Positions 1 to 64,000 of a stretch of 64,000 bases of DNA are shown one piece after another. The DNA comes from a virus. The notes under the pieces were generated by a model that worked only from the letters and a program-made list of their open reading frames with translations, was not told where the DNA came from and did no database searches. The stretch lies in IMG/VR virus record IMGVR_UViG_3300030104_002421, positions 1-64,000 of that record; one strand, 5' to 3'. The translations under genes were made by a program, and so were the position numbers. The number at the start of each line of letters is the position of its first letter. Within the stretch, counting starts at the first letter, position 1.

Positions 1-203
1 TATATGACGAATGGGAACAAGTATATATAGATGATAGAGATTTAAAAAAACTAGGCAAATTAATCGCCTATAATTCTCTTATAAATAAAAACACATATGA
101 AGGGTATATGATAAGACTTCGAGCAGTTTATAATAATGTTTATGAACAGTTTAAACCTGAATTAAAGGAAGAAGAATACAATCATATAGCATTTTGCAAA
201 TGA
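1..203 (+). CDS. C-terminal part of an unrecognised phage protein (cut by window start)
   Basis: An open frame enters from the left edge (codons in phase with position 3) and stops with TGA at 201-203. About 66 residues are visible, rich in Asp, Glu, Lys and Tyr (Y-D-E-W-E-Q-V-Y at the start of the visible part, ending N-H-I-A-F-C-K), with no domain I can name. The stop overlaps the ATG of the next gene (ATGA at 200-203), the usual sign of translational coupling in this genome. Codon use matches the neighbours. The function is unknown and the N-terminus lies outside the window. Confidence 0.6.
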   Translation, partial: YDEWEQVYIDDRDLKKLGKLIAYNSLINKNTYEGYMIRLRAVYNNVYEQFKPELKEEEYNHIAFCK

Positions 204-547
204 AAGAATTAAGAGCGAAGACAATAACACACCCAGATAAACACCAAATGTTACCACTTGAAGATGTAACTTTTAAATGGGACAAAGTAACAGGCAAATG
301 GACAAACTTTGCAGATAGTCAAGGTATAAATTACAAAAAATTATTTGATAGTTTAGAAAAAGATGGCATGGAACATCCTGTTATGGTTCGTAAAATGAAC
401 GAAGGATACCGTAAGTGGCAAGCAGGTGGTCGTAGAATTATATGGGCAAAGATGAATGGTTATACACATATAAGTGCTTATGTATTATCAGAACAGCAAG
501 AGGTTGATGATATATATGAAGCGCAATATGATGAAAGTTATAAATAG
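200..547 (+). CDS. Small ParB-like (ParB/Srx fold) protein
   Basis: The protein has 115 residues. The start is placed at ATG 200, which overlaps the upstream stop as ATGA; a TTG six bases earlier is possible but less likely. The middle and C-terminal half carry a ParB/sulfiredoxin-type pattern: D-G-M-E-H-P-V-M-V-R-K, then Y-R-K-W-Q-A-G-G-R-R-I-I-W-A-K-M-N-G. This corresponds to the region of ParB-like domains where a preferred-position loop is followed by a G-x-R-R nucleotide-binding segment. Such stand-alone short ParB-like proteins are frequent in T4-like marine phages and have no assigned role. There is no helix-turn-helix DNA-binding half, so partition activity is not implied. The late promoter of the next gene overlaps its stop codon. 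Confidence 0.65.
   Translation: MKELRAKTITHPDKHQMLPLEDVTFKWDKVTGKWTNFADSQGINYKKLFDSLEKDGMEHPVMVRKMNEGYRKWQAGGRRIIWAKMNGYTHISAYVLSEQQEVDDIYEAQYDESYK
539..546 (+). promoter_or_regulatory. Late promoter (TATAAATA)
   Basis: This is a perfect T4-type late -10 element, TATAAATA, overlapping the TAG stop of the preceding gene. It lies about 77 bp upstream of the porin ATG at 624 and would serve the porin and the two small membrane proteins behind it. The gp55 homologue at 50745 supplies the matching sigma factor. Confidence 0.7.
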
Positions 548-623
548 TATATGAGAGCTCTACATAAATCCTCAAACGAAATTCTTATTGAGGTTGATTA
601 ATCATATTAAAAAGGAAAAAAAT

Positions 624-1493
624 ATGTTATTAAGAACAATAGCATTTGCGGTGGCATTCTTATGTATTTTTACATATGCTAATGCAGTAGAAATAACACC
701 GTACGGTGCATTTAATTACAAATGGTCACATGATGAAAATTCTAGTGGCGTTGCATACGACAAATTAGAGAACAACGGTTCAAACATTGGTATTGATATT
801 TCAGAACCAAGTATTGAAGGTTCAACAATTGGCGCAGTTGCAAAGCTACAGGTTGGAATTGATGTTGACGATAGTGGTTCAGATACTTTTGATTCACAGC
901 TTGCTTATGTAGGCATAGTGAACAATGGTGTTACTTTATCCGTTGGTCGTCAATCACACCCATTCACAGACAACATTGGTGGTAAATCATCTTCGTTTAA
1001 TGTGTATGGTGGCAGTTCTGATTTTAATTATGCTTCAAGGTCATCAAACTCAATTGCTTTATCTAGTGATATGCTAGATGTTATGGCAGTTGTTGATGGT
1101 TCTTCTGGACAAGAAGGCATTGATGAGTACGAAGTAACTTTATCACACTCACTAATGGGTGCTGATGTATCTATTGGTTACGCTGATGATGTTGTAAATG
1201 ATATCTCTTATTGGGGTGCAGGTGCAAGTACAAGTGTAGGCGATATTACAATTGGTTCTTCATATACCGTATATGACGCTGCTACTGACAAAGTTGGTAT
1301 GGAAGCGACTATAGGTTGGAAGGCAATTACAGTTGGATACGGAGATAAAGAAGGAACTGGAACTTATATGACATACGGTTTAAGTCATAATATGACAGAA
1401 AGTCTAAGCGTCTATGCAGAAATGCAACAAGAAGATTTAGATACTGGTACTGACTTACAACACTATTCAGTAGGAACAAAGTTTAGTTTCTAA
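624..1493 (+). CDS. Phage-encoded outer-membrane porin
   Basis: The protein has 289 residues. ATG 624 is preceded by an A-A-G-G-A-A-A ribosome site. A classical Sec signal peptide is visible: a basic start, a hydrophobic core at residues 4-18 and an A-N-A cleavage site at 19-21, so the mature protein would begin V-E-I-T-P-Y-G. The mature part alternates polar and hydrophobic residues, contains porin-like stretches such as S-V-G-R-Q-S-H-P-F near residue 110, and ends V-G-T-K-F-S-F. The C-terminal Phe is typical of the beta-barrel sorting signal read by the BAM machinery. It resembles general bacterial porins (Gram-negative porin / OmpC-like superfamily) and is likely to be a 16-strand or slightly smaller barrel. 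Lambdoid prophages are known to carry porins; a porin in a T4-like marine phage is less usual. A late promoter lies directly upstream, suggesting expression late in infection. It could alter permeability or receptor display in the infected cell, which is inference. Confidence 0.8.
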   Translation: MLLRTIAFAVAFLCIFTYANAVEITPYGAFNYKWSHDENSSGVAYDKLENNGSNIGIDISEPSIEGSTIGAVAKLQVGIDVDDSGSDTFDSQLAYVGIVNNGVTLSVGRQSHPFTDNIGGKSSSFNVYGGSSDFNYASRSSNSIALSSDMLDVMAVVDGSSGQEGIDEYEVTLSHSLMGADVSIGYADDVVNDISYWGAGASTSVGDITIGSSYTVYDAATDKVGMEATIGWKAITVGYGDKEGTGTYMTYGLSHNMTESLSVYAEMQQEDLDTGTDLQHYSVGTKFSF

Positions 1494-1501
1494 CATAAAT
1501 A
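1494..1501 (+). promoter_or_regulatory. Possible late promoter (CATAAATA)
   Basis: This is a one-mismatch variant of the late box, immediately after the porin stop and 25 bp before the next ATG. The same CATAAATA variant precedes the gp13 gene, so it is plausible, but the site is short and may be chance. Confidence 0.4.
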
Positions 1502-1526
1502 ATAACACAAACAAGGAGAAATTCAT

Positions 1527-1685
1527 ATGGATAAATGGATTAAAGACCATAGTGCATGGAAAGATTACGGACTAATTATATTAGCGATTGCTCTTTTCAC
1601 AGGCTTTGTGGCACCTATGTTAATCGTTAAGTGGGGTTTAATTGCTTGGATTGCAAGCAACCTATGGAAACGATATAACGGATAA
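1527..1685 (+). CDS. Small single-span membrane protein (52 aa)
   Basis: The ATG at 1527 follows a strong A-A-G-G-A-G-A-A ribosome site. The product begins M-D-K-W-I-K-D-H, then has one or two hydrophobic stretches (residues about 15-34 and 35-46) and ends in basic W-K-R-Y-N-G. Only a small inner-membrane protein can be claimed. It sits between the porin and another small membrane-anchored protein, in the same transcription unit and before a strong terminator. A holin-like or superinfection-exclusion role would fit the size and topology but is not supported by any motif. Confidence 0.7.
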   Translation: MDKWIKDHSAWKDYGLIILAIALFTGFVAPMLIVKWGLIAWIASNLWKRYNG

Positions 1686-1700
1686 CATAAAGGAAATTTT

Positions 1701-1880
1701 ATGATTAAGAAAATAATCTATGTACTAATAGTTATAGGTGCATTTTATCTTGGTCATCATTTTGGCGAAGACGCCGCTAAGGCAATTGATTCAGTACCTT
1801 TACCAAAAGTTACTATTGAAATGCCTGGTGACGAATTAGACAAACTTGAAGAAGCTCTTCAAGCGGAAGAAAGTGAATAA
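1701..1880 (+). CDS. Small N-terminally anchored protein (59 aa)
   Basis: The ATG at 1701 follows A-A-A-G-G-A-A-A. Residues 3-18 (K-K-I-I-Y-V-L-I-V-I-G-A-F-Y-L-G) form a membrane anchor or uncleaved signal. The rest is soluble and acidic, ending L-D-K-L-E-E-A-L-Q-A-E-E-S-E. The short positive N-terminus predicts the acidic tail outside the cytoplasm. No family is recognised. It is the last gene before the bidirectional terminator at 1892 and is probably co-transcribed with the porin. Confidence 0.7.
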   Translation: MIKKIIYVLIVIGAFYLGHHFGEDAAKAIDSVPLPKVTIEMPGDELDKLEEALQAEESE

Positions 1881-1891
1881 CTTAAAAATAA

Positions 1892-1918
1892 AAACCCGGC
1901 TTAATGCCGGGTTTTTTT
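1892..1918. terminator. Bidirectional intrinsic terminator
   Basis: The stem AAACCCGGC (1892-1900) pairs with GCCGGGTTT (1906-1914) around a TTAAT loop. A T-run follows on the plus strand. An A-rich run precedes the stem, which reads as a T-run on the minus strand. It separates the converging porin operon (+) and the small-gene operon (-), so it most likely ends both. Confidence 0.9.
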
Positions 1919-2099
1919 ATGACATATAATCATAGCGTCTTATCAGGATACTTCGTAACCTTTCCCAAATCATTCTATCTAAAACTTGTTGACCTGTTCT
2001 AGGTTCTCTTAACGCTAAATCATCATACTTAAATTTTAATTTTACTAACTTGCTAAAGCAGTTGTTTCTTTTATTTGTATTTGATTGAAGTACGCCCAA
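1917..2099 (-). CDS. Possible small basic protein (60 aa)
   Basis: This open frame ends three bases from the terminator stem, where a last gene of the minus-strand operon would be expected. The only usable start is a TTG at 2099 inside the previous gene, giving a 55-bp overlap. The C-terminal half (R-E-P-R-T-G-Q-Q-V-L-D-R-M-I-W-E-R-L-R-S) looks like real protein and is rich in Arg and Leu. No family is recognised, and the unusual start keeps confidence low. Confidence 0.4.
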   Translation of the reverse strand: MGVLQSNTNKRNNCFSKLVKLKFKYDDLALREPRTGQQVLDRMIWERLRSILIRRYDYMS

Positions 2100-2299
2100 T
2101 GCATGTTTCCTTCCGTGTTATCAAAGGTAACATCCACATATGTAATTGTACCTTCATTTATTTTTGATATATCAACCTGCATAACAGAAGCGTCATAATC
2201 ATCTGTGCATTTGATTTGTATATTCTCAATCTTAGCGTCTCTAAAAATTCCAGACATACCTCGTTTAACTTCTACAGTATCGCCTACTTTAATTATCAT
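2045..2299 (-). CDS. Small beta-rich (KOW/SH3-like) phage protein
   Basis: The protein has 84 residues, with a strong A-A-G-G-A-G-G ribosome site before the ATG. The N-terminus M-I-I-K-V-G-D-T-V-E-V-K-R-G resembles the first strands of KOW or SH3-like barrels, in which a V-G-D-x-V segment opens the barrel. The rest alternates beta-forming residues. It is the third gene of the minus-strand operon led by the promoter near 2850. The function is unknown; a nucleic-acid or protein-binding adaptor is a guess from the fold only. Confidence 0.7.
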   Translation of the reverse strand: MIIKVGDTVEVKRGMSGIFRDAKIENIQIKCTDDYDASVMQVDISKINEGTITYVDVTFDNTEGNMHWAYFNQIQIKETTALAS

Positions 2300-2308
2300 T
2301 ACGCCTCC

Positions 2309-2611
2309 TTAAACTGTATTGTGGGTTTCAATTAATGACATAGGCACGGCATAAGTCATACCATTGTTATGCTGTTTAACAGCACATCTAGTTTTCATAA
2401 CTTTCGTTACAGTACCTAACCAGTATTCAGTTCTGGCATTAACACCAACAGTAGAACCTACTGAAATGGAAGATTTAGCTTCTTTCGCAAGAGCAGTTCT
2501 TCTATCTTTAATGGCATACATCACCATATTCATGGTATCAGTTGTACCATGATTTTTAACCCAATCTAAAACAATAGATAGGTCGTTAAAGTTAGTTTTT
2601 GATTTATTCAT
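2309..2611 (-). CDS. Phage protein with helical N-terminus and SH3-like C-terminus (100 aa)
   Basis: The start is well placed behind A-A-A-G-G-A. Residues 1-45 are helical and include L-D-W-V-K-N-H-G-T-T-D-T-M-N-M-V. Residues 50-85 (V-G-S-T-V-G-V-N-A-R-T-E-Y-W-L-G-T-V-T-K) look like a small barrel, similar in character to the next gene downstream. No named family is recognised. It is the second gene of the minus-strand operon and is probably expressed early. Confidence 0.7.
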   Translation of the reverse strand: MNKSKTNFNDLSIVLDWVKNHGTTDTMNMVMYAIKDRRTALAKEAKSSISVGSTVGVNARTEYWLGTVTKVMKTRCAVKQHNNGMTYAVPMSLIETHNTV

Positions 2612-2632
2612 AATATAGTCCTTTCGTTTAAA

Positions 2633-2809
2633 TTACGCTTCGTTCATTACAGTTTCTTCGACACTAGTCCAGTTAATGTCAAAGATATTAGGATAAAAGT
2701 TTTTCATAATGTCAATAAACTCTAATTTTTCATTAGTAGTTTCAAGTTTAGCAAATGTGCTAAATAGGTTTTGTTTAGTCATATTGTTTTCTAATTCAGT
2801 AATATTCAT
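2633..2809 (-). CDS. Small phage protein (58 aa), first gene of the minus-strand operon
   Basis: The ATG at 2809 follows an A-A-A-G-G-A-T site about 35 bp from the predicted -10. The product is helical and acidic: M-N-I-T-E-L-E-N-N-M at the start, then K-L-E-F-I-D-I-M-K-N-F-Y-P-N-I-F-D. It ends 21 bp before the next gene. I recognise no family. Its position directly behind a promoter of the shared three-member class suggests early, regulated expression. Confidence 0.7.
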   Translation of the reverse strand: MNITELENNMTKQNLFSTFAKLETTNEKLEFIDIMKNFYPNIFDINWTSVEETVMNEA

Positions 2810-2842
2810 AATGTATCCTTTGTTTTTTTTATTATATCTATA

Positions 2843-2871
2843 TTCCTATCATAGTTTTAACCATTTGTAAA
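2843..2871 (-). promoter_or_regulatory. Early-type promoter (TTTACA-17-TAGGAA)
   Basis: On the minus strand the -35 TTTACA lies at 2871-2866, the -10 TAGGAA at 2848-2843, with an exact 17-bp spacer. The region from ACTATGATAGGA onward closely matches the promoter at 62615-62643 on the plus strand. It drives the minus-strand operon 2809 to 1917. Confidence 0.75.
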
Positions 2872-2893
2872 GAAAAAAGACCAATATAGTGCA

Positions 2894-2961
2894 AATTAAA
2901 AGTGTTGTTTTTCAATGGTTTAGCAGATATATGCAAAATAAATGTGTTGTATTTTTGCAAC
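2894..2961 (-). promoter_or_regulatory. Conserved upstream element: 32-bp box plus 18-bp dyad
   Basis: Reading the minus strand, the box TGCTAAACCATTGAAA-N8-TTTTAATT occupies 2925-2894, and the dyad GTTGCAAAAATACAACAC occupies 2961-2944. The same box is found upstream of the promoters at 60154 and 62615, and the dyad upstream of the first of these. Here the box-to-(-35) gap is 22 bp and the dyad-to-box gap 18 bp. At 60084-60159 they are 12 and 8 bp. Both differ by exactly one helical turn. It probably binds a phage or host transcription regulator. Confidence 0.75.
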
Positions 2962-2968
2962 AACAGCA

Positions 2969-2990
2969 ATGTTCGCTGGATGTTCGCTGG
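2969..2990. repeat. Tandem 11-bp repeat ATGTTCGCTGG x2
   Basis: There are two perfect adjacent copies (2969-2979 and 2980-2990) in the divergent intergenic region, just outside the dyad of the minus-strand promoter. An 11-bp period suits side-by-side binding of a protein on one DNA face. It may be an operator or simple slippage. Confidence 0.6.
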
Positions 2991-3011
2991 TTTTTATGTG
3001 TAAAATAGTCT

Positions 3012-3019
3012 TATAAATA
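3012..3019 (+). promoter_or_regulatory. Late promoter (TATAAATA)
   Basis: This perfect late box lies 28 bp before the ATG at 3048, with an A-T-A-G-G-A-G-A ribosome site between. It would drive the run of three tiny genes and the PAAR gene. Confidence 0.75.
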
Positions 3020-3047
3020 TAGCATAATATAATGATAGGAGAATATT

Positions 3048-3179
3048 ATGGGATTTTTAACAAGTTTATGGTCAGGTTGGGGCAAATCTGAAAGCGTATT
3101 ACCGCCAAAGAAGAAAGCAACAACTAAAAAAACTAAAAAGAAGACTACAAAGAAAAAGAAAACAAAAAAGGTAAAGTAA
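3048..3179 (+). CDS. Lysine-rich microprotein (43 aa)
   Basis: The product starts M-G-F-L-T-S-L-W-S-G-W-G, a short hydrophobic, Trp-containing segment. After V-L-P-P it becomes almost pure Lys and Thr (K-K-K-A-T-T-K-K-T-K and onward). It follows a good ribosome site and a late promoter, and its stop overlaps the next ATG as TAATG. No family is recognised. The composition suggests binding to nucleic acid or to an acidic surface; the Trp/Leu N-terminus might insert in a membrane or dock on a virion protein. Confidence 0.65.
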   Translation: MGFLTSLWSGWGKSESVLPPKKKATTKKTKKKTTKKKKTKKVK

Positions 3180-3280
3180 TGGGAACAGGAACATGTAAAA
3201 ATTGTGGTCACGGATGCCATTGTTCTAATGGGTCATCTTGTGGTTCATGCGGTTGTGCAAACTGTGAGCACGCTGAGTAA
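3179..3280 (+). CDS. Cysteine-rich metallothionein-like microprotein (33 aa)
   Basis: The protein has 33 residues, eight of them Cys (positions 6, 9, 13, 15, 21, 24, 26, 29) and three His (11, 14, 31). The pattern is CxxC-x3-CxC-x5-CxxCxC-xx-C. Gly, Ser and Asn fill the rest, with no hydrophobic core. This is the composition of a metallothionein-like metal-binding peptide, probably for Zn, Cu or Cd. It is translationally coupled to both neighbours (TAATG on each side) and lies under a late promoter, one gene away from the PAAR spike tip, itself a metal-binding fold. Whether it is packaged in the virion or acts in the cell is open. Confidence 0.65.
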   Translation: MGTGTCKNCGHGCHCSNGSSCGSCGCANCEHAE

Positions 3281-3417
3281 TGGCACAGCGAGGAATGAAT
3301 GTTGTTGCTTACAGCAGAGGACCTAAAAAGAGAACATCTATTGGCAATAGTCCTAGGTCCAGACCTAAAAACAAACATAAGAGAAGACAACATACAAGAA
3401 GTCGTGGACAAGGATAA
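3280..3417 (+). CDS. Arginine/lysine-rich microprotein (45 aa)
   Basis: The product begins M-A-Q-R-G-M-N-V-V-A-Y-S-R-G and continues with basic, Gly/Pro/Ser-containing sequence (P-R-S-R-P-K-N-K-H-K-R-R-Q-H). It is disordered and strongly cationic. TAATG overlaps couple it to the Cys-rich gene before and the PAAR gene after. It may bind nucleic acid or a negatively charged virion surface. No known family is visible. Confidence 0.6.
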   Translation: MAQRGMNVVAYSRGPKKRTSIGNSPRSRPKNKHKRRQHTRSRGQG

Positions 3418-3692
3418 TGCCTGCCATACAAAGAATGGGAGACGCTAATTCTGCCGGTGGTGTAATTAATTCTATACCACAAAGTACAGTAAAAGCAAAT
3501 GGGTCTCTCGTATCTGTTAATGGATCTAAAGGAACAGGTCATGGCATAGGTATTCACGCTGCTAATGCTTGGGATACTGCTAATGGTAGTTCTACTGTAA
3601 AAATAGGTGGTACGCCAATCAATCGCACAGGCGACGCTGACACTTGCGCTCATGCAAGAGTAGGCGGATCTTCTAATGTAAATGTAGGTTAA
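3417..3692 (+). CDS. PAAR-domain baseplate spike tip protein
   Basis: The protein has 91 residues. It is Gly, Asn and Ser-rich, with repeated short strands and the spaced His residues typical of PAAR proteins (G-H-G-I-G-I-H around residues 42-48, and C-A-H-A-R near 80). The opening M-P-A-I-Q-R-M-G-D is the common PAAR start. In T4 the analogous protein gp5.4 caps the gp5 needle and binds a metal ion with His and Cys side chains. It lies directly before gp25, in keeping with a baseplate role, and is the last of four coupled genes. Confidence 0.85.
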   Translation: MPAIQRMGDANSAGGVINSIPQSTVKANGSLVSVNGSKGTGHGIGIHAANAWDTANGSSTVKIGGTPINRTGDADTCAHARVGGSSNVNVG

Positions 3693-3696
3693 CTGT

Positions 3697-3704
3697 TATA
3701 AATA
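3697..3704 (+). promoter_or_regulatory. Late promoter abutting the gp25 start
   Basis: Perfect TATAAATA with only five bases (GTCGT) before the ATG at 3710. With the usual late spacing the transcript would start at or next to the start codon, so the mRNA would be leaderless or nearly so. No ribosome site is seen between the box and the ATG. Confidence 0.7.
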
Positions 3705-3709
3705 GTCGT

Positions 3710-4153
3710 ATGGCTATCTATCAACAAGGTTATACTGACGCTCAACGCACCAATGCTTCATCAAAGTCTGTAAGACTTTATAAAGATATTGCATTGTCTT
3801 TTGAGCGTAATAGTAATACCAAAGATGTTATTATTAAAAAAGATATAGCAGCAGTCAAACAATCAGTAAAAAATCTGATACTCACAAATCACTTTGAGAG
3901 ACCCTTTCATCCTGAAATAGGTTCAAATGTTACAGCCATCTTGTTTGAGCCAATGAGTCCAATAACTGCTAATGTATTAACAAGAACAATATCAGAATGT
4001 ATTAATAACTTTGAACCAAGAGCAAGACTAGTATCAGTAATTGCTAATCCTAATTTAGATAGAAATGCCTACGAAGTTACAATTAGTTTTTATGTGGTAA
4101 ATATACCTGGTGAATTGGTACAATTAACAACACTATTGGAGCGTAGCAGATAA
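3710..4153 (+). CDS. 25: Baseplate wedge subunit gp25
   Basis: The protein has 147 residues, close to T4 gp25 (132). It carries the gp25/TssE pattern: K-Q-S-V-K-N-L-I-L-T-N-H-F-E-R-P-F-H-P, then G-S-N-V-T-A-I-L-F-E-P. This family is the sheath-initiating wedge component shared with type VI secretion. The E-R-P-F-x-P region is the family signature. Its stop overlaps the gp6 ATG (TAATG at 4151-4155), so the two wedge proteins are coupled. Confidence 0.92.
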   Translation: MAIYQQGYTDAQRTNASSKSVRLYKDIALSFERNSNTKDVIIKKDIAAVKQSVKNLILTNHFERPFHPEIGSNVTAILFEPMSPITANVLTRTISECINNFEPRARLVSVIANPNLDRNAYEVTISFYVVNIPGELVQLTTLLERSR

Positions 4154-6003
4154 TGGCAAAGAGACTATCAGTTAGTGAGTTAGACTTTGATGGTATCAAA
4201 GATAACTTGAAGACATTTTTAAAACAACAAGACCAATTCACAGATTACGATTTTGAAGGTTCAACTATGGCAACCTTATTAGATGTGTTAGCATATAATA
4301 CACATTACAATGCTGTATATGCAAATGTACTAGCAAATGAAATGTTTATAGATAGTGCTGACTTACGAAATAGTGTAGTCTCTCATGCCAAACATTTAGG
4401 TTACACGGCAAGAAGTGCAACAGCACCTTATGCTGACTTAACAGTAGTCGTTAATGACGCTACTGGTGCAACTTTGACTGCCGCTCAAGGTACAATTTTT
4501 CAAACAACTGTAGATGGTACAACTTATAACTATCTTGTAAAAGAAGATACAACAATTACACCTGTTTCTGGTGTTTATACTTTTTCAAATCTAAATGTTT
4601 ATGAGGGTACTTTAGTTAATAACAAATATACTGTTGATACTACAAATGCTGACCAAAGATTTTTAATTAAGAATGCTTTAGCAGATACAACAACTTTACA
4701 AGTTAAAGTTCAAAACAGTTCTACAGATTCCACAACAACAACTTATACACTTGCCTCAGATTTGGCAGATGTAACAAGTACCTCTACAGTTTATTATTTA
4801 GAGGCAACGGAAGATAGTCAATACGAAGTTATATTTGGTGATGGTGTTTTAGGTAAAGCATTATCAACTGGTAATATCGTAACATTAACATACATAGTTA
4901 CAAACGGTAACGAAAGTAATGGTGCTAGTTCGTTTAGTTTATCTGGTACACTAGGTGGGTTTAGTGATGTTTCAATCACAGTAAATTCTGCTAGTGCTAA
5001 TGGTTCAGCAGCTGAAACGGCAGATAGTATTCGTTTCAATGCACCAAAAACTTATACAACACAGAATAGGGCGGTAACGGCGAAAGATTATGAAAGCAAA
5101 GTTAAAAGTTTATATTCAAATGCTAAATCAGTTCAAGTATGGGGTGGTGAAGATAACTCAACACCAGTATATGGTCGAGTGTATATCTCTATTAATCCTG
5201 TTGCTGGTGCTACATTAACAAGTGCAAACAAAACAAACATAATAACACAATTAAAAGATTTTAATGTTGCAAGTATAACACCAATTATTGAAGACCCAGA
5301 AACTACTAGTTTACAACTTACAACAACGGTTAGATATGACGCTAAACAAACAACTAAAAATGCAGATAGTATTAAGTCTTTAGTAACAGCAGCGATTACA
5401 ACTTACAATGATACTAACTTAACAGAATTTGACCAAGTGTTTAGACACAGTAAATTTATTGAAACAATCAACAAGGTAGACCCTAGTATTCTTTCTAACA
5501 TAACAACTGTAAAAATGCATAAATCATTTACAGCAACAACAACTGCTTCAACAACATATACTTTAAATTATAACAATGCATTTTATAATCCACATAGTGG
5601 ACACAATTCAACAGCAGGTGGTGTATTAGAGACCACTTCATTTAAAGTAAATGGTGATACAACTAATGATTATTACCTAGATGATGATGGTGAAGGTAAT
5701 GTAAGATTATATTACATAGCTGCAGGTGTCCGTACATATGCAAATGAAACTCAAGGTACAATTGACTACACGGCTGGCACAATCACTATCAACAGTTTAT
5801 TTGTTACAAGTGTAGGTAATGTAGATGGTGCTACAAGCACGGCAATTAGATGTACTGTAATACCAAATTCAGTAGATGTAGTTCCTGTTCGTAACCAACT
5901 TATCTCAATAGACGAAGTAAATACAAATGTTACTGTTACTGCTGATGATTATGATACAACAACAGGTATAGGTTATACAACAGCGACAAGTTATGCGAGT
6001 TAG
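4153..6003 (+). CDS. 6: Baseplate wedge subunit gp6
   Basis: The protein has 616 residues, near T4 gp6 (660). The N-terminus (residues 1-120) has the baseplate-J-like pattern L-K-T-F-L-K-Q-Q-D, then M-A-T-L-L-D-V-L-A-Y-N-T-H-Y-N-A and later S-V-V-S-H-A-K-H-L-G-Y. The central part is Thr/Ser-rich beta structure. Around residues 295-330 there is a gp6/baseplate-J motif with A-V-T-A-K-D-Y-E-S-K-V. In T4 gp6 forms the inner ring dimer of the wedges with gp7 and gp53. Order 25-6-7-8 is retained here. Confidence 0.92.
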   Translation: MAKRLSVSELDFDGIKDNLKTFLKQQDQFTDYDFEGSTMATLLDVLAYNTHYNAVYANVLANEMFIDSADLRNSVVSHAKHLGYTARSATAPYADLTVVVNDATGATLTAAQGTIFQTTVDGTTYNYLVKEDTTITPVSGVYTFSNLNVYEGTLVNNKYTVDTTNADQRFLIKNALADTTTLQVKVQNSSTDSTTTTYTLASDLADVTSTSTVYYLEATEDSQYEVIFGDGVLGKALSTGNIVTLTYIVTNGNESNGASSFSLSGTLGGFSDVSITVNSASANGSAAETADSIRFNAPKTYTTQNRAVTAKDYESKVKSLYSNAKSVQVWGGEDNSTPVYGRVYISINPVAGATLTSANKTNIITQLKDFNVASITPIIEDPETTSLQLTTTVRYDAKQTTKNADSIKSLVTAAITTYNDTNLTEFDQVFRHSKFIETINKVDPSILSNITTVKMHKSFTATTTASTTYTLNYNNAFYNPHSGHNSTAGGVLETTSFKVNGDTTNDYYLDDDGEGNVRLYYIAAGVRTYANETQGTIDYTAGTITINSLFVTSVGNVDGATSTAIRCTVIPNSVDVVPVRNQLISIDEVNTNVTVTADDYDTTTGIGYTTATSYAS

Positions 6004-6006
6004 TAA

Positions 6007-9000
6007 ATGGCAAAATTTACTAAAAAAATAAATCCACTAATAAGTAGGCAATTTCCAGCACACATACAGGCTAATAATCCTTTATTGGTTGAGTTCGTAA
6101 AACAATATTATGTGTTTATGGATTCTGCTCAGATTACAATATCAAGTGTAACTGCTTCAGACCAAATCTTATTAGAAACAACTACAGAAGGATTTATTTC
6201 TTTAAACGCCACAGACGAACATGGTAATAATGAAAACGATTATATACTTAATGAACAAACAAGTGTAGGTGAGTTTAGTAAAGGTGAAACTATTACTGGT
6301 GCCACTTCAGGTCAAACGGCAACTATACTTGCTGAAGATACAGACAACTTAAAAATATGGGTTACTGCTAATTCGTTATTTGTAACAGGTGAAACTATTA
6401 CTGGTGGTACTTCTGGTGCAACTGGTGTAATAGGAAAATATCGTGCAAACCCAAATGAAACAATCAATCAACTATTAGAATATGCCAATGTCAATAATAC
6501 TATAGATGATTTTTTTACAGAATTTAGAAATACATTTTTACAAACTATACCTAACACACTTACAGATGGTTTAGATAAAAGACAACTTACAAAAAATATT
6601 ATAGACCTTTACAAAAGAAAAGGTACAAAAAAAGGACATGAGATTTTCTTCCGTGCCTTGTTTAATGAAACACCTGAAATTTATTACCCAACTGTTGATA
6701 TGCTTAGAATATCAGACGGTAATTTTAATAATCAACAAATAATAAAAGCAACATTAAACGGACCTTCTGATGGTAACATGAACAACTTGGTTGGTCAAAC
6801 AATTACACAAACAGATATTGTAGGTAATGATACAGTAGATACAGCAAGTTCAGTTATTGAAAGTGCAACTGTTTCAACTGTAAGTTTAAATGGCATAGCA
6901 CATGATGTGGCAACTTTTATTTTAAATGAAGCGTCAACTACAGGCACTTTTGCCAGTAATGCAGGCGACGCCATACTATTAGATGGTACAGATAGTTCTG
7001 AAACAGACGCTGGTGATGAAATACTACTAGATGGTACAGATACTTCATCTACAAATGCAGGTGATAGGGTAGTTCAAAATACAAAAGCAACTTTTGCAGG
7101 TGCAGATAATACAAATGCTGATGTAACTATAACATGTGATATTGAAAGTGTTGTTGATGATGTTAATGTTACAACTCCTGGTCAATATTATACTGTAGGT
7201 GAAACTTTTGCCTTTACAAAAGAAAAAGGTGGTACTGGTGCAATAGGACAAATAGAAAATGTATCATATGGTGTAATAGATAGTGTACAAGTAGAAAGTG
7301 GTGGGTCAGGTTATGCAGTAGGTGATGTCCTTTCAGTAACTAATCCTACAGACGGTACAGGTCTTGCAGGTACTGTTGCCGTAGTCAACGGTGGTTTTAC
7401 TTTAGAAGGTGATGTACATGATGATGGCGTAATTATTTTAGAAGACGGTACAGACTTTCAACTTGTTATGGAACCAGGCACAAATGGTGGTGGTAGTCCA
7501 ACAAATGATATTACAAAAATTAGATTAACAAATAAGGGTGGTGGGTATCTTTCACTACCAACTGTTAGTGTTACAAGTACAGGTGGTTCAAGTGCAACTT
7601 TATATGCTGTTTCATCAACTGTTGGTAATGCATTATCAGTTAAGATGGTTGACCATGGGTTTAGATATGAGACACCACCAGAAGTTAGTCCTAAATTACA
7701 TTTACAAATAGATACTGTTTCTGCTGGGTTTACAGATGGTGAAACTATTACTGCTTCTAGTGAGGACTTTATAGAATTAGAACCATATGAACAGGTAGAC
7801 TTTACAATTTTACTAGAAGACTTTAGACAAGCAAAAATAAGATTAGAAGATACTGAAAGAGGAGATTTAATTTTAGAAGATGAATTAGGTGGCGGACAAT
7901 TTGCATTAGAAGAATTTGTAACTGACGCTGTACCTGAAAGTCCTTTCCCTGATAGTTTATTATTAGATGGTACTGATGGTTCAAGTACAGACGCCGGCGA
8001 TAGAGTAAGATTTAACGAATATATTTTAAAAGATAATACAGATTATATTATATTAAATGGTACAGATGGTTCAAGTACAAATGCAGGTGGTAAAATACAA
8101 AGAGACGATACTGTTACTGCTTCTGCTGTATTTGAAGAATTTGATACAGATACAAATATAATAACATTAACATCACCAACTGCCTCTTATGATGACAAGG
8201 TTACTATTTTAGGAAATACCTCAGGTACAACTGCTAGAGTAAGAAACTTTAATACTGATACACCACAAGCAACTATGACTGCTACAGTAGGTACAGCAAT
8301 AGAAACAGATGGTGCATATTCTGGTGTTGATGGATTTATTTCAGAAAGTACAAAGAAGATACAAGATAGTTTATACTACCAAGATTACTCTTACATTATA
8401 AAAGTAGGTGAAAGTATTTCAGAATGGAGAGACTATCTAAAATCTGCCGTGCATCCTGCTGGGTTCTACTTTGCAGGTGAGGTGAGTATTAGAACAAGAG
8501 TAAATGCAAAAATGAAAACTGGATATACTAGACTTTCAGGTCTTACGGAATCTGATGAAGTGGTCGAAATACTATCTGTTATCTTTGCAGAAAAGATTGG
8601 AAGAAAACTTGGTACTGTGGATGATGGTTCAAGTGAAAGAACAAATCCACATCTTGGTATTGAAGCAAGTGCTTCATTTACTAGCAATAGTAGGGCAGTA
8701 ACATTAGAACATGAGACTACTCTTAAACTAAATCAACAAAGAGATAGTGGTCAACAAGTTCATTCAACTAGTGTAACAACAGGATTTGTTTATGCAGGTG
8801 CAAGACTAAATACAATTGGTGATATGCCATTTACAGCATTTGGTAATGCAGTAGAAGGTGGTGGAGGTATGAGTGGTATTACACTTGCAACTCTACACGC
8901 AATAAAACTTACTGGAACAGGTAATTCAACTATTGGTGCTGCCGCTATTCAAGTAGGTGATTTTGATTTACCACTAGGTACTAGATTTGCAATACCAACA

Positions 9001-9096
9001 GAAATTAGTTTTGAAGAAGATAGTTTTAGTTCAGCAGGTCCTGCCGCTTTAACTTTTGATGACAATAGTAAGAAATTTGATGATAATACTCGTTAG
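6007..9096 (+). CDS. Large baseplate wedge protein, gp7-like by size and position
   Basis: The protein has 1029 residues, almost the T4 gp7 length (1032), and lies directly behind gp6. The N-terminus F-T-K-K-I-N-P-L-I-S-R-Q-F-P-A-H-I and the segment near residue 200 with D-L-Y-K-R-K-G-T-K-K-G are typical of marine T4-like wedge proteins annotated as virion structural protein. Inserted are several copies of a G-E-T-I-T-G-x-T-S-G unit and of an L-L-D-G-T-D-x-S-x-T-D-A-G-D unit, which also appear in the 2006-residue protein downstream. The gp7 assignment is inference from order and length; primary-sequence similarity to T4 gp7 is not obvious by eye. Confidence 0.7.
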   Translation: MAKFTKKINPLISRQFPAHIQANNPLLVEFVKQYYVFMDSAQITISSVTASDQILLETTTEGFISLNATDEHGNNENDYILNEQTSVGEFSKGETITGATSGQTATILAEDTDNLKIWVTANSLFVTGETITGGTSGATGVIGKYRANPNETINQLLEYANVNNTIDDFFTEFRNTFLQTIPNTLTDGLDKRQLTKNIIDLYKRKGTKKGHEIFFRALFNETPEIYYPTVDMLRISDGNFNNQQIIKATLNGPSDGNMNNLVGQTITQTDIVGNDTVDTASSVIESATVSTVSLNGIAHDVATFILNEASTTGTFASNAGDAILLDGTDSSETDAGDEILLDGTDTSSTNAGDRVVQNTKATFAGADNTNADVTITCDIESVVDDVNVTTPGQYYTVGETFAFTKEKGGTGAIGQIENVSYGVIDSVQVESGGSGYAVGDVLSVTNPTDGTGLAGTVAVVNGGFTLEGDVHDDGVIILEDGTDFQLVMEPGTNGGGSPTNDITKIRLTNKGGGYLSLPTVSVTSTGGSSATLYAVSSTVGNALSVKMVDHGFRYETPPEVSPKLHLQIDTVSAGFTDGETITASSEDFIELEPYEQVDFTILLEDFRQAKIRLEDTERGDLILEDELGGGQFALEEFVTDAVPESPFPDSLLLDGTDGSSTDAGDRVRFNEYILKDNTDYIILNGTDGSSTNAGGKIQRDDTVTASAVFEEFDTDTNIITLTSPTASYDDKVTILGNTSGTTARVRNFNTDTPQATMTATVGTAIETDGAYSGVDGFISESTKKIQDSLYYQDYSYIIKVGESISEWRDYLKSAVHPAGFYFAGEVSIRTRVNAKMKTGYTRLSGLTESDEVVEILSVIFAEKIGRKLGTVDDGSSERTNPHLGIEASASFTSNSRAVTLEHETTLKLNQQRDSGQQVHSTSVTTGFVYAGARLNTIGDMPFTAFGNAVEGGGGMSGITLATLHAIKLTGTGNSTIGAAAIQVGDFDLPLGTRFAIPTEISFEEDSFSSAGPAALTFDDNSKKFDDNTR

Positions 9097-9103
9097 AAAG
9101 GTG

Positions 9104-9111
9104 TATAAATA
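9104..9111 (+). promoter_or_regulatory. Late promoter abutting a fibre/structural gene
   Basis: TATAAATA with seven bases before the ATG at 9119 and no ribosome site in between. It predicts a leaderless or very short-leader transcript, like the sites at 3697, 22654, 32788 and 46795. Confidence 0.7.
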
Positions 9112-9118
9112 GTAACAT

Positions 9119-9790
9119 ATGACATATCAAGCAGTAGGAATTGGAAGTTCAGCAAATGATGGAACAGGTGATACTTTAAGAGTAGGTATAGATAAAGTTA
9201 ATGATAACTTTGTTGAGATATACACGGCTCTAGGTGCAGGTTCAACTACAACATTAAAAGTACATACAGACGGCGCAAGTGCCGGTCAAGCGTTAGTATA
9301 TGACGCTGGCAATGCAAGATTTCAACCTGGTAGTGTTGCTATATCAGCAACAATATCTACATTAACATTTGAAGGTGCAACAGCAGACAGTTTTGAAACT
9401 GTATTAAATGTTACTGACCCTACAGCAGATAGAACAATAACTTTACCCAACGATAGTGGTACAGTAGTTATAGAAGGTGGTTCGCCATCTGGTACTGCTG
9501 CCGCTTCAGATGAGGCGTCAAGTTCTGGTAATGTTACCAGTAATGCAAGTAGAATAAGACATACTTTAACATTAGACGGTACAACTGCTGACAATGCTGA
9601 AATAGCAGATGTTACGGTAACCTCAAATAAGGTAACTGCTAATTCAGTTATTATAGCAACAAGTACAGCTGCTGTAGATATTATGGTTCATACTGTGGCG
9701 TCAGGTTCATTCAAGTATATAATAACAAACAAATCAGGCGGAACATTAGCGAATGATAGTACCGTGGTAACAAACTTTTTGGTGTTATAG
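9119..9790 (+). CDS. Short fibre-type structural protein with one fibre repeat
   Basis: The protein has 223 residues. The N-terminus T-Y-Q-A-V-G-I-G-S-S-A-N-D-G-T-G-D-T-L-R is a recurrent start of marine phage fibre or baseplate-attached proteins, followed by a helical V-N-D-N-F-V-E-I-Y segment. Residues about 82-115 hold one copy of the repeat found in all the large fibre genes downstream (F-E-G-A-T-A-D-S-F-E-T, then D-P-T-A-D-R-T-I-T-L-P-N). The C-terminus is Thr/Ser/Val-rich beta. It is probably a short fibre or connector. It lies between the gp7-like and gp8-like genes, where T4 has no gene. Confidence 0.7.
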   Translation: MTYQAVGIGSSANDGTGDTLRVGIDKVNDNFVEIYTALGAGSTTTLKVHTDGASAGQALVYDAGNARFQPGSVAISATISTLTFEGATADSFETVLNVTDPTADRTITLPNDSGTVVIEGGSPSGTAAASDEASSSGNVTSNASRIRHTLTLDGTTADNAEIADVTVTSNKVTANSVIIATSTAAVDIMVHTVASGSFKYIITNKSGGTLANDSTVVTNFLVL

Positions 9791-9799
9791 GAAAATGAT

Positions 9800-9807
9800 T
9801 ATAAATA
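9800..9807 (+). promoter_or_regulatory. Late promoter (TATAAATA)
   Basis: Perfect late box 18 bp before the ATG at 9826. An A-A-G-G-A ribosome site lies between them. Confidence 0.75.
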
Positions 9808-9825
9808 GAAGTAAGGATTAAAAAA

Positions 9826-11214
9826 ATGCCAGCAATTATAACAAAAGATTTTAGAATACATAACGCTAGACAATTTGAAGAAAGTTTTAGTGAAAGCGCA
9901 GACACTTATTACCTGGCAATAGGTAGACCACAAGCATTCGCAAACGACCAAGCATTTAATGATGGAACAGACACTAGTCCACCAACACCGGTAGATAGTG
10001 TAGGTTCTGTAGATTATTATGTGTATGATGACTTGATGTCGGCGAAAAAAATAACAAGTTCAGATGTTTCACTAGCAATACCAAGAAAAAACTGGACAAC
10101 TGGTACAACTTACGACCATTATAGACATGATTATGGAGAAATAAACACAGCAGGTAATGCTATAACTGCTAATAGTGGTGCTTCAACATTGTTTGATAGT
10201 AACTTCTATGTAATGAATAGTACCTTTGATGTTTATAAATGTATTGACAATGATGGTAACACAGCGTCAACAACTGAGCCAACTGGTAACAAATCAACTA
10301 GTGTGTTCTCAACTGCTGATGGATACAAATGGAAATATATGTACACATTATCAAGTTCAGAACAGGCAAACTTTATGTCAACTGACTTTATACATGTATC
10401 AACTGAAAGTACAGATTACTCAACTACGGCAGGTGCAATAGAAAATGCTTTTGTTACAGCGGGTGGTTCAGGTGGAACAAACGGTACTTATACTGGTGTT
10501 GCAATTAGAGGTGATGGTTCAAGTGGTGAGTGTACTGTAGTCGTTTCTGGTAATGCAGTATCAAGTGTTACAATAACAACTGCTGGTTCTGGTTATACAT
10601 ATGCAAGTGTTTTAGCAGCAAATATAGGAAACACTTCTGGTGCAGATATAGATTTCATAATTTCACCTCCTGGTGGACACGGTTCAGACTGTATTGCTGA
10701 ATTAGGTGGATTTTTCGTAATGACAAATGTTGATTTTGCAACAAGTGAAAGTGGTGAGTTTAATACTTCAAATGATTTTAGAAGAATTGCATTGTTAAGA
10801 AACCCAACTGATAGTACAACAGGTTCAACAGCAACTGCTTCAACATTAGACGCAACAAAATCAATAACTTTTGCCTCTGGTGCAGGAACATTCCAAGCAG
10901 ATGAAAAAATTACTCAATCCACTTCTGGTGCAGTAGGTTATGTTGTTGATTATAATAGTTCAACGAGAGTGTTACGATATATACAACCACAGTTTGCTAA
11001 CCAAGGAGTAGATAGTAATAGTAATAACACGGCGTTTGCAGGAACAAATACAGTTACAGGCGCAACTTCTAGTGCAACAGGTACACCAACATCAATAGAT
11101 ACTACTCCAGAATTAACGGCAGATACAGGTGATATTCTGTATATTGAAAATAGAAAACCAATTAGCCGTGCTTCAGACCAAACGGAGAATGTAAAGTTAA
11201 TAGTAGAGTTTTAG
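9826..11214 (+). CDS. 8: Baseplate wedge subunit gp8-like
   Basis: The protein has 462 residues (T4 gp8: 334). The start M-P-A-I-I-T-K-D-F-R-I-H-N-A is the usual one for marine T4-like gp8. The diagnostic stretch lies at about residues 125-175: F-D-V-Y-K-C-I-D-N-D-G-N, then T-E-P-T-G, then A-D-G-Y-K-W-K-Y-M-Y, the pattern shared with T4 gp8. The C-terminal half adds G-S-G-Y-type and T-S-G-A-V-G-Y-V units. In T4, gp8 is a dimer at the wedge base contacting gp7 and gp10. It follows the gp7-like gene as in T4. Confidence 0.8.
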   Translation: MPAIITKDFRIHNARQFEESFSESADTYYLAIGRPQAFANDQAFNDGTDTSPPTPVDSVGSVDYYVYDDLMSAKKITSSDVSLAIPRKNWTTGTTYDHYRHDYGEINTAGNAITANSGASTLFDSNFYVMNSTFDVYKCIDNDGNTASTTEPTGNKSTSVFSTADGYKWKYMYTLSSSEQANFMSTDFIHVSTESTDYSTTAGAIENAFVTAGGSGGTNGTYTGVAIRGDGSSGECTVVVSGNAVSSVTITTAGSGYTYASVLAANIGNTSGADIDFIISPPGGHGSDCIAELGGFFVMTNVDFATSESGEFNTSNDFRRIALLRNPTDSTTGSTATASTLDATKSITFASGAGTFQADEKITQSTSGAVGYVVDYNSSTRVLRYIQPQFANQGVDSNSNNTAFAGTNTVTGATSSATGTPTSIDTTPELTADTGDILYIENRKPISRASDQTENVKLIVEF

Positions 11215-11223
11215 GAGAATTAA

Positions 11224-14200
11224 ATGGCAACAAATTTCAATGTCTCTCCTTATTATGATGACTTTGCAGAAAACAATAATTTTCATAGAGTTTTATTTAG
11301 ACCTGCTTATGCTGTTCAAGCAAGAGAGTTAACACAATTACAAACAATATTACAAAACCAAGTAGCAAGATTTGGCGAACATGTCTTCAAAGACGGTTCA
11401 ATGGTCATACCTGGTTCAGTAACTTACAATTCAAAGTATGATTATGTTAAGTTAGCAAGTCATACAACATCAACTGCTGCTAATCTAGTAGGTTTAACTG
11501 TAACAGGTTCATCTTCTGGTATTACGGCAACTGTTGTAAATTCAAGTGAAGCAAGTACAACCGCAGCTGCAACAATATATGTTACATATACTGCTTCTGG
11601 TACAGACACTACATCAAAAACATTTACAGAAGGAGAAACATTAACATTTACATATAATAGTATTTCTTCAAGTGCTGTTGTAGGTACTTCTGGTACTTCA
11701 TTACCAACAGATAGTAATGCTATGGGTTTTGGTAGTTCAGTTAATGTACAAGAAGGTGTATATTTTATTGATGGTTTCTTTGTTAAGAATACTGAACAGA
11801 CTTTAATACTTGACCCTTATTCAAACACTCCATCTTATAGAGTAGGATTTACAGTAACAGAAAGTTTTTTAACACCTGAAGATGATTCCACATTAACTGA
11901 TAATGCAACTGGTTCATCAAACATAAATGCTGCCGGTGCTCATAGATATAAAATTGTTTTAACACTTGCTAAACTTGTAACTACATCAACTAGTGATAGT
12001 AACTTTGTAGAATTAGTAAGAACAAATACAGGTAATATTGAGAACATTATTAAAAGAACAGAATATGGTGTATTAGAAGAAACACTAGCAAGAAGAACAG
12101 CAGATGAAAGTGGTGATTATGTTATTAAACCTTTTGATTTAGATGTAAGAGAACATCAAAATGACGGTAGTAATCGTGGTATATATTCTATAGATAGTGA
12201 AAGTTTATACAATGGTTTAAGTTCCGCTAATTCAGAAGCAAGATTGGCATTAGGTTTATCTCCAGGTAAGGCATATGTTAAAGGGTATGAAATAGATACA
12301 ACTGGACAAAAATTTCTTACAGTAGAAAAAGCAAGAGAGTTTGATACTATACAAAATAATACAACTAGATTAAATGTAGGTAGTTTTGTAGAGGTAACAA
12401 ATATACATGGTTCGCCAGATATTGGTACAGTATCAGGTGAAACAGAAGCATTTAAAGAATTACAATTATACAAAGATACAAATACAACTAGAGGTACAAA
12501 CCCAGCAACTGAAAATGTAGATGTAAAACAAATTGGTCGTGCAAAGGCAAGATACTTTGAATATAAATCAGGTACTGCTGGTGCGTTATCAACCAATTCA
12601 ACATCAATTTACAAATTAGGTTTATTTAACATTGATATGTTCCAACACTTGGCAGTAAGTACAAGTGTTTCATATGATACAGGCGAAACATTAACTGGTG
12701 CTACATCAGGTGCAACTGGTATCATTGAAGAAATATCTGCTAACACTTCCGCTGACCCAGACGCATTTATAACTGAGGATGGTGACGCTTTAGTTTTAGA
12801 TAGTACAGATGGTGCTTCTCAAACAGACGCTGGTGACCAAATTATATTAGAACAATCTATACTTACAACAATTGTCGTATCAAATGTTACTGGTACTTTC
12901 TCAGCAGGTGAAACTGTGGCAGATGAAAGTTCAAATAGTGGTGCTATTTTATCTGACTTATCAGATAGAAAAGGTGTTACTGAATATGAATTTGCAGAAA
13001 CAAAATCTATTGGTATGACAGGTTCGCCAAACTTTACTGCTGATACAGTTTTAACAGTTACAGCGGCAAATGAAGAAGATGAAAGTAACATAACAATTTC
13101 TGGTACAATAAACATTGTAGCAGGTGTAACAGTAGTAAATGGTAACAATACTAAATTTACAAGTGAATTAAAGATTGGTGATAACATTGTCTTTGAAGAT
13201 GATTCCGGTACACAATATAGTAGATTTGTTTCAAGTATTACAAATAACACATTAATGGAAGTAAGTGCATTTGTACCAACTACAACTACCTCTGCTTCTA
13301 CACAAAGAAGAAGAACAAAATTACAAGACATTGCTGATACTTCATTAGTTTATAAATTACCTGAAGGAGTTATTAAAACATTAAAGACAACTGACAATGC
13401 AGGTATAACAGATACAAGTCATAAAGTACGAAGACAATTCGTAGATACTTTATCTAGTTCTGGTGTTGCAACTTTCTCAGCAGGTGCAAACGAAACATTT
13501 GACGCTCATTCAGAAGCAGATTATACATTATCAATTATGACAGCAGGTACAACCTCTGGTGCTATAGGTGATATTGTTTCACTATCAGGTAACAACCATG
13601 AAGGTGACGCTATATTCACATTAACTGGTAGTCCAACAGGTAGACAAGTTCAAATTGACCTTGGTGCTAACTTTGCTACTGCTAAAGTTAAATTGATTGC
13701 AACAATAACTAGAAGTATTGCAGGTGAAAAAACTAAATCACTACAAACAGGTATAACTGTTACAGTAGATAGTCAAGCATTAGCGGAAGAAAAAACAATT
13801 AGTTTAGGTAAGGCAGATATTTATGCTTTGACAAGTGTTTATATGGCACCTGACTTTAGTACGGCTGCGACAACAAGTCATACAGAAATTACAGATAGAT
13901 TTTCACTTGATACAGGACAAAGAGATAGTTATTACGACATTGGTCGTATAGTAAGAAAAGATGGTACACAAAATCCAACTGGTAGATTGTTAATTACATT
14001 CCAACATTTCAATCACGGTACTGGTGATTATTTTAGTGTAGATAGTTATTCTGGTGTTGTAGATTATGAAGACATACCTTCTTTTGATAGTCCAACAAAA
14101 GGTAAAATACAATTAAGAGACGCTTTAGATTTTAGACCTAGAGTATCAGATAGTTCAAATGTAATTGGTTATGGTGGTGTAGATAGTATTGGTGCAAAAG

Positions 14201-17200
14201 ATTATATCAATGCAGGTGCTTCTACCGTTGATGTTCCAAAACCTAGTTCAGACGCAACAATAGATTTTGAATTTTATTTAAGTAGAATAGATGGTGTCTT
14301 TTTAACTAAAGAAGGTTTATTCAAACAAGCAAAAGGTACAGCGGCGATTGACCCTCAAAGACCTGAACCAATTGATGACGCTATGGCGTTATACTACATA
14401 AAATTACCACCTTATACTTTCAGTACAAGTGATGTAACAATTACAACTTTAGATAATAGAAGATACACAATGAGAGATATTGGTAAATTAGAACAAAGAT
14501 TAAAGAATGTAGAATACTATACTCAACTTTCATTGTTAGAACAAACAGCAATCAATACACAGGTACAAGACGCTACAACAGGATTAGATAGATTTAAAAA
14601 TGGTATTATTGTAGATAGTTTCAAAGGTCATAATATTGGTGATACTTTATCAGCTGAATATAAATGTTCAGTAGATATGAATGAAGGTGAATTAAGACCT
14701 GAATTTAGCGCTGATATTGTAAAACTTATTGAAGAAGGATCAACAGATACAGACGCTGAAAGAACAACCGCAGGATATAAACTAACTGGTGATTTGGTAA
14801 CATTACCATATGACCATGCAGAATTAGCAAAGAATCCATATGCTAGTAAATCAGTTAACTGTAATCCATTCTTGGTATTTCAATACAAAGGTGATATTGC
14901 ATTAACTCCAGATTTAGATGAGTGGTACGATACAACAAGAAAACCAGATGTATTAATTAATGATAATGCTTTATTTGATACAATGACTACCCTTGCAGGT
15001 GGTACAAATAGTTTAGGTACAGTTTGGAATAACTGGCAGACTAACTGGTCAGGTAACTGGTCACAAAGTGCTGGCTCAAGAAATGGTAATGTAGAAGCAA
15101 ATGCTACAATTTCTGGTTCTATTCAAACAAGAACAAGAACAGGTATTACAAGAGAGATTGCAGGTTCAAATGTACAAAGACAATCATTTGGTGATAGAAT
15201 TGTTGACATTGCATTTATACCTTTTATTCGTACACAGGATGTGGCATTTAGTGGTACAAGATTAAAACCAAACACAAAAGTTTACCCTTACTTTGACAAT
15301 GTATTAGTTACAAGTCATGTAACACCTACAAGTGGTGTAAAAGGTGGTAACTTGGTAACAGATAGTGTTGGTTCTGTTTCAGGTACATTTACAATACCTG
15401 CTTCATCTACAGAAAGATTTAGAACAGGTGATAGAGTATTCAGATTAACAAGTTCATCTACAAATAGTTCTACAGATAATGATGTTGATACTTTTGCTGA
15501 TGCTACATTTACTGCTCGTGGTTTACAAACAACTATGGAAGAAACAATACAATCTACAAGAGTTCCAATTATCAGAGCAAACACAGTATCAGAAACAGAT
15601 ACAAGAAGAACAGTAGATAACTTTAGTGTAAGTGCAGGTATCGTACCACCAGAAAACAATAGAGACCCATTAGCACAAACATTTAGTGTACAAGATTTAG
15701 AAGGTGTATTCATAACAAAAGTAGATGTATTCTTTGAAGAAAAAGATAGTACAATACCAATTAAAGTTTATTTAACAGAAACTATACAAAGTAGACCAGG
15801 TAGAAGAATAATTCCATTTAGTGAAGTTACGGTCGCTGCTGCTGATGTTAATACAAGTTCAACGGCTGCAACAGCAACAACGGTTACATTCCCAAGTCCT
15901 ATATATTTACAAGGTGGTAAAGAATATGCTATCGTATTAAAACCAGATAGTCAAAAATATAAAGCATGGGTAAGTAGATTAGGTGATACAGATGTTACCA
16001 CTTCAACAAGAAGAATAACTACACAACCTTTATTTGGTTCTTTATTCCGTTCACAAAATGCAAGTCTATGGACAGAAGACCAAATGGAAGATTTAAAAAT
16101 TACAATCTACAAAGCAAAATTTACAACTGGTACTACAGGTACTTTAACATTAACGAATGACGCTTTACCAGTTAAGACTTTAGATAATAATCCAATTGAA
16201 ACAAATGCTACTGCCGGTTCTGCTACAACATTTGGTGGCAACCCAGCGATAGTAAAAATTAATCACTTTGCTCACGGCATGAACAGTAGCAAACCTAGTA
16301 AGGTAACAATTGCAGGTCTTGCTGGTTCAACTGATTACAATGGTATTTTGGGAAGTGCAATAAATGGTACACATGATGTTGGTAATGTAACGGAAGATAG
16401 TTACACAATAACAATATCAGGTGACGCTGCCACTTCAACTGGTAGTGTGGGTGGTTCAAGTGTTACTGCTACGGAAGATAAAGCGTTTGAAAGTGTTATG
16501 CCTAAAATTGGTATGCAAAATTTCCCTGATACTACAAGTTTACATAGTATTAAAACAACAAGTACAAAATCTATTGATGGTTCAGAAACACCTTATTCAA
16601 CAAGTGCTTCTTATACAAATATTGTACCAAATGATAACTTCTACTTTACTACAGCAAGAGCAGTATTAAGTGGCGTTAACGAAACAAATCATTTATCAAG
16701 TGTTAAATCATTGTTCTATAAAATAACTTTAGATAGTACAAATGAAAATGTATCACCTGTTATTGATATGAAAAGAACAAATATGTATGCGATACACAAT
16801 AGAATAGATAGTCCAACTTCTAGTAATAGAACAGGATTTGTTGCAGAAACAGATAAATCTGGTGGTAGTGTTGCGTCTAAATATGTAACTAAAGAGGTAA
16901 CTTTAGAAACACCTGCTACAGCATTAGATGTTAGAATGGCAGCAAGTGTATTCCCAACTTCTTCTATAGAAGTGTTTAGAAAAGTAAAAGGTGCTGATGA
17001 TGATAGAGAAATGAAAGATATACCTTATGTACAAATAACACAAGCAAACACAGCAGTTTCAAGTGAAGGTCGTAGTCAATCACCTTACAACGAAAACTTT
17101 AAACAAGATTTCTTTGATTATGAGTTTAGTGAAACAGGAATAAAAGAATTTCAATCATTTAAAATTAAAATTGTTATGAAAGGAACTAACCCAGCATATC

Positions 17201-17244
17201 CACCAAGAATAACAGATATGAGAGGGATAGCATTGGCAATCTAA
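11224..17244 (+). CDS. Giant baseplate/fibre structural protein with DUF4815-type N-terminus
   Basis: The protein has 2006 residues, the largest gene in the window. The N-terminus (N-V-S-P-Y-Y-D-D-F, then F-H-R-V-L-F-R-P-A-Y-A-V-Q-A-R-E-L-T-Q-L) matches the DUF4815 family of marine T4-like virion proteins. One copy of the G-E-T-L-T-G-A-T-S-G unit and one D-G-A-S-Q-T-D-A-G-D unit are seen near residues 480-540, shared with the gp7-like protein. A coiled region near 1080-1130 contains L-E-Q-R-L-K-N-V-E-Y-Y-T-Q. The C-terminal third holds jelly-roll-like segments, including D-P-L-A-Q-T-F-S-V. Position after gp8 suggests it takes the place of gp9/gp10-type fibre attachment proteins, which is inference. 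Confidence 0.8.
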   Translation: MATNFNVSPYYDDFAENNNFHRVLFRPAYAVQARELTQLQTILQNQVARFGEHVFKDGSMVIPGSVTYNSKYDYVKLASHTTSTAANLVGLTVTGSSSGITATVVNSSEASTTAAATIYVTYTASGTDTTSKTFTEGETLTFTYNSISSSAVVGTSGTSLPTDSNAMGFGSSVNVQEGVYFIDGFFVKNTEQTLILDPYSNTPSYRVGFTVTESFLTPEDDSTLTDNATGSSNINAAGAHRYKIVLTLAKLVTTSTSDSNFVELVRTNTGNIENIIKRTEYGVLEETLARRTADESGDYVIKPFDLDVREHQNDGSNRGIYSIDSESLYNGLSSANSEARLALGLSPGKAYVKGYEIDTTGQKFLTVEKAREFDTIQNNTTRLNVGSFVEVTNIHGSPDIGTVSGETEAFKELQLYKDTNTTRGTNPATENVDVKQIGRAKARYFEYKSGTAGALSTNSTSIYKLGLFNIDMFQHLAVSTSVSYDTGETLTGATSGATGIIEEISANTSADPDAFITEDGDALVLDSTDGASQTDAGDQIILEQSILTTIVVSNVTGTFSAGETVADESSNSGAILSDLSDRKGVTEYEFAETKSIGMTGSPNFTADTVLTVTAANEEDESNITISGTINIVAGVTVVNGNNTKFTSELKIGDNIVFEDDSGTQYSRFVSSITNNTLMEVSAFVPTTTTSASTQRRRTKLQDIADTSLVYKLPEGVIKTLKTTDNAGITDTSHKVRRQFVDTLSSSGVATFSAGANETFDAHSEADYTLSIMTAGTTSGAIGDIVSLSGNNHEGDAIFTLTGSPTGRQVQIDLGANFATAKVKLIATITRSIAGEKTKSLQTGITVTVDSQALAEEKTISLGKADIYALTSVYMAPDFSTAATTSHTEITDRFSLDTGQRDSYYDIGRIVRKDGTQNPTGRLLITFQHFNHGTGDYFSVDSYSGVVDYEDIPSFDSPTKGKIQLRDALDFRPRVSDSSNVIGYGGVDSIGAKDYINAGASTVDVPKPSSDATIDFEFYLSRIDGVFLTKEGLFKQAKGTAAIDPQRPEPIDDAMALYYIKLPPYTFSTSDVTITTLDNRRYTMRDIGKLEQRLKNVEYYTQLSLLEQTAINTQVQDATTGLDRFKNGIIVDSFKGHNIGDTLSAEYKCSVDMNEGELRPEFSADIVKLIEEGSTDTDAERTTAGYKLTGDLVTLPYDHAELAKNPYASKSVNCNPFLVFQYKGDIALTPDLDEWYDTTRKPDVLINDNALFDTMTTLAGGTNSLGTVWNNWQTNWSGNWSQSAGSRNGNVEANATISGSIQTRTRTGITREIAGSNVQRQSFGDRIVDIAFIPFIRTQDVAFSGTRLKPNTKVYPYFDNVLVTSHVTPTSGVKGGNLVTDSVGSVSGTFTIPASSTERFRTGDRVFRLTSSSTNSSTDNDVDTFADATFTARGLQTTMEETIQSTRVPIIRANTVSETDTRRTVDNFSVSAGIVPPENNRDPLAQTFSVQDLEGVFITKVDVFFEEKDSTIPIKVYLTETIQSRPGRRIIPFSEVTVAAADVNTSSTAATATTVTFPSPIYLQGGKEYAIVLKPDSQKYKAWVSRLGDTDVTTSTRRITTQPLFGSLFRSQNASLWTEDQMEDLKITIYKAKFTTGTTGTLTLTNDALPVKTLDNNPIETNATAGSATTFGGNPAIVKINHFAHGMNSSKPSKVTIAGLAGSTDYNGILGSAINGTHDVGNVTEDSYTITISGDAATSTGSVGGSSVTATEDKAFESVMPKIGMQNFPDTTSLHSIKTTSTKSIDGSETPYSTSASYTNIVPNDNFYFTTARAVLSGVNETNHLSSVKSLFYKITLDSTNENVSPVIDMKRTNMYAIHNRIDSPTSSNRTGFVAETDKSGGSVASKYVTKEVTLETPATALDVRMAASVFPTSSIEVFRKVKGADDDREMKDIPYVQITQANTAVSSEGRSQSPYNENFKQDFFDYEFSETGIKEFQSFKIKIVMKGTNPAYPPRITDMRGIALAI

Positions 17245-17462
17245 TGAGTAAAATATTAGTAGAAGGACATAGAACATTAATAAGAGATACAAGTTCTTCA
17301 GCAATAGTAAATACTGATAGAAAAGCATATGATAATTTTATGAACAGAATAAAGGAAGCAAAAAAATCTAATGACGATTTAAGAAGTGCATTAAGAGACA
17401 TAAATAATATTAAGTCAGAAATGCACGAAATTAAAGACTTATTAATGAAATTGGTAAAATAA
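17244..17462 (+). CDS. Small coiled-coil protein (72 aa)
   Basis: ATG 17244 overlaps the upstream stop (TAATG). The product is charged and helical, with heptad spacing from residue 28 on (Y-D-N-F-M-N-R-I-K-E-A-K, then I-K-S-E-M-H-E-I-K-D-L-L-M-K-L). No family is recognised. Sandwiched and coupled between a baseplate giant and a fibre gene, it could be a trimerisation or fibre-assembly factor. Confidence 0.7.
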   Translation: MSKILVEGHRTLIRDTSSSAIVNTDRKAYDNFMNRIKEAKKSNDDLRSALRDINNIKSEMHEIKDLLMKLVK

Positions 17463-17463
17463 T

Positions 17464-19377
17464 ATGGCAGTAAGAAGCGTAGCAGCAACAGATACTTTAG
17501 AAACTTTTAGAACGACCTTTAACACCCAGGCGTCAAGTGATATTGGCGATATGGCAACATTGTCGTCCTCTATTAGTGCAACAAGTATAGTAGGTGCATT
17601 AAATGAGTTAGAAAGTGAAGTTACTGCTTTTGGTGTTAGTACAATTACAGGTGCAACTGATTTAGGTGGTGCGCCGGCAACAGGTGATAGTATAGTTATC
17701 AATGACACATCAGCAAGTGCATTGAGAGAAATGACTATTGCAAACTTATTTACAAGTCCTACAATTACTACACCAATTATTACAGAAATAGATAGTGGTT
17801 CTACAATTACACTAGACGCTACAACTGATATTACATTAGACGCAGGTGGCGGAGATGTATTCTTAAAAGATGATGGTACTACTTTTGGTAGTTTAACAGC
17901 AACTGGTTCTAATTTAATTATTAAATCTGGTACAACAACTGCTATGACTTTTAGTGGTGCAAATGTAACCATTGCAGGAAACTTAACTGTATCTGGTAGT
18001 ACAACTACGGTAGATTCCTCAACTGTTAATATAACTACTGGTTTTGTATTTGAAGGTTCTACTGCTGATAGTTTCGAAACAACTTTAGCGGCAACTGACC
18101 CAACTGCTGATAGAACAATAACTTTACCTGACTTAACTGGTACTGTTTCATTAATCACAGCAACTGAAACACTTACAAATAAAACATTAACAAGTCCAAC
18201 AATCAATAGTCCAACTATTGCAACACCAATATTTACAGGTGCAGGTGATATGCGAGGTAGTTTAGTATTTGAAGGTGCAACAGCAGACAGTTTTGAAACT
18301 ACATTAACAGTAGTAGACCCAACAGCAGATAGAACAATATCACTACCTAACGCAACAGACACATTGGTAGGTAAAGATACTACAGACACATTGACAAACA
18401 AGACTTTAACAAGTCCTGCTATCAATAGTCCTACAATTATTTACGAAGGTTCAACAGCAGATAGTTTTGAAACAACTATAGGTGTTGTAGACCCAACTGC
18501 TGATAGAACAATTAACTTTGCTAATGTAGGTGGTACTTTACAACCATTTACTACTGCTTCAACTACGGCGATTTCAACAACTGTAGATGAAATAAATTTG
18601 ATTGATGGTGGTACTGCAAGAGGTACAGACGCTGTTGCTTCAGGTGATGGTTTATTAGTTAATGATGGCGGCACAATGAAAATGACAAATGTTGATACAG
18701 TATCAACTTACTTTGCAAGTCATAGTGTTGGTGGTGGTAACATAGTTACAACTGGTGCATTAAATAGTGGTTCAATCACTTCAGGTTTTGGTAATATAGA
18801 CAACGGTTCATCTACATTAGATACTGGTGCTATAACAACAACTGGTATTACAAATACTGGTTCAATAGTATTTGAAGGTTCTACAGCAGATAGTTTTGAA
18901 ACAACTTTCTCTGGTGGTAACCCAAGTGCTGATATTACAATTACTTTACCTACACAAGCAGGTACAGTAGTCGTTTCAAATACAACTGATGGTAATGATG
19001 TACAGTTAGATAGTTTAGGACTAAATACTGCTGCTTCAGGTACTGCTGGTGAGTTAAGAGCGACAAATGATATTACTGCCTTCTATAGTTCAGATATTTC
19101 TTTGAAAGAAAACATTATAGAAATACCAAGTGCATTAGATATGGTAGATAAAATCAGAGGTGTATTCTTTGATTGGAAAGATGACTATATAGATAGTAAA
19201 GGTGGTGAAGACGGATACTTTATGAGAAAGAAAGATGTAGGTCTTATTGCTCAGGAAGTAGAAGCAGTTTTACCAGAGGTTGTAGGTACTAGAAAAGATG
19301 GTATCAAGGCAATTAAATATGATAGACTTGTTCCTTTATTGTTACAGGCTATCAAAGAATTAAAAGAAAAAATATAA
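17464..19377 (+). CDS. Tail fibre protein with S74 intramolecular chaperone domain (A)
   Basis: The protein has 637 residues. The N-terminal part (to about 100) would attach to the baseplate. Residues about 110-510 consist of the shared fibre modules: the beta-helix-like I-T-L-D-A-T-T-D-I-T-L-D-A-G-G unit and four copies of the F-E-G-S-T-A-D-S-F-E-T / D-P-T-A-D-R-T unit. The last about 100 residues form a Peptidase_S74 (intramolecular chaperone) domain: S-S-D-I-S-L-K-E-N-I, then G-V-F-F-D-W-K, V-G-L-I-A-Q-E-V-E and K-Y-D-R-L-V-P-L-L. In this family the domain folds the trimer and cuts itself off; the Ser and Lys of S-L-K-E-N are the catalytic pair. Near twin of the C-terminus at 24718-27888. 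Confidence 0.88.
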   Translation: MAVRSVAATDTLETFRTTFNTQASSDIGDMATLSSSISATSIVGALNELESEVTAFGVSTITGATDLGGAPATGDSIVINDTSASALREMTIANLFTSPTITTPIITEIDSGSTITLDATTDITLDAGGGDVFLKDDGTTFGSLTATGSNLIIKSGTTTAMTFSGANVTIAGNLTVSGSTTTVDSSTVNITTGFVFEGSTADSFETTLAATDPTADRTITLPDLTGTVSLITATETLTNKTLTSPTINSPTIATPIFTGAGDMRGSLVFEGATADSFETTLTVVDPTADRTISLPNATDTLVGKDTTDTLTNKTLTSPAINSPTIIYEGSTADSFETTIGVVDPTADRTINFANVGGTLQPFTTASTTAISTTVDEINLIDGGTARGTDAVASGDGLLVNDGGTMKMTNVDTVSTYFASHSVGGGNIVTTGALNSGSITSGFGNIDNGSSTLDTGAITTTGITNTGSIVFEGSTADSFETTFSGGNPSADITITLPTQAGTVVVSNTTDGNDVQLDSLGLNTAASGTAGELRATNDITAFYSSDISLKENIIEIPSALDMVDKIRGVFFDWKDDYIDSKGGEDGYFMRKKDVGLIAQEVEAVLPEVVGTRKDGIKAIKYDRLVPLLLQAIKELKEKI

Positions 19378-19394
19378 TTATTAAGGAGTAAATT

Positions 19395-19649
19395 ATGGCT
19401 GAAAAAGCAAAAGTAGAAGAAGTGAAAAACATTGATTTAGATATGGAAAAATTAACCTTAAAAGGTAAGGTCCACGCTGAACAATACAATGCTATGAAAG
19501 TGGCAAAATTAAATCATCAAGTAGAAATTGAAAAGATTGATGTATTGATGAATTATTACACAGGCACAATTCAAGCAGAAGCAAAAAAGTGGGCGGCAGA
19601 AAATCCAGAAACATCAAAAGATACTAAAGATACTAAAGAAGATAAGTAA
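19395..19649 (+). CDS. Small helical protein (84 aa)
   Basis: The start follows a good A-A-G-G-A-G site. The product is Lys/Glu-rich and helical (M-A-E-K-A-K-V-E-E-V-K-N, then K-L-N-H-Q-V-E-I-E-K-I-D-V-L). The end is a low-complexity S-K-D-T-K-D-T-K-E-D-K tail. No family is recognised. It lies between two structural genes and could be a small fibre-assembly or virion protein. Confidence 0.65.
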   Translation: MAEKAKVEEVKNIDLDMEKLTLKGKVHAEQYNAMKVAKLNHQVEIEKIDVLMNYYTGTIQAEAKKWAAENPETSKDTKDTKEDK

Positions 19650-19657
19650 ACTTTCCT

Positions 19658-19665
19658 TATAAATA
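19658..19665 (+). promoter_or_regulatory. Late promoter (TATAAATA)
   Basis: Perfect late box 19 bp before the ATG at 19685. A T-A-G-G-A-G-A ribosome site lies between them. Confidence 0.75.
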
Positions 19666-19684
19666 GTGTAATAGGAGAGATTAC

Positions 19685-20023
19685 ATGGCAGCGATAGCGA
19701 ATTTACTTATTGACCAAGGTGCAAGTTTTTCAAGTACAGTAACGGTTTATAATTCAGACGATACAGTTTTTGATTTAACTGATTATACAGGAGCAGCACA
19801 GGTCCGTAAATCTTATTCATCAAGTTCAGCTTCAGCGACATTTACAATTTCGTTCAGTTCAGACAGGACTCTAGGTCAGATAACACTTTCACTAACACCA
19901 ACACAAACGGCGGAGTTAGAAGAAGGTCGTTATGTATATGATATAGAGGTAACTTCGTCAGATAGCACGGTAACAAGAGTATTACAAGGTACAGTAACGG
20001 TGAGTCCAAATGCGACAAGATAA
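19685..20023 (+). CDS. Small beta-sandwich structural protein (112 aa)
   Basis: The sequence is that of an immunoglobulin-like or baseplate-protein-N-terminal-like sandwich: L-L-I-D-Q-G-A-S-F-S-S-T-V-T-V-Y, then Y-T-G-A-A-Q-V-R-K-S-Y and a final E-E-G-R-Y-V-Y-D-I-E-V segment. Proteins of this type (BppU N-terminus-like) occur next to fibre genes in marine phages and probably decorate or connect fibres. It follows its own late promoter. No catalytic motif is seen. Confidence 0.7.
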   Translation: MAAIANLLIDQGASFSSTVTVYNSDDTVFDLTDYTGAAQVRKSYSSSSASATFTISFSSDRTLGQITLSLTPTQTAELEEGRYVYDIEVTSSDSTVTRVLQGTVTVSPNATR

Positions 20024-20050
20024 TATATTATGGTATAAACTAGGGGAATT

Positions 20051-22642
20051 ATGCCAATTAAAGCAAAAATAACATCAACTAATAGTGCAGGTCCTCAAAA
20101 AGTATCAGTAACCTTACCAGCTGCAAGTGGTTCTATAACAAGCGTATCATCTCTTAGCGCTTTAGATGATGTTACAATTAATATTACTACTGCTGGTTCA
20201 ATATTACAAAGAAATGCTGATGGTGGTAATTTTGTAGGTCAAGTACCACAAACTGACTTTACAACCGCAAGTGCAACAAGTATTCATGGTGGTAGTGCAA
20301 TAGAAACAGCAATACAATCTGGTACATATACATTAACAAATAAAACTTTATCTACAGCAACATTAACTGGTATCATAACAGCAACAAGTGCTGTCTTTGC
20401 AGGTGCTAGTCCACTTGTATTTGAAGGTTCTACATCAGATAGTTTTGAAACAACTTTAGCAATTACAGACCCTACAGCAGATAGAACAATAACAATTCCA
20501 AATGCAACTGGTACAATTATTACTCATGGAATGTTTAGTGGTGACGCTACTGTAGCAACAAGTGGTGCAGTAACATTAGCAACTGTTAATTCAGATACAT
20601 CAGCAGTAGGTAGTTCTACGGCAATACCAGTAATTACTGCCAATGCAAAAGGACTTGTTACTTCAATTTCAACGGCAAGTATTACAACCACATTAACTGT
20701 AGGTGCAGATAGTGGGTCAAACGATACAGTATCGTTAGCAAGTGATACATTAAACTTTGAAGGTGGTTCAAATATCACCACAACAGTTTCAGATAACAAT
20801 ATCTCCATAGCGATGGATGCTACACCTGTTTTAACAGGTTTAACTTTTGAAGGTAGCACAGCAGACAGTTTTGAAACTACATTAACAGTAGTAGACCCAA
20901 CAGCAGATAGAACAATAACATTTCCAAATGAAACTGGTACTGTAGCTCTTTTAACCGCAGAACAAACTTTAACAAACAAGACATTAACAACACCTACTAT
21001 TAACAAAATTTTAGGTACTAATATGACCTTGGATGCTTCTGGTGATATTTCATTAGACGCTGCTGGTAATGATATAAAATTAAAAGACGCTGGTACTGTC
21101 TTTGGACAATTTAGTAATAGTAGTGGTGAGTTAGTAATTAAATCAAGTTCAAGTGCTACATCAGCATTAACATTTAGTGGTGCAAATGTAACAGCTGAAG
21201 GTAACTTAACAGTAGATGGAAACTTAACTGTATCTGGTACAACTACTACTGTGGATTCAACCACTATCAACATTCAAAACGCCTTTGTTTTTGAAAGTGC
21301 AACTGACGATAGTTTTGAAACAACTCTTACAACTGTTGACGCTACAGCAGATAGAACAATATCATTACCAAATGCAACTGGTACAATTGTTTTAAAAGAT
21401 ACAACAGACACATTAACGAACAAGACATTAACGACACCTACTATTGAAGAAATAGATAGTGGTGGTGATATCACATTAGATAGTGCTGGTGATATTATAC
21501 TTGACGCTGGTGGCACAGATATTATTCTAAAAGATGATGGCACAGAATTTGGACGATTAAAAAACAATAGTGGTGAATTAAGACTACAATCAGGTAGTAG
21601 TTCTACAACGGCAATCTCAATGTCAGGTGCCAATGTTACTATTGCAGGTAATTTAACTGTTACAGGTAATTCAACAGGTGAGGGTAATATTACAATTGGT
21701 GACGCTGCCGGTGATACAGTAACTTTTGGTGGTACAATTCAAGGTAGTTTAGTCTTTGAAGGTTCTACAGCAGACAGTTTTGAAACAACATTAACACCAG
21801 GTAATCCTAGTGCTGATATTACTTTATCATTACCTAGTTCTGGTAGTGATACATTGGTAGGTAAAGCAACAACTGATACATTTACAAACAAGTCAATTGA
21901 TTTAGAAACTAATACAATAACAGGTAGTATTTCAGAATTTAATACTGCTTTACAAGGTGATAGTTTTGCTACATTAGCAGGAAGTGAAACACTTACAAAT
22001 AAAACATTAACAAGTCCAACTCTTAATAGTCCTACAATCAATAGTCCAACTATTGTATTTGAAGGTAGTACAGCAGACAGTTTTGAAACAACTTTAGCAG
22101 TTACGGATCCTACAGCAGATAGAACAATTACATTCCAAAATGGTTCTGGTACTGTTGCGTTCTTAACGGATGTTACAGGTTCTTCCGTTGCAGGTTCATT
22201 TTCAACTCTTACATCAACTGGTAATACTACCCTTGGAGACGCAACATCAGATACGGTAACATTTAATGCAAGAATAGCGTCTCACTTTGTACCTGCCGCT
22301 AATACAACATATGATTTAGGTACATCTTCTTTAAGATGGAATGATTTATATTTAGATGGTAGTACGATTAACCTTGGTGGTGCAAGTATATCATCAGATG
22401 GTACAGTAATTACTTTACCATCAGATAGTAAGATAGGGACTGATAAAATACCAACGGCGGACTCCGCTACTGGGATTGTTACAAGAACAGTTCCACTATT
22501 CACAAAGGCAGGTGGATTAAGTTCAGCAGCCTTACAATTAAAAATGAAAGCTTCAGGTCCAACTGATATAGTATTTACGGCATTTACCAAATCAGATGGT
22601 AATAGTATTACAACACAAGAAAGGGCATTTTTCTCATTTTAA
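20051..22642 (+). CDS. Repeat-built tail fibre protein (863 aa)
   Basis: The ATG follows G-G-G-G-A-A. Five copies of the F-E-G-S-T-A-D-S-F-E-T / D-P-T-A-D-R-T-I-T unit occur (near residues 125, 275, 415, 560 and 665), alternating with the I-T-L-D-S-A-G-D-I / I-K-S-G-S-S units and T-L-T-N-K-T-L-T-T-P-T linkers. The end (last about 100 residues) has Y-D-L-G-T-S-S-L-R-W-N-D-L-Y-L and no S74 domain. Its N-terminus differs from the other fibres. Together with its neighbours it forms a paralogous set; which of them contacts the host is not decidable from sequence. Confidence 0.85.
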   Translation: MPIKAKITSTNSAGPQKVSVTLPAASGSITSVSSLSALDDVTINITTAGSILQRNADGGNFVGQVPQTDFTTASATSIHGGSAIETAIQSGTYTLTNKTLSTATLTGIITATSAVFAGASPLVFEGSTSDSFETTLAITDPTADRTITIPNATGTIITHGMFSGDATVATSGAVTLATVNSDTSAVGSSTAIPVITANAKGLVTSISTASITTTLTVGADSGSNDTVSLASDTLNFEGGSNITTTVSDNNISIAMDATPVLTGLTFEGSTADSFETTLTVVDPTADRTITFPNETGTVALLTAEQTLTNKTLTTPTINKILGTNMTLDASGDISLDAAGNDIKLKDAGTVFGQFSNSSGELVIKSSSSATSALTFSGANVTAEGNLTVDGNLTVSGTTTTVDSTTINIQNAFVFESATDDSFETTLTTVDATADRTISLPNATGTIVLKDTTDTLTNKTLTTPTIEEIDSGGDITLDSAGDIILDAGGTDIILKDDGTEFGRLKNNSGELRLQSGSSSTTAISMSGANVTIAGNLTVTGNSTGEGNITIGDAAGDTVTFGGTIQGSLVFEGSTADSFETTLTPGNPSADITLSLPSSGSDTLVGKATTDTFTNKSIDLETNTITGSISEFNTALQGDSFATLAGSETLTNKTLTSPTLNSPTINSPTIVFEGSTADSFETTLAVTDPTADRTITFQNGSGTVAFLTDVTGSSVAGSFSTLTSTGNTTLGDATSDTVTFNARIASHFVPAANTTYDLGTSSLRWNDLYLDGSTINLGGASISSDGTVITLPSDSKIGTDKIPTADSATGIVTRTVPLFTKAGGLSSAALQLKMKASGPTDIVFTAFTKSDGNSITTQERAFFSF

Positions 22643-22653
22643 GAGTAAAAAAG

Positions 22654-22661
22654 GATAAATA
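22654..22661 (+). promoter_or_regulatory. Late-type promoter (GATAAATA) abutting a fibre gene
   Basis: One-mismatch late box with five bases (GTCAT) before ATG 22667. The segment AAATAGTCATATGGCA is identical to that at the gp13 start (32791-32806), which supports a real, conserved promoter-start unit. It predicts a leaderless mRNA. Confidence 0.6.
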
Positions 22662-22666
22662 GTCAT

Positions 22667-24661
22667 ATGGCAGATAAAGTACCAATAAGGACGGTCTTCG
22701 ACAGTAGCGGAAATGCTACTGGATTAGCAGAGTATCAATCAGGCGAAAGTGTAGGTTTTATACACGGTGGTACTGGTTTAACCGCTATAGGAACATCAGG
22801 ACAGATATTAAGAGTAAATAGTAGTGCAAACGCATTAGAATACACATCTACTATACTTACACCAGACGGAACAATAACTTTAGACAGTTCTGGTGATATT
22901 AATTTAGACGCTGGTGGTGCAGATATCATTCTTAAAGATGACGGTACAGAATTTGGTAGATTTACTAACTCATCTGGTCAACTAGTCATAAAATCATCTT
23001 CATCAAGTACAACGGCAATCACAATGAGTGGTGCCAATGTTACTGTAGCAGGTAATTTAACTGTTACTGGTAATACTGAAGGAGACGCTAACATAACTTT
23101 AGGTGACGCCGCTACTGATACTGTTTCTTTTGGTGGTACAATCACAGGCAATCTAGTATTTGAAGGAAGTTCAAGTGATAGTTTTGAAACAACTTTAGCA
23201 CCAGGCAATCCTAGTGCTGATATTACTTTAACATTACCAGCAACTGCTTCAGATACAATAGCAGGTATTGCCTCAACACAAACTTTATCTAACAAAACAT
23301 TAACAACACCAATCATAACAGAAATTGATTCCGGTTCTACAATTACATTAGACGCTACGACTGACATTGTGTTAGACGCTGGTGGTGCTGATGTTATATT
23401 GAAAGATGACGGTACTACTTACGGTAGTTTATCACAAACAGGTGGCGAATTAGTAATTAAATCAGGTTCATCACCTACAACAGCAATCACAATGGCGGGT
23501 GCAAATGTTACCATTGCAGGTAACTTAACTGTATCTGGTACAACTACAACTGTGGATTCATCTACAGTTAATATTACAACAGGTTTTATCTTCGAAGGTT
23601 CTACAGACGATAGTTTTGAAACAACATTAACGGCGTCAGACCCAAGTGCTGATAGAACATTAACTTTACCAGATGTAACTGGTACTGTAATTTCAACAGG
23701 TAATTTAACAGAAATTACTGCCTTAGGAACATTAACTGGTGCAACACCATTAGTATTTGAAGGTTCTACGGCAGACGCACACGAAACAACTATTGCAGTA
23801 GGTAATCCAGGTAGTGATATTACTTTAACATTACCTAGTTCAGCAAGTGATACAATTGTTGGTCGTGCAACAACAGACACATTAACAAATAAAACATTAA
23901 CAAGTCCAACAGTTTCAGGTTTAACTTTATCTGATAGTTCAATTGTATATGAAGGTTCAACTGCTAACTCACACGAAACAACTTTAACAGTTACAGACCC
24001 AACAGCAGATAGAACAATTACATTACCAAATGCAACAGGTACTTTAATAACTCACGGTATGTTTAGTGGTGACGCTACTGTAGCAACAAATGGTGCAGTA
24101 ACATTAGCGACAGTAAATAGTGATACATCAGCGGTTGGTAGTACAACTGTTATACCAGTAATTACTGCTAACGCAAAAGGACTTGTAACCTCTGTAGGTA
24201 CTGCCTCTATATCAACTGTATTAACAGTAGGTGCAGATAGTGGTTCTAACGATAGTGTAACAGTAGGTACAGACACATTAGATTTTTCAGGTGGTACAAA
24301 TATCACCACAACAGTTTCAAATAATGATATATCTATAGCTTTGGATGCAAGTCCAACAGTTACTAGTTTAATATTTGAAGGAAGTACAGCAGACAGTTTT
24401 GAGACCACATTAGCGGTCACAGACCCAACTGCTGATAGAACATTTACTTTTCCTAATAGGTCAGGAACAGTAGCAATAACATCAGACACATCCTTTCCAC
24501 AATCAACTCTGGTACAACACCCGGCGGCAACAGGAAACCATGACGCAGGAGCAGTAACAGCTTCAACTACAGACGCCTTTGGCGCAATAACAGGAGATTT
24601 ATTTGATTACATGGAACCTCGTGGTTCTACTGATACAGTAGATTTAGGAAGTGTTGCATAA
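22667..24661 (+). CDS. Repeat-built tail fibre protein (664 aa)
   Basis: The N-terminus carries V-P-I-R-T-V-F-D-S-S-G-N-A-T-G-L-A-E-Y-Q-S-G-E, a widespread start of marine phage fibres. Five copies of the fibre unit follow, two of them with H-E-T instead of F-E-T. One long stretch (S-G-D-A-T-V-A-T-N-G-A-V-T-L-A-T-V-N-S-D and onward) is nearly the same as in the 863-residue fibre. The C-terminus (D-L-F-D-Y-M-E-P-R-G-S-T-D-T-V-D-L-G) is short and lacks a chaperone domain. Probable distal or side fibre; part of the same paralogous set. Confidence 0.85.
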   Translation: MADKVPIRTVFDSSGNATGLAEYQSGESVGFIHGGTGLTAIGTSGQILRVNSSANALEYTSTILTPDGTITLDSSGDINLDAGGADIILKDDGTEFGRFTNSSGQLVIKSSSSSTTAITMSGANVTVAGNLTVTGNTEGDANITLGDAATDTVSFGGTITGNLVFEGSSSDSFETTLAPGNPSADITLTLPATASDTIAGIASTQTLSNKTLTTPIITEIDSGSTITLDATTDIVLDAGGADVILKDDGTTYGSLSQTGGELVIKSGSSPTTAITMAGANVTIAGNLTVSGTTTTVDSSTVNITTGFIFEGSTDDSFETTLTASDPSADRTLTLPDVTGTVISTGNLTEITALGTLTGATPLVFEGSTADAHETTIAVGNPGSDITLTLPSSASDTIVGRATTDTLTNKTLTSPTVSGLTLSDSSIVYEGSTANSHETTLTVTDPTADRTITLPNATGTLITHGMFSGDATVATNGAVTLATVNSDTSAVGSTTVIPVITANAKGLVTSVGTASISTVLTVGADSGSNDSVTVGTDTLDFSGGTNITTTVSNNDISIALDASPTVTSLIFEGSTADSFETTLAVTDPTADRTFTFPNRSGTVAITSDTSFPQSTLVQHPAATGNHDAGAVTASTTDAFGAITGDLFDYMEPRGSTDTVDLGSVA

Positions 24662-24677
24662 TATAATGAATAACTTT

Positions 24678-24694
24678 GATAAATAGTATAAATA
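24678..24694 (+). promoter_or_regulatory. Two overlapping late boxes (GATAAATA and TATAAATA)
   Basis: GATAAATA at 24678-24685 and a perfect TATAAATA at 24687-24694 lie 9 bp apart. They precede ATG 24718, with A-G-G-A-G between. The second is the more likely promoter of the 1056-residue fibre. Confidence 0.65.
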
Positions 24695-24717
24695 ATAGAA
24701 GATAACAGGAGATATCA

Positions 24718-27700
24718 ATGCCAACAGCTTTACAATTAAGAAGAGGAACTACTTCGCAGAATAATTCCTTTACTGGTGTCGTTGGTGAGGTAAGTGTAGA
24801 TACTGATAAAGATACCCTACGAGTGCATGACGGCTCAACTGCCGGTGGATTTGAGGTGGTAACGGCAACAGCTACTCAAACCCTTACAAACAAGACACTA
24901 ACAGCACCAACTATTTCAAGTGCCGCTTTTTCAGGCGCTTCATTTACATTTGAAGGTGCTACATCAGACAGTTTCGAAACAACTCTAACTGCTACAGACC
25001 CAACAGCAGATAGAACAGTAACTATCCCTAACGCTACTACTACACTAGTAGGAACGGATACATCTGACACTTTAACAAATAAAACATTAACAAGTCCAGT
25101 TATTACAACAATGACTGGATCATCTATAACTTTAGATAGTGCAGGCGATATTAATTTAGACGCTGATGGTGCTAACATTACAATGAAAGATGGTGGTACA
25201 ACTGTACTAGATTTCGTATTAGATGGTACAACATTAGTAACATTAGACGCAGGTGGTGATATAGCATTAGACGCTGATGGCGGAGATATATTTTTTAAAG
25301 ACGCAGGTACTACTTTTGGTAGTGCAACAAACACAGGTGGTAATTTAATAATAAAATCAGGGACAACTACAGCGGCAACATTTAGTGGTGCCAATGTAAC
25401 ATTAGCAGGTACTGTTGCTTCAGGTGCAATAACATCATCAAGTACAGTAACCGCTACACAAGCAATATTATCAAATGCAAGTCCATTAGTATTTGAAGGT
25501 TCTACAGCAGACAGTTTTGAAACAACTATTGCAGTTACAGACCCAACAGCAGATAGAACAATTACTATACCTAATGCAACAGACACATTGGTAGGTAAAG
25601 CAACTACTGATACACTTACAAATAAAACACTAACAACTCCAGTAATTGCTGAGATTGATAGTGGAGCAAATATTACATTAGACGCAGCTGCTGATATCGT
25701 ATTAGACGCTGGTGGTGCTGATGTAACTTTAAAAGATGATGGTACAACATTTGGTTCATTAACTCAAGCTTCTGGCGAATTAGTTATTAAATCAGGTTCT
25801 ACACCTACGACAGCAATCACAATGTCAGGTGCAAATGTAACTATCGCAGGTAACTTAACAGTTTCAGGTTCTACAACTACAGTAGATTCCTCTACAGTTA
25901 ACTTACAAACAGGTTTCGTTTTTGAAGGTTCAAGTGATGACAGTTTTGAAACAACATTAACTGCTACTGACCCTACAGCAGATAGAACAATTACTTTACC
26001 AAACTTAACTGGTACAGTATCATTGATAACTGCTACAGAAACATTAACAAACAAAACACTAACAACTCCTGTAATTGCAGAAATAGATAGTGGTTCAACA
26101 ATCACACTAGACGCAACAACAGACATTATACTAGACGCTGATGGTGATAATATCACAATGAAGGCTGCAGGTACTACTGCCCTTGACTTTGTACTAAATG
26201 GTGCAACTGATATTACACTAGACGCTCCAGGAGATATTAAAGTGGACGCTGGTGGCGGAGACATTTTCTTCCTAGATGACGGTACTACTTATGGTAGTGC
26301 AACCAATAACTCTGGTAATCTAATCATCAAGTCAGGTACAACTACGGCGGCAACCTTCTCTGGTGCCAATGTAACTCTGGCAGGAACAGTAGATTCCGGT
26401 GCTATCACTTCATCAAGTACAGTAACCGCTACAGGTTTTGTAAACACAGGTTCAATAGTATTTGAAGGAAGTACAGCAAACAGTTTTGAAACAACTTTAG
26501 GTGTTGTAGACCCAACAACAGACAATACAGTTAATATTGCTAATGTTGGAGGTACTTTAATACCATTTGCTGCCGCTTCAACAACGGCAATTGCGGCTAC
26601 ACCGGCAGAATTAAACATAATGGACGGTGGTGTTACAGTAGGTACAACTGCTGTCGCTGATGATGATGGTATCGTAACAAATGACGGCGGTACTATGAAA
26701 CAAACTAAAGTACAGACATTTGCTACATATTTCGCAAGTGAAATTACTAACATGGGTAATCTTGTAGAAAGTGGTGCTTTAAATGCAGGTTCAATCACAT
26801 CAGGTTTTGGTAACATCAACAATGGTTCATCAACAATAACAACTACTGGTGCAGTATCAACAGGTGCTTTAACAACAACAGGTATAACAAACACAGGTTC
26901 AATTGTCTTCGAAGGTTCAACGGCGGATTCATTTGAAACAACTTTAGGTGTTGTTGACCCAACTGCTGACAGAGCAGTTAATGTTGCAAACGCTGCTGGT
27001 ACATTACAACCATTCGCAACTGCTTCTACAACGGCGATTAGTGCAACTGTAGATGAAGTTAACTTAATGGATGGTGGCACATCACCAGGTACAACGGCAG
27101 TAGCAGACGGAGATGGTATCGTAACCAACGATGGTGGTACTATGAGACAAACTACAGTACAAACTTTCGCAACTTACTTTGCCGCTGAAATCACAGCAAT
27201 GACTAACCTAGTAGAAACTGGTGCCTTAGACGGTGGTTCAATCACTTCAGGTTTTGGTAACATAAACATAGGTTCTAGTACAATAACAACTACTGGTGCA
27301 GTAGGTACTGGTGTAATAACATTAGCCGCAGGCGGAGCAACTACCGCAGGTAGTATCTTATTCAAAGAAGGTACAGATAACGGAACAAATTCCGTAACTT
27401 TGATAGGTCCTGTTTCTACGGCAGATATAACAGTTACTTTACCTACACAAGCAGGTACGGTTGTTGTATCAAACACTACGGACGGCAATGATGTTCAACT
27501 AGATAGTTTAGGATTGAACACGGCTGCTTCAGGTACTGCTGGAGAATTAAGGGCAACAAACGATATTACTGCCTTCTATTCATCTGATATTGCTCTCAAG
27601 GAGAACATTGTTAACATTCCAAGTCCAATGGACTTAATAGGTAAGATTAACGGTGTATTCTTTGACTGGAAACAATCATTCATAGATGAAAAAGGTGGCG

Positions 27701-27888
27701 AAGACGGATACTTTGTTCGTAAGAATGATGTTGGTGTAATCGCACAAGATGTAGAAAAAGTTATGCCTGAAATCGTTGCAACAAGAAAAGACGGTGTTAA
27801 GGCAGTTAAATATGATAGACTTACTGCTCTCTTAATTGAAGCAGTTAAAGACTTACAAGACCAAATAACAGAATTGAAAAATAAATAA
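24718..27888 (+). CDS. Tail fibre protein with S74 intramolecular chaperone domain (B)
   Basis: The protein has 1056 residues. The N-terminus M-P-T-A-L-Q-L-R-R-G-T-T, then V-G-E-V-S-V-D-T-D-K-D-T-L-R-V-H-D-G, is the standard attachment segment of phage fibres with a hyaluronidase-like N-terminus. Five full fibre units and one degenerate one follow. Two nearly repeated blocks of about 120 residues contain T-N-D-G-G-T-M-x-Q-T-x-V-Q-T-F-A-T-Y-F-A. The C-terminal S74 domain contains S-S-D-I-A-L-K-E-N-I, G-V-F-F-D-W-K, V-G-V-I-A-Q-D-V-E and K-Y-D-R-L-T-A-L-L. The 25 residues before it are nearly identical to those of the 637-residue fibre, a likely recombination junction. Confidence 0.88.
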   Translation: MPTALQLRRGTTSQNNSFTGVVGEVSVDTDKDTLRVHDGSTAGGFEVVTATATQTLTNKTLTAPTISSAAFSGASFTFEGATSDSFETTLTATDPTADRTVTIPNATTTLVGTDTSDTLTNKTLTSPVITTMTGSSITLDSAGDINLDADGANITMKDGGTTVLDFVLDGTTLVTLDAGGDIALDADGGDIFFKDAGTTFGSATNTGGNLIIKSGTTTAATFSGANVTLAGTVASGAITSSSTVTATQAILSNASPLVFEGSTADSFETTIAVTDPTADRTITIPNATDTLVGKATTDTLTNKTLTTPVIAEIDSGANITLDAAADIVLDAGGADVTLKDDGTTFGSLTQASGELVIKSGSTPTTAITMSGANVTIAGNLTVSGSTTTVDSSTVNLQTGFVFEGSSDDSFETTLTATDPTADRTITLPNLTGTVSLITATETLTNKTLTTPVIAEIDSGSTITLDATTDIILDADGDNITMKAAGTTALDFVLNGATDITLDAPGDIKVDAGGGDIFFLDDGTTYGSATNNSGNLIIKSGTTTAATFSGANVTLAGTVDSGAITSSSTVTATGFVNTGSIVFEGSTANSFETTLGVVDPTTDNTVNIANVGGTLIPFAAASTTAIAATPAELNIMDGGVTVGTTAVADDDGIVTNDGGTMKQTKVQTFATYFASEITNMGNLVESGALNAGSITSGFGNINNGSSTITTTGAVSTGALTTTGITNTGSIVFEGSTADSFETTLGVVDPTADRAVNVANAAGTLQPFATASTTAISATVDEVNLMDGGTSPGTTAVADGDGIVTNDGGTMRQTTVQTFATYFAAEITAMTNLVETGALDGGSITSGFGNINIGSSTITTTGAVGTGVITLAAGGATTAGSILFKEGTDNGTNSVTLIGPVSTADITVTLPTQAGTVVVSNTTDGNDVQLDSLGLNTAASGTAGELRATNDITAFYSSDIALKENIVNIPSPMDLIGKINGVFFDWKQSFIDEKGGEDGYFVRKNDVGVIAQDVEKVMPEIVATRKDGVKAVKYDRLTALLIEAVKDLQDQITELKNK

Positions 27889-27900
27889 GGAGACATTACA

Positions 27901-28782
27901 ATGGCAACACCTAACGCTCAGATAGCATTATCCCAGGTCAATGATGAATTAGGAGTATCTCCTACTTCAACAGCGATTAATATGGGTGCTACAAATGTAA
28001 GAGCTCTTGCAGGAATACCTTCAGGTGCAATCGCAATGAGTGATTTACAACAAAAGACGAATGAATACACATATACATATCTTCTTGTTGCAGGTGGCGG
28101 TGCCGGTGGTGAAAACCAAGGTGCTGGAGGTGGTGCAGGAGGATATATTTCTGCTTCAATCACTAGTGCGCCAGGTATACCATATACTGTAACAGTAGGT
28201 GGTGGTGCCTCACCAGGAACTGGATTTGCAGGTCCAGGTAATAATGGTGGTGCAGGTGCGTTTGGAAATATTCCAGCTTCAGGTGGCGGCGGAGGCGGCT
28301 CAGAGAATGGTGCTACAGGTAAATCAGGAGGTTCTGGTGGCGGAGGTCGTCAAGGTTCTGGTGGTGGTTCAGGAATTACTGGACAAGGAAATCCAGGTGG
28401 TTCAGGTACAAGTGCAAACGGCGGAGGCGGCGGTGGTGCGAATACAAGTGGTACTGGTGGTGAAAATGGTCAAGGTGGTGCAGGTAAAACATTCCCTGGC
28501 GATACAATAGGTTATGCAGGTGGCGGCGGAGGCGGTCATTCAAACTCTAACGCAACTCAAGGTGGAGGTGCAGGTGGTGTTACATCTGCTCAATCAGGTA
28601 TAGCAAACAGAGGCGGCGGAGGCGGCGGTGAAAGACAATGGAATGGTTCTGGACAAGGTGGTTCAGGTCGTATTGTTGTAGTTTACCCAGGCACAGCACA
28701 GAAAGGTACAGGTGGTACTGAATCCATTATAGGTTCAACTAGAGCACACACATTCAATTCTTCAGGAACATGGACATCATAA
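27901..28782 (+). CDS. Glycine-rich tail adhesin-like protein (gp38-type)
   Basis: The protein has 293 residues. The first about 60 (S-Q-V-N-D-E-L-G, then M-S-D-L-Q-Q-K) form an attachment domain. Residues about 65-265 are packed with poly-Gly runs separated by short variable loops containing Asn, Ser, Glu and aromatic residues. This is the architecture of the distal adhesin of T2/S16-type phages (gp38), in which Gly-rich strands form a polyglycine-II core and the loops read the receptor. The C-terminus returns to ordinary beta sequence (R-I-V-V-V-Y-P-G). It follows the largest S74 fibre by 12 bp, as an adhesin follows its fibre. Receptor binding is therefore likely, but not shown. Confidence 0.75.
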   Translation: MATPNAQIALSQVNDELGVSPTSTAINMGATNVRALAGIPSGAIAMSDLQQKTNEYTYTYLLVAGGGAGGENQGAGGGAGGYISASITSAPGIPYTVTVGGGASPGTGFAGPGNNGGAGAFGNIPASGGGGGGSENGATGKSGGSGGGGRQGSGGGSGITGQGNPGGSGTSANGGGGGGANTSGTGGENGQGGAGKTFPGDTIGYAGGGGGGHSNSNATQGGGAGGVTSAQSGIANRGGGGGGERQWNGSGQGGSGRIVVVYPGTAQKGTGGTESIIGSTRAHTFNSSGTWTS

Positions 28783-28783
28783 T

Positions 28784-29350
28784 ATGGCACACTTTGCAGA
28801 ATTAGACGCAACAAATAAAGTTTTAAGAATAGTAGTAGTAGATGATAGTCATGTATCTGCTAATATGGCAACTGATGGTGAAACTTGGTGTGCAAATAAT
28901 ATCGCTGATGATCCAACAATACCAGATGTTGGTGGTGTATATCCAGGTGTTGCATGGAAACAAACATCTTACAATAATAATTTTAGAAAAAGATTTGCTG
29001 CTGTTGATGGTTATTTCATTGACGATAGTGGTGAGGGATACTTTACAACTGCTAAACAATTTAGTGATTGGGTATTAAATACTGCTGATGGTGCATACTA
29101 TCAACCTCTTGCTACACCAACAACATTGACATTTGCTGCTGACAGTAAAACATACAAATATACTATAGAATGGGACCAATCAAATACTAGATGGTTAGCT
29201 TATGAAGTTCACGGTGAAGTAGGCGCATATTATAGAAGTAGAGTAAATAACAATGATGTAAATGATTTAACGGAAGAAGCAATATCTAGTCCAACATCTG
29301 CTCAACTTGCTGCTAAAGTTTGGAATACAAGCTCATCTGCTTGGGAATAA
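28784..29350 (+). CDS. Tail-fibre-associated structural protein (188 aa)
   Basis: The start M-A-H-F-A-E-L-D-A-T-N-K-V-L-R-I-V-V-V is a very common opening in marine T4-like phages, followed by the typical A-W-K-Q-T-S-Y-N-N-N-F-R-K-R-F-A segment near residues 58-73. These proteins are annotated as virion structural or fibre proteins. It is the last gene of the fibre block. Its stop is only three bases from the stop of the converging oxygenase cluster, with no terminator visible between. Confidence 0.75.
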   Translation: MAHFAELDATNKVLRIVVVDDSHVSANMATDGETWCANNIADDPTIPDVGGVYPGVAWKQTSYNNNFRKRFAAVDGYFIDDSGEGYFTTAKQFSDWVLNTADGAYYQPLATPTTLTFAADSKTYKYTIEWDQSNTRWLAYEVHGEVGAYYRSRVNNNDVNDLTEEAISSPTSAQLAAKVWNTSSSAWE

Positions 29351-29353
29351 ATC

Positions 29354-29974
29354 TTAAAGATATTTTAACGCTGATTTAGGTATACCTACAAAAGGTCTTC
29401 CATCATATCTATTAGTTTCTGATTGAGGTGCAGAAGCGTCATTGTAATGCAAGAATACTTGACCACATGTTTCGCCATAGAATGCTTCACGCCAATGTTC
29501 TAACTCACAACCTTTATACATTAAACAATCTCCAGGTTCTAACATAACTTTAATACCCGGTTTACCTACATCACCAGATGGTTCTACAAAAATTGGCCAC
29601 TCATCACCACCTAAATTCATAGTAGCAGAAACAGCACATGATGGTCTATCTTTATGTCTGTGTAAAATATCTCCGTGTTTATATAAACGAGTGTAAGTAT
29701 ATGTTTCAATTAATTTCATATCTATCGCTTCCTCTAACTTAGGTTTTACATGTTGTAATAATGTTGCCATTAACAAATCATCATAATTTGCCCATGTACC
29801 AGGTATCTGTGGGTCACCTAATACACCCCAATGGTCATTCCAAGGAGATATTTGCCTACTTTCAAACATCAATCTTGTAATTCTTCTTTTATTTAAAAGA
29901 TACTTGTAAGCAATCTCAGCGATTTCAGGTGTGATAGTATTTTTTATTACTTGATAATTATTTTCTTTAAACAT
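29354..29974 (-). CDS. 2OG-Fe(II) oxygenase-like protein (last of the six-gene cluster)
   Basis: The protein has 206 residues from ATG 29974, preceded by G-A-G-G; an in-frame start 15 bases upstream is less likely. It has an H-K-D iron triad pair in L-H-R-H-K-D-R-P-S-C-A near residue 113, a double-stranded helix pattern after it, E-P-G-D-C-L-M-Y-K-G at about 155, and the third ligand in C-E-L-E-H-W-R. It ends with S-A-L-K-Y-L. This is the layout of 2OG-Fe(II) dioxygenases. The substrate is unknown. It is the last gene of the minus-strand cluster. Confidence 0.75.
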   Translation of the reverse strand: MFKENNYQVIKNTITPEIAEIAYKYLLNKRRITRLMFESRQISPWNDHWGVLGDPQIPGTWANYDDLLMATLLQHVKPKLEEAIDMKLIETYTYTRLYKHGDILHRHKDRPSCAVSATMNLGGDEWPIFVEPSGDVGKPGIKVMLEPGDCLMYKGCELEHWREAFYGETCGQVFLHYNDASAPQSETNRYDGRPFVGIPKSALKYL

Positions 29975-29981
29975 TATATCC

Positions 29982-30458
29982 TCAATCAATAAAGTAAGTT
30001 AAAGTCATTCTTGCATTGTTTATATTATCACCATAAAATCCTTCTGGACTATGTGGTGTACTAGAAGAATAACTTATAAATCTATTATACTTGTTTTCAA
30101 TTATTGTTTTCTTTTCATTATTATATAGTATTGTTCCAGAATTAGGTTTAGGATTATCATGTAAATAAATTAAACCGGCAGTAGAATGGTCGTCTGTATG
30201 AATACAATTCTCATCTATTTGTAAATCACCTGTTTGATATGCAAACCACAGATATATTTTACCACTATTCATGTTTAGTGTTTCTAGTATTTGGCGTGAT
30301 ACATCCTCATATATACTATCTGGTACATCTGCTCTCATACCTCTAAAGTGTGAGGTGCCAGTATTACTTGTATAATCTTGTCCTAGTGCAATCTGACGAA
30401 TGTAATCTACATCATCAAAAAAATTATTTTTTATGAGGTCTATATTTGTGTGCTTCAT
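29982..30458 (-). CDS. DUF6445-like 2OG-Fe(II) fold protein
   Basis: The start is taken at ATG 30458, where the conserved part begins (M-K-H-T-N-I-D-L-I-K-N-N-F-F); 158 residues. It has the pattern of DUF6445 proteins: I-H-T-D-D-H-S-T-A-G-L-I-Y-L, then G-T-I-L-Y, then N-R-F-I-S-Y-S-S-S-T-P-H-S-P-E-G and a final A-R-M-T-L-T-Y-F. The H-x-D, distal His and Arg are therefore all present, as expected for an active Fe(II)/2OG site. It overlaps the preceding gene by 35 bp. A second member of the same family is at 56828-57550. Confidence 0.72.
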   Translation of the reverse strand: MKHTNIDLIKNNFFDDVDYIRQIALGQDYTSNTGTSHFRGMRADVPDSIYEDVSRQILETLNMNSGKIYLWFAYQTGDLQIDENCIHTDDHSTAGLIYLHDNPKPNSGTILYNNEKKTIIENKYNRFISYSSSTPHSPEGFYGDNINNARMTLTYFID

Positions 30459-31098
30459 CTTGCCAATACCAAACTTTTTTGTTTTTGTTTTCAATCTCAA
30501 CTTTAGGTAATCCATCTGGGTTTGGTTCTTTACCAAACTGTTCTTCTTGCAAATGATTCCACCAACCTGTTGCAATATATTTGTCTTGCGTTAGTGATGG
30601 TATACCATGGTGTGTATGTGTCCATGCTGAAGGCCAAATTAATGTTAAACCTTTTATAGGCGTTTTTCTAATTTTTTGATACCAAAATTCTGTATATCCT
30701 TCATCTGTTACTGTATTTAAAAAGGTCATAAAGACTAAATGTCTTCTAACATTAACTTCATGCCCAGAGTTTTCATAGTGCCATTGTGGATAACCTTGAC
30801 CTGGTGCATAGTGTTGAATATTTAATTTTTCCCATATAACAAATTTTTCTTGTCCTTCATCTGCCCAACGATACATTTGACCATATTGGTCTAAACAACT
30901 TTGTAACATAGATACATATTTTTTTATTGTATCATTTTCATCAGCAGAGTAATCACTATCTGTACTTGCTTTTATGGATGGGTTAATTTTATTTTCACCT
31001 ATTCTACCTGGTGTTTTTTTAGGATTATTTTTATGTAATTCTATTAGTTCATCACACATACCAGGATCAATTGCATATTCTCCTATAAATGTTGTCAT
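30424..31098 (-). CDS. 2OG-Fe(II) oxygenase-like protein with H-x-E
   Basis: The protein has 224 residues. The core is P-G-Q-G-Y-P-Q-W-H-Y-E-N at about residues 98-109, R-R-H-L-V-F-M-T-F-L-N-T-V, E-G-Y-T-E-F-W, then P-S-A-W-T-H-T-H-H-G-I near 160 and Y-I-A-T-G-W-W. The order resembles prolyl-4-hydroxylase-type enzymes, but the usual H-x-D is H-Y-E here. H-x-E is accepted in some 2OG enzymes. Start and stop overlap with the neighbours by 4 and 35 bp, which places it firmly in one transcription unit. Confidence 0.7.
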   Translation of the reverse strand: MTTFIGEYAIDPGMCDELIELHKNNPKKTPGRIGENKINPSIKASTDSDYSADENDTIKKYVSMLQSCLDQYGQMYRWADEGQEKFVIWEKLNIQHYAPGQGYPQWHYENSGHEVNVRRHLVFMTFLNTVTDEGYTEFWYQKIRKTPIKGLTLIWPSAWTHTHHGIPSLTQDKYIATGWWNHLQEEQFGKEPNPDGLPKVEIENKNKKVWYWQDEAHKYRPHKK

Positions 31099-31658
31099 AC
31101 TATTTTAAACTCCTTCATATCTGTTATAATATAATTGCCTGCTACACTATATCTTTCTTCATTTGTTTTCAGTATCTTATGTGGTGTGTTAGATAGAAAT
31201 ATTAATAAACTACCTTGTTCAACTGGCATACTATGACTTGTCATGTTGAATATATTATATCCTTTGACTTGTGGTCTTAATCCGTCATTTGGCCACTTTT
31301 GAAACTGACAACTTTCTCCTTTATTTATATACAGTACAAAACTGTATGTTGCGTTATTGTGTATATGTACTTCACCTTCCGTGTTAGGTTCATATTTTGT
31401 TGACCAAGACCTAGTAAGTTTTATTGGCGTATCAAACATCATTACATTATCATTAAACGCTTGTACTTCTTTTTCTACTTGATGTTTTATATATGAAAAT
31501 TTATCAAGTAATTGTTCATCAACAGATTGATAACCAAATTCTATTTTACGATATTCTGTTTTCTTAACCCAATCTATAAATTCTTCCGTTAAATGTATCT
31601 TTGTAAATCCTAAAGGTTTACTGAATAATGGTTGTATTTTCAATTCTTGCGAGTTCAC
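31095..31658 (-). CDS. 2OG-Fe(II) oxygenase-like protein (2OG-FeII_Oxy_5 type)
   Basis: The protein has 187 residues. The start is a GTG at 31658 behind A-A-A-G-G, overlapping the previous gene by 41 bp; a TTG 15 bases later is the alternative. The N-terminus I-Q-P-L-F-S-K-P-L-G is typical of the group that begins with a P-L-F-x-x-P segment. The core is E-V-H-I-H-N-N-A-T-Y-S-F-V-L-Y-I-N and L-L-I-F-L-S-N-T-P-H-K-I-L, then E-E-R-Y-S-V-A-G-N. The substrate is unknown. Confidence 0.72.
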   Translation of the reverse strand: MNSQELKIQPLFSKPLGFTKIHLTEEFIDWVKKTEYRKIEFGYQSVDEQLLDKFSYIKHQVEKEVQAFNDNVMMFDTPIKLTRSWSTKYEPNTEGEVHIHNNATYSFVLYINKGESCQFQKWPNDGLRPQVKGYNIFNMTSHSMPVEQGSLLIFLSNTPHKILKTNEERYSVAGNYIITDMKEFKIV

Positions 31659-32175
31659 TATCTAATATACCTTTCATTTCAACATTAAAAGATATGATTG
31701 TTTTTTCTTTATCTAATAACATTTTTGGTGCTCTATGTATTGTATGACTAGGAAACATAACAATATCTCCTTCTTTTGCTTTGATAGGAAACACACCTAA
31801 TTCTCTATCATATAATTCTGTTTGTGGTGTACCTTCAGGAAGATTTACATAATAAACACCTGTAAAGTTTCTACCATGTATATGCCAACCGTGTGTAGAA
31901 TTTTCATTGTATGATTGAAACCATATCTCAAATAATTCATAATTTGCATAACCGGCAGATTGTATCATTTCTAATAAATGAGGTTTAAAGAAAGGTAGAA
32001 AAAATTTTACCCAAGGTCTTTCATAATTGTTGGCGATATCCCAATCTGTTTTTGAGATATTATCATTATAGTATTTGTCATTACTTTGTTTTGGTTCTGC
32101 CCAACCATTTTTGATATGTTGTTGTAATTGACTTTTAATTAAAATGTGTTTGTCTAAAGGTAGTTTAATAATCAT
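31618..32175 (-). CDS. 2OG-Fe(II) oxygenase-like protein (2OG-FeII_Oxy_5 type)
   Basis: The protein has 185 residues from ATG 32175, which overlaps the upstream stop as ATGA. The core is T-H-G-W-H-I-H-G-R-N-F-T-G-V-Y-Y-V-N-L (about residues 107-125), followed by the G-D-I-V-M-F-P-S-H-T-I-H-R-A-P turn near 147-161 and T-I-I-S-F-N-V. This is the standard family arrangement with both His sites. Second gene of the minus-strand cluster. Confidence 0.75.
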   Translation of the reverse strand: MIIKLPLDKHILIKSQLQQHIKNGWAEPKQSNDKYYNDNISKTDWDIANNYERPWVKFFLPFFKPHLLEMIQSAGYANYELFEIWFQSYNENSTHGWHIHGRNFTGVYYVNLPEGTPQTELYDRELGVFPIKAKEGDIVMFPSHTIHRAPKMLLDKEKTIISFNVEMKGILDSELARIENTTIIQ

Positions 32176-32771
32176 TTGTAAGGGTATCCTAGATTCCATA
32201 TTACTAAAGAGTGTCTTACACCCTTGGTAACTGGTGTAACTCTATGTTTAACAAAAGAAGGAAATATACAAATAGACCCTCTTTCTTTTATTTCATTTAC
32301 TTGAAATACACCATTTGGTGTTTCAAACTCTAAATCACCACCCTCATATTCGCCAGGGTGTGATAATTGTAATGTACAGGATAACTTTCTTATCTTACCA
32401 TGATAATTTACATTGTCATTAGTAAAAGGTTGTACATCTTGGTCAGCATGCCAATGATAGTATTGATTTAGTTTATAACGAGTAAATTGTGCAGGTTCTG
32501 AAAAGTCCCAATCAAAGTTCCATTTAGCATTTCTATTTGCTTCATCTACAAGTGGGTGTATCTCACTATAAACCCAAGGTTCTGATATCCAAGATACATT
32601 GCTGTCTCTATGTAGTTTGATTTCTTCTTGTTTTTCCTCTGCTTCCTTTGCAGATATTTGACCTGTAGTAGCAAAATCTTCTTGTAGACCTTGACCAAAC
32701 TGTACAATTTCATCACATATTCTAGGTGGAAGCGCTGCTGTAAAATAATAATAATAGTTTTCCAATATCAT
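32172..32771 (-). CDS. PKHD/prolyl-4-hydroxylase-type 2OG-Fe(II) oxygenase
   Basis: The protein has 199 residues from ATG 32771 (M-I-L-E-N-Y-Y-Y-Y-F); a longer frame exists but would run into the promoter of gp13. It has the clearest active site of the cluster: Y-H-W-H-A-D-Q-D with H-x-D, then the G-E-Y-E-G-G-D-L-E-F strand, I-C-I-F-P-S-F-V-K-H-R-V with the distal His, and G-V-R-H-S-L-V-I-W with the 2OG-binding Arg. PKHD-type hydroxylases are usual in T4-like marine phages; the substrate is unknown. It is the first gene of the cluster, and no clear promoter was found for it. Confidence 0.82.
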   Translation of the reverse strand: MILENYYYYFTAALPPRICDEIVQFGQGLQEDFATTGQISAKEAEEKQEEIKLHRDSNVSWISEPWVYSEIHPLVDEANRNAKWNFDWDFSEPAQFTRYKLNQYYHWHADQDVQPFTNDNVNYHGKIRKLSCTLQLSHPGEYEGGDLEFETPNGVFQVNEIKERGSICIFPSFVKHRVTPVTKGVRHSLVIWNLGYPYK

Positions 32772-32787
32772 ATAGGTATATATAATG

Positions 32788-32795
32788 CATAAATA
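32788..32795 (+). promoter_or_regulatory. Late promoter (CATAAATA) abutting the gp13 start
   Basis: CATAAATA with five bases (GTCAT) before ATG 32801. The run AAATAGTCATATGGCA is shared with the fibre gene start at 22667. It lies in the 29-bp gap between the divergent oxygenase cluster and gp13 and predicts a leaderless gp13 mRNA. Confidence 0.6.
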
Positions 32796-32800
32796 GTCAT

Positions 32801-33628
32801 ATGGCACAGAATAATCCAATTACCACAAGAGAGACTATGAAACAGTATTGCCTACGAGCATTAGGTAAACCTGTTATAGAAATCAATGTAGAAGACGACC
32901 AAGTAGAAGATAGAATTGATGAAGCGTTACAATACTTTGCTCAATACCATTATGATGGCGTTGAAAGAATGTATTTAAAACATGTTGTAACTGCCGCTGA
33001 TATTACAAGAGCAAGGTCAGACGAAACATTGTCAACAGTTACAGATACAGCAGACAGTACGGTCACATCAGTTTGGACAGAAGGTAAGAATTATATACCT
33101 TTGCCATCTAGTGTTATGTCAGTAGTAAATGTATTTCCATTTACAGATAAAGCGGCATTAAACTTGTTTGATGTAAGATATCAATTAAGATTAAATGATT
33201 TGTACGATTTTTCATCTACAAGCATTATACACTATGATATGACATTAAGACATTTAGATTTATTAGACCATATCCTTGTAGGTGAAAGACCTGTAAGATA
33301 TAATATGCATAAAAACAGATTGTATATTGATATGGATTGGGCAAATGATGTAGCAGCAGGTGATTATCTAGTCATAGAATGTCATAGAAAATTAAACCCT
33401 TCTACTTTTACAGATATTTTTGATGATATGTTTTTAAAGAAATATACTATTCAATTAATTAAAAGACAATGGGGTGCTAACTTAATCAAGTTTCAAGGCG
33501 TTGCAATGTTAGGTGGTGTCGCATTAAATGGCGAACAACTATATACACAGGCGCAAGAAGAAATAAATAAACTAGAAGAACAAATACAATTATCATACGA
33601 ATTACCACCACAATATATGGTAGGATAA
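32801..33628 (+). CDS. 13: Neck protein gp13
   Basis: The protein has 275 residues (T4 gp13: 309). The N-terminus I-T-T-R-E-T-M-K-Q-Y-C-L-R-A-L-G-K-P-V-I-E-I-N-V, with D-Q-V-E-D-R-I-D-E-A-L-Q-Y-F following, is the conserved start of marine T4-like gp13. It forms the ring that closes the filled head and joins the tail, together with gp14 encoded four bases downstream. The adjacent gp14 and gp15 genes confirm the assignment. Confidence 0.9.
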   Translation: MAQNNPITTRETMKQYCLRALGKPVIEINVEDDQVEDRIDEALQYFAQYHYDGVERMYLKHVVTAADITRARSDETLSTVTDTADSTVTSVWTEGKNYIPLPSSVMSVVNVFPFTDKAALNLFDVRYQLRLNDLYDFSSTSIIHYDMTLRHLDLLDHILVGERPVRYNMHKNRLYIDMDWANDVAAGDYLVIECHRKLNPSTFTDIFDDMFLKKYTIQLIKRQWGANLIKFQGVAMLGGVALNGEQLYTQAQEEINKLEEQIQLSYELPPQYMVG

Positions 33629-33632
33629 AATC

Positions 33633-34514
33633 ATGCGAAATACTTACTTTTCACATGGCACACGCTCAGAGAAAACCTTATATGAGGATTTAATCATAGA
33701 GCAGTTAAAGATATATGGACATGAAGTTCATTATTTGCCAAGAAAAACTGTTACTGAGGATAAGATATTAGGTGAAACACCTGATAGTACATTTACAGAA
33801 AATTACATGATTGAAATGTATGTTGAAGATGTAAATGGTTTTGCAGGTCAAGGTGATTTAATTGGTAAGTTTGGTTTAGAAGTAAGAGACGAATTGACTT
33901 TCGTTGTTAGCAGGCGTAGTTTTGAAATGCTTGTTGACCAACCATCAAATACAATAGCAATTGATAGACCTGTTGAAGGTGATGTTATCTATATGCCAAC
34001 TTTTAAAAAGTTTTGGCAAGTAGATTTTGTTGAAGATGAGGATCCAATGTATCAAATCAATGATTTACCTATCTTCAAATTAAAATGCTCTGTTTGGGAA
34101 TACTCACACGAATTAGTGGATACAGGCATTACTGAAATTGATGAGAAACTAGAAAATGTATCCCAAGATTTATTACTAAATCAAATTACTTTAGAGGCGG
34201 GTACAACTTCAGCAGGTTCATTATTAGCAGAGGTTACAGATGGTAATGTTGAGGCATTACTTACAGAAACAGGTACAGGCGACTTCTACCTTGTTGATGA
34301 AACAGATAGCGACAATTTAATTCTGGAAGATGACCCTAATTATGTTGACTATATAATACAAGAAGACGCATTAACAGGCAACTTAGCAACGGACACAAGC
34401 GGTGCAAGCAATATAAGTTTTGATGATGAAGCGGGATTAAATGATACTGATACATCAAATGATATATTTGACTTTAGCGAAAAAAATCCATTTGGTGACC
34501 CAAGCGATATATAA
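33633..34514 (+). CDS. 14: Neck protein gp14
   Basis: The protein has 293 residues (T4: 256). The N-terminus R-N-T-Y-F-S-H-G-T-R-S-E-K-T-L-Y-E-D-L-I-I-E-Q-L-K-I-Y-G is the conserved gp14 opening. Residues 1-170 form the conserved domain. The last about 110 are an acidic, low-complexity extension with units such as L-I-L-E-D-D-P-N-Y and D-A-L-T-G-N-L, reminiscent of the acidic repeats in the baseplate proteins. gp14 is the head-completion partner of gp13. Confidence 0.88.
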   Translation: MRNTYFSHGTRSEKTLYEDLIIEQLKIYGHEVHYLPRKTVTEDKILGETPDSTFTENYMIEMYVEDVNGFAGQGDLIGKFGLEVRDELTFVVSRRSFEMLVDQPSNTIAIDRPVEGDVIYMPTFKKFWQVDFVEDEDPMYQINDLPIFKLKCSVWEYSHELVDTGITEIDEKLENVSQDLLLNQITLEAGTTSAGSLLAEVTDGNVEALLTETGTGDFYLVDETDSDNLILEDDPNYVDYIIQEDALTGNLATDTSGASNISFDDEAGLNDTDTSNDIFDFSEKNPFGDPSDI

Positions 34515-34525
34515 AGGAATAAATT

Positions 34526-35341
34526 ATGTTTAAAGACGCACAATACCATGAATTGATTAGAAAAACAATTGTGGCGTTTGGCACATTGTTTAACGATATG
34601 TACATATATCGAAAATCAAGCACAGGTAAAGTTACTCAAAAAATGAAAGTACCTTTAGCATATGGACCCAAACAAAAATTTTTAACAAGAATAGACCAGG
34701 ACTCTGCTCGTTCAGCATCTGACCCGGTTACAACGGCATTAACTTTACCAAGAATAGGTTTTGAATTAACAAGTTTAAGTTATGACCCGGCAAGAAAATT
34801 AAATAGAGTACAGAAATTTAAAAAAGTAAAAGGCGCAGATAGTAAGTCATTACAAAATTCTTACATGCCTGTTCCTTACAATGTAGGTTTTACTTTGTTT
34901 ACTATGGCAAAAAATAGTGAAGACGCTTTACAAATCGTTGAGCAAATACTACCTATGTTTCAACCTGACTATACAGTAGCATTAAATGTTATGCCTAATC
35001 TAGGCATTGTCCGTGATGTTCCTATTGTATTAAATGATGTATCATACGAAGATAGTTATGATGGTGCATTTACTGAAAGACGAGTGTTAATGTACACTAT
35101 GTCCTTTACAGCAAAAATGTATTTATATGGACCTGTAACAAGTACAGGTGTTATTAAACAAGTTCAGGTTGACCAATACACAGACACAAATACAACTACA
35201 GCAAAAAGAGAACAAAGATATGTTGTTAAACCAAACCCAACTACAGCAACCGCTGATGATGATTTTGGATTTACAGAAACAACTTCTTTTTTCCAAGACG
35301 CTGACGACTACGATCCGGATACTGGTACTGATAAACAATGA
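34526..35341 (+). CDS. 15: Tail sheath stabilizer and completion protein gp15
   Basis: The protein has 271 residues, equal to T4 gp15 (272). The N-terminus contains L-F-N-D-M-Y-I-Y-R, then M-K-V-P-L-A-Y-G-P-K-Q-K-F-L-T-R, followed by P-R-I-G-F-E-L-T-S-L-S-Y-D; all are gp15 hallmarks. gp15 forms a hexamer on the top of the sheath and receives the head. The C-terminus is a short acidic tail. Confidence 0.92.
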   Translation: MFKDAQYHELIRKTIVAFGTLFNDMYIYRKSSTGKVTQKMKVPLAYGPKQKFLTRIDQDSARSASDPVTTALTLPRIGFELTSLSYDPARKLNRVQKFKKVKGADSKSLQNSYMPVPYNVGFTLFTMAKNSEDALQIVEQILPMFQPDYTVALNVMPNLGIVRDVPIVLNDVSYEDSYDGAFTERRVLMYTMSFTAKMYLYGPVTSTGVIKQVQVDQYTDTNTTTAKREQRYVVKPNPTTATADDDFGFTETTSFFQDADDYDPDTGTDKQ

Positions 35342-35347
35342 TAGATT

Positions 35348-35749
35348 ATGAAAAAAGTAGAAGACAAGTTAAACGAGATACTTGATATATCTGAAAAGGT
35401 AGAAAAGGTTGAAAGTAAACCAATCATACCCAGACCAAAAGAGGATGAAGATGTATCTGCTGATTACAAGTACAGTAGGGAAAACCTATATAATCTAGTA
35501 GAAAGAGGACAGGACGCCATTGATGGCGCCCTTAATCTTGCAAAAGAAACAGACCACCCACGAGCATATGAGGTTGCAGGCAATCTAATTAAAAATGTGG
35601 GTGATGTAACAGATAAACTTATACAACTACAAGAGAAAAAGAAAAAACTAAATGATGATACTGTGAAAGGTCCTAATAAGGTTGAAAATAACTTATTCGT
35701 AGGTTCTACGGCTGAGTTACAAAAACTTATAAAAAAGAAAGATGGGTAG
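35348..35749 (+). CDS. 16: Small terminase subunit gp16
   Basis: The protein has 133 residues (T4: 164). It has the helical gp16 centre: Y-S-R-E-N-L-Y-N-L-V-E-R-G-Q-D-A-I-D-G-A-L-N-L-A-K-E, then P-R-A-Y-E-V-A-G-N-L-I-K. This corresponds to the central coiled-coil of T4-type small terminases, which assemble as rings that stimulate gp17. Its 3' end overlaps the following oxygenase gene by 8 bp, so an unrelated enzyme separates it from gp17. Confidence 0.88.
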   Translation: MKKVEDKLNEILDISEKVEKVESKPIIPRPKEDEDVSADYKYSRENLYNLVERGQDAIDGALNLAKETDHPRAYEVAGNLIKNVGDVTDKLIQLQEKKKKLNDDTVKGPNKVENNLFVGSTAELQKLIKKKDG

Positions 35750-36356
35750 TATAACTATTAATACTTGGATTAATGATACAAATTTATGGACAACGCCTTT
35801 ATTTAATTGCAATGTACCAATTAAACCTGACTGGTTAAAGTATATCAAAGATAATACAGATAAGTTATGGGACGATACACAAAACCCTAACGGTTCATAT
35901 ACAACAAAAACTGATTTACATACACATAAAATATTTGAACCTTTAAATCAAATATTAAAACAAGTTAGTATTACTACCTTTGGTAAAAATGTAGAAAGTG
36001 TAAAAGTGGCAAACATGTGGGCAAATATACTGAAGCGTGGCGAATATCATTTATTACATACACACAATGAACACACCATGAGTGGTGCATATTACTTAAA
36101 AGTACCAGAAAATTCAGGTCAATTATATTTTAGAGACCCAAGACCAAATAGTAATTCTTGGACACAAAAATTTTTAGATAAAGGTAACATGAGGTTTTTT
36201 GATGTAAAAGAAGGCGACTTATATTTTTGGCCGTCTTTTTTAGACCATGGTACAACACCACACGGTTCTGACGAAGAAAGAATTACAATTAGTTTTGATT
36301 TAGATTATTCAGGACCTAACTATAAATTTGGAGATAACGGATACAATGGACAGTAA
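35742..36356 (+). CDS. 2OG-Fe(II) oxygenase-like protein between the terminase genes
   Basis: The protein has 204 residues. The start overlaps gp16 by 8 bp and the end overlaps gp17 by 11 bp. The core is L-L-H-T-H-N-E-H-T-M-S-G-A-Y-Y-L-K-V-P near residues 105-123, then G-D-L-Y-F-W-P-S-F-L-D-H-G-T-T-P, then E-R-I-T-I-S-F-D-L. This is the 2OG-FeII_Oxy_5 pattern. Its substrate is unknown. Being locked between gp16 and gp17 it must be expressed with the packaging genes, which hints at a role linked to late structural or packaging proteins (inference). Confidence 0.8.
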   Translation: MGSITINTWINDTNLWTTPLFNCNVPIKPDWLKYIKDNTDKLWDDTQNPNGSYTTKTDLHTHKIFEPLNQILKQVSITTFGKNVESVKVANMWANILKRGEYHLLHTHNEHTMSGAYYLKVPENSGQLYFRDPRPNSNSWTQKFLDKGNMRFFDVKEGDLYFWPSFLDHGTTPHGSDEERITISFDLDYSGPNYKFGDNGYNGQ

Positions 36357-37986
36357 ATCTTATCTAGGTAATCCTAACTTAAAAGCGGCAAATCAAAAGA
36401 TACGCTTTACAAAAAAACAAGTTAGAGAGTTTTTACAATGTCAGGATAATCCCATATATTTTATTACAAACTATTTAAAGATAGTTACACTAGACCACGG
36501 TCTACAACCATTTAAGTTATATAACTTTCAAAAAGAAATGGTTGATACTTTTCATAATAATCGTTTTAGTATATGTAAACTACCAAGACAAACAGGTAAG
36601 TCAACAACAATTATTGCTTATCTATTACACTATGCAATATTTAATCCTAATGTTAACATTGCAATACTTGCCAATAAGGCGGCGGTTGCTAGAGATTTAT
36701 TAGGTAGATTGCAACTTGCATATGAAAATTTACCAAAGTGGTTACAACAAGGTGTTATAAACTGGAACAAAGGTAGTTTAGAATTAGAAAATGGTAGTAA
36801 GATACTTGCCGCTGCTACATCATCAAGTGCTGTGCGTGGTGGTTCTTATAACATTATATTCTTGGACGAGTTTGCATATGTACCAAACAATATCGCTGAA
36901 CAATTTTTTAGTTCAGTTTATCCTACAATATCTTCTGGTAAAAGTTCTAAAGTAATGATTGTATCTACACCACATGGTATGAATATGTTTTATAAAATGT
37001 GGAATGACGCTGTGCATGAAAGAAATAGTTACAAACCAATTGAGGTTCATTGGTCAGAGGTACCAGGTAGAGATGAGAAATGGAAACAAGAAACAATAAA
37101 GAATACAAGTGAACAACAATTTAGAACAGAATTTGATTGTGAGTTTTTAGGTAGTGTTGATACACTTATTAATAGTGCAAAGTTAAGAACATTATCACAT
37201 AATACACCAGAACAATCTAGTGCCGGTTTAGATATACATGAAATGCCACGAAAAGGTGCAAGATATGTAATGACTGTTGATGTTGCCAGAGGTACTGTAA
37301 ATGATTATTCTGCTTTTGTCGTTATTGACGCAACAAGTATACCATACAAGGTTGTTGCAAAATATAAAAACAATGAAATTAAACCTTTAGTATTTCCACA
37401 AATTATTCATAAGATTGCAACACAATATAATAAGGCAGAGGTCTTAATTGAGGTAAATGATATAGGTGGACAGGTGGCAGATACTATGCAATTTGACCTA
37501 GAGTATGATAATTTGATTATGGTAAATCAAAGAGGGCGTTCAGGTCAGGTTGCAGGTACAGGATTTAGTGGTAAACAAAGTCAACTAGGTGTAAGAACAA
37601 CAAAAGCAACAAAGAAAATAGGGTGTTCAAATCTTAAAGCAATGATAGAACATGATAAACTAATCATACAAGACTTTCATATTATACAAGAATTATCTAC
37701 CTATATATTAAAAGGTAAAGAAAAATACGAAGCGGAAGAAGGGTCAAGTGATGATTTAGTTACTTGTTTAGTTATGTTCGCATGGTTATCAAATCAGACA
37801 TATTTTAAAGAATTGACAGACCAAGATATACGAGCAAGACTTGTAGATGAACAACAAGACGCAATGGACCAAGACATGGCACCCTTTGGATTTATAGATG
37901 ATGGCATAGAAAGTGAAGAAGATAGTAGTTATAAAGACCCTTATGGTACTACATGGTCACCTGTAAAATACAAGAAGGGACTGTAA
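36346..37986 (+). CDS. 17: Large terminase subunit gp17
   Basis: The protein has 546 residues from ATG 36346. A TTG 18 bases upstream is in frame but ATG is better placed. Walker A is L-P-R-Q-T-G-K-S-T (79-87), Walker B is I-I-F-L-D-E-F-A (170-177), and V-S-T-P-H-G provides the coupling motif. The C-terminal RNase-H-type nuclease shows M-T-V-D-V-A-R-G and V-L-I-E-V-N-D-I-G-G. It is the motor that cuts and packages concatemeric DNA into proheads through the gp20 portal. It is slightly shorter than T4 gp17 (610). Ordinary in all key residues. Confidence 0.95.
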   Translation: MDSKSYLGNPNLKAANQKIRFTKKQVREFLQCQDNPIYFITNYLKIVTLDHGLQPFKLYNFQKEMVDTFHNNRFSICKLPRQTGKSTTIIAYLLHYAIFNPNVNIAILANKAAVARDLLGRLQLAYENLPKWLQQGVINWNKGSLELENGSKILAAATSSSAVRGGSYNIIFLDEFAYVPNNIAEQFFSSVYPTISSGKSSKVMIVSTPHGMNMFYKMWNDAVHERNSYKPIEVHWSEVPGRDEKWKQETIKNTSEQQFRTEFDCEFLGSVDTLINSAKLRTLSHNTPEQSSAGLDIHEMPRKGARYVMTVDVARGTVNDYSAFVVIDATSIPYKVVAKYKNNEIKPLVFPQIIHKIATQYNKAEVLIEVNDIGGQVADTMQFDLEYDNLIMVNQRGRSGQVAGTGFSGKQSQLGVRTTKATKKIGCSNLKAMIEHDKLIIQDFHIIQELSTYILKGKEKYEAEEGSSDDLVTCLVMFAWLSNQTYFKELTDQDIRARLVDEQQDAMDQDMAPFGFIDDGIESEEDSSYKDPYGTTWSPVKYKKGL

Positions 37987-37998
37987 GATTTTGATAAT

Positions 37999-38006
37999 TA
38001 TAAATA
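37999..38006 (+). promoter_or_regulatory. Late promoter (TATAAATA)
   Basis: Perfect late box 46 bp before the gp18 ATG, followed by a T-A-A-G-G-A-G ribosome site. Unlike several other late genes, gp18 has a proper leader. Confidence 0.8.
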
Positions 38007-38052
38007 GATGTAAGAACAAATTAACAATTCTTAAATTTAAGGAGAAAACAAG

Positions 38053-40035
38053 ATGGCTTTTTTAGTTTCACCTGGTGTTCTCGTTACGGAAAAGGATCTT
38101 ACTAATGTAGTTCCTGCTGTCTCTACCTCAATTGGTGGTGCAGTAGTAGTTAGTGAGAGAGGGCCAATGGAAGAGGTTACTTTAATCTCTAGTGAGGACG
38201 AATATGTTAGTGTTTTTGGGAAACCAGACACAAGCACATTTGAATATTTTTTTAGTGCAACCAACTTTTTACAATACGGAAATGCCTTAAAAGTGGTTAG
38301 AGCGGCAACAGGTTGCGTAAATGCAGCTGTATCAGGTACACCTGTGCTAATCAAAAACACTACAGACTATCTAAATAATTACTCCACAGGACAAGGAAGT
38401 GTAGGTGCATGGGCGGCTAGAGAAGCAGGCACATGGGGAAATAACTTACAAGTTTCTACTTGTACCAACTCAACGGCATATTCACAAACATTGCCTTCAG
38501 ATAACCTAGTCAATGACGCTGACGCAGCTATTGGCGATACAACCATTACGGTTGATGACGGTGCTGAAATCAATACTGGTGACTTGTTAGAGTTTGGTGA
38601 CATATCAAGCAACTTTACTGCCGCTCCTAGTGGATATTATTATAAAGTTACAGGAAAATCAACACACTTATTAACTATCGCAAGATTTGACCCAGCAACT
38701 GGTGCAACTCAAACAGGTGGTTTAAGACATGCTGTAGCTAACAACGCATATGTTAAGAGATATTGGGAACATTATTTTCAATTCTCAGCGGCACCAACTA
38801 CAACTGATGATGTAAGTAATGCTGGTGGTTCTAATGATGAATTACACATTGCTATCGTTGACCAAGATGGTGGTATCTCAGGTACTGCTGGAACAATTTT
38901 AGAAAAATTTGAAGGACTTTCACAAGCTTCAGACGCTAAAACTGCTCAAGGCGATACAAACTATTATGCTGATGTTATATATCAACAATCACAATATATT
39001 TACTGGATGGATCATCAAACAGTATTATCAACTGCTGGTACTACAAAGGTTGGTACTACTTTTGATAACGCTTCCACTTCAGCTTTTATTGTGTTTAGAG
39101 ACGCATTGACAGGCGGAACTGACGATTTAGTTCCAACTGCTGCTGAATTATCTCTTGCATGGGATAAATTTGGCGACGCTGAAACAGTAGATGTAAATTT
39201 ACTAATAGGCGGTCCATCACAAACTAATGCTGACGCTACGGGTGATACCATGGCAACAAAAGTAATTGATACTGCTGAAGGCAGAAAAGATTGTGTAGCA
39301 TTTATTTCACCTGCGAGAGCAGATGTTGTTAATGTAACTAATCCAATCTCACAGACAGCTAATGTTAAAGCTTTTGCTGATGGTTTATCATCTTCAAGTT
39401 ATGCAGTAATAGATAGTGGTTACAAATATATGTACGACAAATATAATGCCGTATATCGTTTTGTTCCATTAAACGGCGATATCGCTGGTCTATGTGCAAG
39501 AACAGATACAGTAGCAGACAGCTGGTTCTCACCTGCAGGATTTAGTAGAGGTCAAATTAGAGGCGCTATTAAACTTGCATTTGACCCAACAAACGCACAA
39601 AGAGATGAATTGTATAAAGCTAGAGTAAACCCAGTAGTTACATTCCCTGGACAAGGCACAGTCTTGTTTGGTGATAAAACTGCTCAGTCTAAACCTAGTG
39701 CTTTTGACAGAATTAATGTTAGAAGACTATTCATAACTTTAGAGAAGGCGATAGCAACTGCTGCTAAATTCCAACTCTTTGAGTTCAATGATGAATTTAC
39801 AAGAGCGAATTTCAGAAACTTGATTGAACCTTTCTTGCGTGATGTACAAGGTCGAAGAGGTATAACAGACTTTTCTGTTGTATGTGATGAGACCAACAAC
39901 ACTTCAGCGTTAATTGACAGAAACGAATTTGTGGCTGATATCTTTATCAAACCAAATCGTTCAATTAACTTTATTCAACTTAACTTTGTCGCAACACGAA
40001 CAGGCGTAGCCTTTAGTGAAGTGGCAGGCGCATAG
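38053..40035 (+). CDS. 18: Tail sheath protein gp18
   Basis: The protein has 660 residues, equal to T4 gp18 (659). The N-terminus V-S-P-G-V-L-V-T-E-K-D-L, then V-P-A-V-S-T-S-I-G-G-A, is the classic sheath opening. The C-terminus has F-L-R-D-V-Q-G-R-R-G-I-T-D-F and F-V-A-D-I-F-I-K-P-N-R-S-I-N-F-I, the strands that interlock sheath subunits. A good ribosome site and late promoter precede it. Confidence 0.95.
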   Translation: MAFLVSPGVLVTEKDLTNVVPAVSTSIGGAVVVSERGPMEEVTLISSEDEYVSVFGKPDTSTFEYFFSATNFLQYGNALKVVRAATGCVNAAVSGTPVLIKNTTDYLNNYSTGQGSVGAWAAREAGTWGNNLQVSTCTNSTAYSQTLPSDNLVNDADAAIGDTTITVDDGAEINTGDLLEFGDISSNFTAAPSGYYYKVTGKSTHLLTIARFDPATGATQTGGLRHAVANNAYVKRYWEHYFQFSAAPTTTDDVSNAGGSNDELHIAIVDQDGGISGTAGTILEKFEGLSQASDAKTAQGDTNYYADVIYQQSQYIYWMDHQTVLSTAGTTKVGTTFDNASTSAFIVFRDALTGGTDDLVPTAAELSLAWDKFGDAETVDVNLLIGGPSQTNADATGDTMATKVIDTAEGRKDCVAFISPARADVVNVTNPISQTANVKAFADGLSSSSYAVIDSGYKYMYDKYNAVYRFVPLNGDIAGLCARTDTVADSWFSPAGFSRGQIRGAIKLAFDPTNAQRDELYKARVNPVVTFPGQGTVLFGDKTAQSKPSAFDRINVRRLFITLEKAIATAAKFQLFEFNDEFTRANFRNLIEPFLRDVQGRRGITDFSVVCDETNNTSALIDRNEFVADIFIKPNRSINFIQLNFVATRTGVAFSEVAGA

Positions 40036-40049
40036 AGAGGAGATAGAAA

Positions 40050-40577
40050 ATGGCTAATGTATCAGACTTTATCTCTAAACTAAAAGGTGGCGGAGCAAGA
40101 CAGAACCAGTTTAAGGTAACTTTACCTTTTCCAGGTTATGCTGCTGTAGGTGGTGAAACAGAAAACATGGCGTTTTTATGTAGTGCTACTCAACTACCAA
40201 GCTCAGAGATAGGTGAATTAACAGTAAACTTCCGTGGTAGACCAATCTACATGGCAGGTGATAGAACATTCCAAACTTGGACTACAACTATCATCAATGA
40301 TACCTCTTTTGATATCAGAAATGCTATAGAAAGATGGTCAAACGGTATCAACAATCATTCAGACAATGAAGGATTATCAAACCCAACTGACTATCAAGTG
40401 GACGCTTTTGTTGACCATTTAGATAGAAGTGGTAACGCTTTGAAATCTTATACATTTAGAGGTCTTTGGCCGCTAACTGTAGGTACTGTTGACCTGAATA
40501 TGGACCAAGTAACGGCACTTGAAACTTTTGAGTGTACTTGGAGATACCAATACTGGGAATCTAACACTACAACTTAA
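40050..40577 (+). CDS. 19: Tail tube protein gp19
   Basis: The protein has 175 residues (T4: 163). It has the tube pattern N-Q-F-K-V-T-L-P-F-P-G-Y, the L-P-S-S-E-I-G-E-L segment, and G-R-P-I-Y-M-A-G-D-R-T-F-Q-T-W-T-T-T-I. The ATG follows G-A-G-G-A-G-A. Its 3' side is marked by a very stable hairpin. It is the inner tube through which DNA passes. A paralogue-like gene lies at 46808. Confidence 0.93.
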   Translation: MANVSDFISKLKGGGARQNQFKVTLPFPGYAAVGGETENMAFLCSATQLPSSEIGELTVNFRGRPIYMAGDRTFQTWTTTIINDTSFDIRNAIERWSNGINNHSDNEGLSNPTDYQVDAFVDHLDRSGNALKSYTFRGLWPLTVGTVDLNMDQVTALETFECTWRYQYWESNTTT

Positions 40578-40589
40578 TCGTTGTGAAAA

Positions 40590-40611
40590 AGGGCGTCCTC
40601 CGGGACGCCCT
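40590..40611 (+). other. Stable hairpin with UCCG tetraloop after gp19
   Basis: The stem AGGGCGTCC (40590-40598) pairs perfectly with GGACGCCCT (40603-40611) around TCCG. A C-UNCG-G loop is among the most stable RNA tetraloops. No T-run follows on the plus strand (AAATATATAAAAAGG instead); a T-run is present only when read from the minus strand. It is therefore more likely an mRNA 3'-end stabiliser or pause site than a full terminator for plus-strand transcription. Confidence 0.8.
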
Positions 40612-40636
40612 AAATATATAAAAAGGAGTAAAAGTA

Positions 40637-42196
40637 GTGGCAGAAATCTTTGGATTTGAAATAAAAAGAAAACCTACTGGGGCAAGTTCCCAGCAGTTTA
40701 CAGCACCTACAGCTGATGATGGTGTACAAACCATTATGGGTGGTGGTCATTTTGGCACCTACCTAGACATTGAAGGTAAAGTAAATAACGAGGCAGATTT
40801 AATTCGCAGGTATAGAGAGGTTGCAATACAACCTGAATGTGACCAAGCGATAGAAGATATTATCAACGAAGCAATTGTTGTTGATGATAATAAGGAAACG
40901 GTAAGACTTAACATGAATAAAGTACCGTTCTCACCTAAAATTAAAAAAAGTATTAATGACGAGTTTAACAATATACTTTCACTTATAGAGTTTGAAGGAA
41001 AAGGACATGATATCTTTCGTAGATGGTATGTTGACGGAAGAATAGTATATCACAAAGTAATAAACCCTAAAAATTTAAAAGAAGGTATAACAGAATTAAG
41101 ATATATTGATCCTCGAAAAATTAAAAAGGTAAGAAAACCTAAAGAGGATCCTACAAAAAGTTTTAAACCAAAAGACCCAAATAAACCTGAGGTTGTAGAA
41201 TTTGAAGAATTTTTTATCTACAATGAAAAAGGTATTGCGTCTGGCGGTAGTGTTGCTGCTACACAAGGTATGCAGATAACAAAAGACGCTATAGCGTTTT
41301 GCCCTAGTGGTCTTATAGACCAACAAAGAAATATGATATTGTCTCATTTACATAAGGCAATTAAACCTGTCAATCAATTAAGAATGATTGAGGATAGTGT
41401 TGTTATATATCGTATTAGTAGGGCACCAGAAAGAAGAATTTTTTATATTGATGTTGGTAATCTACCAAAAGTAAAGGCAGAGCAATATCTAAAAGATGTA
41501 ATGAACAGGTATAGAAATAAACTTGTTTATGACGCTTCAACAGGAGAGATTAGAGACGATAGACAATATATGTCTATGTTGGAGGACTTTTGGCTACCTA
41601 GACGAGAGGGTGGGAGAGGAACAGAAATAACAACTTTACCAGGTGGTTCAAACCTAGGTGAAATTGATGATATAAAATATTTCCAAAAGAAATTATATCA
41701 ATCGTTGAATGTTCCGTCTTCTCGTTTAGAAGCTGAGGGTAGTTTCAATATGGGTAGAGCAACTGAAATCAATAGAGACGAATTAAAATTTAGTAAATTT
41801 GTTCAAAGATTAAGAAACAGATTTAATAATTTATTCCATGATTTATTGAAAACACAATTAATCTTAAAAGGTATTGTAACAATAGAAGATTGGGAAAATA
41901 GTCTTGCAAGAACAATCAGATACGATTATGTAAATGATGGTTACTATGCAGAAATTAAAGAAAGCGAAATGTTTAAAGACCGTATGCAAGTTATGAGTGA
42001 TATGAAGAACAACGAAATGGTTGGTACATATTATTCACAGGACTTTGTAATGCGTAATATTCTTAAAATGTCAGACGCTGAAATATTAGAACAACAAGAA
42101 AAGATTGCTGCTGAAGCAAAAGCTGCTGAACAGCAACAACAACAAGAACCAGAGAATGGTGAAGAAGGAGATAATGATGACGGACAACAATTCTAA
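40637..42196 (+). CDS. 20: Portal vertex protein gp20
   Basis: The protein has 519 residues (T4: 524), with a GTG start behind A-A-G-G-A-G. Conserved portal segments include E-I-F-G-F-E-I-K-R-K, then R-R-Y-R-E-V-A-I-Q-P-E-C-D-Q-A-I-E-D-I-I, the L-R-Y-I-D-P-R-K-I-K-K-V-R stretch and R-R-E-G-G-R-G-T-E-I-T-T-L-P-G-G. It forms the dodecameric portal that docks gp17 and later the neck. The C-terminal tail is Gln/Glu-rich. Confidence 0.95.
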   Translation: MAEIFGFEIKRKPTGASSQQFTAPTADDGVQTIMGGGHFGTYLDIEGKVNNEADLIRRYREVAIQPECDQAIEDIINEAIVVDDNKETVRLNMNKVPFSPKIKKSINDEFNNILSLIEFEGKGHDIFRRWYVDGRIVYHKVINPKNLKEGITELRYIDPRKIKKVRKPKEDPTKSFKPKDPNKPEVVEFEEFFIYNEKGIASGGSVAATQGMQITKDAIAFCPSGLIDQQRNMILSHLHKAIKPVNQLRMIEDSVVIYRISRAPERRIFYIDVGNLPKVKAEQYLKDVMNRYRNKLVYDASTGEIRDDRQYMSMLEDFWLPRREGGRGTEITTLPGGSNLGEIDDIKYFQKKLYQSLNVPSSRLEAEGSFNMGRATEINRDELKFSKFVQRLRNRFNNLFHDLLKTQLILKGIVTIEDWENSLARTIRYDYVNDGYYAEIKESEMFKDRMQVMSDMKNNEMVGTYYSQDFVMRNILKMSDAEILEQQEKIAAEAKAAEQQQQQEPENGEEGDNDDGQQF

Positions 42197-42395
42197 TCCT
42201 ACAAGGGATATGATTGACGCTTTGGATAAAGATAACAATGTGGATGCAGAGGTGCATTTTAAAAATGCTTTAAGTGCTAAAGTAGGGCAAGAACTTGACG
42301 ATAAGAGAAAAGATATTGCCAGCACTATTATGGCTAAAGAACCGGAAAAAACAAATGACAATAACGCTGAGCAATCTACGGAAATTGACGATTGA
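42177..42395 (+). CDS. Prohead core protein (gp67-like)
   Basis: The start is chosen at the second of two adjacent ATGs (42177), six bases behind G-G-A-G; it overlaps the portal end by 20 bp. The protein has 72 residues, acidic and helical: M-I-D-A-L-D-K-D-N-N-V-D-A-E-V-H-F-K-N-A-L, then K-V-G-Q-E-L-D-D-K-R-K-D. This matches the small core proteins found between gp20 and gp21 in T4-like phages (gp67/gp68 place). Size and charge agree with T4 gp67 (80). It probably helps to nucleate the scaffold and is cleaved by gp21. Confidence 0.75.
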   Translation: MTDNNSNPTRDMIDALDKDNNVDAEVHFKNALSAKVGQELDDKRKDIASTIMAKEPEKTNDNNAEQSTEIDD

Positions 42396-42606
42396 GAGGG
42401 ACGAACACAAGCGTTCCCCAGTCTATAAAAAACAAGCACCAAAAGCCAAGAAGGCGATTGATGATGTAATGGTTATGCTGGCAAAGCAACCATCAAAAGT
42501 TTTAACTACATTCCCTAAAATAATTAAGGATGTAAGTAAAAAATATGGCGTAAAGCCAAAAGATATTGAAACCTATTTCGCAAAAGAAACAGGTCTAACC
42601 ATATAA
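42385..42606 (+). CDS. Small basic protein, possible gp68-type prohead core
   Basis: The best start is TTG 42385, giving 73 residues. The frame stays open further upstream inside the previous gene, but that part does not look like protein. It is basic and helical: Y-K-K-Q-A-P-K-A-K-K-A-I-D-D-V, then P-K-I-I-K-D-V-S-K-K-Y-G-V-K-P-K-D-I. Its placement after the gp67-like gene resembles T4 gp68, but the sequence similarity is not evident. It may instead be a small DNA-binding or core protein. Confidence 0.6.
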   Translation: MTIERDEHKRSPVYKKQAPKAKKAIDDVMVMLAKQPSKVLTTFPKIIKDVSKKYGVKPKDIETYFAKETGLTI

Positions 42607-42618
42607 AGGAGAGTAAAA

Positions 42619-43023
42619 ATGGCAGTAGTAAATAAAAGAACACTTGTTGATAGTGGTACAAGACATGTAGTTATGTTCGAAATCAACAACGCAACAAATG
42701 ACGCTGTGCAAGTGGTAGACGCTTCAGCATTAAAAGGACATGATAGTAACCCAACACTAGACATAAGAAGTATTAAGTGGAATACAACGGCAGCAACTAG
42801 TGATGTGGCATTTGAATTTGACGCAACAACAGATAGTCATGGTATATCAGTACACGGTAGTGGTGAGTATGGATTTCATGGTAAACAACCTATGATAACA
42901 AATCCAGAAGCAAGTGGCGTAACTGGTGATATAGTTATCACTAATGCGTCAGCAGTAACTGGTACTTTTATTTTAGAAGTACAAAAATCTAAAGGTTATG
43001 ATAACTCAGGACAAACAAGATAA
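42619..43023 (+). CDS. Structural protein, first of a paralogous pair
   Basis: The protein has 134 residues, all-beta: V-D-S-G-T-R-H-V-V-M-F-E-I-N-N, then I-R-S-I-K-W-N-T, and a final V-T-G-D-I-V-I-T-N-A-S. It shares strand order and key phrases (V-V-D-A-S-A-L versus V-D-A-S-E-L, T-G-D-I) with the next gene, which overlaps it by a TAATG. Located in the head-gene block between core and prohead protease, both may be capsid-decoration or vertex proteins. No functional motif is visible. Confidence 0.7.
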   Translation: MAVVNKRTLVDSGTRHVVMFEINNATNDAVQVVDASALKGHDSNPTLDIRSIKWNTTAATSDVAFEFDATTDSHGISVHGSGEYGFHGKQPMITNPEASGVTGDIVITNASAVTGTFILEVQKSKGYDNSGQTR

Positions 43024-43409
43024 TGGCTGATACAGTAACAAGTCAAACTATAACGGATGTAGCCGGCACTAAAACGGTAATGAAATTTACCAATAAAAGT
43101 GATGGTACAGGAGAAACACTAGTAAATAAAGTGGATGCAAGTGAATTAAATCATGCGTCTTCAACGACTAAAATTGCTAGAGTAATTTATAGTGTCAATA
43201 CCACGGACCCTAAAGGGTCCGTTGAGATTGTATTTGATGGTTCAACTAATGCTACGGCATTGTTTCTATCAGGTCAAGGCACAATAGATTTACAAACATC
43301 TGCTATACAGATACCCAATAATGCGAGCTCCGCTACGGGCGACATTTTGTTTTCCACACACAATTTTGTCAACGGAGACAGTTATTCCGTCATTTTAGAA
43401 GTGAGATAA
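43023..43409 (+). CDS. Structural protein, second of a paralogous pair
   Basis: The protein has 128 residues and is related to the preceding one: V-M-K-F-T-N-K-S-D, V-N-K-V-D-A-S-E-L, I-A-R-V-I-Y-S-V, G-T-I-D-L-Q-T, S-A-T-G-D-I-L-F. ATG overlaps the upstream stop. An 8-bp perfect hairpin (43203-43222) lies within the coding sequence. The probable role is the same as its twin, a head surface or structural component; the evidence is only position and composition. Confidence 0.7.
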   Translation: MADTVTSQTITDVAGTKTVMKFTNKSDGTGETLVNKVDASELNHASSTTKIARVIYSVNTTDPKGSVEIVFDGSTNATALFLSGQGTIDLQTSAIQIPNNASSATGDILFSTHNFVNGDSYSVILEVR

Positions 43410-43417
43410 TATAAATA
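43410..43417 (+). promoter_or_regulatory. Late promoter (TATAAATA)
   Basis: Perfect late box directly after the preceding stop codon. It lies 24 bp before the gp21 ATG at 43442, with A-A-G-G-G-G-A between. Confidence 0.75.
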
Positions 43418-43441
43418 GAACAAAAGGGGAAAATACGCAAC

Positions 43442-44095
43442 ATGAAACTTATAACAGAAGAACTTACAAATGTTGAATTGATGGTCGAAGAAAAAAACGG
43501 CTCAAAACAACATTTCATTAAAGGTACCTTCATGCAGGCAAACATAAAGAACAGAAATGGTCGTGTTTACCCAATGGAAGTATTAGAAAAAGAAGTAGGA
43601 AGATACAGAAAAGAATTTATTGACCGTAAAAGAGCATTTGGAGAACTTGGACATCCAGAAGGACCTACTGTTAACCTAGAAAGAGTATCACATATGATAA
43701 CTAAACTAGAGAATGACGGTAAAGGTAATTACTACGGTGAAGCAAAGATTACAGATACGCCATATGGTAAGATTGTAAAAGAACTTATCAACGAAGGCGC
43801 ACAATTAGGAGTTTCGTCAAGGGGCATGGGTTCCTTGGAGAATAAAGGTGGTACTAACTATGTAAAAAATGACTTTTACTTAGCAACTGCTGCCGACATT
43901 GTTGCAGATCCGTCTGCTCCATCAGCATTTGTACAAGGTGTTATGGAAGGTAAAGAGTGGGTATGGGATAATGGTATTGTCAAGGAACAAGATGTTTCTG
44001 AAATACAAGAAGAAATAAACCGTGCTAAGCGTGATGAATTAGTAAAAGCGCAGACTGCTGCTTTTGATAAATTTATGCGAAAGTTACAGTTTTAA
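43442..44095 (+). CDS. 21: Prohead core protease gp21
   Basis: The protein has 217 residues (T4: 212). The serine protease signature of the T4 prohead protease family is visible: A-F-G-E-L-G-H-P with His71 and L-G-V-S-S-R-G-M-G with the Ser at 125-126. It matures the head by cleaving gp22, gp23 and core proteins after gp23 shell assembly. Gene order core-21-22-23 is as in T4. Confidence 0.93.
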   Translation: MKLITEELTNVELMVEEKNGSKQHFIKGTFMQANIKNRNGRVYPMEVLEKEVGRYRKEFIDRKRAFGELGHPEGPTVNLERVSHMITKLENDGKGNYYGEAKITDTPYGKIVKELINEGAQLGVSSRGMGSLENKGGTNYVKNDFYLATAADIVADPSAPSAFVQGVMEGKEWVWDNGIVKEQDVSEIQEEINRAKRDELVKAQTAAFDKFMRKLQF

Positions 44096-44101
44096 TAAAT
44101 A
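44094..44101 (+). promoter_or_regulatory. Possible late promoter (AATAAATA) before gp22
   Basis: One-mismatch late box at the end of gp21, 46 bp before the gp22 ATG, with T-T-G-G-A-G-A-G as ribosome site. High expression of scaffold and capsid genes would call for a promoter here, but the box is imperfect. Confidence 0.4.
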
Positions 44102-44147
44102 GTAGTACGCAAATTTAATATTTCGAAATATTGGAGAGATAAAAAAA

Positions 44148-45440
44148 ATGACGGAAGAAATTAAAAACGAACAAGAAATCGTTTCTGAAGCTCCTAAGGG
44201 ACAAGATGCTCCTAAAGCTGGTGCAGCTAAAGCTGAACCAATGCAAAAAGTAGGCGACTTTGAAGATTTAGGTCCAGCGGTTGTAAAACCAACTGACAAA
44301 AATCCAGACGCTGCTAAAAAAACTAAAAAAGATGCATCCGCTCCTACGAAAGGTGCCGGCGCACCGGAATCTGCTGAGAAAATGAAAAAAGAAGAAGCAG
44401 AACCAGAAGACGCTGAAGATAAAGAAAACGATAAAAAAGATGACGAAGAAGAAAAAGCTGAAGATTATGGTAAAATGGAAACACCAAAAACCAAATCTGG
44501 CATGATTCAGGCAATGTACGACAACATGAACAAAATGAAAAAAGCTGATTTACAAGCCAACTATGGCAAAATGATGAAAGCAATGAACATGAAAATGGAC
44601 ATGGATCCTGAAGATAAAGAAGACGAAGATAAAGAAAAAGAAATGGCAGCTGCTTCTGAAGCAGTAGAAAAAAGAGTTAAAGAAATTAATGTTGAAGAAG
44701 ATGTTAATGCTTTAGTTTCTGGCGATGAAACTTTATCTGAGGACTTTAAAGCTAAAGCCGCAACAATCTTTGAAGCTGCAGTTAAATCAAAAGTAAGAAA
44801 TGAAATCGAAAGATTAGAAGGTGAATACTCAACTGAAATAACTGAAGCAACAAACAACATTAAAGAAGAATTAACTAATAAGGTTGATAACTACTTAAAC
44901 TATGTTGTTGAAGAATGGATGAAAGAAAACGAACTTGCTATTGAAAAAGGTATCAAAGGCGAGATTGCTGAAGATTTCATCGGCGGATTAAAACAATTAT
45001 TTGAAGACCATTACATTGATGTTCCAGATGAAAAGTATGATGTGCTTGGCGCAAAAGAAACTGAACTGGAAGAAGCGAAAGCTAAAATCAATGAAATGAC
45101 TGAAAAAATGATTGAAAAATCTAAAGTCATTAACGAGTTTACTAAAGAAGAAATTTTAGAAGACATTACATCTGGTCTTGCTGACACAGAGGTAGAGAAA
45201 CTAAAATCTTTAGTAGAAGATATAAGTTACGAAGGTGCTGATGAGTACAGAACAAAATTAGAAACTATTAAGGAATCTTATTTTGGACAAGGTGCTTCAA
45301 AGGCGGCTCCGGCGTCAACTGAAAATGTTGACACACTTAACACCGACAATGGTAACACAGTAACAGATATGTCTGATAGCATGTCTCGTTATACGGCTGC
45401 AATTAGTAGGGTAAAAGGTAGAGATATCTACAATAACTAA
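44148..45440 (+). CDS. 22: Prohead scaffold protein gp22
   Basis: The protein has 430 residues, longer than T4 gp22 (269) but similar to marine relatives. The first about 180 are very acidic and low-complexity, rich in Lys, Glu, Asp and Ala (K-E-E-A-E-P-E-D-A-E-D-K). The helical core from about 180 shows R-N-E-I-E-R-L-E-G-E-Y and coiled repeats. The end R-Y-T-A-A-I-S-R is the conserved C-terminus. It forms the internal scaffold that is digested by gp21. Confidence 0.85.
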   Translation: MTEEIKNEQEIVSEAPKGQDAPKAGAAKAEPMQKVGDFEDLGPAVVKPTDKNPDAAKKTKKDASAPTKGAGAPESAEKMKKEEAEPEDAEDKENDKKDDEEEKAEDYGKMETPKTKSGMIQAMYDNMNKMKKADLQANYGKMMKAMNMKMDMDPEDKEDEDKEKEMAAASEAVEKRVKEINVEEDVNALVSGDETLSEDFKAKAATIFEAAVKSKVRNEIERLEGEYSTEITEATNNIKEELTNKVDNYLNYVVEEWMKENELAIEKGIKGEIAEDFIGGLKQLFEDHYIDVPDEKYDVLGAKETELEEAKAKINEMTEKMIEKSKVINEFTKEEILEDITSGLADTEVEKLKSLVEDISYEGADEYRTKLETIKESYFGQGASKAAPASTENVDTLNTDNGNTVTDMSDSMSRYTAAISRVKGRDIYNN

Positions 45441-45465
45441 TAAACAAGAAAAGGATAGAATTAAA

Positions 45466-46731
45466 ATGTATAATTCAGAAAACTTACAGGAAAAGTGGTC
45501 ACCGGTTCTTGAGCATGCGGATCTACCAAAAATAGATAACCCATACAAAAGAGCGGTAACTGCTGTTATCCTAGAAAACCAAGAAAAAGCGGCGAAAGAA
45601 GACAAAGCATTCTTGGGAGAAATTGCCAATGTAACAGGTGACGCTGCCGTGGCAAATTGGGATCCAATCCTAATTTCTCTCGTAAGAAGAGCAATGCCTA
45701 ACTTAATCGCTTACGATATCTGTGGCGTTCAACCAATGACTGGTCCAACTGGACTAATCTTTGCAATGAAGTCCAGATTTACTTCAAACTCAGGCACAGA
45801 AGCATTATTCAACGAAGCTGATTCAGATTTCTCTGGAACAGGTACTCATTCTGCTTCTCTAAATCCAGGGTTGATGAACGATACTACAACTTCCGTTACT
45901 GCTGGTACTGGTATTGCAACTGCTACGGCAGAAGCTTCATCATCTTTCGCAGAAATGGCGTTCAGTATTGAAAAATCAACTGTAACTGCTAAAACTAGAC
46001 AGTTAAAAGCAGAATACACAATGGAACTTGCACAAGACTTAAAAGCAATCCATGGTTTAGACGCTGAAACAGAATTAGCAAACATCTTGTCTGCTGAAAT
46101 TCTTGCTGAGATTAACCGTGAAGTAGTGAGAACTATTTACGAAAAAGCTAAAAAAGGTGCAGGTGTTAATACAACTACTGCTGGAACTTTCGACCTTGAT
46201 ACTGATTCAAATGGTAGATGGTCTGTTGAGAAATTCAAAGGACTAATGTTCCAAGTAGAAAGAGACGCTAATGTAATCGCACAAGAAACAAGAAGAGGAA
46301 AAGGTAATATTATCATTTGCTCATCTGATGTTGCTTCTGCTTTACAAATGGCTGGTGTATTAGATTACGCTCCTGCTTTAAACAACAGTCTAAATGTTGA
46401 CGATACTGGTAATACTTTTGCTGGTACTCTAAACGGTAGATACAAAGTATATATTGATCCATATGCAAGTAACAATACTGCTGCTCAATACTATACTGTT
46501 GGTTATAAAGGAACTTCACCTTATGACGCTGGTATGTTCTATTGCCCATATGTACCACTACAAATGGTAAGAGCAGTAGGCGAAAACAGTTTCCAACCAA
46601 AAATTGGTTTCAAAACTAGATACGGTCTAATTAGAAACCCATTCGCTGAAGCAAGTGCTCAAGCTTCTGGAACAGGAACTGACCAAGCTAACATTTATTA
46701 CAGAATGGTTAAGGTTACTAACCTTATGTAG
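45466..46731 (+). CDS. 23: Major capsid protein gp23
   Basis: The protein has 421 residues. Conserved gp23 segments include W-D-P-I-L-I-S-L-V-R-R-A-M-P-N-L-I-A-Y-D, then G-V-Q-P-M-T-G-P-T-G-L-I-F-A-M, M-E-L-A-Q-D-L-K-A-I-H-G-L-D-A-E and the C-terminal M-F-Y-C-P-Y-V-P-L-Q-M. Shorter than T4 (521), as in marine T4-like phages. The transcript is closed by a strong terminator directly after. Confidence 0.95.
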   Translation: MYNSENLQEKWSPVLEHADLPKIDNPYKRAVTAVILENQEKAAKEDKAFLGEIANVTGDAAVANWDPILISLVRRAMPNLIAYDICGVQPMTGPTGLIFAMKSRFTSNSGTEALFNEADSDFSGTGTHSASLNPGLMNDTTTSVTAGTGIATATAEASSSFAEMAFSIEKSTVTAKTRQLKAEYTMELAQDLKAIHGLDAETELANILSAEILAEINREVVRTIYEKAKKGAGVNTTTAGTFDLDTDSNGRWSVEKFKGLMFQVERDANVIAQETRRGKGNIIICSSDVASALQMAGVLDYAPALNNSLNVDDTGNTFAGTLNGRYKVYIDPYASNNTAAQYYTVGYKGTSPYDAGMFYCPYVPLQMVRAVGENSFQPKIGFKTRYGLIRNPFAEASAQASGTGTDQANIYYRMVKVTNLM

Positions 46732-46756
46732 GATTCATTTCCTCCATGAAATTAAG

Positions 46757-46781
46757 AGGGCGCTACGGCGCCCTTTTTTTT
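46757..46781 (+). terminator. Intrinsic terminator with UACG tetraloop after gp23
   Basis: The stem AGGGCGC (46757-46763) pairs with GCGCCCT (46768-46774) around TACG, followed by eight T residues. It is a canonical terminator with a C-UNCG-G loop, the same loop class as the hairpin after gp19. Confidence 0.93.
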
Positions 46782-46794
46782 GCTTTCCAGTCCT

Positions 46795-46802
46795 TATAAA
46801 TA
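46795..46802 (+). promoter_or_regulatory. Late promoter abutting the next structural gene
   Basis: Perfect TATAAATA with five bases (GTAGT) before ATG 46808, just behind the gp23 terminator. There is no ribosome site between. It predicts a leaderless mRNA. Confidence 0.7.
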
Positions 46803-46807
46803 GTAGT

Positions 46808-47404
46808 ATGACAGATAGTACATTAGCAACAAAACAACCAACTAATTTAGATTATGCTGACCCTACTAAATTTAAGTTTCAGATAATCAAACTACCTACT
46901 GTAGAATATAATACTGTACAGGCAACTTTGCCAGGTATATCATTAGCAGAGTTAAATCAACCTACTAGATTACAACAATTAAAACTTGCAGGTAATGATT
47001 TAACATTTGAAGATTTATCTATTACATTTATTGTAGATGAAGAATTAATAAACTACAGAAAAGTACATGATTGGATGTCAGGTTTAGCTCAAGTAGATGG
47101 TGATACATCATTTCAAAATGTATTAAGTGATGGACAAGATAGAATGCCATTGTCTCAAAGCAGAGGTATTCAAACAGAAGCAGGTAAGATTATGCCGGCA
47201 ACACCAGATGGTGCCATATATTCTGACGCTAAACTTATTGTATTGTCAAGTAGAAATTTACCTAAACTAGAGGTAACTTTCGTAGATTGTTATCCTAAAT
47301 CATTAAGTGCTTTAGAATACAATCAACAAGCAACAGATACGGAGTATCTACAAGCGACGGTGACTTTTGGTTATAAATACCATGAGTATAGTACACCATT
47401 TTAA
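46808..47404 (+). CDS. Virion structural protein with tail-tube-like pattern
   Basis: The protein has 198 residues from ATG 46808; an earlier in-frame codon lies inside gp23 and is rejected. The sequence mirrors the tail tube order: F-K-F-Q-I-I-K-L-P-T-V-E-Y, then A-T-L-P-G-I-S-L-A-E, the A-G-N-D-L-T-F-E-D-L-S-I-T-F segment and V-H-D-W-M-S-G-L. In gp19 of this phage the corresponding parts are Q-F-K-V-T-L-P, A-T-Q-L-P-S, A-G-D-R-T-F-Q-T-W-T and I-E-R-W-S-N-G. I infer a tube-fold protein, perhaps a tube initiator (gp54/gp48-type) or terminator (gp3-type). Confidence 0.65.
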   Translation: MTDSTLATKQPTNLDYADPTKFKFQIIKLPTVEYNTVQATLPGISLAELNQPTRLQQLKLAGNDLTFEDLSITFIVDEELINYRKVHDWMSGLAQVDGDTSFQNVLSDGQDRMPLSQSRGIQTEAGKIMPATPDGAIYSDAKLIVLSSRNLPKLEVTFVDCYPKSLSALEYNQQATDTEYLQATVTFGYKYHEYSTPF

Positions 47405-47412
47405 TTAAAAAC

Positions 47413-47441
47413 TTGCCTTTTTGGCAGGAATGTGATATAAT
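47413..47441 (+). promoter_or_regulatory. Sigma70-type promoter (TTGCCT-17-TATAAT) for uvsY
   Basis: The -35 TTGCCT lies at 47413-47418 and the -10 TATAAT at 47436-47441, with a 17-bp spacer and an extended TGTGA before the -10. AATGTGATATAATA is identical to the promoter before gp55. The expected start site is at about 47448, the same base as the uvsY ATG. Confidence 0.8.
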
Positions 47442-47447
47442 ATAATT

Positions 47448-47876
47448 ATGAATTTAGATGAACTACAAGCGCAAGCTGAAAAAGATTTGAAGATTGATGA
47501 TACTGAACTTGATATTGAAAGTTTAAATACACCAATCATACACGCCAAATACCTCAAACATTATTCCACTTATAGTCTAATGCTTACAAAAGCACAAAGC
47601 GAATACAATCAATTGTATAAAAAGAAATGGGTCTTTTATACAGGTAAAGCAGACCCAGAGGAATATAAAGAAACTAACTTTGAATTAAAAGTATTAAGAC
47701 AAGATGTTGGTACATTTATTGAGGCAGACGAAGAAATAATAAAACAAACACAAAAGGTTTCTTATCTTAAAACTGTATGTAATTATTTAGAGAACACACT
47801 TAAACAAGTTAACAATAGAGGTTTTCAAATAAAGAACGCAATAGATTGGAAACGATTTACGGAAGGAAGTATGTAA
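47448..47876 (+). CDS. uvsY: Recombination mediator UvsY
   Basis: The protein has 142 residues (T4: 137). The helical pattern is N-T-P-I-I-H-A-K-Y-L-K-H-Y, then Y-K-K-K-W-V-F-Y-T-G-K-A and F-Q-I-K-N-A-I-D-W-K-R-F. These segments are conserved in T4-like UvsY. It loads UvsX recombinase onto gp32-coated single-stranded DNA. The promoter at 47413 makes it likely to be transcribed early or middle, unlike the late structural gene in front. Its stop overlaps the next gene (TAATG). Confidence 0.88.
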   Translation: MNLDELQAQAEKDLKIDDTELDIESLNTPIIHAKYLKHYSTYSLMLTKAQSEYNQLYKKKWVFYTGKADPEEYKETNFELKVLRQDVGTFIEADEEIIKQTQKVSYLKTVCNYLENTLKQVNNRGFQIKNAIDWKRFTEGSM

Positions 47877-48700
47877 TGATATTTTGCATTGGTAATGGAG
47901 AAAGTAGAAAAGATTTTGATTTAGATAGATTACGACCATTTGGTAAGATATATGGTTGTAACGGACTGTATAGAGATTTTGCACCTGATTTATTACTTGC
48001 AATGGATTATAACATATGCCACGAAATATATCGTAGTGGTTATGCCTTTGACCATAATGTTATGTTAAAAACATGGGAGAAAAATCCTGCTTCCATGTAT
48101 GATAAACTATTTTTACCAGAAACTGTGGCTAAGTTTATAGGACAAGATATAGATGATATACACGAACTTACAGATGAGTGGGCATGGAAAGGTGAAAAGA
48201 AAAGATTTTTTGTATGTTGGGCAAACAATAGAGACTTAATGAAAAAGATGAGAGAATCCAGACCAGAGTGGAATGAGGATGATATGAAACTTTATCTTAG
48301 CGAAGACCAAGAAGGTTATCTTATTACATGGACAAAGAAGAAAGATAAAGTAGTAGGACTAGGTAAGTATAAAGATGAAAAGACTAATGCAGGTATATTG
48401 ATTGCACATATGGCAGCAGAAAAAGAAAAACTTATATATCTACTAGGATATGATTACTACTCTAAAACAGAAACAGTTAATAATATATACAAAGATACAA
48501 AAGGTTATGTTGGTAAAAATGCACATGCAATAAAACCAGATAACTGGATAATGCATACAAAACGATTACTTAATCACTATGACAAAGACCACAAATTTGT
48601 ACATGTTGGTGAACCTATAGAAGAATTATCAGACCGTGATAATTGGGAAAATATCTCATATGAAGAACTAGATGAGCGAATTAGCCGTAACGAAATTTAA
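47876..48700 (+). CDS. Conserved phage protein, possible MptE-like/glycosyltransferase-fold
   Basis: The protein has 274 residues from ATG 47876, which overlaps the UvsY stop. The opening I-F-C-I-G-N-G-E-S-R-K-D-F, then F-G-K-I-Y-G-C-N-G-L-Y-R-D-F-A-P-D and A-M-D, resembles the MptE-like (DUF115) Rossmann-type proteins that begin with G-N-G-P-S and continue to a C-N-x-x-x motif. A second part has L-I-Y-L-L-G-Y-D-Y-Y. It is often seen in marine T4-like phages between uvsY and uvsW. The activity is unknown. Confidence 0.68.
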   Translation: MIFCIGNGESRKDFDLDRLRPFGKIYGCNGLYRDFAPDLLLAMDYNICHEIYRSGYAFDHNVMLKTWEKNPASMYDKLFLPETVAKFIGQDIDDIHELTDEWAWKGEKKRFFVCWANNRDLMKKMRESRPEWNEDDMKLYLSEDQEGYLITWTKKKDKVVGLGKYKDEKTNAGILIAHMAAEKEKLIYLLGYDYYSKTETVNNIYKDTKGYVGKNAHAIKPDNWIMHTKRLLNHYDKDHKFVHVGEPIEELSDRDNWENISYEELDERISRNEI

Positions 48701-50141
48701 CGAAGCATATATTAAGTGTACTAGTGAAGATTTAGGACTGCTACAGTCTCTATCTGACTTTTTTACCTTTCCAGTACCTGGTGCCTCATTCATGCCATCT
48801 GTCCGTGCTAAACGGTGGGATGGTAAGATAAGATTATTTAGCAAAGCAACAGGAAAAATTTATGCTGGTGTGTTACCTTATATCATTGAGTTTTGTCGCC
48901 GGAACAGCCATACAATCATACTAGACGAAGCGTTAACCATTGGTGGGGGTGTTCCTACCAATGATGTTTCCAAGTTTATTGACAAATTATCAGTAAAAGA
49001 CATAGAAATTAGAGATTATCAATTAGGAGCGATTACACATGCATTGAATAGTAAAAAGACAATACTATTATCACCTACTGCTTCAGGTAAATCATTAATC
49101 ATCTATTGTATTATAAGAATGATGAAAGTTTTAGGTAATAAGTGTTTACTAATTGTACCTACCACTTCTTTGGTAGAACAAATGTATAAAGACTTTATTG
49201 AATACGGTTGGGACGCTGAGAAGTATGTACAAAGAAAATACTATGGTTATGAAATAGATGAAAGTAAACCTGTTGTTGTATCTACATGGCAATCTTTGGC
49301 AACTTTTGATAAAGAATACTTTAAAGATTTTGGTTGTGTTATAGGTGATGAAGCACACTTATTCAAATCTAAAGAATTGCAGAAAATTTTAGGTGCTTTA
49401 ATAAACGCTAAATATAGAATAGGTACAACTGGTACTTTAGATGATAGTAAAACACACAAACTTGTATTAGAAGGTTTATTTGGTACAGTACATCAAGTTA
49501 CAACAACACGAAGTCTCATAGACAAGAAACAATTAGCAGACTTAAAAATACAATGTATTGTTTTAAAATATCCTAAAGAGGATTGTATTCAAGTAAAGAA
49601 CTTGAAGTACCAAGAAGAAATGGATTACATTGTTTCACATGAAAAGAGAAACAAGTTTATTCGTAATCTAGTAAAGAAACAAACTGGTAATACTTTGGTA
49701 TTATTTCAGTATGTAGAAAAACATGGTAAGATATTACATCAACTTATTGGTGACACTATTGACCCAGAAACAAGAAAACTGTTTTTTGTATATGGTGGTA
49801 CAGATACGAAAGATAGAGAGACAGTTAGGAGTATAACAGAAAATGAAAGCAATGCTATTATCGTGGCGTCATATGGTACTTTCAGTACCGGTATTAACAT
49901 ACGGAATCTACATAACATTGTTTTTGCTAGTCCTAGCAAATCTAAAATTCGCAATCTCCAGTCTATTGGTCGTGGTCTTCGCCTTGGTGGTAATAAAGAT
50001 GTTGCTACGCTTTACGATATATCTGATGACTTTACCTATAAGACTTATAAGAACTTTACTATGAACCACTTTTTGGAAAGGATAAATATCTATAGTGAGC
50101 AAGAATTTGATTATGAAATATTTAATGTGGACCTTATATGA
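48672..50141 (+). CDS. uvsW: DNA/RNA helicase UvsW
   Basis: The protein has 489 residues (T4 587 with UvsW.1). The N-terminal domain has R-A-K-R-W-D-G-K-I-R-L-F; Walker A is S-P-T-A-S-G-K-S (134-141), the DEAH box at 226-229 (I-G-D-E-A-H), and motif VI Q-S-I-G-R-G-L-R-L-G near 440. It is an SF2 helicase that unwinds recombination and replication intermediates and R-loops and shuts down origin-dependent replication. The start overlaps the preceding gene by 29 bp. Confidence 0.93.
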   Translation: MSELAVTKFNEAYIKCTSEDLGLLQSLSDFFTFPVPGASFMPSVRAKRWDGKIRLFSKATGKIYAGVLPYIIEFCRRNSHTIILDEALTIGGGVPTNDVSKFIDKLSVKDIEIRDYQLGAITHALNSKKTILLSPTASGKSLIIYCIIRMMKVLGNKCLLIVPTTSLVEQMYKDFIEYGWDAEKYVQRKYYGYEIDESKPVVVSTWQSLATFDKEYFKDFGCVIGDEAHLFKSKELQKILGALINAKYRIGTTGTLDDSKTHKLVLEGLFGTVHQVTTTRSLIDKKQLADLKIQCIVLKYPKEDCIQVKNLKYQEEMDYIVSHEKRNKFIRNLVKKQTGNTLVLFQYVEKHGKILHQLIGDTIDPETRKLFFVYGGTDTKDRETVRSITENESNAIIVASYGTFSTGINIRNLHNIVFASPSKSKIRNLQSIGRGLRLGGNKDVATLYDISDDFTYKTYKNFTMNHFLERINIYSEQEFDYEIFNVDLI

Positions 50142-50602
50142 CAGATAAAAAAGAAAAAGTAAATATAAAGAAAGTAGTAATACCTACACCTAGAATGCTA
50201 AAATTAGCAACAGGTGAACAGGTTATAGCGATTATCTATGTACAAGAAGGTTCAGATTTTATTCGCCTTTCTGACCCATATAAAATAGAATTACATAATT
50301 TTGACGCTGACCCTACGGCATACTATATGGAAGAAAGAATGTCAATGAAACCTTGGGTTTGGCAGGCGCAAGATAAGATATTTTCAGTACATAAAAACAA
50401 TATATTAACGATAGGTATGCCAAACGAAACTATCAAAGATTATTATAATAATATAAGATTAGGAAAAATAGAGGTTCCACAAGAGAAACCTTTAAAACCA
50501 ATGCCTTCCGTGGACGAGTTTAATCAAATGTTAGATAAACTAGGAGATGAAGATTATTTTGATGTTATAGAACATCTAAAGGGTAAGAAGACAGTACATT
50601 AA
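50138..50602 (+). CDS. Conserved phage protein, Sm/beta-barrel type N-terminus
   Basis: The protein has 154 residues and overlaps the UvsW stop (ATGA). It has M-L-K-L-A-T-G-E-Q-V-I-A-I-I-Y-V-Q-E-G, then I-R-L-S-D-P-Y-K-I-E, an Sm-like barrel pattern, followed by W-V-W-Q-A-Q-D-K-I-F and a helical C-terminus. Related proteins are found beside uvsW and gp55 in marine phages. Function unknown. It ends the uvsY-uvsW unit before the gp55 promoter. Confidence 0.68.
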   Translation: MTDKKEKVNIKKVVIPTPRMLKLATGEQVIAIIYVQEGSDFIRLSDPYKIELHNFDADPTAYYMEERMSMKPWVWQAQDKIFSVHKNNILTIGMPNETIKDYYNNIRLGKIEVPQEKPLKPMPSVDEFNQMLDKLGDEDYFDVIEHLKGKKTVH

Positions 50603-50744
50603 GCTAATATGTATCTGAAGGAGGGACACCGCCCATTATACACTAACCCACCAAAAAAGTCAAGCCTTTTTTTAAATTAATTTAATGCTTTACTTTTTGA
50701 GTAAAATGTGATATAATACACTATATTAATAAGGAAAATTTATT
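50603..50744 (+). other. Intergenic region before gp55
   Basis: The 142 bp contain no gene. A short inverted repeat (AAAAAAG-TCAAGC-CTTTTTT around 50654-50673) could be a weak terminator. The gp55 promoter follows at 50689. Confidence 0.55.
50689..50717 (+). promoter_or_regulatory. Sigma70-type promoter (TTTACT-17-TATAAT) for the gp55 operon
   Basis: The -35 TTTACT lies at 50689-50694 and the -10 TATAAT at 50712-50717, spacer exactly 17 bp, with extended TGTGA. AATGTGATATAATA matches the uvsY promoter base for base. The gp55 ATG is 28 bp further, behind A-A-G-G-A-A-A. It would read the coupled chain from gp55 through gp46 to MazG. Confidence 0.85.
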
Positions 50745-51302
50745 ATGACAACAACAGTAAAACTAAAAACTCCTAAGAAAAAGGAACACTATGTTTCTAA
50801 CAAAGATTTTTTAGAAGCAATGAAAGACTTTAAGAAGAAGTGTTTAGCTGCAGAGAAAAGAGGAAGAAAGCAACCACCTATAAGTGATTACATAGGTGAA
50901 TGTTTTTTAAAGATTGCTAATCATCTATCCTACAGACCAAACTTCATAAACTACACATACAAAGAAGACATGATTTCAGACGGTATAGAAAACTGTTTGC
51001 AATATGTAACGAATTTTGACCCAGAGAAAAGTAACAATCCTTTTGCTTACTTTACACAGATTATATACTACGCTTTTATTCGTAGAATACAAAAAGAAAA
51101 GAAACAAACAACAATCAAACAAAAACTAATATTAAAAAGTGGCCTAGATGAATTAGTTTTACAGGCAGGTGATGATGGTGATTATCAAAACCAGTATGCT
51201 GATTTTCTTAAAAAGAATATGGTAGAAACTGAACCTGAAAAACCTAAAGAGAAAAAGGTTAGAAAGAAAGAGCCTAAAAAACTAGAATACTTTATGCAAT
51301 GA
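50745..51302 (+). CDS. 55: Late transcription sigma factor gp55
   Basis: The protein has 185 residues, equal to T4 gp55. Conserved parts are D-Y-I-G-E-C-F-L-K-I-A-N-H-L-S-Y-R-P-N-F, then Y-K-E-D-M-I-S-D-G-I-E-N-C and F-A-Y-F-T-Q-I-I-Y-Y-A-F-I-R-R-I-Q-K-E-K-K, a region-2-like core-binding and -10 recognition helix set. It would direct host RNA polymerase to the TATAAATA boxes listed here. Late sigma and halogenase are coupled by ATGA. Confidence 0.92.
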   Translation: MTTTVKLKTPKKKEHYVSNKDFLEAMKDFKKKCLAAEKRGRKQPPISDYIGECFLKIANHLSYRPNFINYTYKEDMISDGIENCLQYVTNFDPEKSNNPFAYFTQIIYYAFIRRIQKEKKQTTIKQKLILKSGLDELVLQAGDDGDYQNQYADFLKKNMVETEPEKPKEKKVRKKEPKKLEYFMQ

Positions 51303-52786
51303 TATTGAGAGATAAAATTATAATTGTAGGAGGTGGTAGTGCAGGCTGGATGTCAGCGGCAACACTTATCAAAGCATTTCCTGAAAAAGATATAACTGTT
51401 ATAGAAAGTCCAAATACACCAACAGTAGGTGTAGGTGAAAGTACCATTGGTAGTATTAATGATTGGTTATCTTTTTTAGAACTAGAAGATAAAGATTGGA
51501 TGCCTCATGTAGGTGCTTCATATAAATTAAGTATTAAGTTTACAGACTTCTACAAAAAAGGTGAGGAATTTCATTACCCATTTGGTTTACCTTATGAACC
51601 TTATATTAATAATGATACACGAAACAAATGGTATATAAAGAAACATTTACAAAATTGTAAAACATCTGATTATGCTGAATGTATTGCACCACAAATTGCT
51701 CTTTCCAATACAAACAAAATGGCAAAATCTTTTGATACATTTGATTATCACAAAGACGCTGCTTATCATTTTGACGCTTTACTCTTTGCAAAATATCTAA
51801 AGAATAATTATTGTTTACCAAGAGGTGTGAAACATATAGAAGAACATATAAACACGATAGAAACAAATGAACATGGTATTACATCACTTAACAATAAACA
51901 TACTGCTAACCTATACTTGGATTGTACAGGTTTTAAATCTATGTTAATGAAAGAAGTAGATGGTGAGTTTATAAACATGAACCATATCTTACCAAATGAT
52001 AGTGCATGGTCAACAAAATTAGATTATACAGATAAAGAAAAACAATTAGAACCATATACAAATTGTACAGCAATAGATAATGGTTGGGTATGGAATATAC
52101 CTCAATGGCAAAAGATTGGTACTGGTTATGTTTATTCAAGTAAGTATATTGATGATGTTCAAGCGTTACAAGACTTTCAAAACTATTTGGGAAAACCAAA
52201 AGATGTGAATTATAAACATACACGAATGAGAATAGGTAGACATAAACAAATGTGGAAAAAGAATGTATGTTCTATAGGACTGGCTGCAGGTTTTATTGAA
52301 CCTTTAGAAAGTACAGGTCTCCTTCAAACACATGGATTTTTATTAACACTTGTAAAAAATTTAGAACGAGGTAAGGTATCACAGTTTGATAAAGATACAC
52401 ACAATTTAGAATGTAATGATATATTTGATAACTTTGTGGCATTTGTCGCCATGCATTATTCTTTATCACATAGAAACGATACACAATATTGGCGTGATGT
52501 AACAAATAAAAGTATTGCTGAATTAGAACTAGTGCAAAAGGTAATGAAAGTAAAACACATTGACCATTATTTTACAATAGATGGTGGTATGCATTATATA
52601 GCAACAGGTATGAATTATGATCCTATTTCTATGACAGATATACTTACAAGACAATATGAAGTAGAGACAGATACAATAGATGAAAACTATGTGGCAGAGT
52701 TTGATATAAACAAAAATAGATGGAAAGAAAATGCATTGTTAGCACCTACACTATATAAATTTTTAAAGGAAAACATATATGAGTAA
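51299..52786 (+). CDS. FADH2-dependent tryptophan-type halogenase
   Basis: The protein has 495 residues (family about 500-540). It has the FAD motif G-G-G-S-A-G-W (11-17), the V-G-V-G-E-S-T-I-G-S segment (43-52), the lysine stretch A-S-Y-K-L-S-I-K-F with Lys76 and Lys80, one of which should be the catalytic chloramine lysine, and W-V-W-N-I-P (263-268), the W-x-W-x-I-P signature. E-P-L-E-S-T-G occurs near residue 340, covering the catalytic Glu. All family hallmarks are present, so it is likely active and needs a flavin reductase from the host. Halogenase genes are known in marine T4-like phages; the substrate is not established. The start is coupled to gp55 and the end overlaps gp47. Confidence 0.9.
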   Translation: MILRDKIIIVGGGSAGWMSAATLIKAFPEKDITVIESPNTPTVGVGESTIGSINDWLSFLELEDKDWMPHVGASYKLSIKFTDFYKKGEEFHYPFGLPYEPYINNDTRNKWYIKKHLQNCKTSDYAECIAPQIALSNTNKMAKSFDTFDYHKDAAYHFDALLFAKYLKNNYCLPRGVKHIEEHINTIETNEHGITSLNNKHTANLYLDCTGFKSMLMKEVDGEFINMNHILPNDSAWSTKLDYTDKEKQLEPYTNCTAIDNGWVWNIPQWQKIGTGYVYSSKYIDDVQALQDFQNYLGKPKDVNYKHTRMRIGRHKQMWKKNVCSIGLAAGFIEPLESTGLLQTHGFLLTLVKNLERGKVSQFDKDTHNLECNDIFDNFVAFVAMHYSLSHRNDTQYWRDVTNKSIAELELVQKVMKVKHIDHYFTIDGGMHYIATGMNYDPISMTDILTRQYEVETDTIDENYVAEFDINKNRWKENALLAPTLYKFLKENIYE

Positions 52787-53825
52787 AATTGCCTTAATTA
52801 ATGATACACACTTTGGTTGTAGAAATGATAACCCTAATTACCACGATTACATTTATCGTTTTTGGGACGAACAGTTTTTTCCTTATATAGAACAAAACAA
52901 CATAGATACAGTTATACATTTAGGTGATGTATTAGATAGGCGTAAGTATGTTAATTTTAAAACACTACAAGACTTTAATAACAAAATTGTATATAACTTA
53001 AAAGATATAAATGTTGATATTATAGTAGGTAACCATGACACATATTATAAGAATACAAACGAAGTAAATGCACCACAAGAACTTATGAACTGGGGTAATG
53101 TATATTCAGAACCAACAGTAGTAGAACGAGGTGGTATGAAAATGTTATATGTGCCTTGGGTAACACCTGAAAATTATGATAAAACTAAAATGATGTTAGA
53201 ACAAGAAAGTGTTGATATGGTATTAGGACATTTAGAAATAAAAGGTTTTGAAATGCATAACGGACATGTATCAGATACAGGTTTAGAAAGTAATCTGTTT
53301 AGTAGATATGAAAAAGTATTATCTGGTCACTTTCATAAAAAGAGTGATAACGGACATATCTATTATTTGGGTAGTCAATATGAAATGACTTGGTCAGATT
53401 ATAATTGTCCTAAACACTTTCACATATTAGATACAGAAACAAGAGAAATAGAGGCAATAAGAAACCCTTTAACAATACATCATAAGATATATTACAATGA
53501 TGAAACTACAGACTATTCTAATTTTGATTATAATGAATGTAACAATAAGTATATTAAACTCATTGTAGAAAAGAAAACAGATTACTTTATGTTTGATAAG
53601 TTTGTTGATAACATCTATCAAAAAGCAAAACCTTATGATTTAAAGATAATAGAGGACTATAGTGATTTAGACGCTACTACTGTAGCAGACGATATAGTGG
53701 AACAAAGTGAAGATACACCTACTTTACTGGACACCTATATAGAACAAACAGATACTACACTTGATAAAGGTAGATTAAAAACTTTGATGAAAAGTTTGTA
53801 CACGGAGGCATTTGACTATGAGTGA
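52779..53825 (+). CDS. 47: Recombination endonuclease subunit gp47 (Mre11/SbcD type)
   Basis: The protein has 348 residues (T4: 339). The metallophosphoesterase motifs are N-D-T-H-F-G (8-13), G-D-V-L-D-R-R (49-55), G-N-H-D (84-87), G-H-L-E-I-K and S-G-H-F-H. With gp46 it forms the nuclease that makes recombinogenic 3' ends. An oxygenase gene is inserted between 47 and 46. Confidence 0.94.
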   Translation: MSKIALINDTHFGCRNDNPNYHDYIYRFWDEQFFPYIEQNNIDTVIHLGDVLDRRKYVNFKTLQDFNNKIVYNLKDINVDIIVGNHDTYYKNTNEVNAPQELMNWGNVYSEPTVVERGGMKMLYVPWVTPENYDKTKMMLEQESVDMVLGHLEIKGFEMHNGHVSDTGLESNLFSRYEKVLSGHFHKKSDNGHIYYLGSQYEMTWSDYNCPKHFHILDTETREIEAIRNPLTIHHKIYYNDETTDYSNFDYNECNNKYIKLIVEKKTDYFMFDKFVDNIYQKAKPYDLKIIEDYSDLDATTVADDIVEQSEDTPTLLDTYIEQTDTTLDKGRLKTLMKSLYTEAFDYE

Positions 53826-54507
53826 AGAATACCCGGATCATTTATATTATAATAATGTATATTATTTTGGTCCATACATACACCACGGTAGGGTTGACCC
53901 TAACTTTGTAAGAGACCTATTAGCAGTAGGTGAACAATCACAAGGTAAACAAGATATGAAACAGAACCTAGCAGGTTCTTTAAAACAAGAATGGAAACTT
54001 AACGAAGAACAACAAAGATGGTTTGATAAATCTATGAGAATAAACTTTGAACACTACATAGATAGAAGAGCACATTGGCATAATGACCAAAATCTAAAAA
54101 ATAAAGGTTACATTATAGACAATGTATGGATTAATTATCAATATGCTACTGATTATCAACCAGAGCATATTCATTCTGGTGATTTTAGTTGGGTTATTTA
54201 CTTACAAAATCCACCAAAGATAGAAGAAGAAAGAGAAAAACACGAAACAAGAGGACCTGCACCAGGCACAATTACCTTTTCTTATGGCGAAGGTGTTGGT
54301 ATGAATACGGAATCACCTTGGGTTAGTGTACAGTCATTTGTTAATGATGTAGCAGATTTCTTTATCTTTCCGGCACAGTTAAAACATTTCGTACCACCTT
54401 TTAAGAGTGAAGGTTGTAGAATATCAGTAAGTGGTAATGGTAGTTTCCAAGAAGACCATAGTCCATATAATGATTATTCTTACGGAGCAAAACGAATTAA
54501 TTATTAA
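53818..54507 (+). CDS. 2OG-Fe(II) oxygenase-like protein between gp47 and gp46
   Basis: The start is ATG 53818, overlapping the gp47 stop by 8 bp behind a G-G-A-G-G site. The protein has 229 residues. The core is Q-P-E-H-I-H-S-G-D-F-S-W-V-I-Y-L, then D-F-F-I-F-P-A-Q-L-K-H-F-V-P-P-F, then C-R-I-S-V-S-G-N. Both His sites and the Arg are present; the H-x-D position is H-I-H-S-G-D. It is likely an active 2OG enzyme of unknown substrate. Confidence 0.78.
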   Translation: MSEEYPDHLYYNNVYYFGPYIHHGRVDPNFVRDLLAVGEQSQGKQDMKQNLAGSLKQEWKLNEEQQRWFDKSMRINFEHYIDRRAHWHNDQNLKNKGYIIDNVWINYQYATDYQPEHIHSGDFSWVIYLQNPPKIEEEREKHETRGPAPGTITFSYGEGVGMNTESPWVSVQSFVNDVADFFIFPAQLKHFVPPFKSEGCRISVSGNGSFQEDHSPYNDYSYGAKRINY

Positions 54508-54510
54508 TAT

Positions 54511-56223
54511 ATGATTTTATTTGAGACGATTAGGTGGAAGAACTTTCTTTCCACCGGCAATACAGGTATAGAAGTTAAACTAAATGAACACCAAGATACA
54601 TTAATTGTAGGACACAATGGTGCAGGTAAATCAACAATACTTGACGCCTTGTGTTTTGGTCTTTTTAATAAACCTTTTAGAGATATTAAAAAAGAACAAA
54701 TGATTAATAGTGTTAATCTAGGTGGCACAGAAATAGAAATAGAATTTAGTATATCAAAAAATAGATATAAAATTAAACGAGGTATTAAACCTAATTTATT
54801 TGAGATATACTTAAATGATGAACTTGTTAACCAAGACGCTTCTATTGCTGACCAACAAAAATATTTAGAACAACAAATACTTAAATTTAATTATCGTAGT
54901 TTTACACAGGTCGTAATACTAGGCAGTAGTGCATTTGTACCTTTTATGGAATTAAAATCACCACATAGACGAGAAGTTGTGGAAGATATACTTGATATAA
55001 AGATATTTTCTGTAATGAATATGTTAGTGAAGATACAAATAAAAGAAATACAAGACCAGTTAAGAGATATTGATAGAGAGATTGAGATTACTAAAAATAA
55101 AGTAGAGACACAGGAAAAATATATTGAACAAACAGGTAAACAAACACAATCTACAATAGATGATTATAATACAAAGATAACAGAAAACAAAGAAGCATTA
55201 GAAAAATACAATGACCATAAAAAAGAGTTAGAGAAAGCATTAGTAAAAGAAAAAGAAAAAATACTAGATGAAGAAAAGGTAAGACAACAAGTTAAAAAAT
55301 TAAATAGTTTTGAAACACAATTTGAAAGTAAGGTAAAGGAGTGTACTAAACATAAAAGATTTTATGAAAGTAATGATAACTGTCCTACATGTCAACAAGA
55401 TATTAATCCAGAGTTTAAGTCAAAAAAGATATCTAACGAGAACAATGAGATAATTAAATTTAATCAGGCATTAGAAGATGTGGCAAAAGAGATATCATCT
55501 AAACAAAGACGATTACAAGCAATTGCTTCTGTATATGAAGATATGAAAGTTACAGAAATTGATATTGCTAAGTTTGAACAATCATCAAATGAATTACAAA
55601 ACATTAATCGTAAACTAGAAAGTCAAGTTAATACTCTTATGCAACAAAGTGAAGATACAGGTAGTGCTAAAGGTAAATTAGAAACATATCAATCAATGTT
55701 AGAAAAGTATGAAGAAGAACAGTTACGAAAAAAAGAAGAACTAGATTATTTACAGGCAGCAAGAGTAATGTTAGCAGATACAGGTATCAAAACAAAAGTA
55801 ATAAAACAATATTTACCTATTATGAACCAGTTAATTAACAAGTATCTTGCAAGTATGGATTTCTTTGTTAACTTTAAACTAGATGATGAGTTTAGAGAAA
55901 TAATACGAAGTAGATTCCGTGATGACTTTAGTTATAGTAGTTTTAGTGAAGGTGAGAAGATGAGAATAAATCTGGCATTATTGTTTACATGGCGTGCTAT
56001 TGCAAAGATGAAAAACAGTATATCTACCAATCTATTAATGTTAGATGAAATATTTGATAGTAGTTTAGATGGTCAAGGTACAGACGATTTCTTAAAGATA
56101 CTGAATACACTAGAAGGTGAGAATGTGTTTATCATATCACATAAGACAGATTTGATGGCAGATAAGTTTAAAAACATAATGAGATTTGAGAAATATAAAA
56201 ACTTTACAAGGATAGTAGAATGA
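54511..56223 (+). CDS. 46: Recombination endonuclease subunit gp46 (Rad50/SbcC type)
   Basis: The protein has 570 residues (T4: 560). Walker A is G-H-N-G-A-G-K-S-T (34-42), a coiled coil spans about 180-470 with a zinc-hook C-P-T-C at 291-294, the signature is F-S-E-G-E-K-M-R-I-N and Walker B L-L-M-L-D-E-I-F-D. It is the ATPase partner of gp47. The stop overlaps the next gene (ATGA). Confidence 0.95.
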   Translation: MILFETIRWKNFLSTGNTGIEVKLNEHQDTLIVGHNGAGKSTILDALCFGLFNKPFRDIKKEQMINSVNLGGTEIEIEFSISKNRYKIKRGIKPNLFEIYLNDELVNQDASIADQQKYLEQQILKFNYRSFTQVVILGSSAFVPFMELKSPHRREVVEDILDIKIFSVMNMLVKIQIKEIQDQLRDIDREIEITKNKVETQEKYIEQTGKQTQSTIDDYNTKITENKEALEKYNDHKKELEKALVKEKEKILDEEKVRQQVKKLNSFETQFESKVKECTKHKRFYESNDNCPTCQQDINPEFKSKKISNENNEIIKFNQALEDVAKEISSKQRRLQAIASVYEDMKVTEIDIAKFEQSSNELQNINRKLESQVNTLMQQSEDTGSAKGKLETYQSMLEKYEEEQLRKKEELDYLQAARVMLADTGIKTKVIKQYLPIMNQLINKYLASMDFFVNFKLDDEFREIIRSRFRDDFSYSSFSEGEKMRINLALLFTWRAIAKMKNSISTNLLMLDEIFDSSLDGQGTDDFLKILNTLEGENVFIISHKTDLMADKFKNIMRFEKYKNFTRIVE

Positions 56224-56831
56224 TAAACTACGAGTTATATCCTTTATTTGCTATGCCTGTATTAAAGGTTACTGAAAAATACAATATGTCAGATAGTGAA
56301 AGAAAGACTATTGAAAGTTTAGAATGGTCACCTAATCCTAATAATTTAATATCTAAAAATAATAATGTATTAACAACAATGAATGAGTTATCTGGTTTAA
56401 GAGATTATGTTTCAAAGTGGGTAAATTTTTATACAAAAGATATTATGAAAATAAAAGATGTTGAATTTTATATAACACAATCTTGGTTTAATGTAACAAG
56501 AAAAACAGAAAGTCATCATACACATACACACCCTAATAGTATTGTTAGTGGAGTTTTCCACCTTGATGATGATTTATCACATATTACTTTTGAAAGAGAA
56601 CGAACAAATGCTACTTTTGATTTAAAACTAAAATATAGTGAATACAATATACAAAATTGTAATGCTTATGATTTTAACACAGACAAAAATACTTTGATAA
56701 TATTTCCATCAAAACTACCTCATAAGGTAAAAGTGAACAATGATAATAGAGATAGATATAGCATGTCTTTTAATACATTTGTTAAGGGGTCAATGGGTGA
56801 TGAAAACGAATTAGACTTATTAGAATTATGA
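56220..56831 (+). CDS. 2OG-Fe(II) oxygenase-like protein (2OG-FeII_Oxy_5 type)
   Basis: The protein has 203 residues, coupled to gp46. The N-terminus Y-E-L-Y-P-L-F-A-M-P-V-L-K is the usual one for this type. The core is H-H-T-H-T-H-P-N-S-I-V-S-G-V-F-H-L (near residues 99-115), then I-I-F-P-S-K-L-P-H-K-V and D-R-Y-S-M-S-F-N-T. A typical family member; substrate unknown. Confidence 0.8.
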   Translation: MINYELYPLFAMPVLKVTEKYNMSDSERKTIESLEWSPNPNNLISKNNNVLTTMNELSGLRDYVSKWVNFYTKDIMKIKDVEFYITQSWFNVTRKTESHHTHTHPNSIVSGVFHLDDDLSHITFERERTNATFDLKLKYSEYNIQNCNAYDFNTDKNTLIIFPSKLPHKVKVNNDNRDRYSMSFNTFVKGSMGDENELDLLEL

Positions 56832-57550
56832 AATATTTTCCTGCCGTTATAGATAATTTTTTTGACAAACCAGATTTGGTTAGAGAGTTTGCTTTATCTT
56901 TAGATTATGCACCTGATGATAAAGGTAGGTGGCCTGGGCAAAGAAGTGAATCCTTGCACATGATAGATTATGAATTGTATATGAGTGTAATGTTAAAAAT
57001 TATGTCCATATATACAGACTTTGCTTATACAAATGTTACTTGGGAAAATGCTTCTCTTTATTTTCATAAGATAAAAGATACAGGCGATAAAGAATTAAAT
57101 AAAGGTTGGATTCATATTGACCAAGATTTTCAATTAGCAGGTCTTTGTTATCTAAATCCTGGTGTAAATGATATGAATTTAGGAACCTCAATTTATTCAA
57201 AAAAAGGATTTCACCAGAAGTTTGAAAGACACCATTATAAACATATGTATTATAAAGGTGAACAAATTAATTTGAATGACTATAAAAAGAAATTAAGTGA
57301 ACACAATAATGAATATGATGAAACAATTAAAATTGGTAATGTATATAATAGAATGATTACTTATGATACATTAGAACATCATACTTTAAATGGGATACCA
57401 AAAGATGAAGAAAGATTAACTATGTTATTGTTTATGGATGGTATTAAACCAGAAGATAATAGATTTCCTAATAACAGAATTAAAGATGTAAAACAATATG
57501 ATAGTTTTATTGAAGAAAGGATTAGGTTTTTAAATGAACATAAAAAATGA
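56828..57550 (+). CDS. DUF6445-like 2OG-Fe(II) fold protein
   Basis: The protein has 240 residues, coupled by ATGA to the preceding gene. It has L-Y-F-H-K-I near 78-83, W-I-H-I-D-Q-D-F-Q-L-A-G-L-C-Y-L-N-P with the H-x-D, G-T-S-I-Y, then N-R-M-I-T-Y-D-T-L-E-H-H-T-L-N-G and E-R-L-T-M-L-L-F. This matches DUF6445 and its smaller relative at 29982-30458. Metal ligands and Arg are preserved. Substrate unknown. Confidence 0.75.
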   Translation: MKYFPAVIDNFFDKPDLVREFALSLDYAPDDKGRWPGQRSESLHMIDYELYMSVMLKIMSIYTDFAYTNVTWENASLYFHKIKDTGDKELNKGWIHIDQDFQLAGLCYLNPGVNDMNLGTSIYSKKGFHQKFERHHYKHMYYKGEQINLNDYKKKLSEHNNEYDETIKIGNVYNRMITYDTLEHHTLNGIPKDEERLTMLLFMDGIKPEDNRFPNNRIKDVKQYDSFIEERIRFLNEHKK

Positions 57551-57776
57551 AATACTAACAATACTTATGGAAGAATGTGCTGAAACAAGTATTGAATGTA
57601 GTAAGGTTATCCGTTTTAATATAGATAATACTGAACGATTAGAAAAAGAATTAGGTGATGTATTAATGATGATAAAATTATTATCTGAAAATAATATAGT
57701 AACAATGGAAAACATTGAAGCTGCTGCCAGACAAAAAAGAGAGAAACTTAAAACTTGGAGTAAAATACCATTATGA
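57534..57776 (+). CDS. mazG: MazG-like nucleotide pyrophosphohydrolase
   Basis: The protein has 80 residues, a single MazG-type four-helix unit. E-E-C-A-E (13-17) and the E-K-E-L-G-D (37-42) pair give the E-E-x-x-E and E-x-x-D metal-binding pattern. Phage MazG proteins hydrolyse dNTPs or alarmone-like nucleotides; marine phage MazG enzymes have been reported to prefer dGTP and dCTP. The start overlaps the previous gene by 17 bp and the end overlaps the glycosyltransferase (ATGA). Confidence 0.83.
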   Translation: MNIKNEILTILMEECAETSIECSKVIRFNIDNTERLEKELGDVLMMIKLLSENNIVTMENIEAAARQKREKLKTWSKIPL

Positions 57777-58783
57777 AAATAACTATTGCAAGATTACGAA
57801 GTGGTACTAATTATAAAGAACCACTACATGATATTATGGATAGTTTCTATGAACTATACAAAAGATACATGGAAGAAAATCAACAACACACTTATGGTGT
57901 ATATAACTTTGGTTGGGGACATGCAAACAGAAAAAAGTTAGATGATATACCAGATAGTGATGTTATTATTATACCAAGTGAAAACGAGTTTACTCAACAT
58001 ATAAAAAACTTTGTTGACCCAAGACATAAAGCAAGAAGTGATGAAATGGTCAAACAAATAGGTGAACACTTGGCAAATAAGCATGTAATGATATGGCGTA
58101 GTGATAGAGCAGACAATGAAGAACTGTATAGAAACAAAACATTTAAAGACCAACCCATTGGTAAGTTTAGTACATTAGACGAAATGGATATACCTGGTGG
58201 TCTACATGGTATGAAATATCACTTTATTACAGATAACTATCCTGCTAAACTAGATGAGACAAGAGATATAGATTTTATATATTGGGGTACAGATAAAAGA
58301 AAGACAACAGAAAATGTTGATAGTGGTGATCCTAGGCACAAAGTATTTAAACAGATATACAAAGAAAAGAAGTTATCATCTTATTGGATTGGCAAGTTTA
58401 GTAATATAGAAAGAAACATGAAGATAAACCGTATGGTACATATATTACCATATCTTACAAGTGGTAAAGGTACATTGTGTTTTAACTGGATGAGTGAGAC
58501 AGCCACAACAAGTAGATACCACGAGGCATTGGCATGTGGTCTTATACCATTTGTGTGGCATAACTATGATATCAAAAATACAATTGTTGGTGACCCATGG
58601 CAAAGAGTATCAAGTGTGGAAGAACTATATGAAAAGTACGAAGAACTGAATAGTGCCAAAGGAGACTTATGGGGTCAAAAATTCTTTGAAATAGAACTAG
58701 AATATCAAAAGAATGTCCTGAAGTCAAAAGATGAGTATTATCAATTGTTTAAATCAAGGCTTGACAAATTGTTAGAAATATGA
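57773..58783 (+). CDS. GT-B type glycosyltransferase-like protein
   Basis: The protein has 336 residues. The N-terminal half is Rossmann-like (Y-N-F-G-W-G-H-A-N-R-K near 43-53 and D-V-I-I-I-P-S-E-N). The C-terminal half contains D-F-I-Y-W-G-T-D-K-R-K, S-S-Y-W-I-G-K-F-S, then T-A-T-T-S-R-Y-H-E-A-L-A-C-G-L-I-P-F-V-W, which resembles the nucleotide-sugar site (E-A-L-A-C-G-x-x-P) of GT-B enzymes. It may be a DNA, protein or surface glycosyltransferase. It ends the coupled chain that starts at gp55. Confidence 0.68.
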   Translation: MKITIARLRSGTNYKEPLHDIMDSFYELYKRYMEENQQHTYGVYNFGWGHANRKKLDDIPDSDVIIIPSENEFTQHIKNFVDPRHKARSDEMVKQIGEHLANKHVMIWRSDRADNEELYRNKTFKDQPIGKFSTLDEMDIPGGLHGMKYHFITDNYPAKLDETRDIDFIYWGTDKRKTTENVDSGDPRHKVFKQIYKEKKLSSYWIGKFSNIERNMKINRMVHILPYLTSGKGTLCFNWMSETATTSRYHEALACGLIPFVWHNYDIKNTIVGDPWQRVSSVEELYEKYEELNSAKGDLWGQKFFEIELEYQKNVLKSKDEYYQLFKSRLDKLLEI

Positions 58784-58802
58784 TAGCCTAATAGTTTATA
58801 TT

Positions 58803-60059
58803 ATGGAAAAGAAAATTGACCCGCTATTAGAAGAGCAATGGGAGGTATTTCAAAAAGAAAACCCAAGTGCGACATTTCGACACATAGATGAGACAAAACT
58901 AAAAGATAACTTAACAAAAGAATTATCTTATGCTGCCAATATGTCAGTAGAAGAATATACACTATATCAAAAATGGTGTGAAGTTAAAAACAAATATCCT
59001 GCTCAAGTAGTAAACACATTGTTTGGCGAAGAAAGTCAATTAGTAGATTTATCAAAAGACAAATTATTAGTACATGTTAAAAACAATATATGGGCACCTA
59101 AAGACCCTATGGATTTTGAGAAGTTAGAACCAGAACTAATCTATACAAAAGATGACCCTAGTTACCCACAATTGTGGAATGCAATAAGAACATTTGCCTC
59201 TACAATGAAGAACAATAACAATATAGGTCGTAATTTAAACTTTATAGTAAGAGACAAACCAACAAAGAAATATCTAGGTGTCATTTGTATATCAAGTGAT
59301 TTTTTAGATTTAACACCTAGAGATAATTACATAGGTTGGGATAGAGAAAGAAAAACTAAAAAGATGATTAATCATACTGCTATTGGTAGTACGATTGTTC
59401 CATTACAACCACTAGGTTTTAATTATACTGGTGGTAAGTTACTGGCATTATTATGTCTATCTGATAAAGTACAAGAAACATGGAAAAAAGAATATGGTGA
59501 TACAATGGTTGGTGTTACAACAACAAGTCTCTATGGTAGTTTTAGTCAGTATCAAAATCTAAAATACTGGAAGAAAAGAGGTCATAGTGCAGGTAGTGTA
59601 TCATATGAAGCAACGAAACCTACAATACAAATGTTAAGAGATTGGTTAAAAGAAAATCATACTAGAAAATTCTTTGAATGGTATAGTGCTACAAAACCTA
59701 CAGGACAACCTTATAAGAGAGACCATAGAAATAGAAGTCATACATTTGCTTATGGTAAACTAGGTATACCTAAAGAAATTACAAAGTCAGCACATAGTAG
59801 AGGTATCTATTTCAGTACACTATACGACAATACATGTGAGTTTTTAAGAGAAGAAATAGAAGAAGATAAACTAAAGAAATCATTTGATAGTAGTATTGAA
59901 GGACTTGTAAATGTATGGAAGAACAAGTATGCTAGTAAGCGTATAAAATCGCTGATTAACCAATCTAGGACAAACATGGAATCACTTTATTATGATGACT
60001 TGATACATCTATCATGGGAAGAAACAAAAAATAAGTATCTAAAACAAGTAGGAAGATGA
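58803..60059 (+). CDS. DruA/DUF4338-like protein
   Basis: The protein has 418 residues. The middle matches the DUF4338 family, of which DruA of the Druantia defence system is a member: Y-L-G-V-I-C-I-S-S-D-F-L-D, then R-D-N-Y-I-G-W-D-R-E-R-K-T-K-K-M-I-N-H, then P-L-G-F-N-Y-T-G-G-K-L-L-A-L. Here it stands alone, without DruB-E or a helicase partner of that system, and homologues appear in marine T4-like phages. The role in the phage is not known. It has its own short gap from the preceding gene and a following promoter region. Confidence 0.68.
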   Translation: MEKKIDPLLEEQWEVFQKENPSATFRHIDETKLKDNLTKELSYAANMSVEEYTLYQKWCEVKNKYPAQVVNTLFGEESQLVDLSKDKLLVHVKNNIWAPKDPMDFEKLEPELIYTKDDPSYPQLWNAIRTFASTMKNNNNIGRNLNFIVRDKPTKKYLGVICISSDFLDLTPRDNYIGWDRERKTKKMINHTAIGSTIVPLQPLGFNYTGGKLLALLCLSDKVQETWKKEYGDTMVGVTTTSLYGSFSQYQNLKYWKKRGHSAGSVSYEATKPTIQMLRDWLKENHTRKFFEWYSATKPTGQPYKRDHRNRSHTFAYGKLGIPKEITKSAHSRGIYFSTLYDNTCEFLREEIEEDKLKKSFDSSIEGLVNVWKNKYASKRIKSLINQSRTNMESLYYDDLIHLSWEETKNKYLKQVGR

Positions 60060-60083
60060 GAACATATAGAGAACACCAAGAGT

Positions 60084-60141
60084 GTTGCAAAAATACAACA
60101 CTAATAAAATGCTAAACCATTGAAATATAACGATTTTAATT
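60084..60141 (+). promoter_or_regulatory. Conserved upstream element: 18-bp dyad plus 32-bp box
   Basis: The dyad GTTGCAAAAATACAACAC (60084-60101), extended on the left by AGT to pair with ACT, is followed after 8 bp by TGCTAAACCATTGAAA-N8-TTTTAATT (60110-60141), then 12 bp to the -35. Dyad and box recur before the minus-strand operon at 2809 and the box recurs at 62571. Confidence 0.78.
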
Positions 60142-60153
60142 TATATTATTTTG

Positions 60154-60182
60154 TTGACAAATGAACCAAAATGGTATAGGAT
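60154..60182 (+). promoter_or_regulatory. Early-type promoter (TTGACA-17-TAGGAT)
   Basis: A perfect -35 TTGACA (60154-60159), a 17-bp spacer and TAGGAT (60177-60182). It drives the HExxH-VWA gene at 60206. Confidence 0.82.
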
Positions 60183-60205
60183 ATAAGAATAATTAACGAG
60201 GTATT

Positions 60206-62536
60206 ATGAAACAAATTAGTAAAGAGCAAAAATCAAATTTAGCAAGATTACTTGCAACAGAAAATCTTAACATTGAACACAGAAAAGTTAAGACTGCTTA
60301 TTTTATTCCTAAAACTAGAACATTATGTCTTCCAATATGGGAGAATATGTCTAACGATTTATATGACCTTTTATGCGGACACGAAGTTGGTCATGCATTA
60401 TACACTCCACAAGATGAAAATGTTTTAAAAGAAAAAATGAAAGATATTCCTCATTCATATTTTAATGTTATTGAAGACATTAGAATTGATATGAATATGA
60501 AGAAGAAATATCCTGGTTTAAGAAAATCTTATTTTAATGGTTACAAAGAATTAGTTGAAAGAAAATTTTTTGGTAATATAAAAGAAGACGCCAACAAAAT
60601 GAGATTTATTGATAGACTTAATATCTATACTAAATCTGGTAATTTAGAAAATCTTATTGAGTTTAATGATATAGAAAAAGATTTTTTTGAACAATCACAA
60701 AAACTAGTTACCTTTGATGATGTTATAGACCTTGCTAAAAAAATATTTGCTTATAGTAAAGAAGAAAATTATGATCCAGAACAAGACCCTTTAGGTTTAC
60801 AAAATCAAAACGGTCAATTAGAAGAAGGTGAAGACCCAGAAGCAGAACAAACTGAATCCTCAGATAGAGAAGGTGACGAAGAAGGTGACCAACAAACAGA
60901 AGGTGGTAATGGTGAAGAAGAAAACAAACAAGATAATGATGAAGGCGATACTGCCTCATCTAACAATGATAAACCTGAAAGCAACGAAGAAACAAAAGAA
61001 ACAAAAGAAGCAAGTACAGGTAACGAAGCAGGACACAACCCAGAATTAAATGCTGGTGTTACTAAAAATACAAACGAAGCAAAAACTGATGTAGCATTTG
61101 AAGAAAATAAAGGTGCTCTTTCAAAAACTGATGAAAAAACTAGAGACAATTTTTATGTTACTTTACCAGATACAAAGTCTGGTGTTGTAATTGATTATAA
61201 AGTTGTAACTGCTAAGTTTAGAGAATATCTTAATAAAAATTATACTAAAGATAGTTATACTTATAAATTAGAAGACATTACAAAAAGAAATCAAAGATTT
61301 GCTGAGTTTAAAAGAAAACAAATGAAAACTGTACATTATATGGCAAAAGAATTTGAAATGAAAAAAGCGGCAGATAACTATAACAAAACACAAACAGCGT
61401 TATCTGGTTCTTTAAATATGAACAAATTACATTCTTACAAATATAATGATGATATCTTTAAAAAATTACAAATAGAACCAGGTGCTAAAAATCATGGCAT
61501 GATGATGTTTATTGATTGGTCTGGTAGTATGGGTGATAATTTAGAAGATACTATTAATCAAACATTGAATTTAGTTATGTTTTGTAAAGCAGTTCAAATC
61601 CCTTTTGAAGTTTATGCTTTTTCAGATATTAATTCAGTATATTTTCAACCTAATAAAGAAACAGACGATTACTGGAGAAGTGATAGAAAATCAATTGATG
61701 TTGCTCCTTTTAATCACAAACCTGGTCATTTATTTGTAGAAAATGTTACCTTGATAAACTTTTTATCTAGTAGAATGAAACCAAGAGAATATAACGAAGG
61801 TATGCAAAACCTTTTTGGTATTGGTGAGAGTTATCAAAAATACTCATTGAGTTATAGAAATAGATACCGTTTTGAACCGGATGAAAATCAAATTAATCCA
61901 GTACAATCTCCACAATGTATGAGACTTGGTGGTACGCCACTTGATCCTTGTATCATTGCTGCTACGACTATTGTTAAAGACTTTATTTCTAAAAACAGAA
62001 TACAGAAAATGAATACAATCTTTTTAACTGATGGTTGTGGTCATACATTAACTGGTGTAGTTATGGATGACAATACAGTATCTAGTGATCCATCTTATAA
62101 ATCAAATCTAGTAATTAAAGATAATGAAACAAAAACAAATATTAAATATGATGGTTATGGATTTAATCAATCACATAAACCTATGTTAGATTTATTTAAG
62201 AAAAAAACTGGTAGTAAAGTAATTGGTTTTTATATTTCTGCTAGAAACAATGTATCTTATTATGATATTAATACTTTTCTACCTGTAACAGCAGGGCACG
62301 AAGGTGTTGAAAAGGTAAGAAAACAAATAAGAAAAGACAAAGTTGGTATCATTACTGACAATGGTTATGATGAATTGTTTATCTTACCTAAAAAGAATTT
62401 GAAAATCGTTGATGAAGAAGCGAATATAGAACCTTCTATGACACCAGCGAAAATGAAGCAACAGTTTCTTAAAACTCTAAAAACAAAGAAAACTAGTAGG
62501 GTTTTATTGAATAAATTTGTAGAAAGAGTAGCATAA
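60206..62536 (+). CDS. HExxH metalloprotease-like and VWA-domain protein (CobT-like)
   Basis: The protein has 776 residues. Residues 58-63 read G-H-E-V-G-H, an HExxH zinc motif, with V-I-E-D-I-R-I-D (88-95) as possible third ligand, resembling a gluzincin-type metallopeptidase. A long acidic, low-complexity linker spans about 190-280. From about residue 430 there is a VWA domain with the MIDAS sequence D-W-S-G-S-M-G (437-443). Such proteins are commonly annotated as CobT because VWA plus acidic linker resembles the cobaltochelatase subunit, but CobT proteins as I know them do not carry HExxH. It is paired with the AAA+ ATPase encoded 136 bp downstream under a near-identical promoter. This is an AAA+/VWA pair, as in MoxR-VWA, NorQ-NorD and RavA-ViaA systems. 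Confidence 0.82.
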   Translation: MKQISKEQKSNLARLLATENLNIEHRKVKTAYFIPKTRTLCLPIWENMSNDLYDLLCGHEVGHALYTPQDENVLKEKMKDIPHSYFNVIEDIRIDMNMKKKYPGLRKSYFNGYKELVERKFFGNIKEDANKMRFIDRLNIYTKSGNLENLIEFNDIEKDFFEQSQKLVTFDDVIDLAKKIFAYSKEENYDPEQDPLGLQNQNGQLEEGEDPEAEQTESSDREGDEEGDQQTEGGNGEEENKQDNDEGDTASSNNDKPESNEETKETKEASTGNEAGHNPELNAGVTKNTNEAKTDVAFEENKGALSKTDEKTRDNFYVTLPDTKSGVVIDYKVVTAKFREYLNKNYTKDSYTYKLEDITKRNQRFAEFKRKQMKTVHYMAKEFEMKKAADNYNKTQTALSGSLNMNKLHSYKYNDDIFKKLQIEPGAKNHGMMMFIDWSGSMGDNLEDTINQTLNLVMFCKAVQIPFEVYAFSDINSVYFQPNKETDDYWRSDRKSIDVAPFNHKPGHLFVENVTLINFLSSRMKPREYNEGMQNLFGIGESYQKYSLSYRNRYRFEPDENQINPVQSPQCMRLGGTPLDPCIIAATTIVKDFISKNRIQKMNTIFLTDGCGHTLTGVVMDDNTVSSDPSYKSNLVIKDNETKTNIKYDGYGFNQSHKPMLDLFKKKTGSKVIGFYISARNNVSYYDINTFLPVTAGHEGVEKVRKQIRKDKVGIITDNGYDELFILPKKNLKIVDEEANIEPSMTPAKMKQQFLKTLKTKKTSRVLLNKFVERVA

Positions 62537-62570
62537 TGAACAGCTGCGACAAATTGTCAAGTAAAATAAT

Positions 62571-62643
62571 TGCTAAACCATTGAAATATAAAGGTTTTAA
62601 TTGTACGAATATGCTTGACTTTTCTGCAAAACTATGATAGGAT
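62571..62643 (+). promoter_or_regulatory. Promoter with conserved upstream box (TTGACT-17-TAGGAT)
   Basis: The box TGCTAAACCATTGAAA-N8-TTTTAATT lies at 62571-62602, then 12 bp, then the -35 TTGACT (62615-62620), spacer 17 bp and TAGGAT (62638-62643). Box, gap and spacer lengths are identical to the 60110-60182 promoter. The dyad of the other two sites is replaced by a different one, GACAA-A-TTGTC, at 62548-62558. Confidence 0.82.
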
Positions 62644-62672
62644 ATAGAGATAATTAAAAAAAGGACTACATT

Positions 62673-63866
62673 ATGAAACTAAATGATAAACAAAAAACAT
62701 TTGTTGAGACTGCTTTCAAGGAGTTTGGTACAGATACCATTACTAGAAAACAAGTCCAAGAAATTGAGACTAAATTTAACTTAACTGGTAACAGTTGGTT
62801 AGTAAATTCAGGAGACTACAAAGTGGGTCGTGGCGTATATAAATTACCTGTTAACGGTATGGTTAACCCCTCTAAAAATGTTAAACAGAATTTAAAACCT
62901 AAACCAGTTATTGAACAACCACAAGAAAAGGTTACTCTACAATCTACTGAAAGTACCGCTGATAACTTGGTACCTTCTAAAGAGGCGACCTTTGTATCTT
63001 TTGGTAACTACAAAGATATTAAGAATATTGTTAAATCAAAAATCTTTTATCCTACTTTTATTACTGGTTTATCTGGTAACGGTAAAACTTTAAATATAAT
63101 ACAAAGTTGTGCTGAGTTAAAAAGAGAATTAATTAGAGTTAATATAACAGTTGAAACAGACGAAGACGATTTACTTGGTGGTTTCAGACTTGTAAATGGT
63201 GCAACAGTATGGCATGATGGTCCTGTTGTTGACGCTATGAAAAGAGGCGCTGTTCTATTATTAGACGAAATTGATTTAGCGTCTAATAAGATTATGTGTT
63301 TACAACCAATACTTGAAGGCAACGGTGTCTTCCTTAAAAAGATTGGTAAATTTATAGAACCACAACCTGGTTTTAATATCATTGCTACTGCCAATACTAA
63401 AGGTAAAGGTAGTGATGACGGAAGATTTATTGGTACTAATATACTCAATGAAGCATTCCTTGAAAGATTTCCTGTTACTTTTGAGCAACAGTATCCTCCA
63501 ATTAAAGTAGAGCAAAAAATACTTGAAAATGTTATGGATGCTTATAACTTAAAAGATAGTAAATTTACAGAAAACCTAGTTAAATGGGCAGATGTAATTA
63601 GAAAAACTTTTTATGATGGCGGTGTTGATGAAATAATCGCTACTAGAAGACTAGTACATATCATTAATGCTTATGCAATCTTTAAGAACAAATTAAAATC
63701 TGTTCAAGTATGTGTAAACAGATTTGATGATGATACTAAAAACAGTTTCCTAGATTTGTATTCTAAAGTGGACTCAGGAGTTGACCTAGAAGACTTATCA
63801 GGAAATATCAATGATGATGAGATAATAATGGAGAAGGAAGTTGATCCAATCAACCAACCAATCTAG
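62673..63866 (+). CDS. cobS: MoxR/CobS-type AAA+ ATPase
   Basis: The protein has 397 residues. Walker A is G-L-S-G-N-G-K-T (132-139), Walker B V-L-L-L-D-E-I-D (194-201), then sensor-1 region I-A-T-A-N-T-K-G-K-G and a typical arginine-finger region N-E-A-F-L-E-R-F. The N-terminal about 100 residues (including T-G-N-S-W-L-V-N-S-G-D-Y-K-V-G-R-G-V-Y-K-L-P) form a separate domain. It belongs to the MoxR/CobS group, ATPases that remodel a VWA partner, which here would be the preceding gene. Marine phage homologues are annotated cobS; a real cobalamin role is not shown by this sequence. Confidence 0.88.
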   Translation: MKLNDKQKTFVETAFKEFGTDTITRKQVQEIETKFNLTGNSWLVNSGDYKVGRGVYKLPVNGMVNPSKNVKQNLKPKPVIEQPQEKVTLQSTESTADNLVPSKEATFVSFGNYKDIKNIVKSKIFYPTFITGLSGNGKTLNIIQSCAELKRELIRVNITVETDEDDLLGGFRLVNGATVWHDGPVVDAMKRGAVLLLDEIDLASNKIMCLQPILEGNGVFLKKIGKFIEPQPGFNIIATANTKGKGSDDGRFIGTNILNEAFLERFPVTFEQQYPPIKVEQKILENVMDAYNLKDSKFTENLVKWADVIRKTFYDGGVDEIIATRRLVHIINAYAIFKNKLKSVQVCVNRFDDDTKNSFLDLYSKVDSGVDLEDLSGNINDDEIIMEKEVDPINQPI

Positions 63867-63867
63867 T

Positions 63868-64000
63868 ATGAAATTCATTCATAATGTAGACCTCGTAGGT
63901 GGCGGATTTCATAAACCCGCCACCGTTTGTTCTACTTTGAGCGGGTTAAGTATAAAAGTAATACGCTTTGCTACCAGTAAAGAGAACTTTGGGCAGTACA
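63868..64000 (+). CDS. Start of an unrecognised gene (cut by window end)
   Basis: ATG 63868 lies one base after the stop of the ATPase gene, and 44 codons remain open to the edge. It starts M-K-F-I-H-N-V-D-L-V-G-G-G-F-H-K-P-A. A strong hairpin (63898-63924) lies inside it, so an alternative reading is a non-coding end of the operon. Codons look acceptable. No family is recognised. Confidence 0.5.
   Translation, partial: MKFIHNVDLVGGGFHKPATVCSTLSGLSIKVIRFATSKENFGQY
63898..63924 (+). other. GC-rich hairpin without T-run
   Basis: GGTGGCGG (63898-63905) pairs with CCGCCACC (63917-63924) around an 11-base loop. It is followed by GTTTGTTCTACTTT, not a clear T-run. It may be an attenuator or an mRNA structure, or may reflect Gly-rich coding at the start of the next gene. 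Confidence 0.6.

Follow-up and report, generated by a model that had tools for sequence, protein, structure and literature searches.

Genes for Fe(II)/2-oxoglutarate (2OG) oxygenases rank among the most frequent genes without an explained role in marine T4-like phages; so far they have been assigned to auxiliary metabolism, to nitrogen signalling, to DNA repair or, where a 'ferrochelatase' accompanies them, to iron and haem metabolism. In S16-type T4-like phages, the gene for gp38, a polyglycine tail-fibre adhesin, adjoins the long tail-fibre gene, and we know of no oxygenase partner for this adhesin. Co-located 2OG-Fe(II) oxygenases and a 'ferrochelatase' were noted in HTVC023P-type pelagiphages in 2022 (Wittmers et al., PMC9599517), and the pairing of phrog_61 with phrog_2954 also appears in PMC11561400; the available portions of these two papers make no mention of a link to glycine-rich proteins or to the gene called h188 below. 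The prolyl 4-hydroxylase of chlorella virus PBCV-1 has been proposed to target viral Gly/Pro-rich proteins (as cited in PMC9301287), and a literature search for 2OG oxygenases together with glycine-rich proteins in phages found no paper. What is new in the present work is the linkage of oxygenases with Gly_rich_2 proteins and h188; the gene list itself is not.

Results

The window analysed here is a 64,000-nucleotide stretch from a marine phage that is related to Pelagibacter phage HTVC008M and has a 146-kb genome. Six minus-strand open reading frames follow one another at 29354-32771, each encoding a distinct DSBH Fe(II)/2OG-oxygenase-type protein, and they are flanked by plus-strand fibre genes, the final one ending at 29350, and by the neck gene gp13, which starts at 32801 (Table 1). 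A preliminary description had reported six consecutive and different 2OG-Fe(II)-type genes overlapping by 4 to 41 bp at most junctions, and both statements were borne out: Pfam (g1-g4), AF2/Foldseek (g5-g6) and PHROGs (all six) support the assignments, and the junctions from g1 to g6 overlap by 28, 41, 4, 35 and 8 bp with stops counted. The g1 start is an ATG, an alternative TTG at 32819 being unlikely, and for g5 an ATG is likelier than the listed TTG at 30575, which would overlap g4 by 152 bp. Promoter and terminator sites in the 30-bp divergent gap were no commoner than in shuffles.

Table 1. Oxygenase-type genes and their neighbours in the window (coding spans of g1-g6 exclude the stop codon)
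Feature	Coordinates	Strand	Description
fibA	24718..27885	+	Long tail-fibre-type, directly upstream of glyA; phrog_8215 5e-169
glyA	27901..28779	+	Glycine-rich fibre-type protein (32% Gly), Gly_rich_2 PF21722 5.8e-18; proposed substrate
h188	28784..29347	+	'MAHFAELD' family, phrog_7759 5e-28; constant companion of glyA and oxygenases
g6	29357-29989 (TTG) or 29357-29974 (ATG)	-	phrog_2954 ('ferrochelatase'), predicted prolyl-hydroxylase-like DSBH protein, core member
g5	29985-30458	-	DUF6445-like, 2OG oxygenase-type; phrog_1644 (labelled 'minor coat protein'), ATG start
g4	30427-31098	-	2OG-FeII_Oxy_3 protein, HxE..H..K
g3	31098-31658	-	2OG-FeII_Oxy_5 protein, phrog_81, HxH..H..R, GTG start
g2	31621-32199	-	2OG-FeII_Oxy_5 protein, phrog_81, HxH..H ligands
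g1	32175-32771	-	PKHD/P4H-like 2OG-Fe(II) oxygenase, 2OG-FeII_Oxy_3, phrog_61, core member
gp13	32801..33625	+	Neck protein (head-tail adaptor), phrog_211 1.6e-42; HTVC008M 86.5%; right-hand border of array
g7	35742..36353	+	2OG-FeII_Oxy_5, PF13759 6e-23; near neck/terminase genes, outside array; also in HTVC008M

The DSBH fold membership of g1-g4 is given by Pfam matches above the cut-off (Oxy_3 at 2.2e-13 for g1 and 9.3e-7 for g4; Oxy_5 at 3.4e-11 for g2 and 7.1e-7 for g3), and all six array proteins have PHROGs matches. The g1 ligands H/D/H are present in 146 of 147 relatives and the full HAD..H..R motif in 143-146 of them; against NCBIfam PRK05467 (PKHD-type, PiuC/YbiX) g1 scores 62.7 bits where the equivalog cut-off is 143, and judged by its sequence it is a relative of this hydroxylase and not a member. 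Both g2 and g3 carry His in place of the acidic iron ligand, a column at which HxD and HxH interchange within the g2 family (first H in 83/83, then D in 46 or H in 36, distal H in 81/83), while HxH..H(..R) is kept in 52-53 of 53 relatives of g3 and HxE..H in all 30 of g4. The residue after the distal His for 2OG binding is Arg or Lys in g1-g5. Loss of iron ligands from several members, which the preliminary description had named as grounds for abandoning its reading, did not occur, the ligands being conserved in every family. As an origin of the six genes, tandem duplication is disfavoured, given at least four sub-families (phrog_61, phrog_81, phrog_1644 and phrog_2954).

Neither g5 (DUF6445 at 7e-4, under the cut-off) nor g6 (no match) has a clear Pfam family; both were modelled with AF2 and compared by Foldseek. 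For g5 (pLDDT 93) the best matches were 2OG oxygenases, PiuC and HIF prolyl hydroxylases; H87, D89, H136 and R150 are invariant in 41 sequences with a mean column identity of 24%, and HxD..H..R is kept in 95-96 of 96 relatives. For g6, which matches phrog_2954 at 7e-51, the leading PDB matches of the model (pLDDT 87.6) were again 2OG oxygenases, with P. putida P4H the best at 5e-9, and its ligand motif HKD..H is conserved as HxD..H in 134-137 of 138 relatives. An invariant Gln stands at the site in g6 expected to hold the 2OG-binding Arg, and the dependence of g6 on 2OG is therefore putative. A profile search of both proteins against PDB sequences gave nothing significant, the best g5 match being a HIF prolyl hydroxylase at E = 0.29. 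These models suggest that g5 and g6 fold like prolyl hydroxylases, and the nearest folds are mainly protein-acting enzymes of this kind, such as EF-Tu-bound P. putida P4H and PHD2; structure-based searching agrees with the fold class that the preliminary description had given them.

Since g6 appears to fold like prolyl hydroxylases, 'ferrochelatase' is probably a misnomer for this partner of phage 2OG oxygenases. We rejected a ferrochelatase identity for g6: no ferrochelatase was among the 50 best PDB matches listed, and a search of 35 g6 family members for the ferrochelatase Pfam domain came up empty at E<=1, as did one of the S-SM1 and S-SSM5 orthologues at E<=0.1. It is also highly improbable that the array serves DNA or nucleotide repair or modification in the manner of AlkB/TET. 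Paralogues do adjoin uvsW in S-RIM phages, and 2OG genes near uvsX/uvsY/uvsW have been interpreted as DNA repair genes (PMC9146016), but none of the six array proteins has an AlkB/TET Pfam match, their nearest folds are mainly protein hydroxylases and their neighbours are fibre and neck genes.

Among these neighbours, fibA also matches several families annotated 'long tail fiber distal subunit', and glyA is the sole Gly_rich_2 match within the 146-kb genome. Gly_rich_2 is in turn the only Pfam match of glyA, the Collagen Gly-X-Y domain being absent, and a sequence search with glyA gave no match in the PDB. The motif GQG[NYF]PGG is over-represented relative to shuffles (18 versus 0.05 of 193 proteins); since homology alone could explain this and PGG by itself is not enriched, we claim no modified proline site and dropped the motif.

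The core pair g1 and g6, together with variable oxygenases, adjoins a Gly_rich_2 protein and h188 in myoviruses, podoviruses and cyanophages. A Gly-rich protein lies within three genes upstream of g1 at 60 of 61 g6-anchored loci, and of 72 h188-anchored loci, 64 have an oxygenase within 4 kb and 68 a Gly-rich protein. These counts are not independent, because there is kinship between loci and a contig can contribute more than one. Of 18 whole records, 11 have g6, and ten of these also have a Gly_rich_2 protein; in the seven single-copy genomes (141-194 kb) the two genes are 0.7-6.3 kb apart, gaps whose shortness has a combined p of 6e-4 with one genome per clade. When loci were anchored on the neck gene, the Gly-rich/oxygenase association was not significant (p = 0.30); many of the contigs in that comparison stop short of the Gly-rich gene. 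S-SM2 and one contig (L118) lack a Gly_rich_2 protein yet have g1 and g6, which adjoin fibre genes there, and Melnitz-2, S-B64 and P-SSM2 have Gly_rich_2 without g6. Sulfotransferase genes occur between the Gly-rich gene and g1 at 12 loci.

One reading of this location is that the array acts on the surface chemistry of host or phage, or on a small molecule (LPS, a lipid or an amino acid), and owes its place in a host-recognition island to that role. The site is indeed the hypervariable, glycosyltransferase-rich 'host recognition cluster' of pelagimyophages, from VrlC to gp14 (PMC7029224), and some Foldseek matches act on small molecules (SnoN, FtmOx1, AviO1). The trio of h188, Gly-rich gene and g1...g6 is nevertheless kept in podoviruses and at other cyanophage sites, and the link therefore follows the genes and not the island; we consider this reading unlikely.

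Not every array has the same members: HTVC008M lacks g5, a second relative (L116) lacks g2, and in a third (L110) a g2-like gene takes the place of g5, so that the common core is g1 and g6 only. The fixed multistep pathway envisaged in the preliminary description is not supported as stated. In the close relative L114, 38 bp separate the end of fibA from gp13 (85% identical), so that the glyA-h188-g6...g1 block, with every oxygenase gene in it, is absent as a whole from this one relative. Insertion antisense to the neighbours holds for the HTVC008M type only, the oxygenases of S-RSM4, Mosig and podoviruses being co-directional with theirs. Incidental clustering, in which a variable hot spot had gathered common phage 2OG genes, would fit this changing membership and the dispersal of about 13 further 2OG-type genes (of about 19 in the 146-kb genome). 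We nonetheless judge it quite unlikely: a six-gene run has a chance probability of p ~3e-5 to 2e-4 under random ordering, gene order is conserved in HTVC008M, and the g1 and g6 core with its h188 and Gly-rich partners is conserved in unrelated architectures.

Discussion

We lean, if only slightly, towards the explanation that the array hydroxylates the neighbouring glycine-rich fibre/adhesin post-translationally, with that protein as candidate substrate. The preliminary description had listed the adjacent fibres and adhesin among possible targets, and this suggestion gains strong support from linkage, as the core follows Gly_rich_2 and h188 into different genome architectures. Non-orthologous Fe(II)/2OG oxygenases, most like protein (prolyl) hydroxylases, would modify residues of the adjacent glycine-rich tail-fibre/adhesin protein(s) during virion production, with g1 and g6 as putative core enzymes and g2-g5 as exchangeable members, and the set would be inherited, lost and moved jointly with the Gly_rich_2 gene and h188. 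This supposes active enzymes, the glycine-rich protein as their substrate and hydroxylation as the reaction; at loci with a sulfotransferase gene sulfation may follow, and the modification may tune receptor binding or stability. Weighing against it are S-SM2 and L118, which lack a Gly_rich_2 protein, the three genomes with Gly_rich_2 but no g6, the relatedness of the loci, the non-significant neck-anchored result, the invariant Gln of g6 and the His that replaces the acidic ligand in g2 and g3.

Consumption of 2OG normally requires a prime substrate. This usual requirement counts against the very improbable alternative that the genes are auxiliary metabolic genes drawing down host 2OG and so altering nitrogen signalling or energy supply in infection, as proposed for cyanophages (Sullivan et al. 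2010, PMC3037559); such draw-down also predicts neither many divergent active-site variants, nor a fixed fibre-type link, nor variable membership.

That the arrays travel with glycine-rich fibre-type genes suggests, without proving, that the phage modifies its own fibre tip. More tentatively, and with some doubt, abundant ocean phages might share a mobile cassette for tailoring, in which h188, a Gly-rich adhesin, g1, a changing set of oxygenases and g6 are joined in some cases by a sulfotransferase. It would install several different oxidations, sometimes then sulfation, on the receptor-binding fibre tip, and so amount to a combinatorial post-translational code for adhesins. The Gly-rich link offers a directly testable substrate in cultured HTVC008M, HTVC023P and S-SM1, and an oxygenase-type phrog_2954 bears on what has been published about viral ferrochelatase in seasonal marine viromes. 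If fibre modification is true, adhesin chemistry would be a further phage route to varied receptor binding.

Of the known systems, HTVC008M comes closest: its gp068-gp072 (NC_020484) correspond to five of the six genes at 48-67% identity (g1 56%), in the same order, strand and site between fibre/h188 and gp13, whereas it lacks g5, labels g6 'ferrochelatase', has an extra small gene (gp067) and carries PrnA near the terminase. HTVC023P-type pelagiphages have the same g1 and g6 families side by side; in PMC9599517 and PMC11561400, g6 is treated as an iron-chelatase partner, whereas our models suggest that g6 is itself oxygenase-type. Cyanophages S-SM1, S-RSM4, S-SSM5, P-RSM4 and S-CREM1 and phage Mosig EXVC030M likewise have runs of oxygenases, g6 orthologues among them, next to Gly_rich_2 fibre-type proteins, but with other members and order, usually co-directional and partly at other genome sites. 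The S16-type gp38 is a lead only, a glycine-rich adhesin encoded beside a long tail-fibre gene; glyA gave no sequence match to any solved structure. PBCV-1 offers a virus-encoded oxygenase proposed to act on Gly/Pro-rich viral proteins; there, a single enzyme serves a eukaryotic virus, whereas here six divergent enzymes are encoded and the linked protein is Gly_rich_2, not Collagen.

Fold and iron ligands of the array

Six overlapping minus-strand ORFs (g1-g6) lie in a row between fibre genes and the neck gene gp13, within a virus record of 146,188 bases. By Pfam, g1 and g4 are 2OG-FeII_Oxy_3 proteins, g2 and g3 are 2OG-FeII_Oxy_5 proteins, g5 has a weak match to DUF6445 and g6 has no match; in PHROGs, g5 goes by the name 'minor coat protein' and g6 by 'ferrochelatase'. 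Across all relatives found, the ligand columns read HxD..H..R in g1 and g5, HxE..H..K in g4, HxH..H..R/K in g2 and g3, and HxD..H..Q in g6. The preliminary description's claim of six oxygenase-type genes, which loss of iron ligands from several members would have refuted, therefore stands, subject to two reservations, as g2/g3 have a His substitution and g6 has a Gln. In g5, H87, D89, H136 and R150 are invariant in 41 relatives at a mean column identity of 24%. AlphaFold2 models agree with this assignment, g5 (pLDDT 93.1) matching 2OG oxygenases, PiuC and HIF prolyl hydroxylases, and g6 (pLDDT 87.6) matching P. putida prolyl-4-hydroxylase first (5e-9). No ferrochelatase occurs among the best 50 PDB matches to the g6 model and none of 35 g6-family members matches a ferrochelatase domain; the name is probably wrong for g6.

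Mislabelling extends further: SSM1_053 of S-SM1, named 'DNA endonuclease', falls in 2OG-FeII_Oxy_3 (4.7e-10) and g2 has a match to phrog_274, which is called 'DNA endonuclease V', so phrog_274 and phrog_2297 are further misnamed oxygenase families.

Genomic context and variation

The window's genome holds about 19 oxygenase-type genes, 13 of them outside the array; under random gene ordering, six in one run has p of about 3e-5 to 2e-4. Hot-spot accumulation of oxygenase genes is a rival account of such a run. Two more DUF6445/g5-like genes each directly adjoin a 2OG-FeII_Oxy_5 gene, and thus these two types recur as pairs. Separately, TATAAATA has 14 matches in the window (12 on the plus strand; one, at 24687, just upstream of the long tail-fibre-type gene fibA), a total not above chance.

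Of the cultured phages in the records searched, Pelagibacter phage HTVC008M is the nearest relative (gp13 identity 86.5%); there g6, g4, g3, g2 and g1 occupy the same site on the same strand, and g5 is missing. Two relatives (L097, L104) have all six, L116 is without g2, and in L110 a g2-like gene takes the place of g5. In L114 (gp13 85% identical), the gap from the fibA end to gp13 is 38 bp, the Gly_rich_2 fibre-type gene glyA, the 'MAHFAELD' family gene h188 and every oxygenase gene being gone as a single block; fibA likewise directly precedes gp13 in L142 and L145. Absence as a unit is thus seen for the whole block in L114, and membership differs in HTVC008M, L116 and L110. In L118, from a 54-kb contig, an oxygenase array lies on the opposite strand, upstream of fibre-type genes.

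Tryptophan halogenase genes occur near the HTVC008M and S-CREM1 arrays; the window has none between g7, a separate Oxy_5 gene, and the terminase ORF. The S-CREM1 array comprises nine oxygenase-type genes, one a JmjC_2 protein (2.8e-16).

Coordinates of the array and of related features in compared loci
Feature	Location	Strand	Context
Oxygenase array g1-g6	window 29354-32771	minus	fibre genes and gp13
DUF6445/g5-like genes	window 56220-57550; same genome 144010-145271 (L096)		beside 2OG-FeII_Oxy_5 genes
SSM1_053	L088:6722-7243		S-SM1
Tryptophan halogenase	L085:17764-19158 (HTVC008M); L090:1664-3268 (S-CREM1)		near arrays
JmjC_2 protein	L090:6784-7491		S-CREM1 array
Sulfotransferase (PF13469)	L014:2126-2908; L051:5361-6131 (examples)		between Gly-rich gene and g1
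Carbamoyltransferase	L345:4180-5844 (S-SSM5); L346:4180-5844 (P-RSM4)	antisense	between Gly_rich_2 gene and g1

Linkage to glycine-rich fibre-type genes

Loci retrieved with g6 as sole query recurrently show the same arrangement: h188 is followed by one or two glycine-rich proteins (~300 aa), an occasional sulfotransferase, g1, variable oxygenases and g6. Of the 61 loci whose sequence extends upstream of g1, 60 encode a glycine-rich protein in one of the three closest genes on that side, a count to be read with the mutual relatedness of the compared loci; scanned representatives are Gly_rich_2 (PF21722), like glyA. With h188 as a second anchor, picked irrespective of oxygenases, an oxygenase lies within 4 kb in 64/72 loci and a glycine-rich protein is present in 68/72, exceptions being mostly short contigs. 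Among 18 whole records, 11 have g6, and ten of these have Gly_rich_2. Seven single-copy Gly_rich_2 records place it 0.7-6.3 kb from g6 (combined p = 6e-4, one genome per clade), and in the window's genome glyA, the sole match, is one gene from the array. No glycine-rich protein lies within 6 kb of the lone g1-like genes of CRP-810, Melnitz-2 and S-H38. A neck-anchored association test was not significant, and three phages have Gly_rich_2 without g6. Because g6 occurs where Gly_rich_2 was not found, in L118 and in S-SM2 (whose g1 and g6 adjoin tail-fibre genes), linkage to fibre genes extends beyond linkage to Gly_rich_2. Surface or small-molecule chemistry by enzymes within a host-recognition island (PMC7029224) is a rival reading of this neighbourhood.

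Since fold and gene linkage point there, the glycine-rich fibre-type protein is most likely the target of the six enzymes, which would act as protein hydroxylases; 2OG/nitrogen signalling (PMC3037559) and DNA repair (PMC9146016) are rival roles. Twelve g6-anchored loci carry a sulfotransferase gene between the glycine-rich gene and g1; such genes, and those for carbamoyltransferase, are consistent with later tailoring of the hydroxyl groups, which these enzymes might perform where present.

Comparison with known systems

The HTVC008M cluster is already annotated in GenBank, and Wittmers et al. 2022 (PMC9599517) described non-orthologous 2OG genes co-located with 'ferrochelatase' in HTVC023P-type phages. 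That label is at least as old as PMC3037559 (T4-GC 615, 'Hyp. with ferrochetalase domain'), and PMC11561400 takes phrog_2954, the g6 family, as ferrochelatase and builds upon it. The literature searched yielded no published link between oxygenases and glycine-rich fibre-type proteins. Thus the cluster itself is known, one published function, g6 as 'ferrochelatase', is probably corrected, and the functional link to glycine-rich fibre-type proteins is new and testable.
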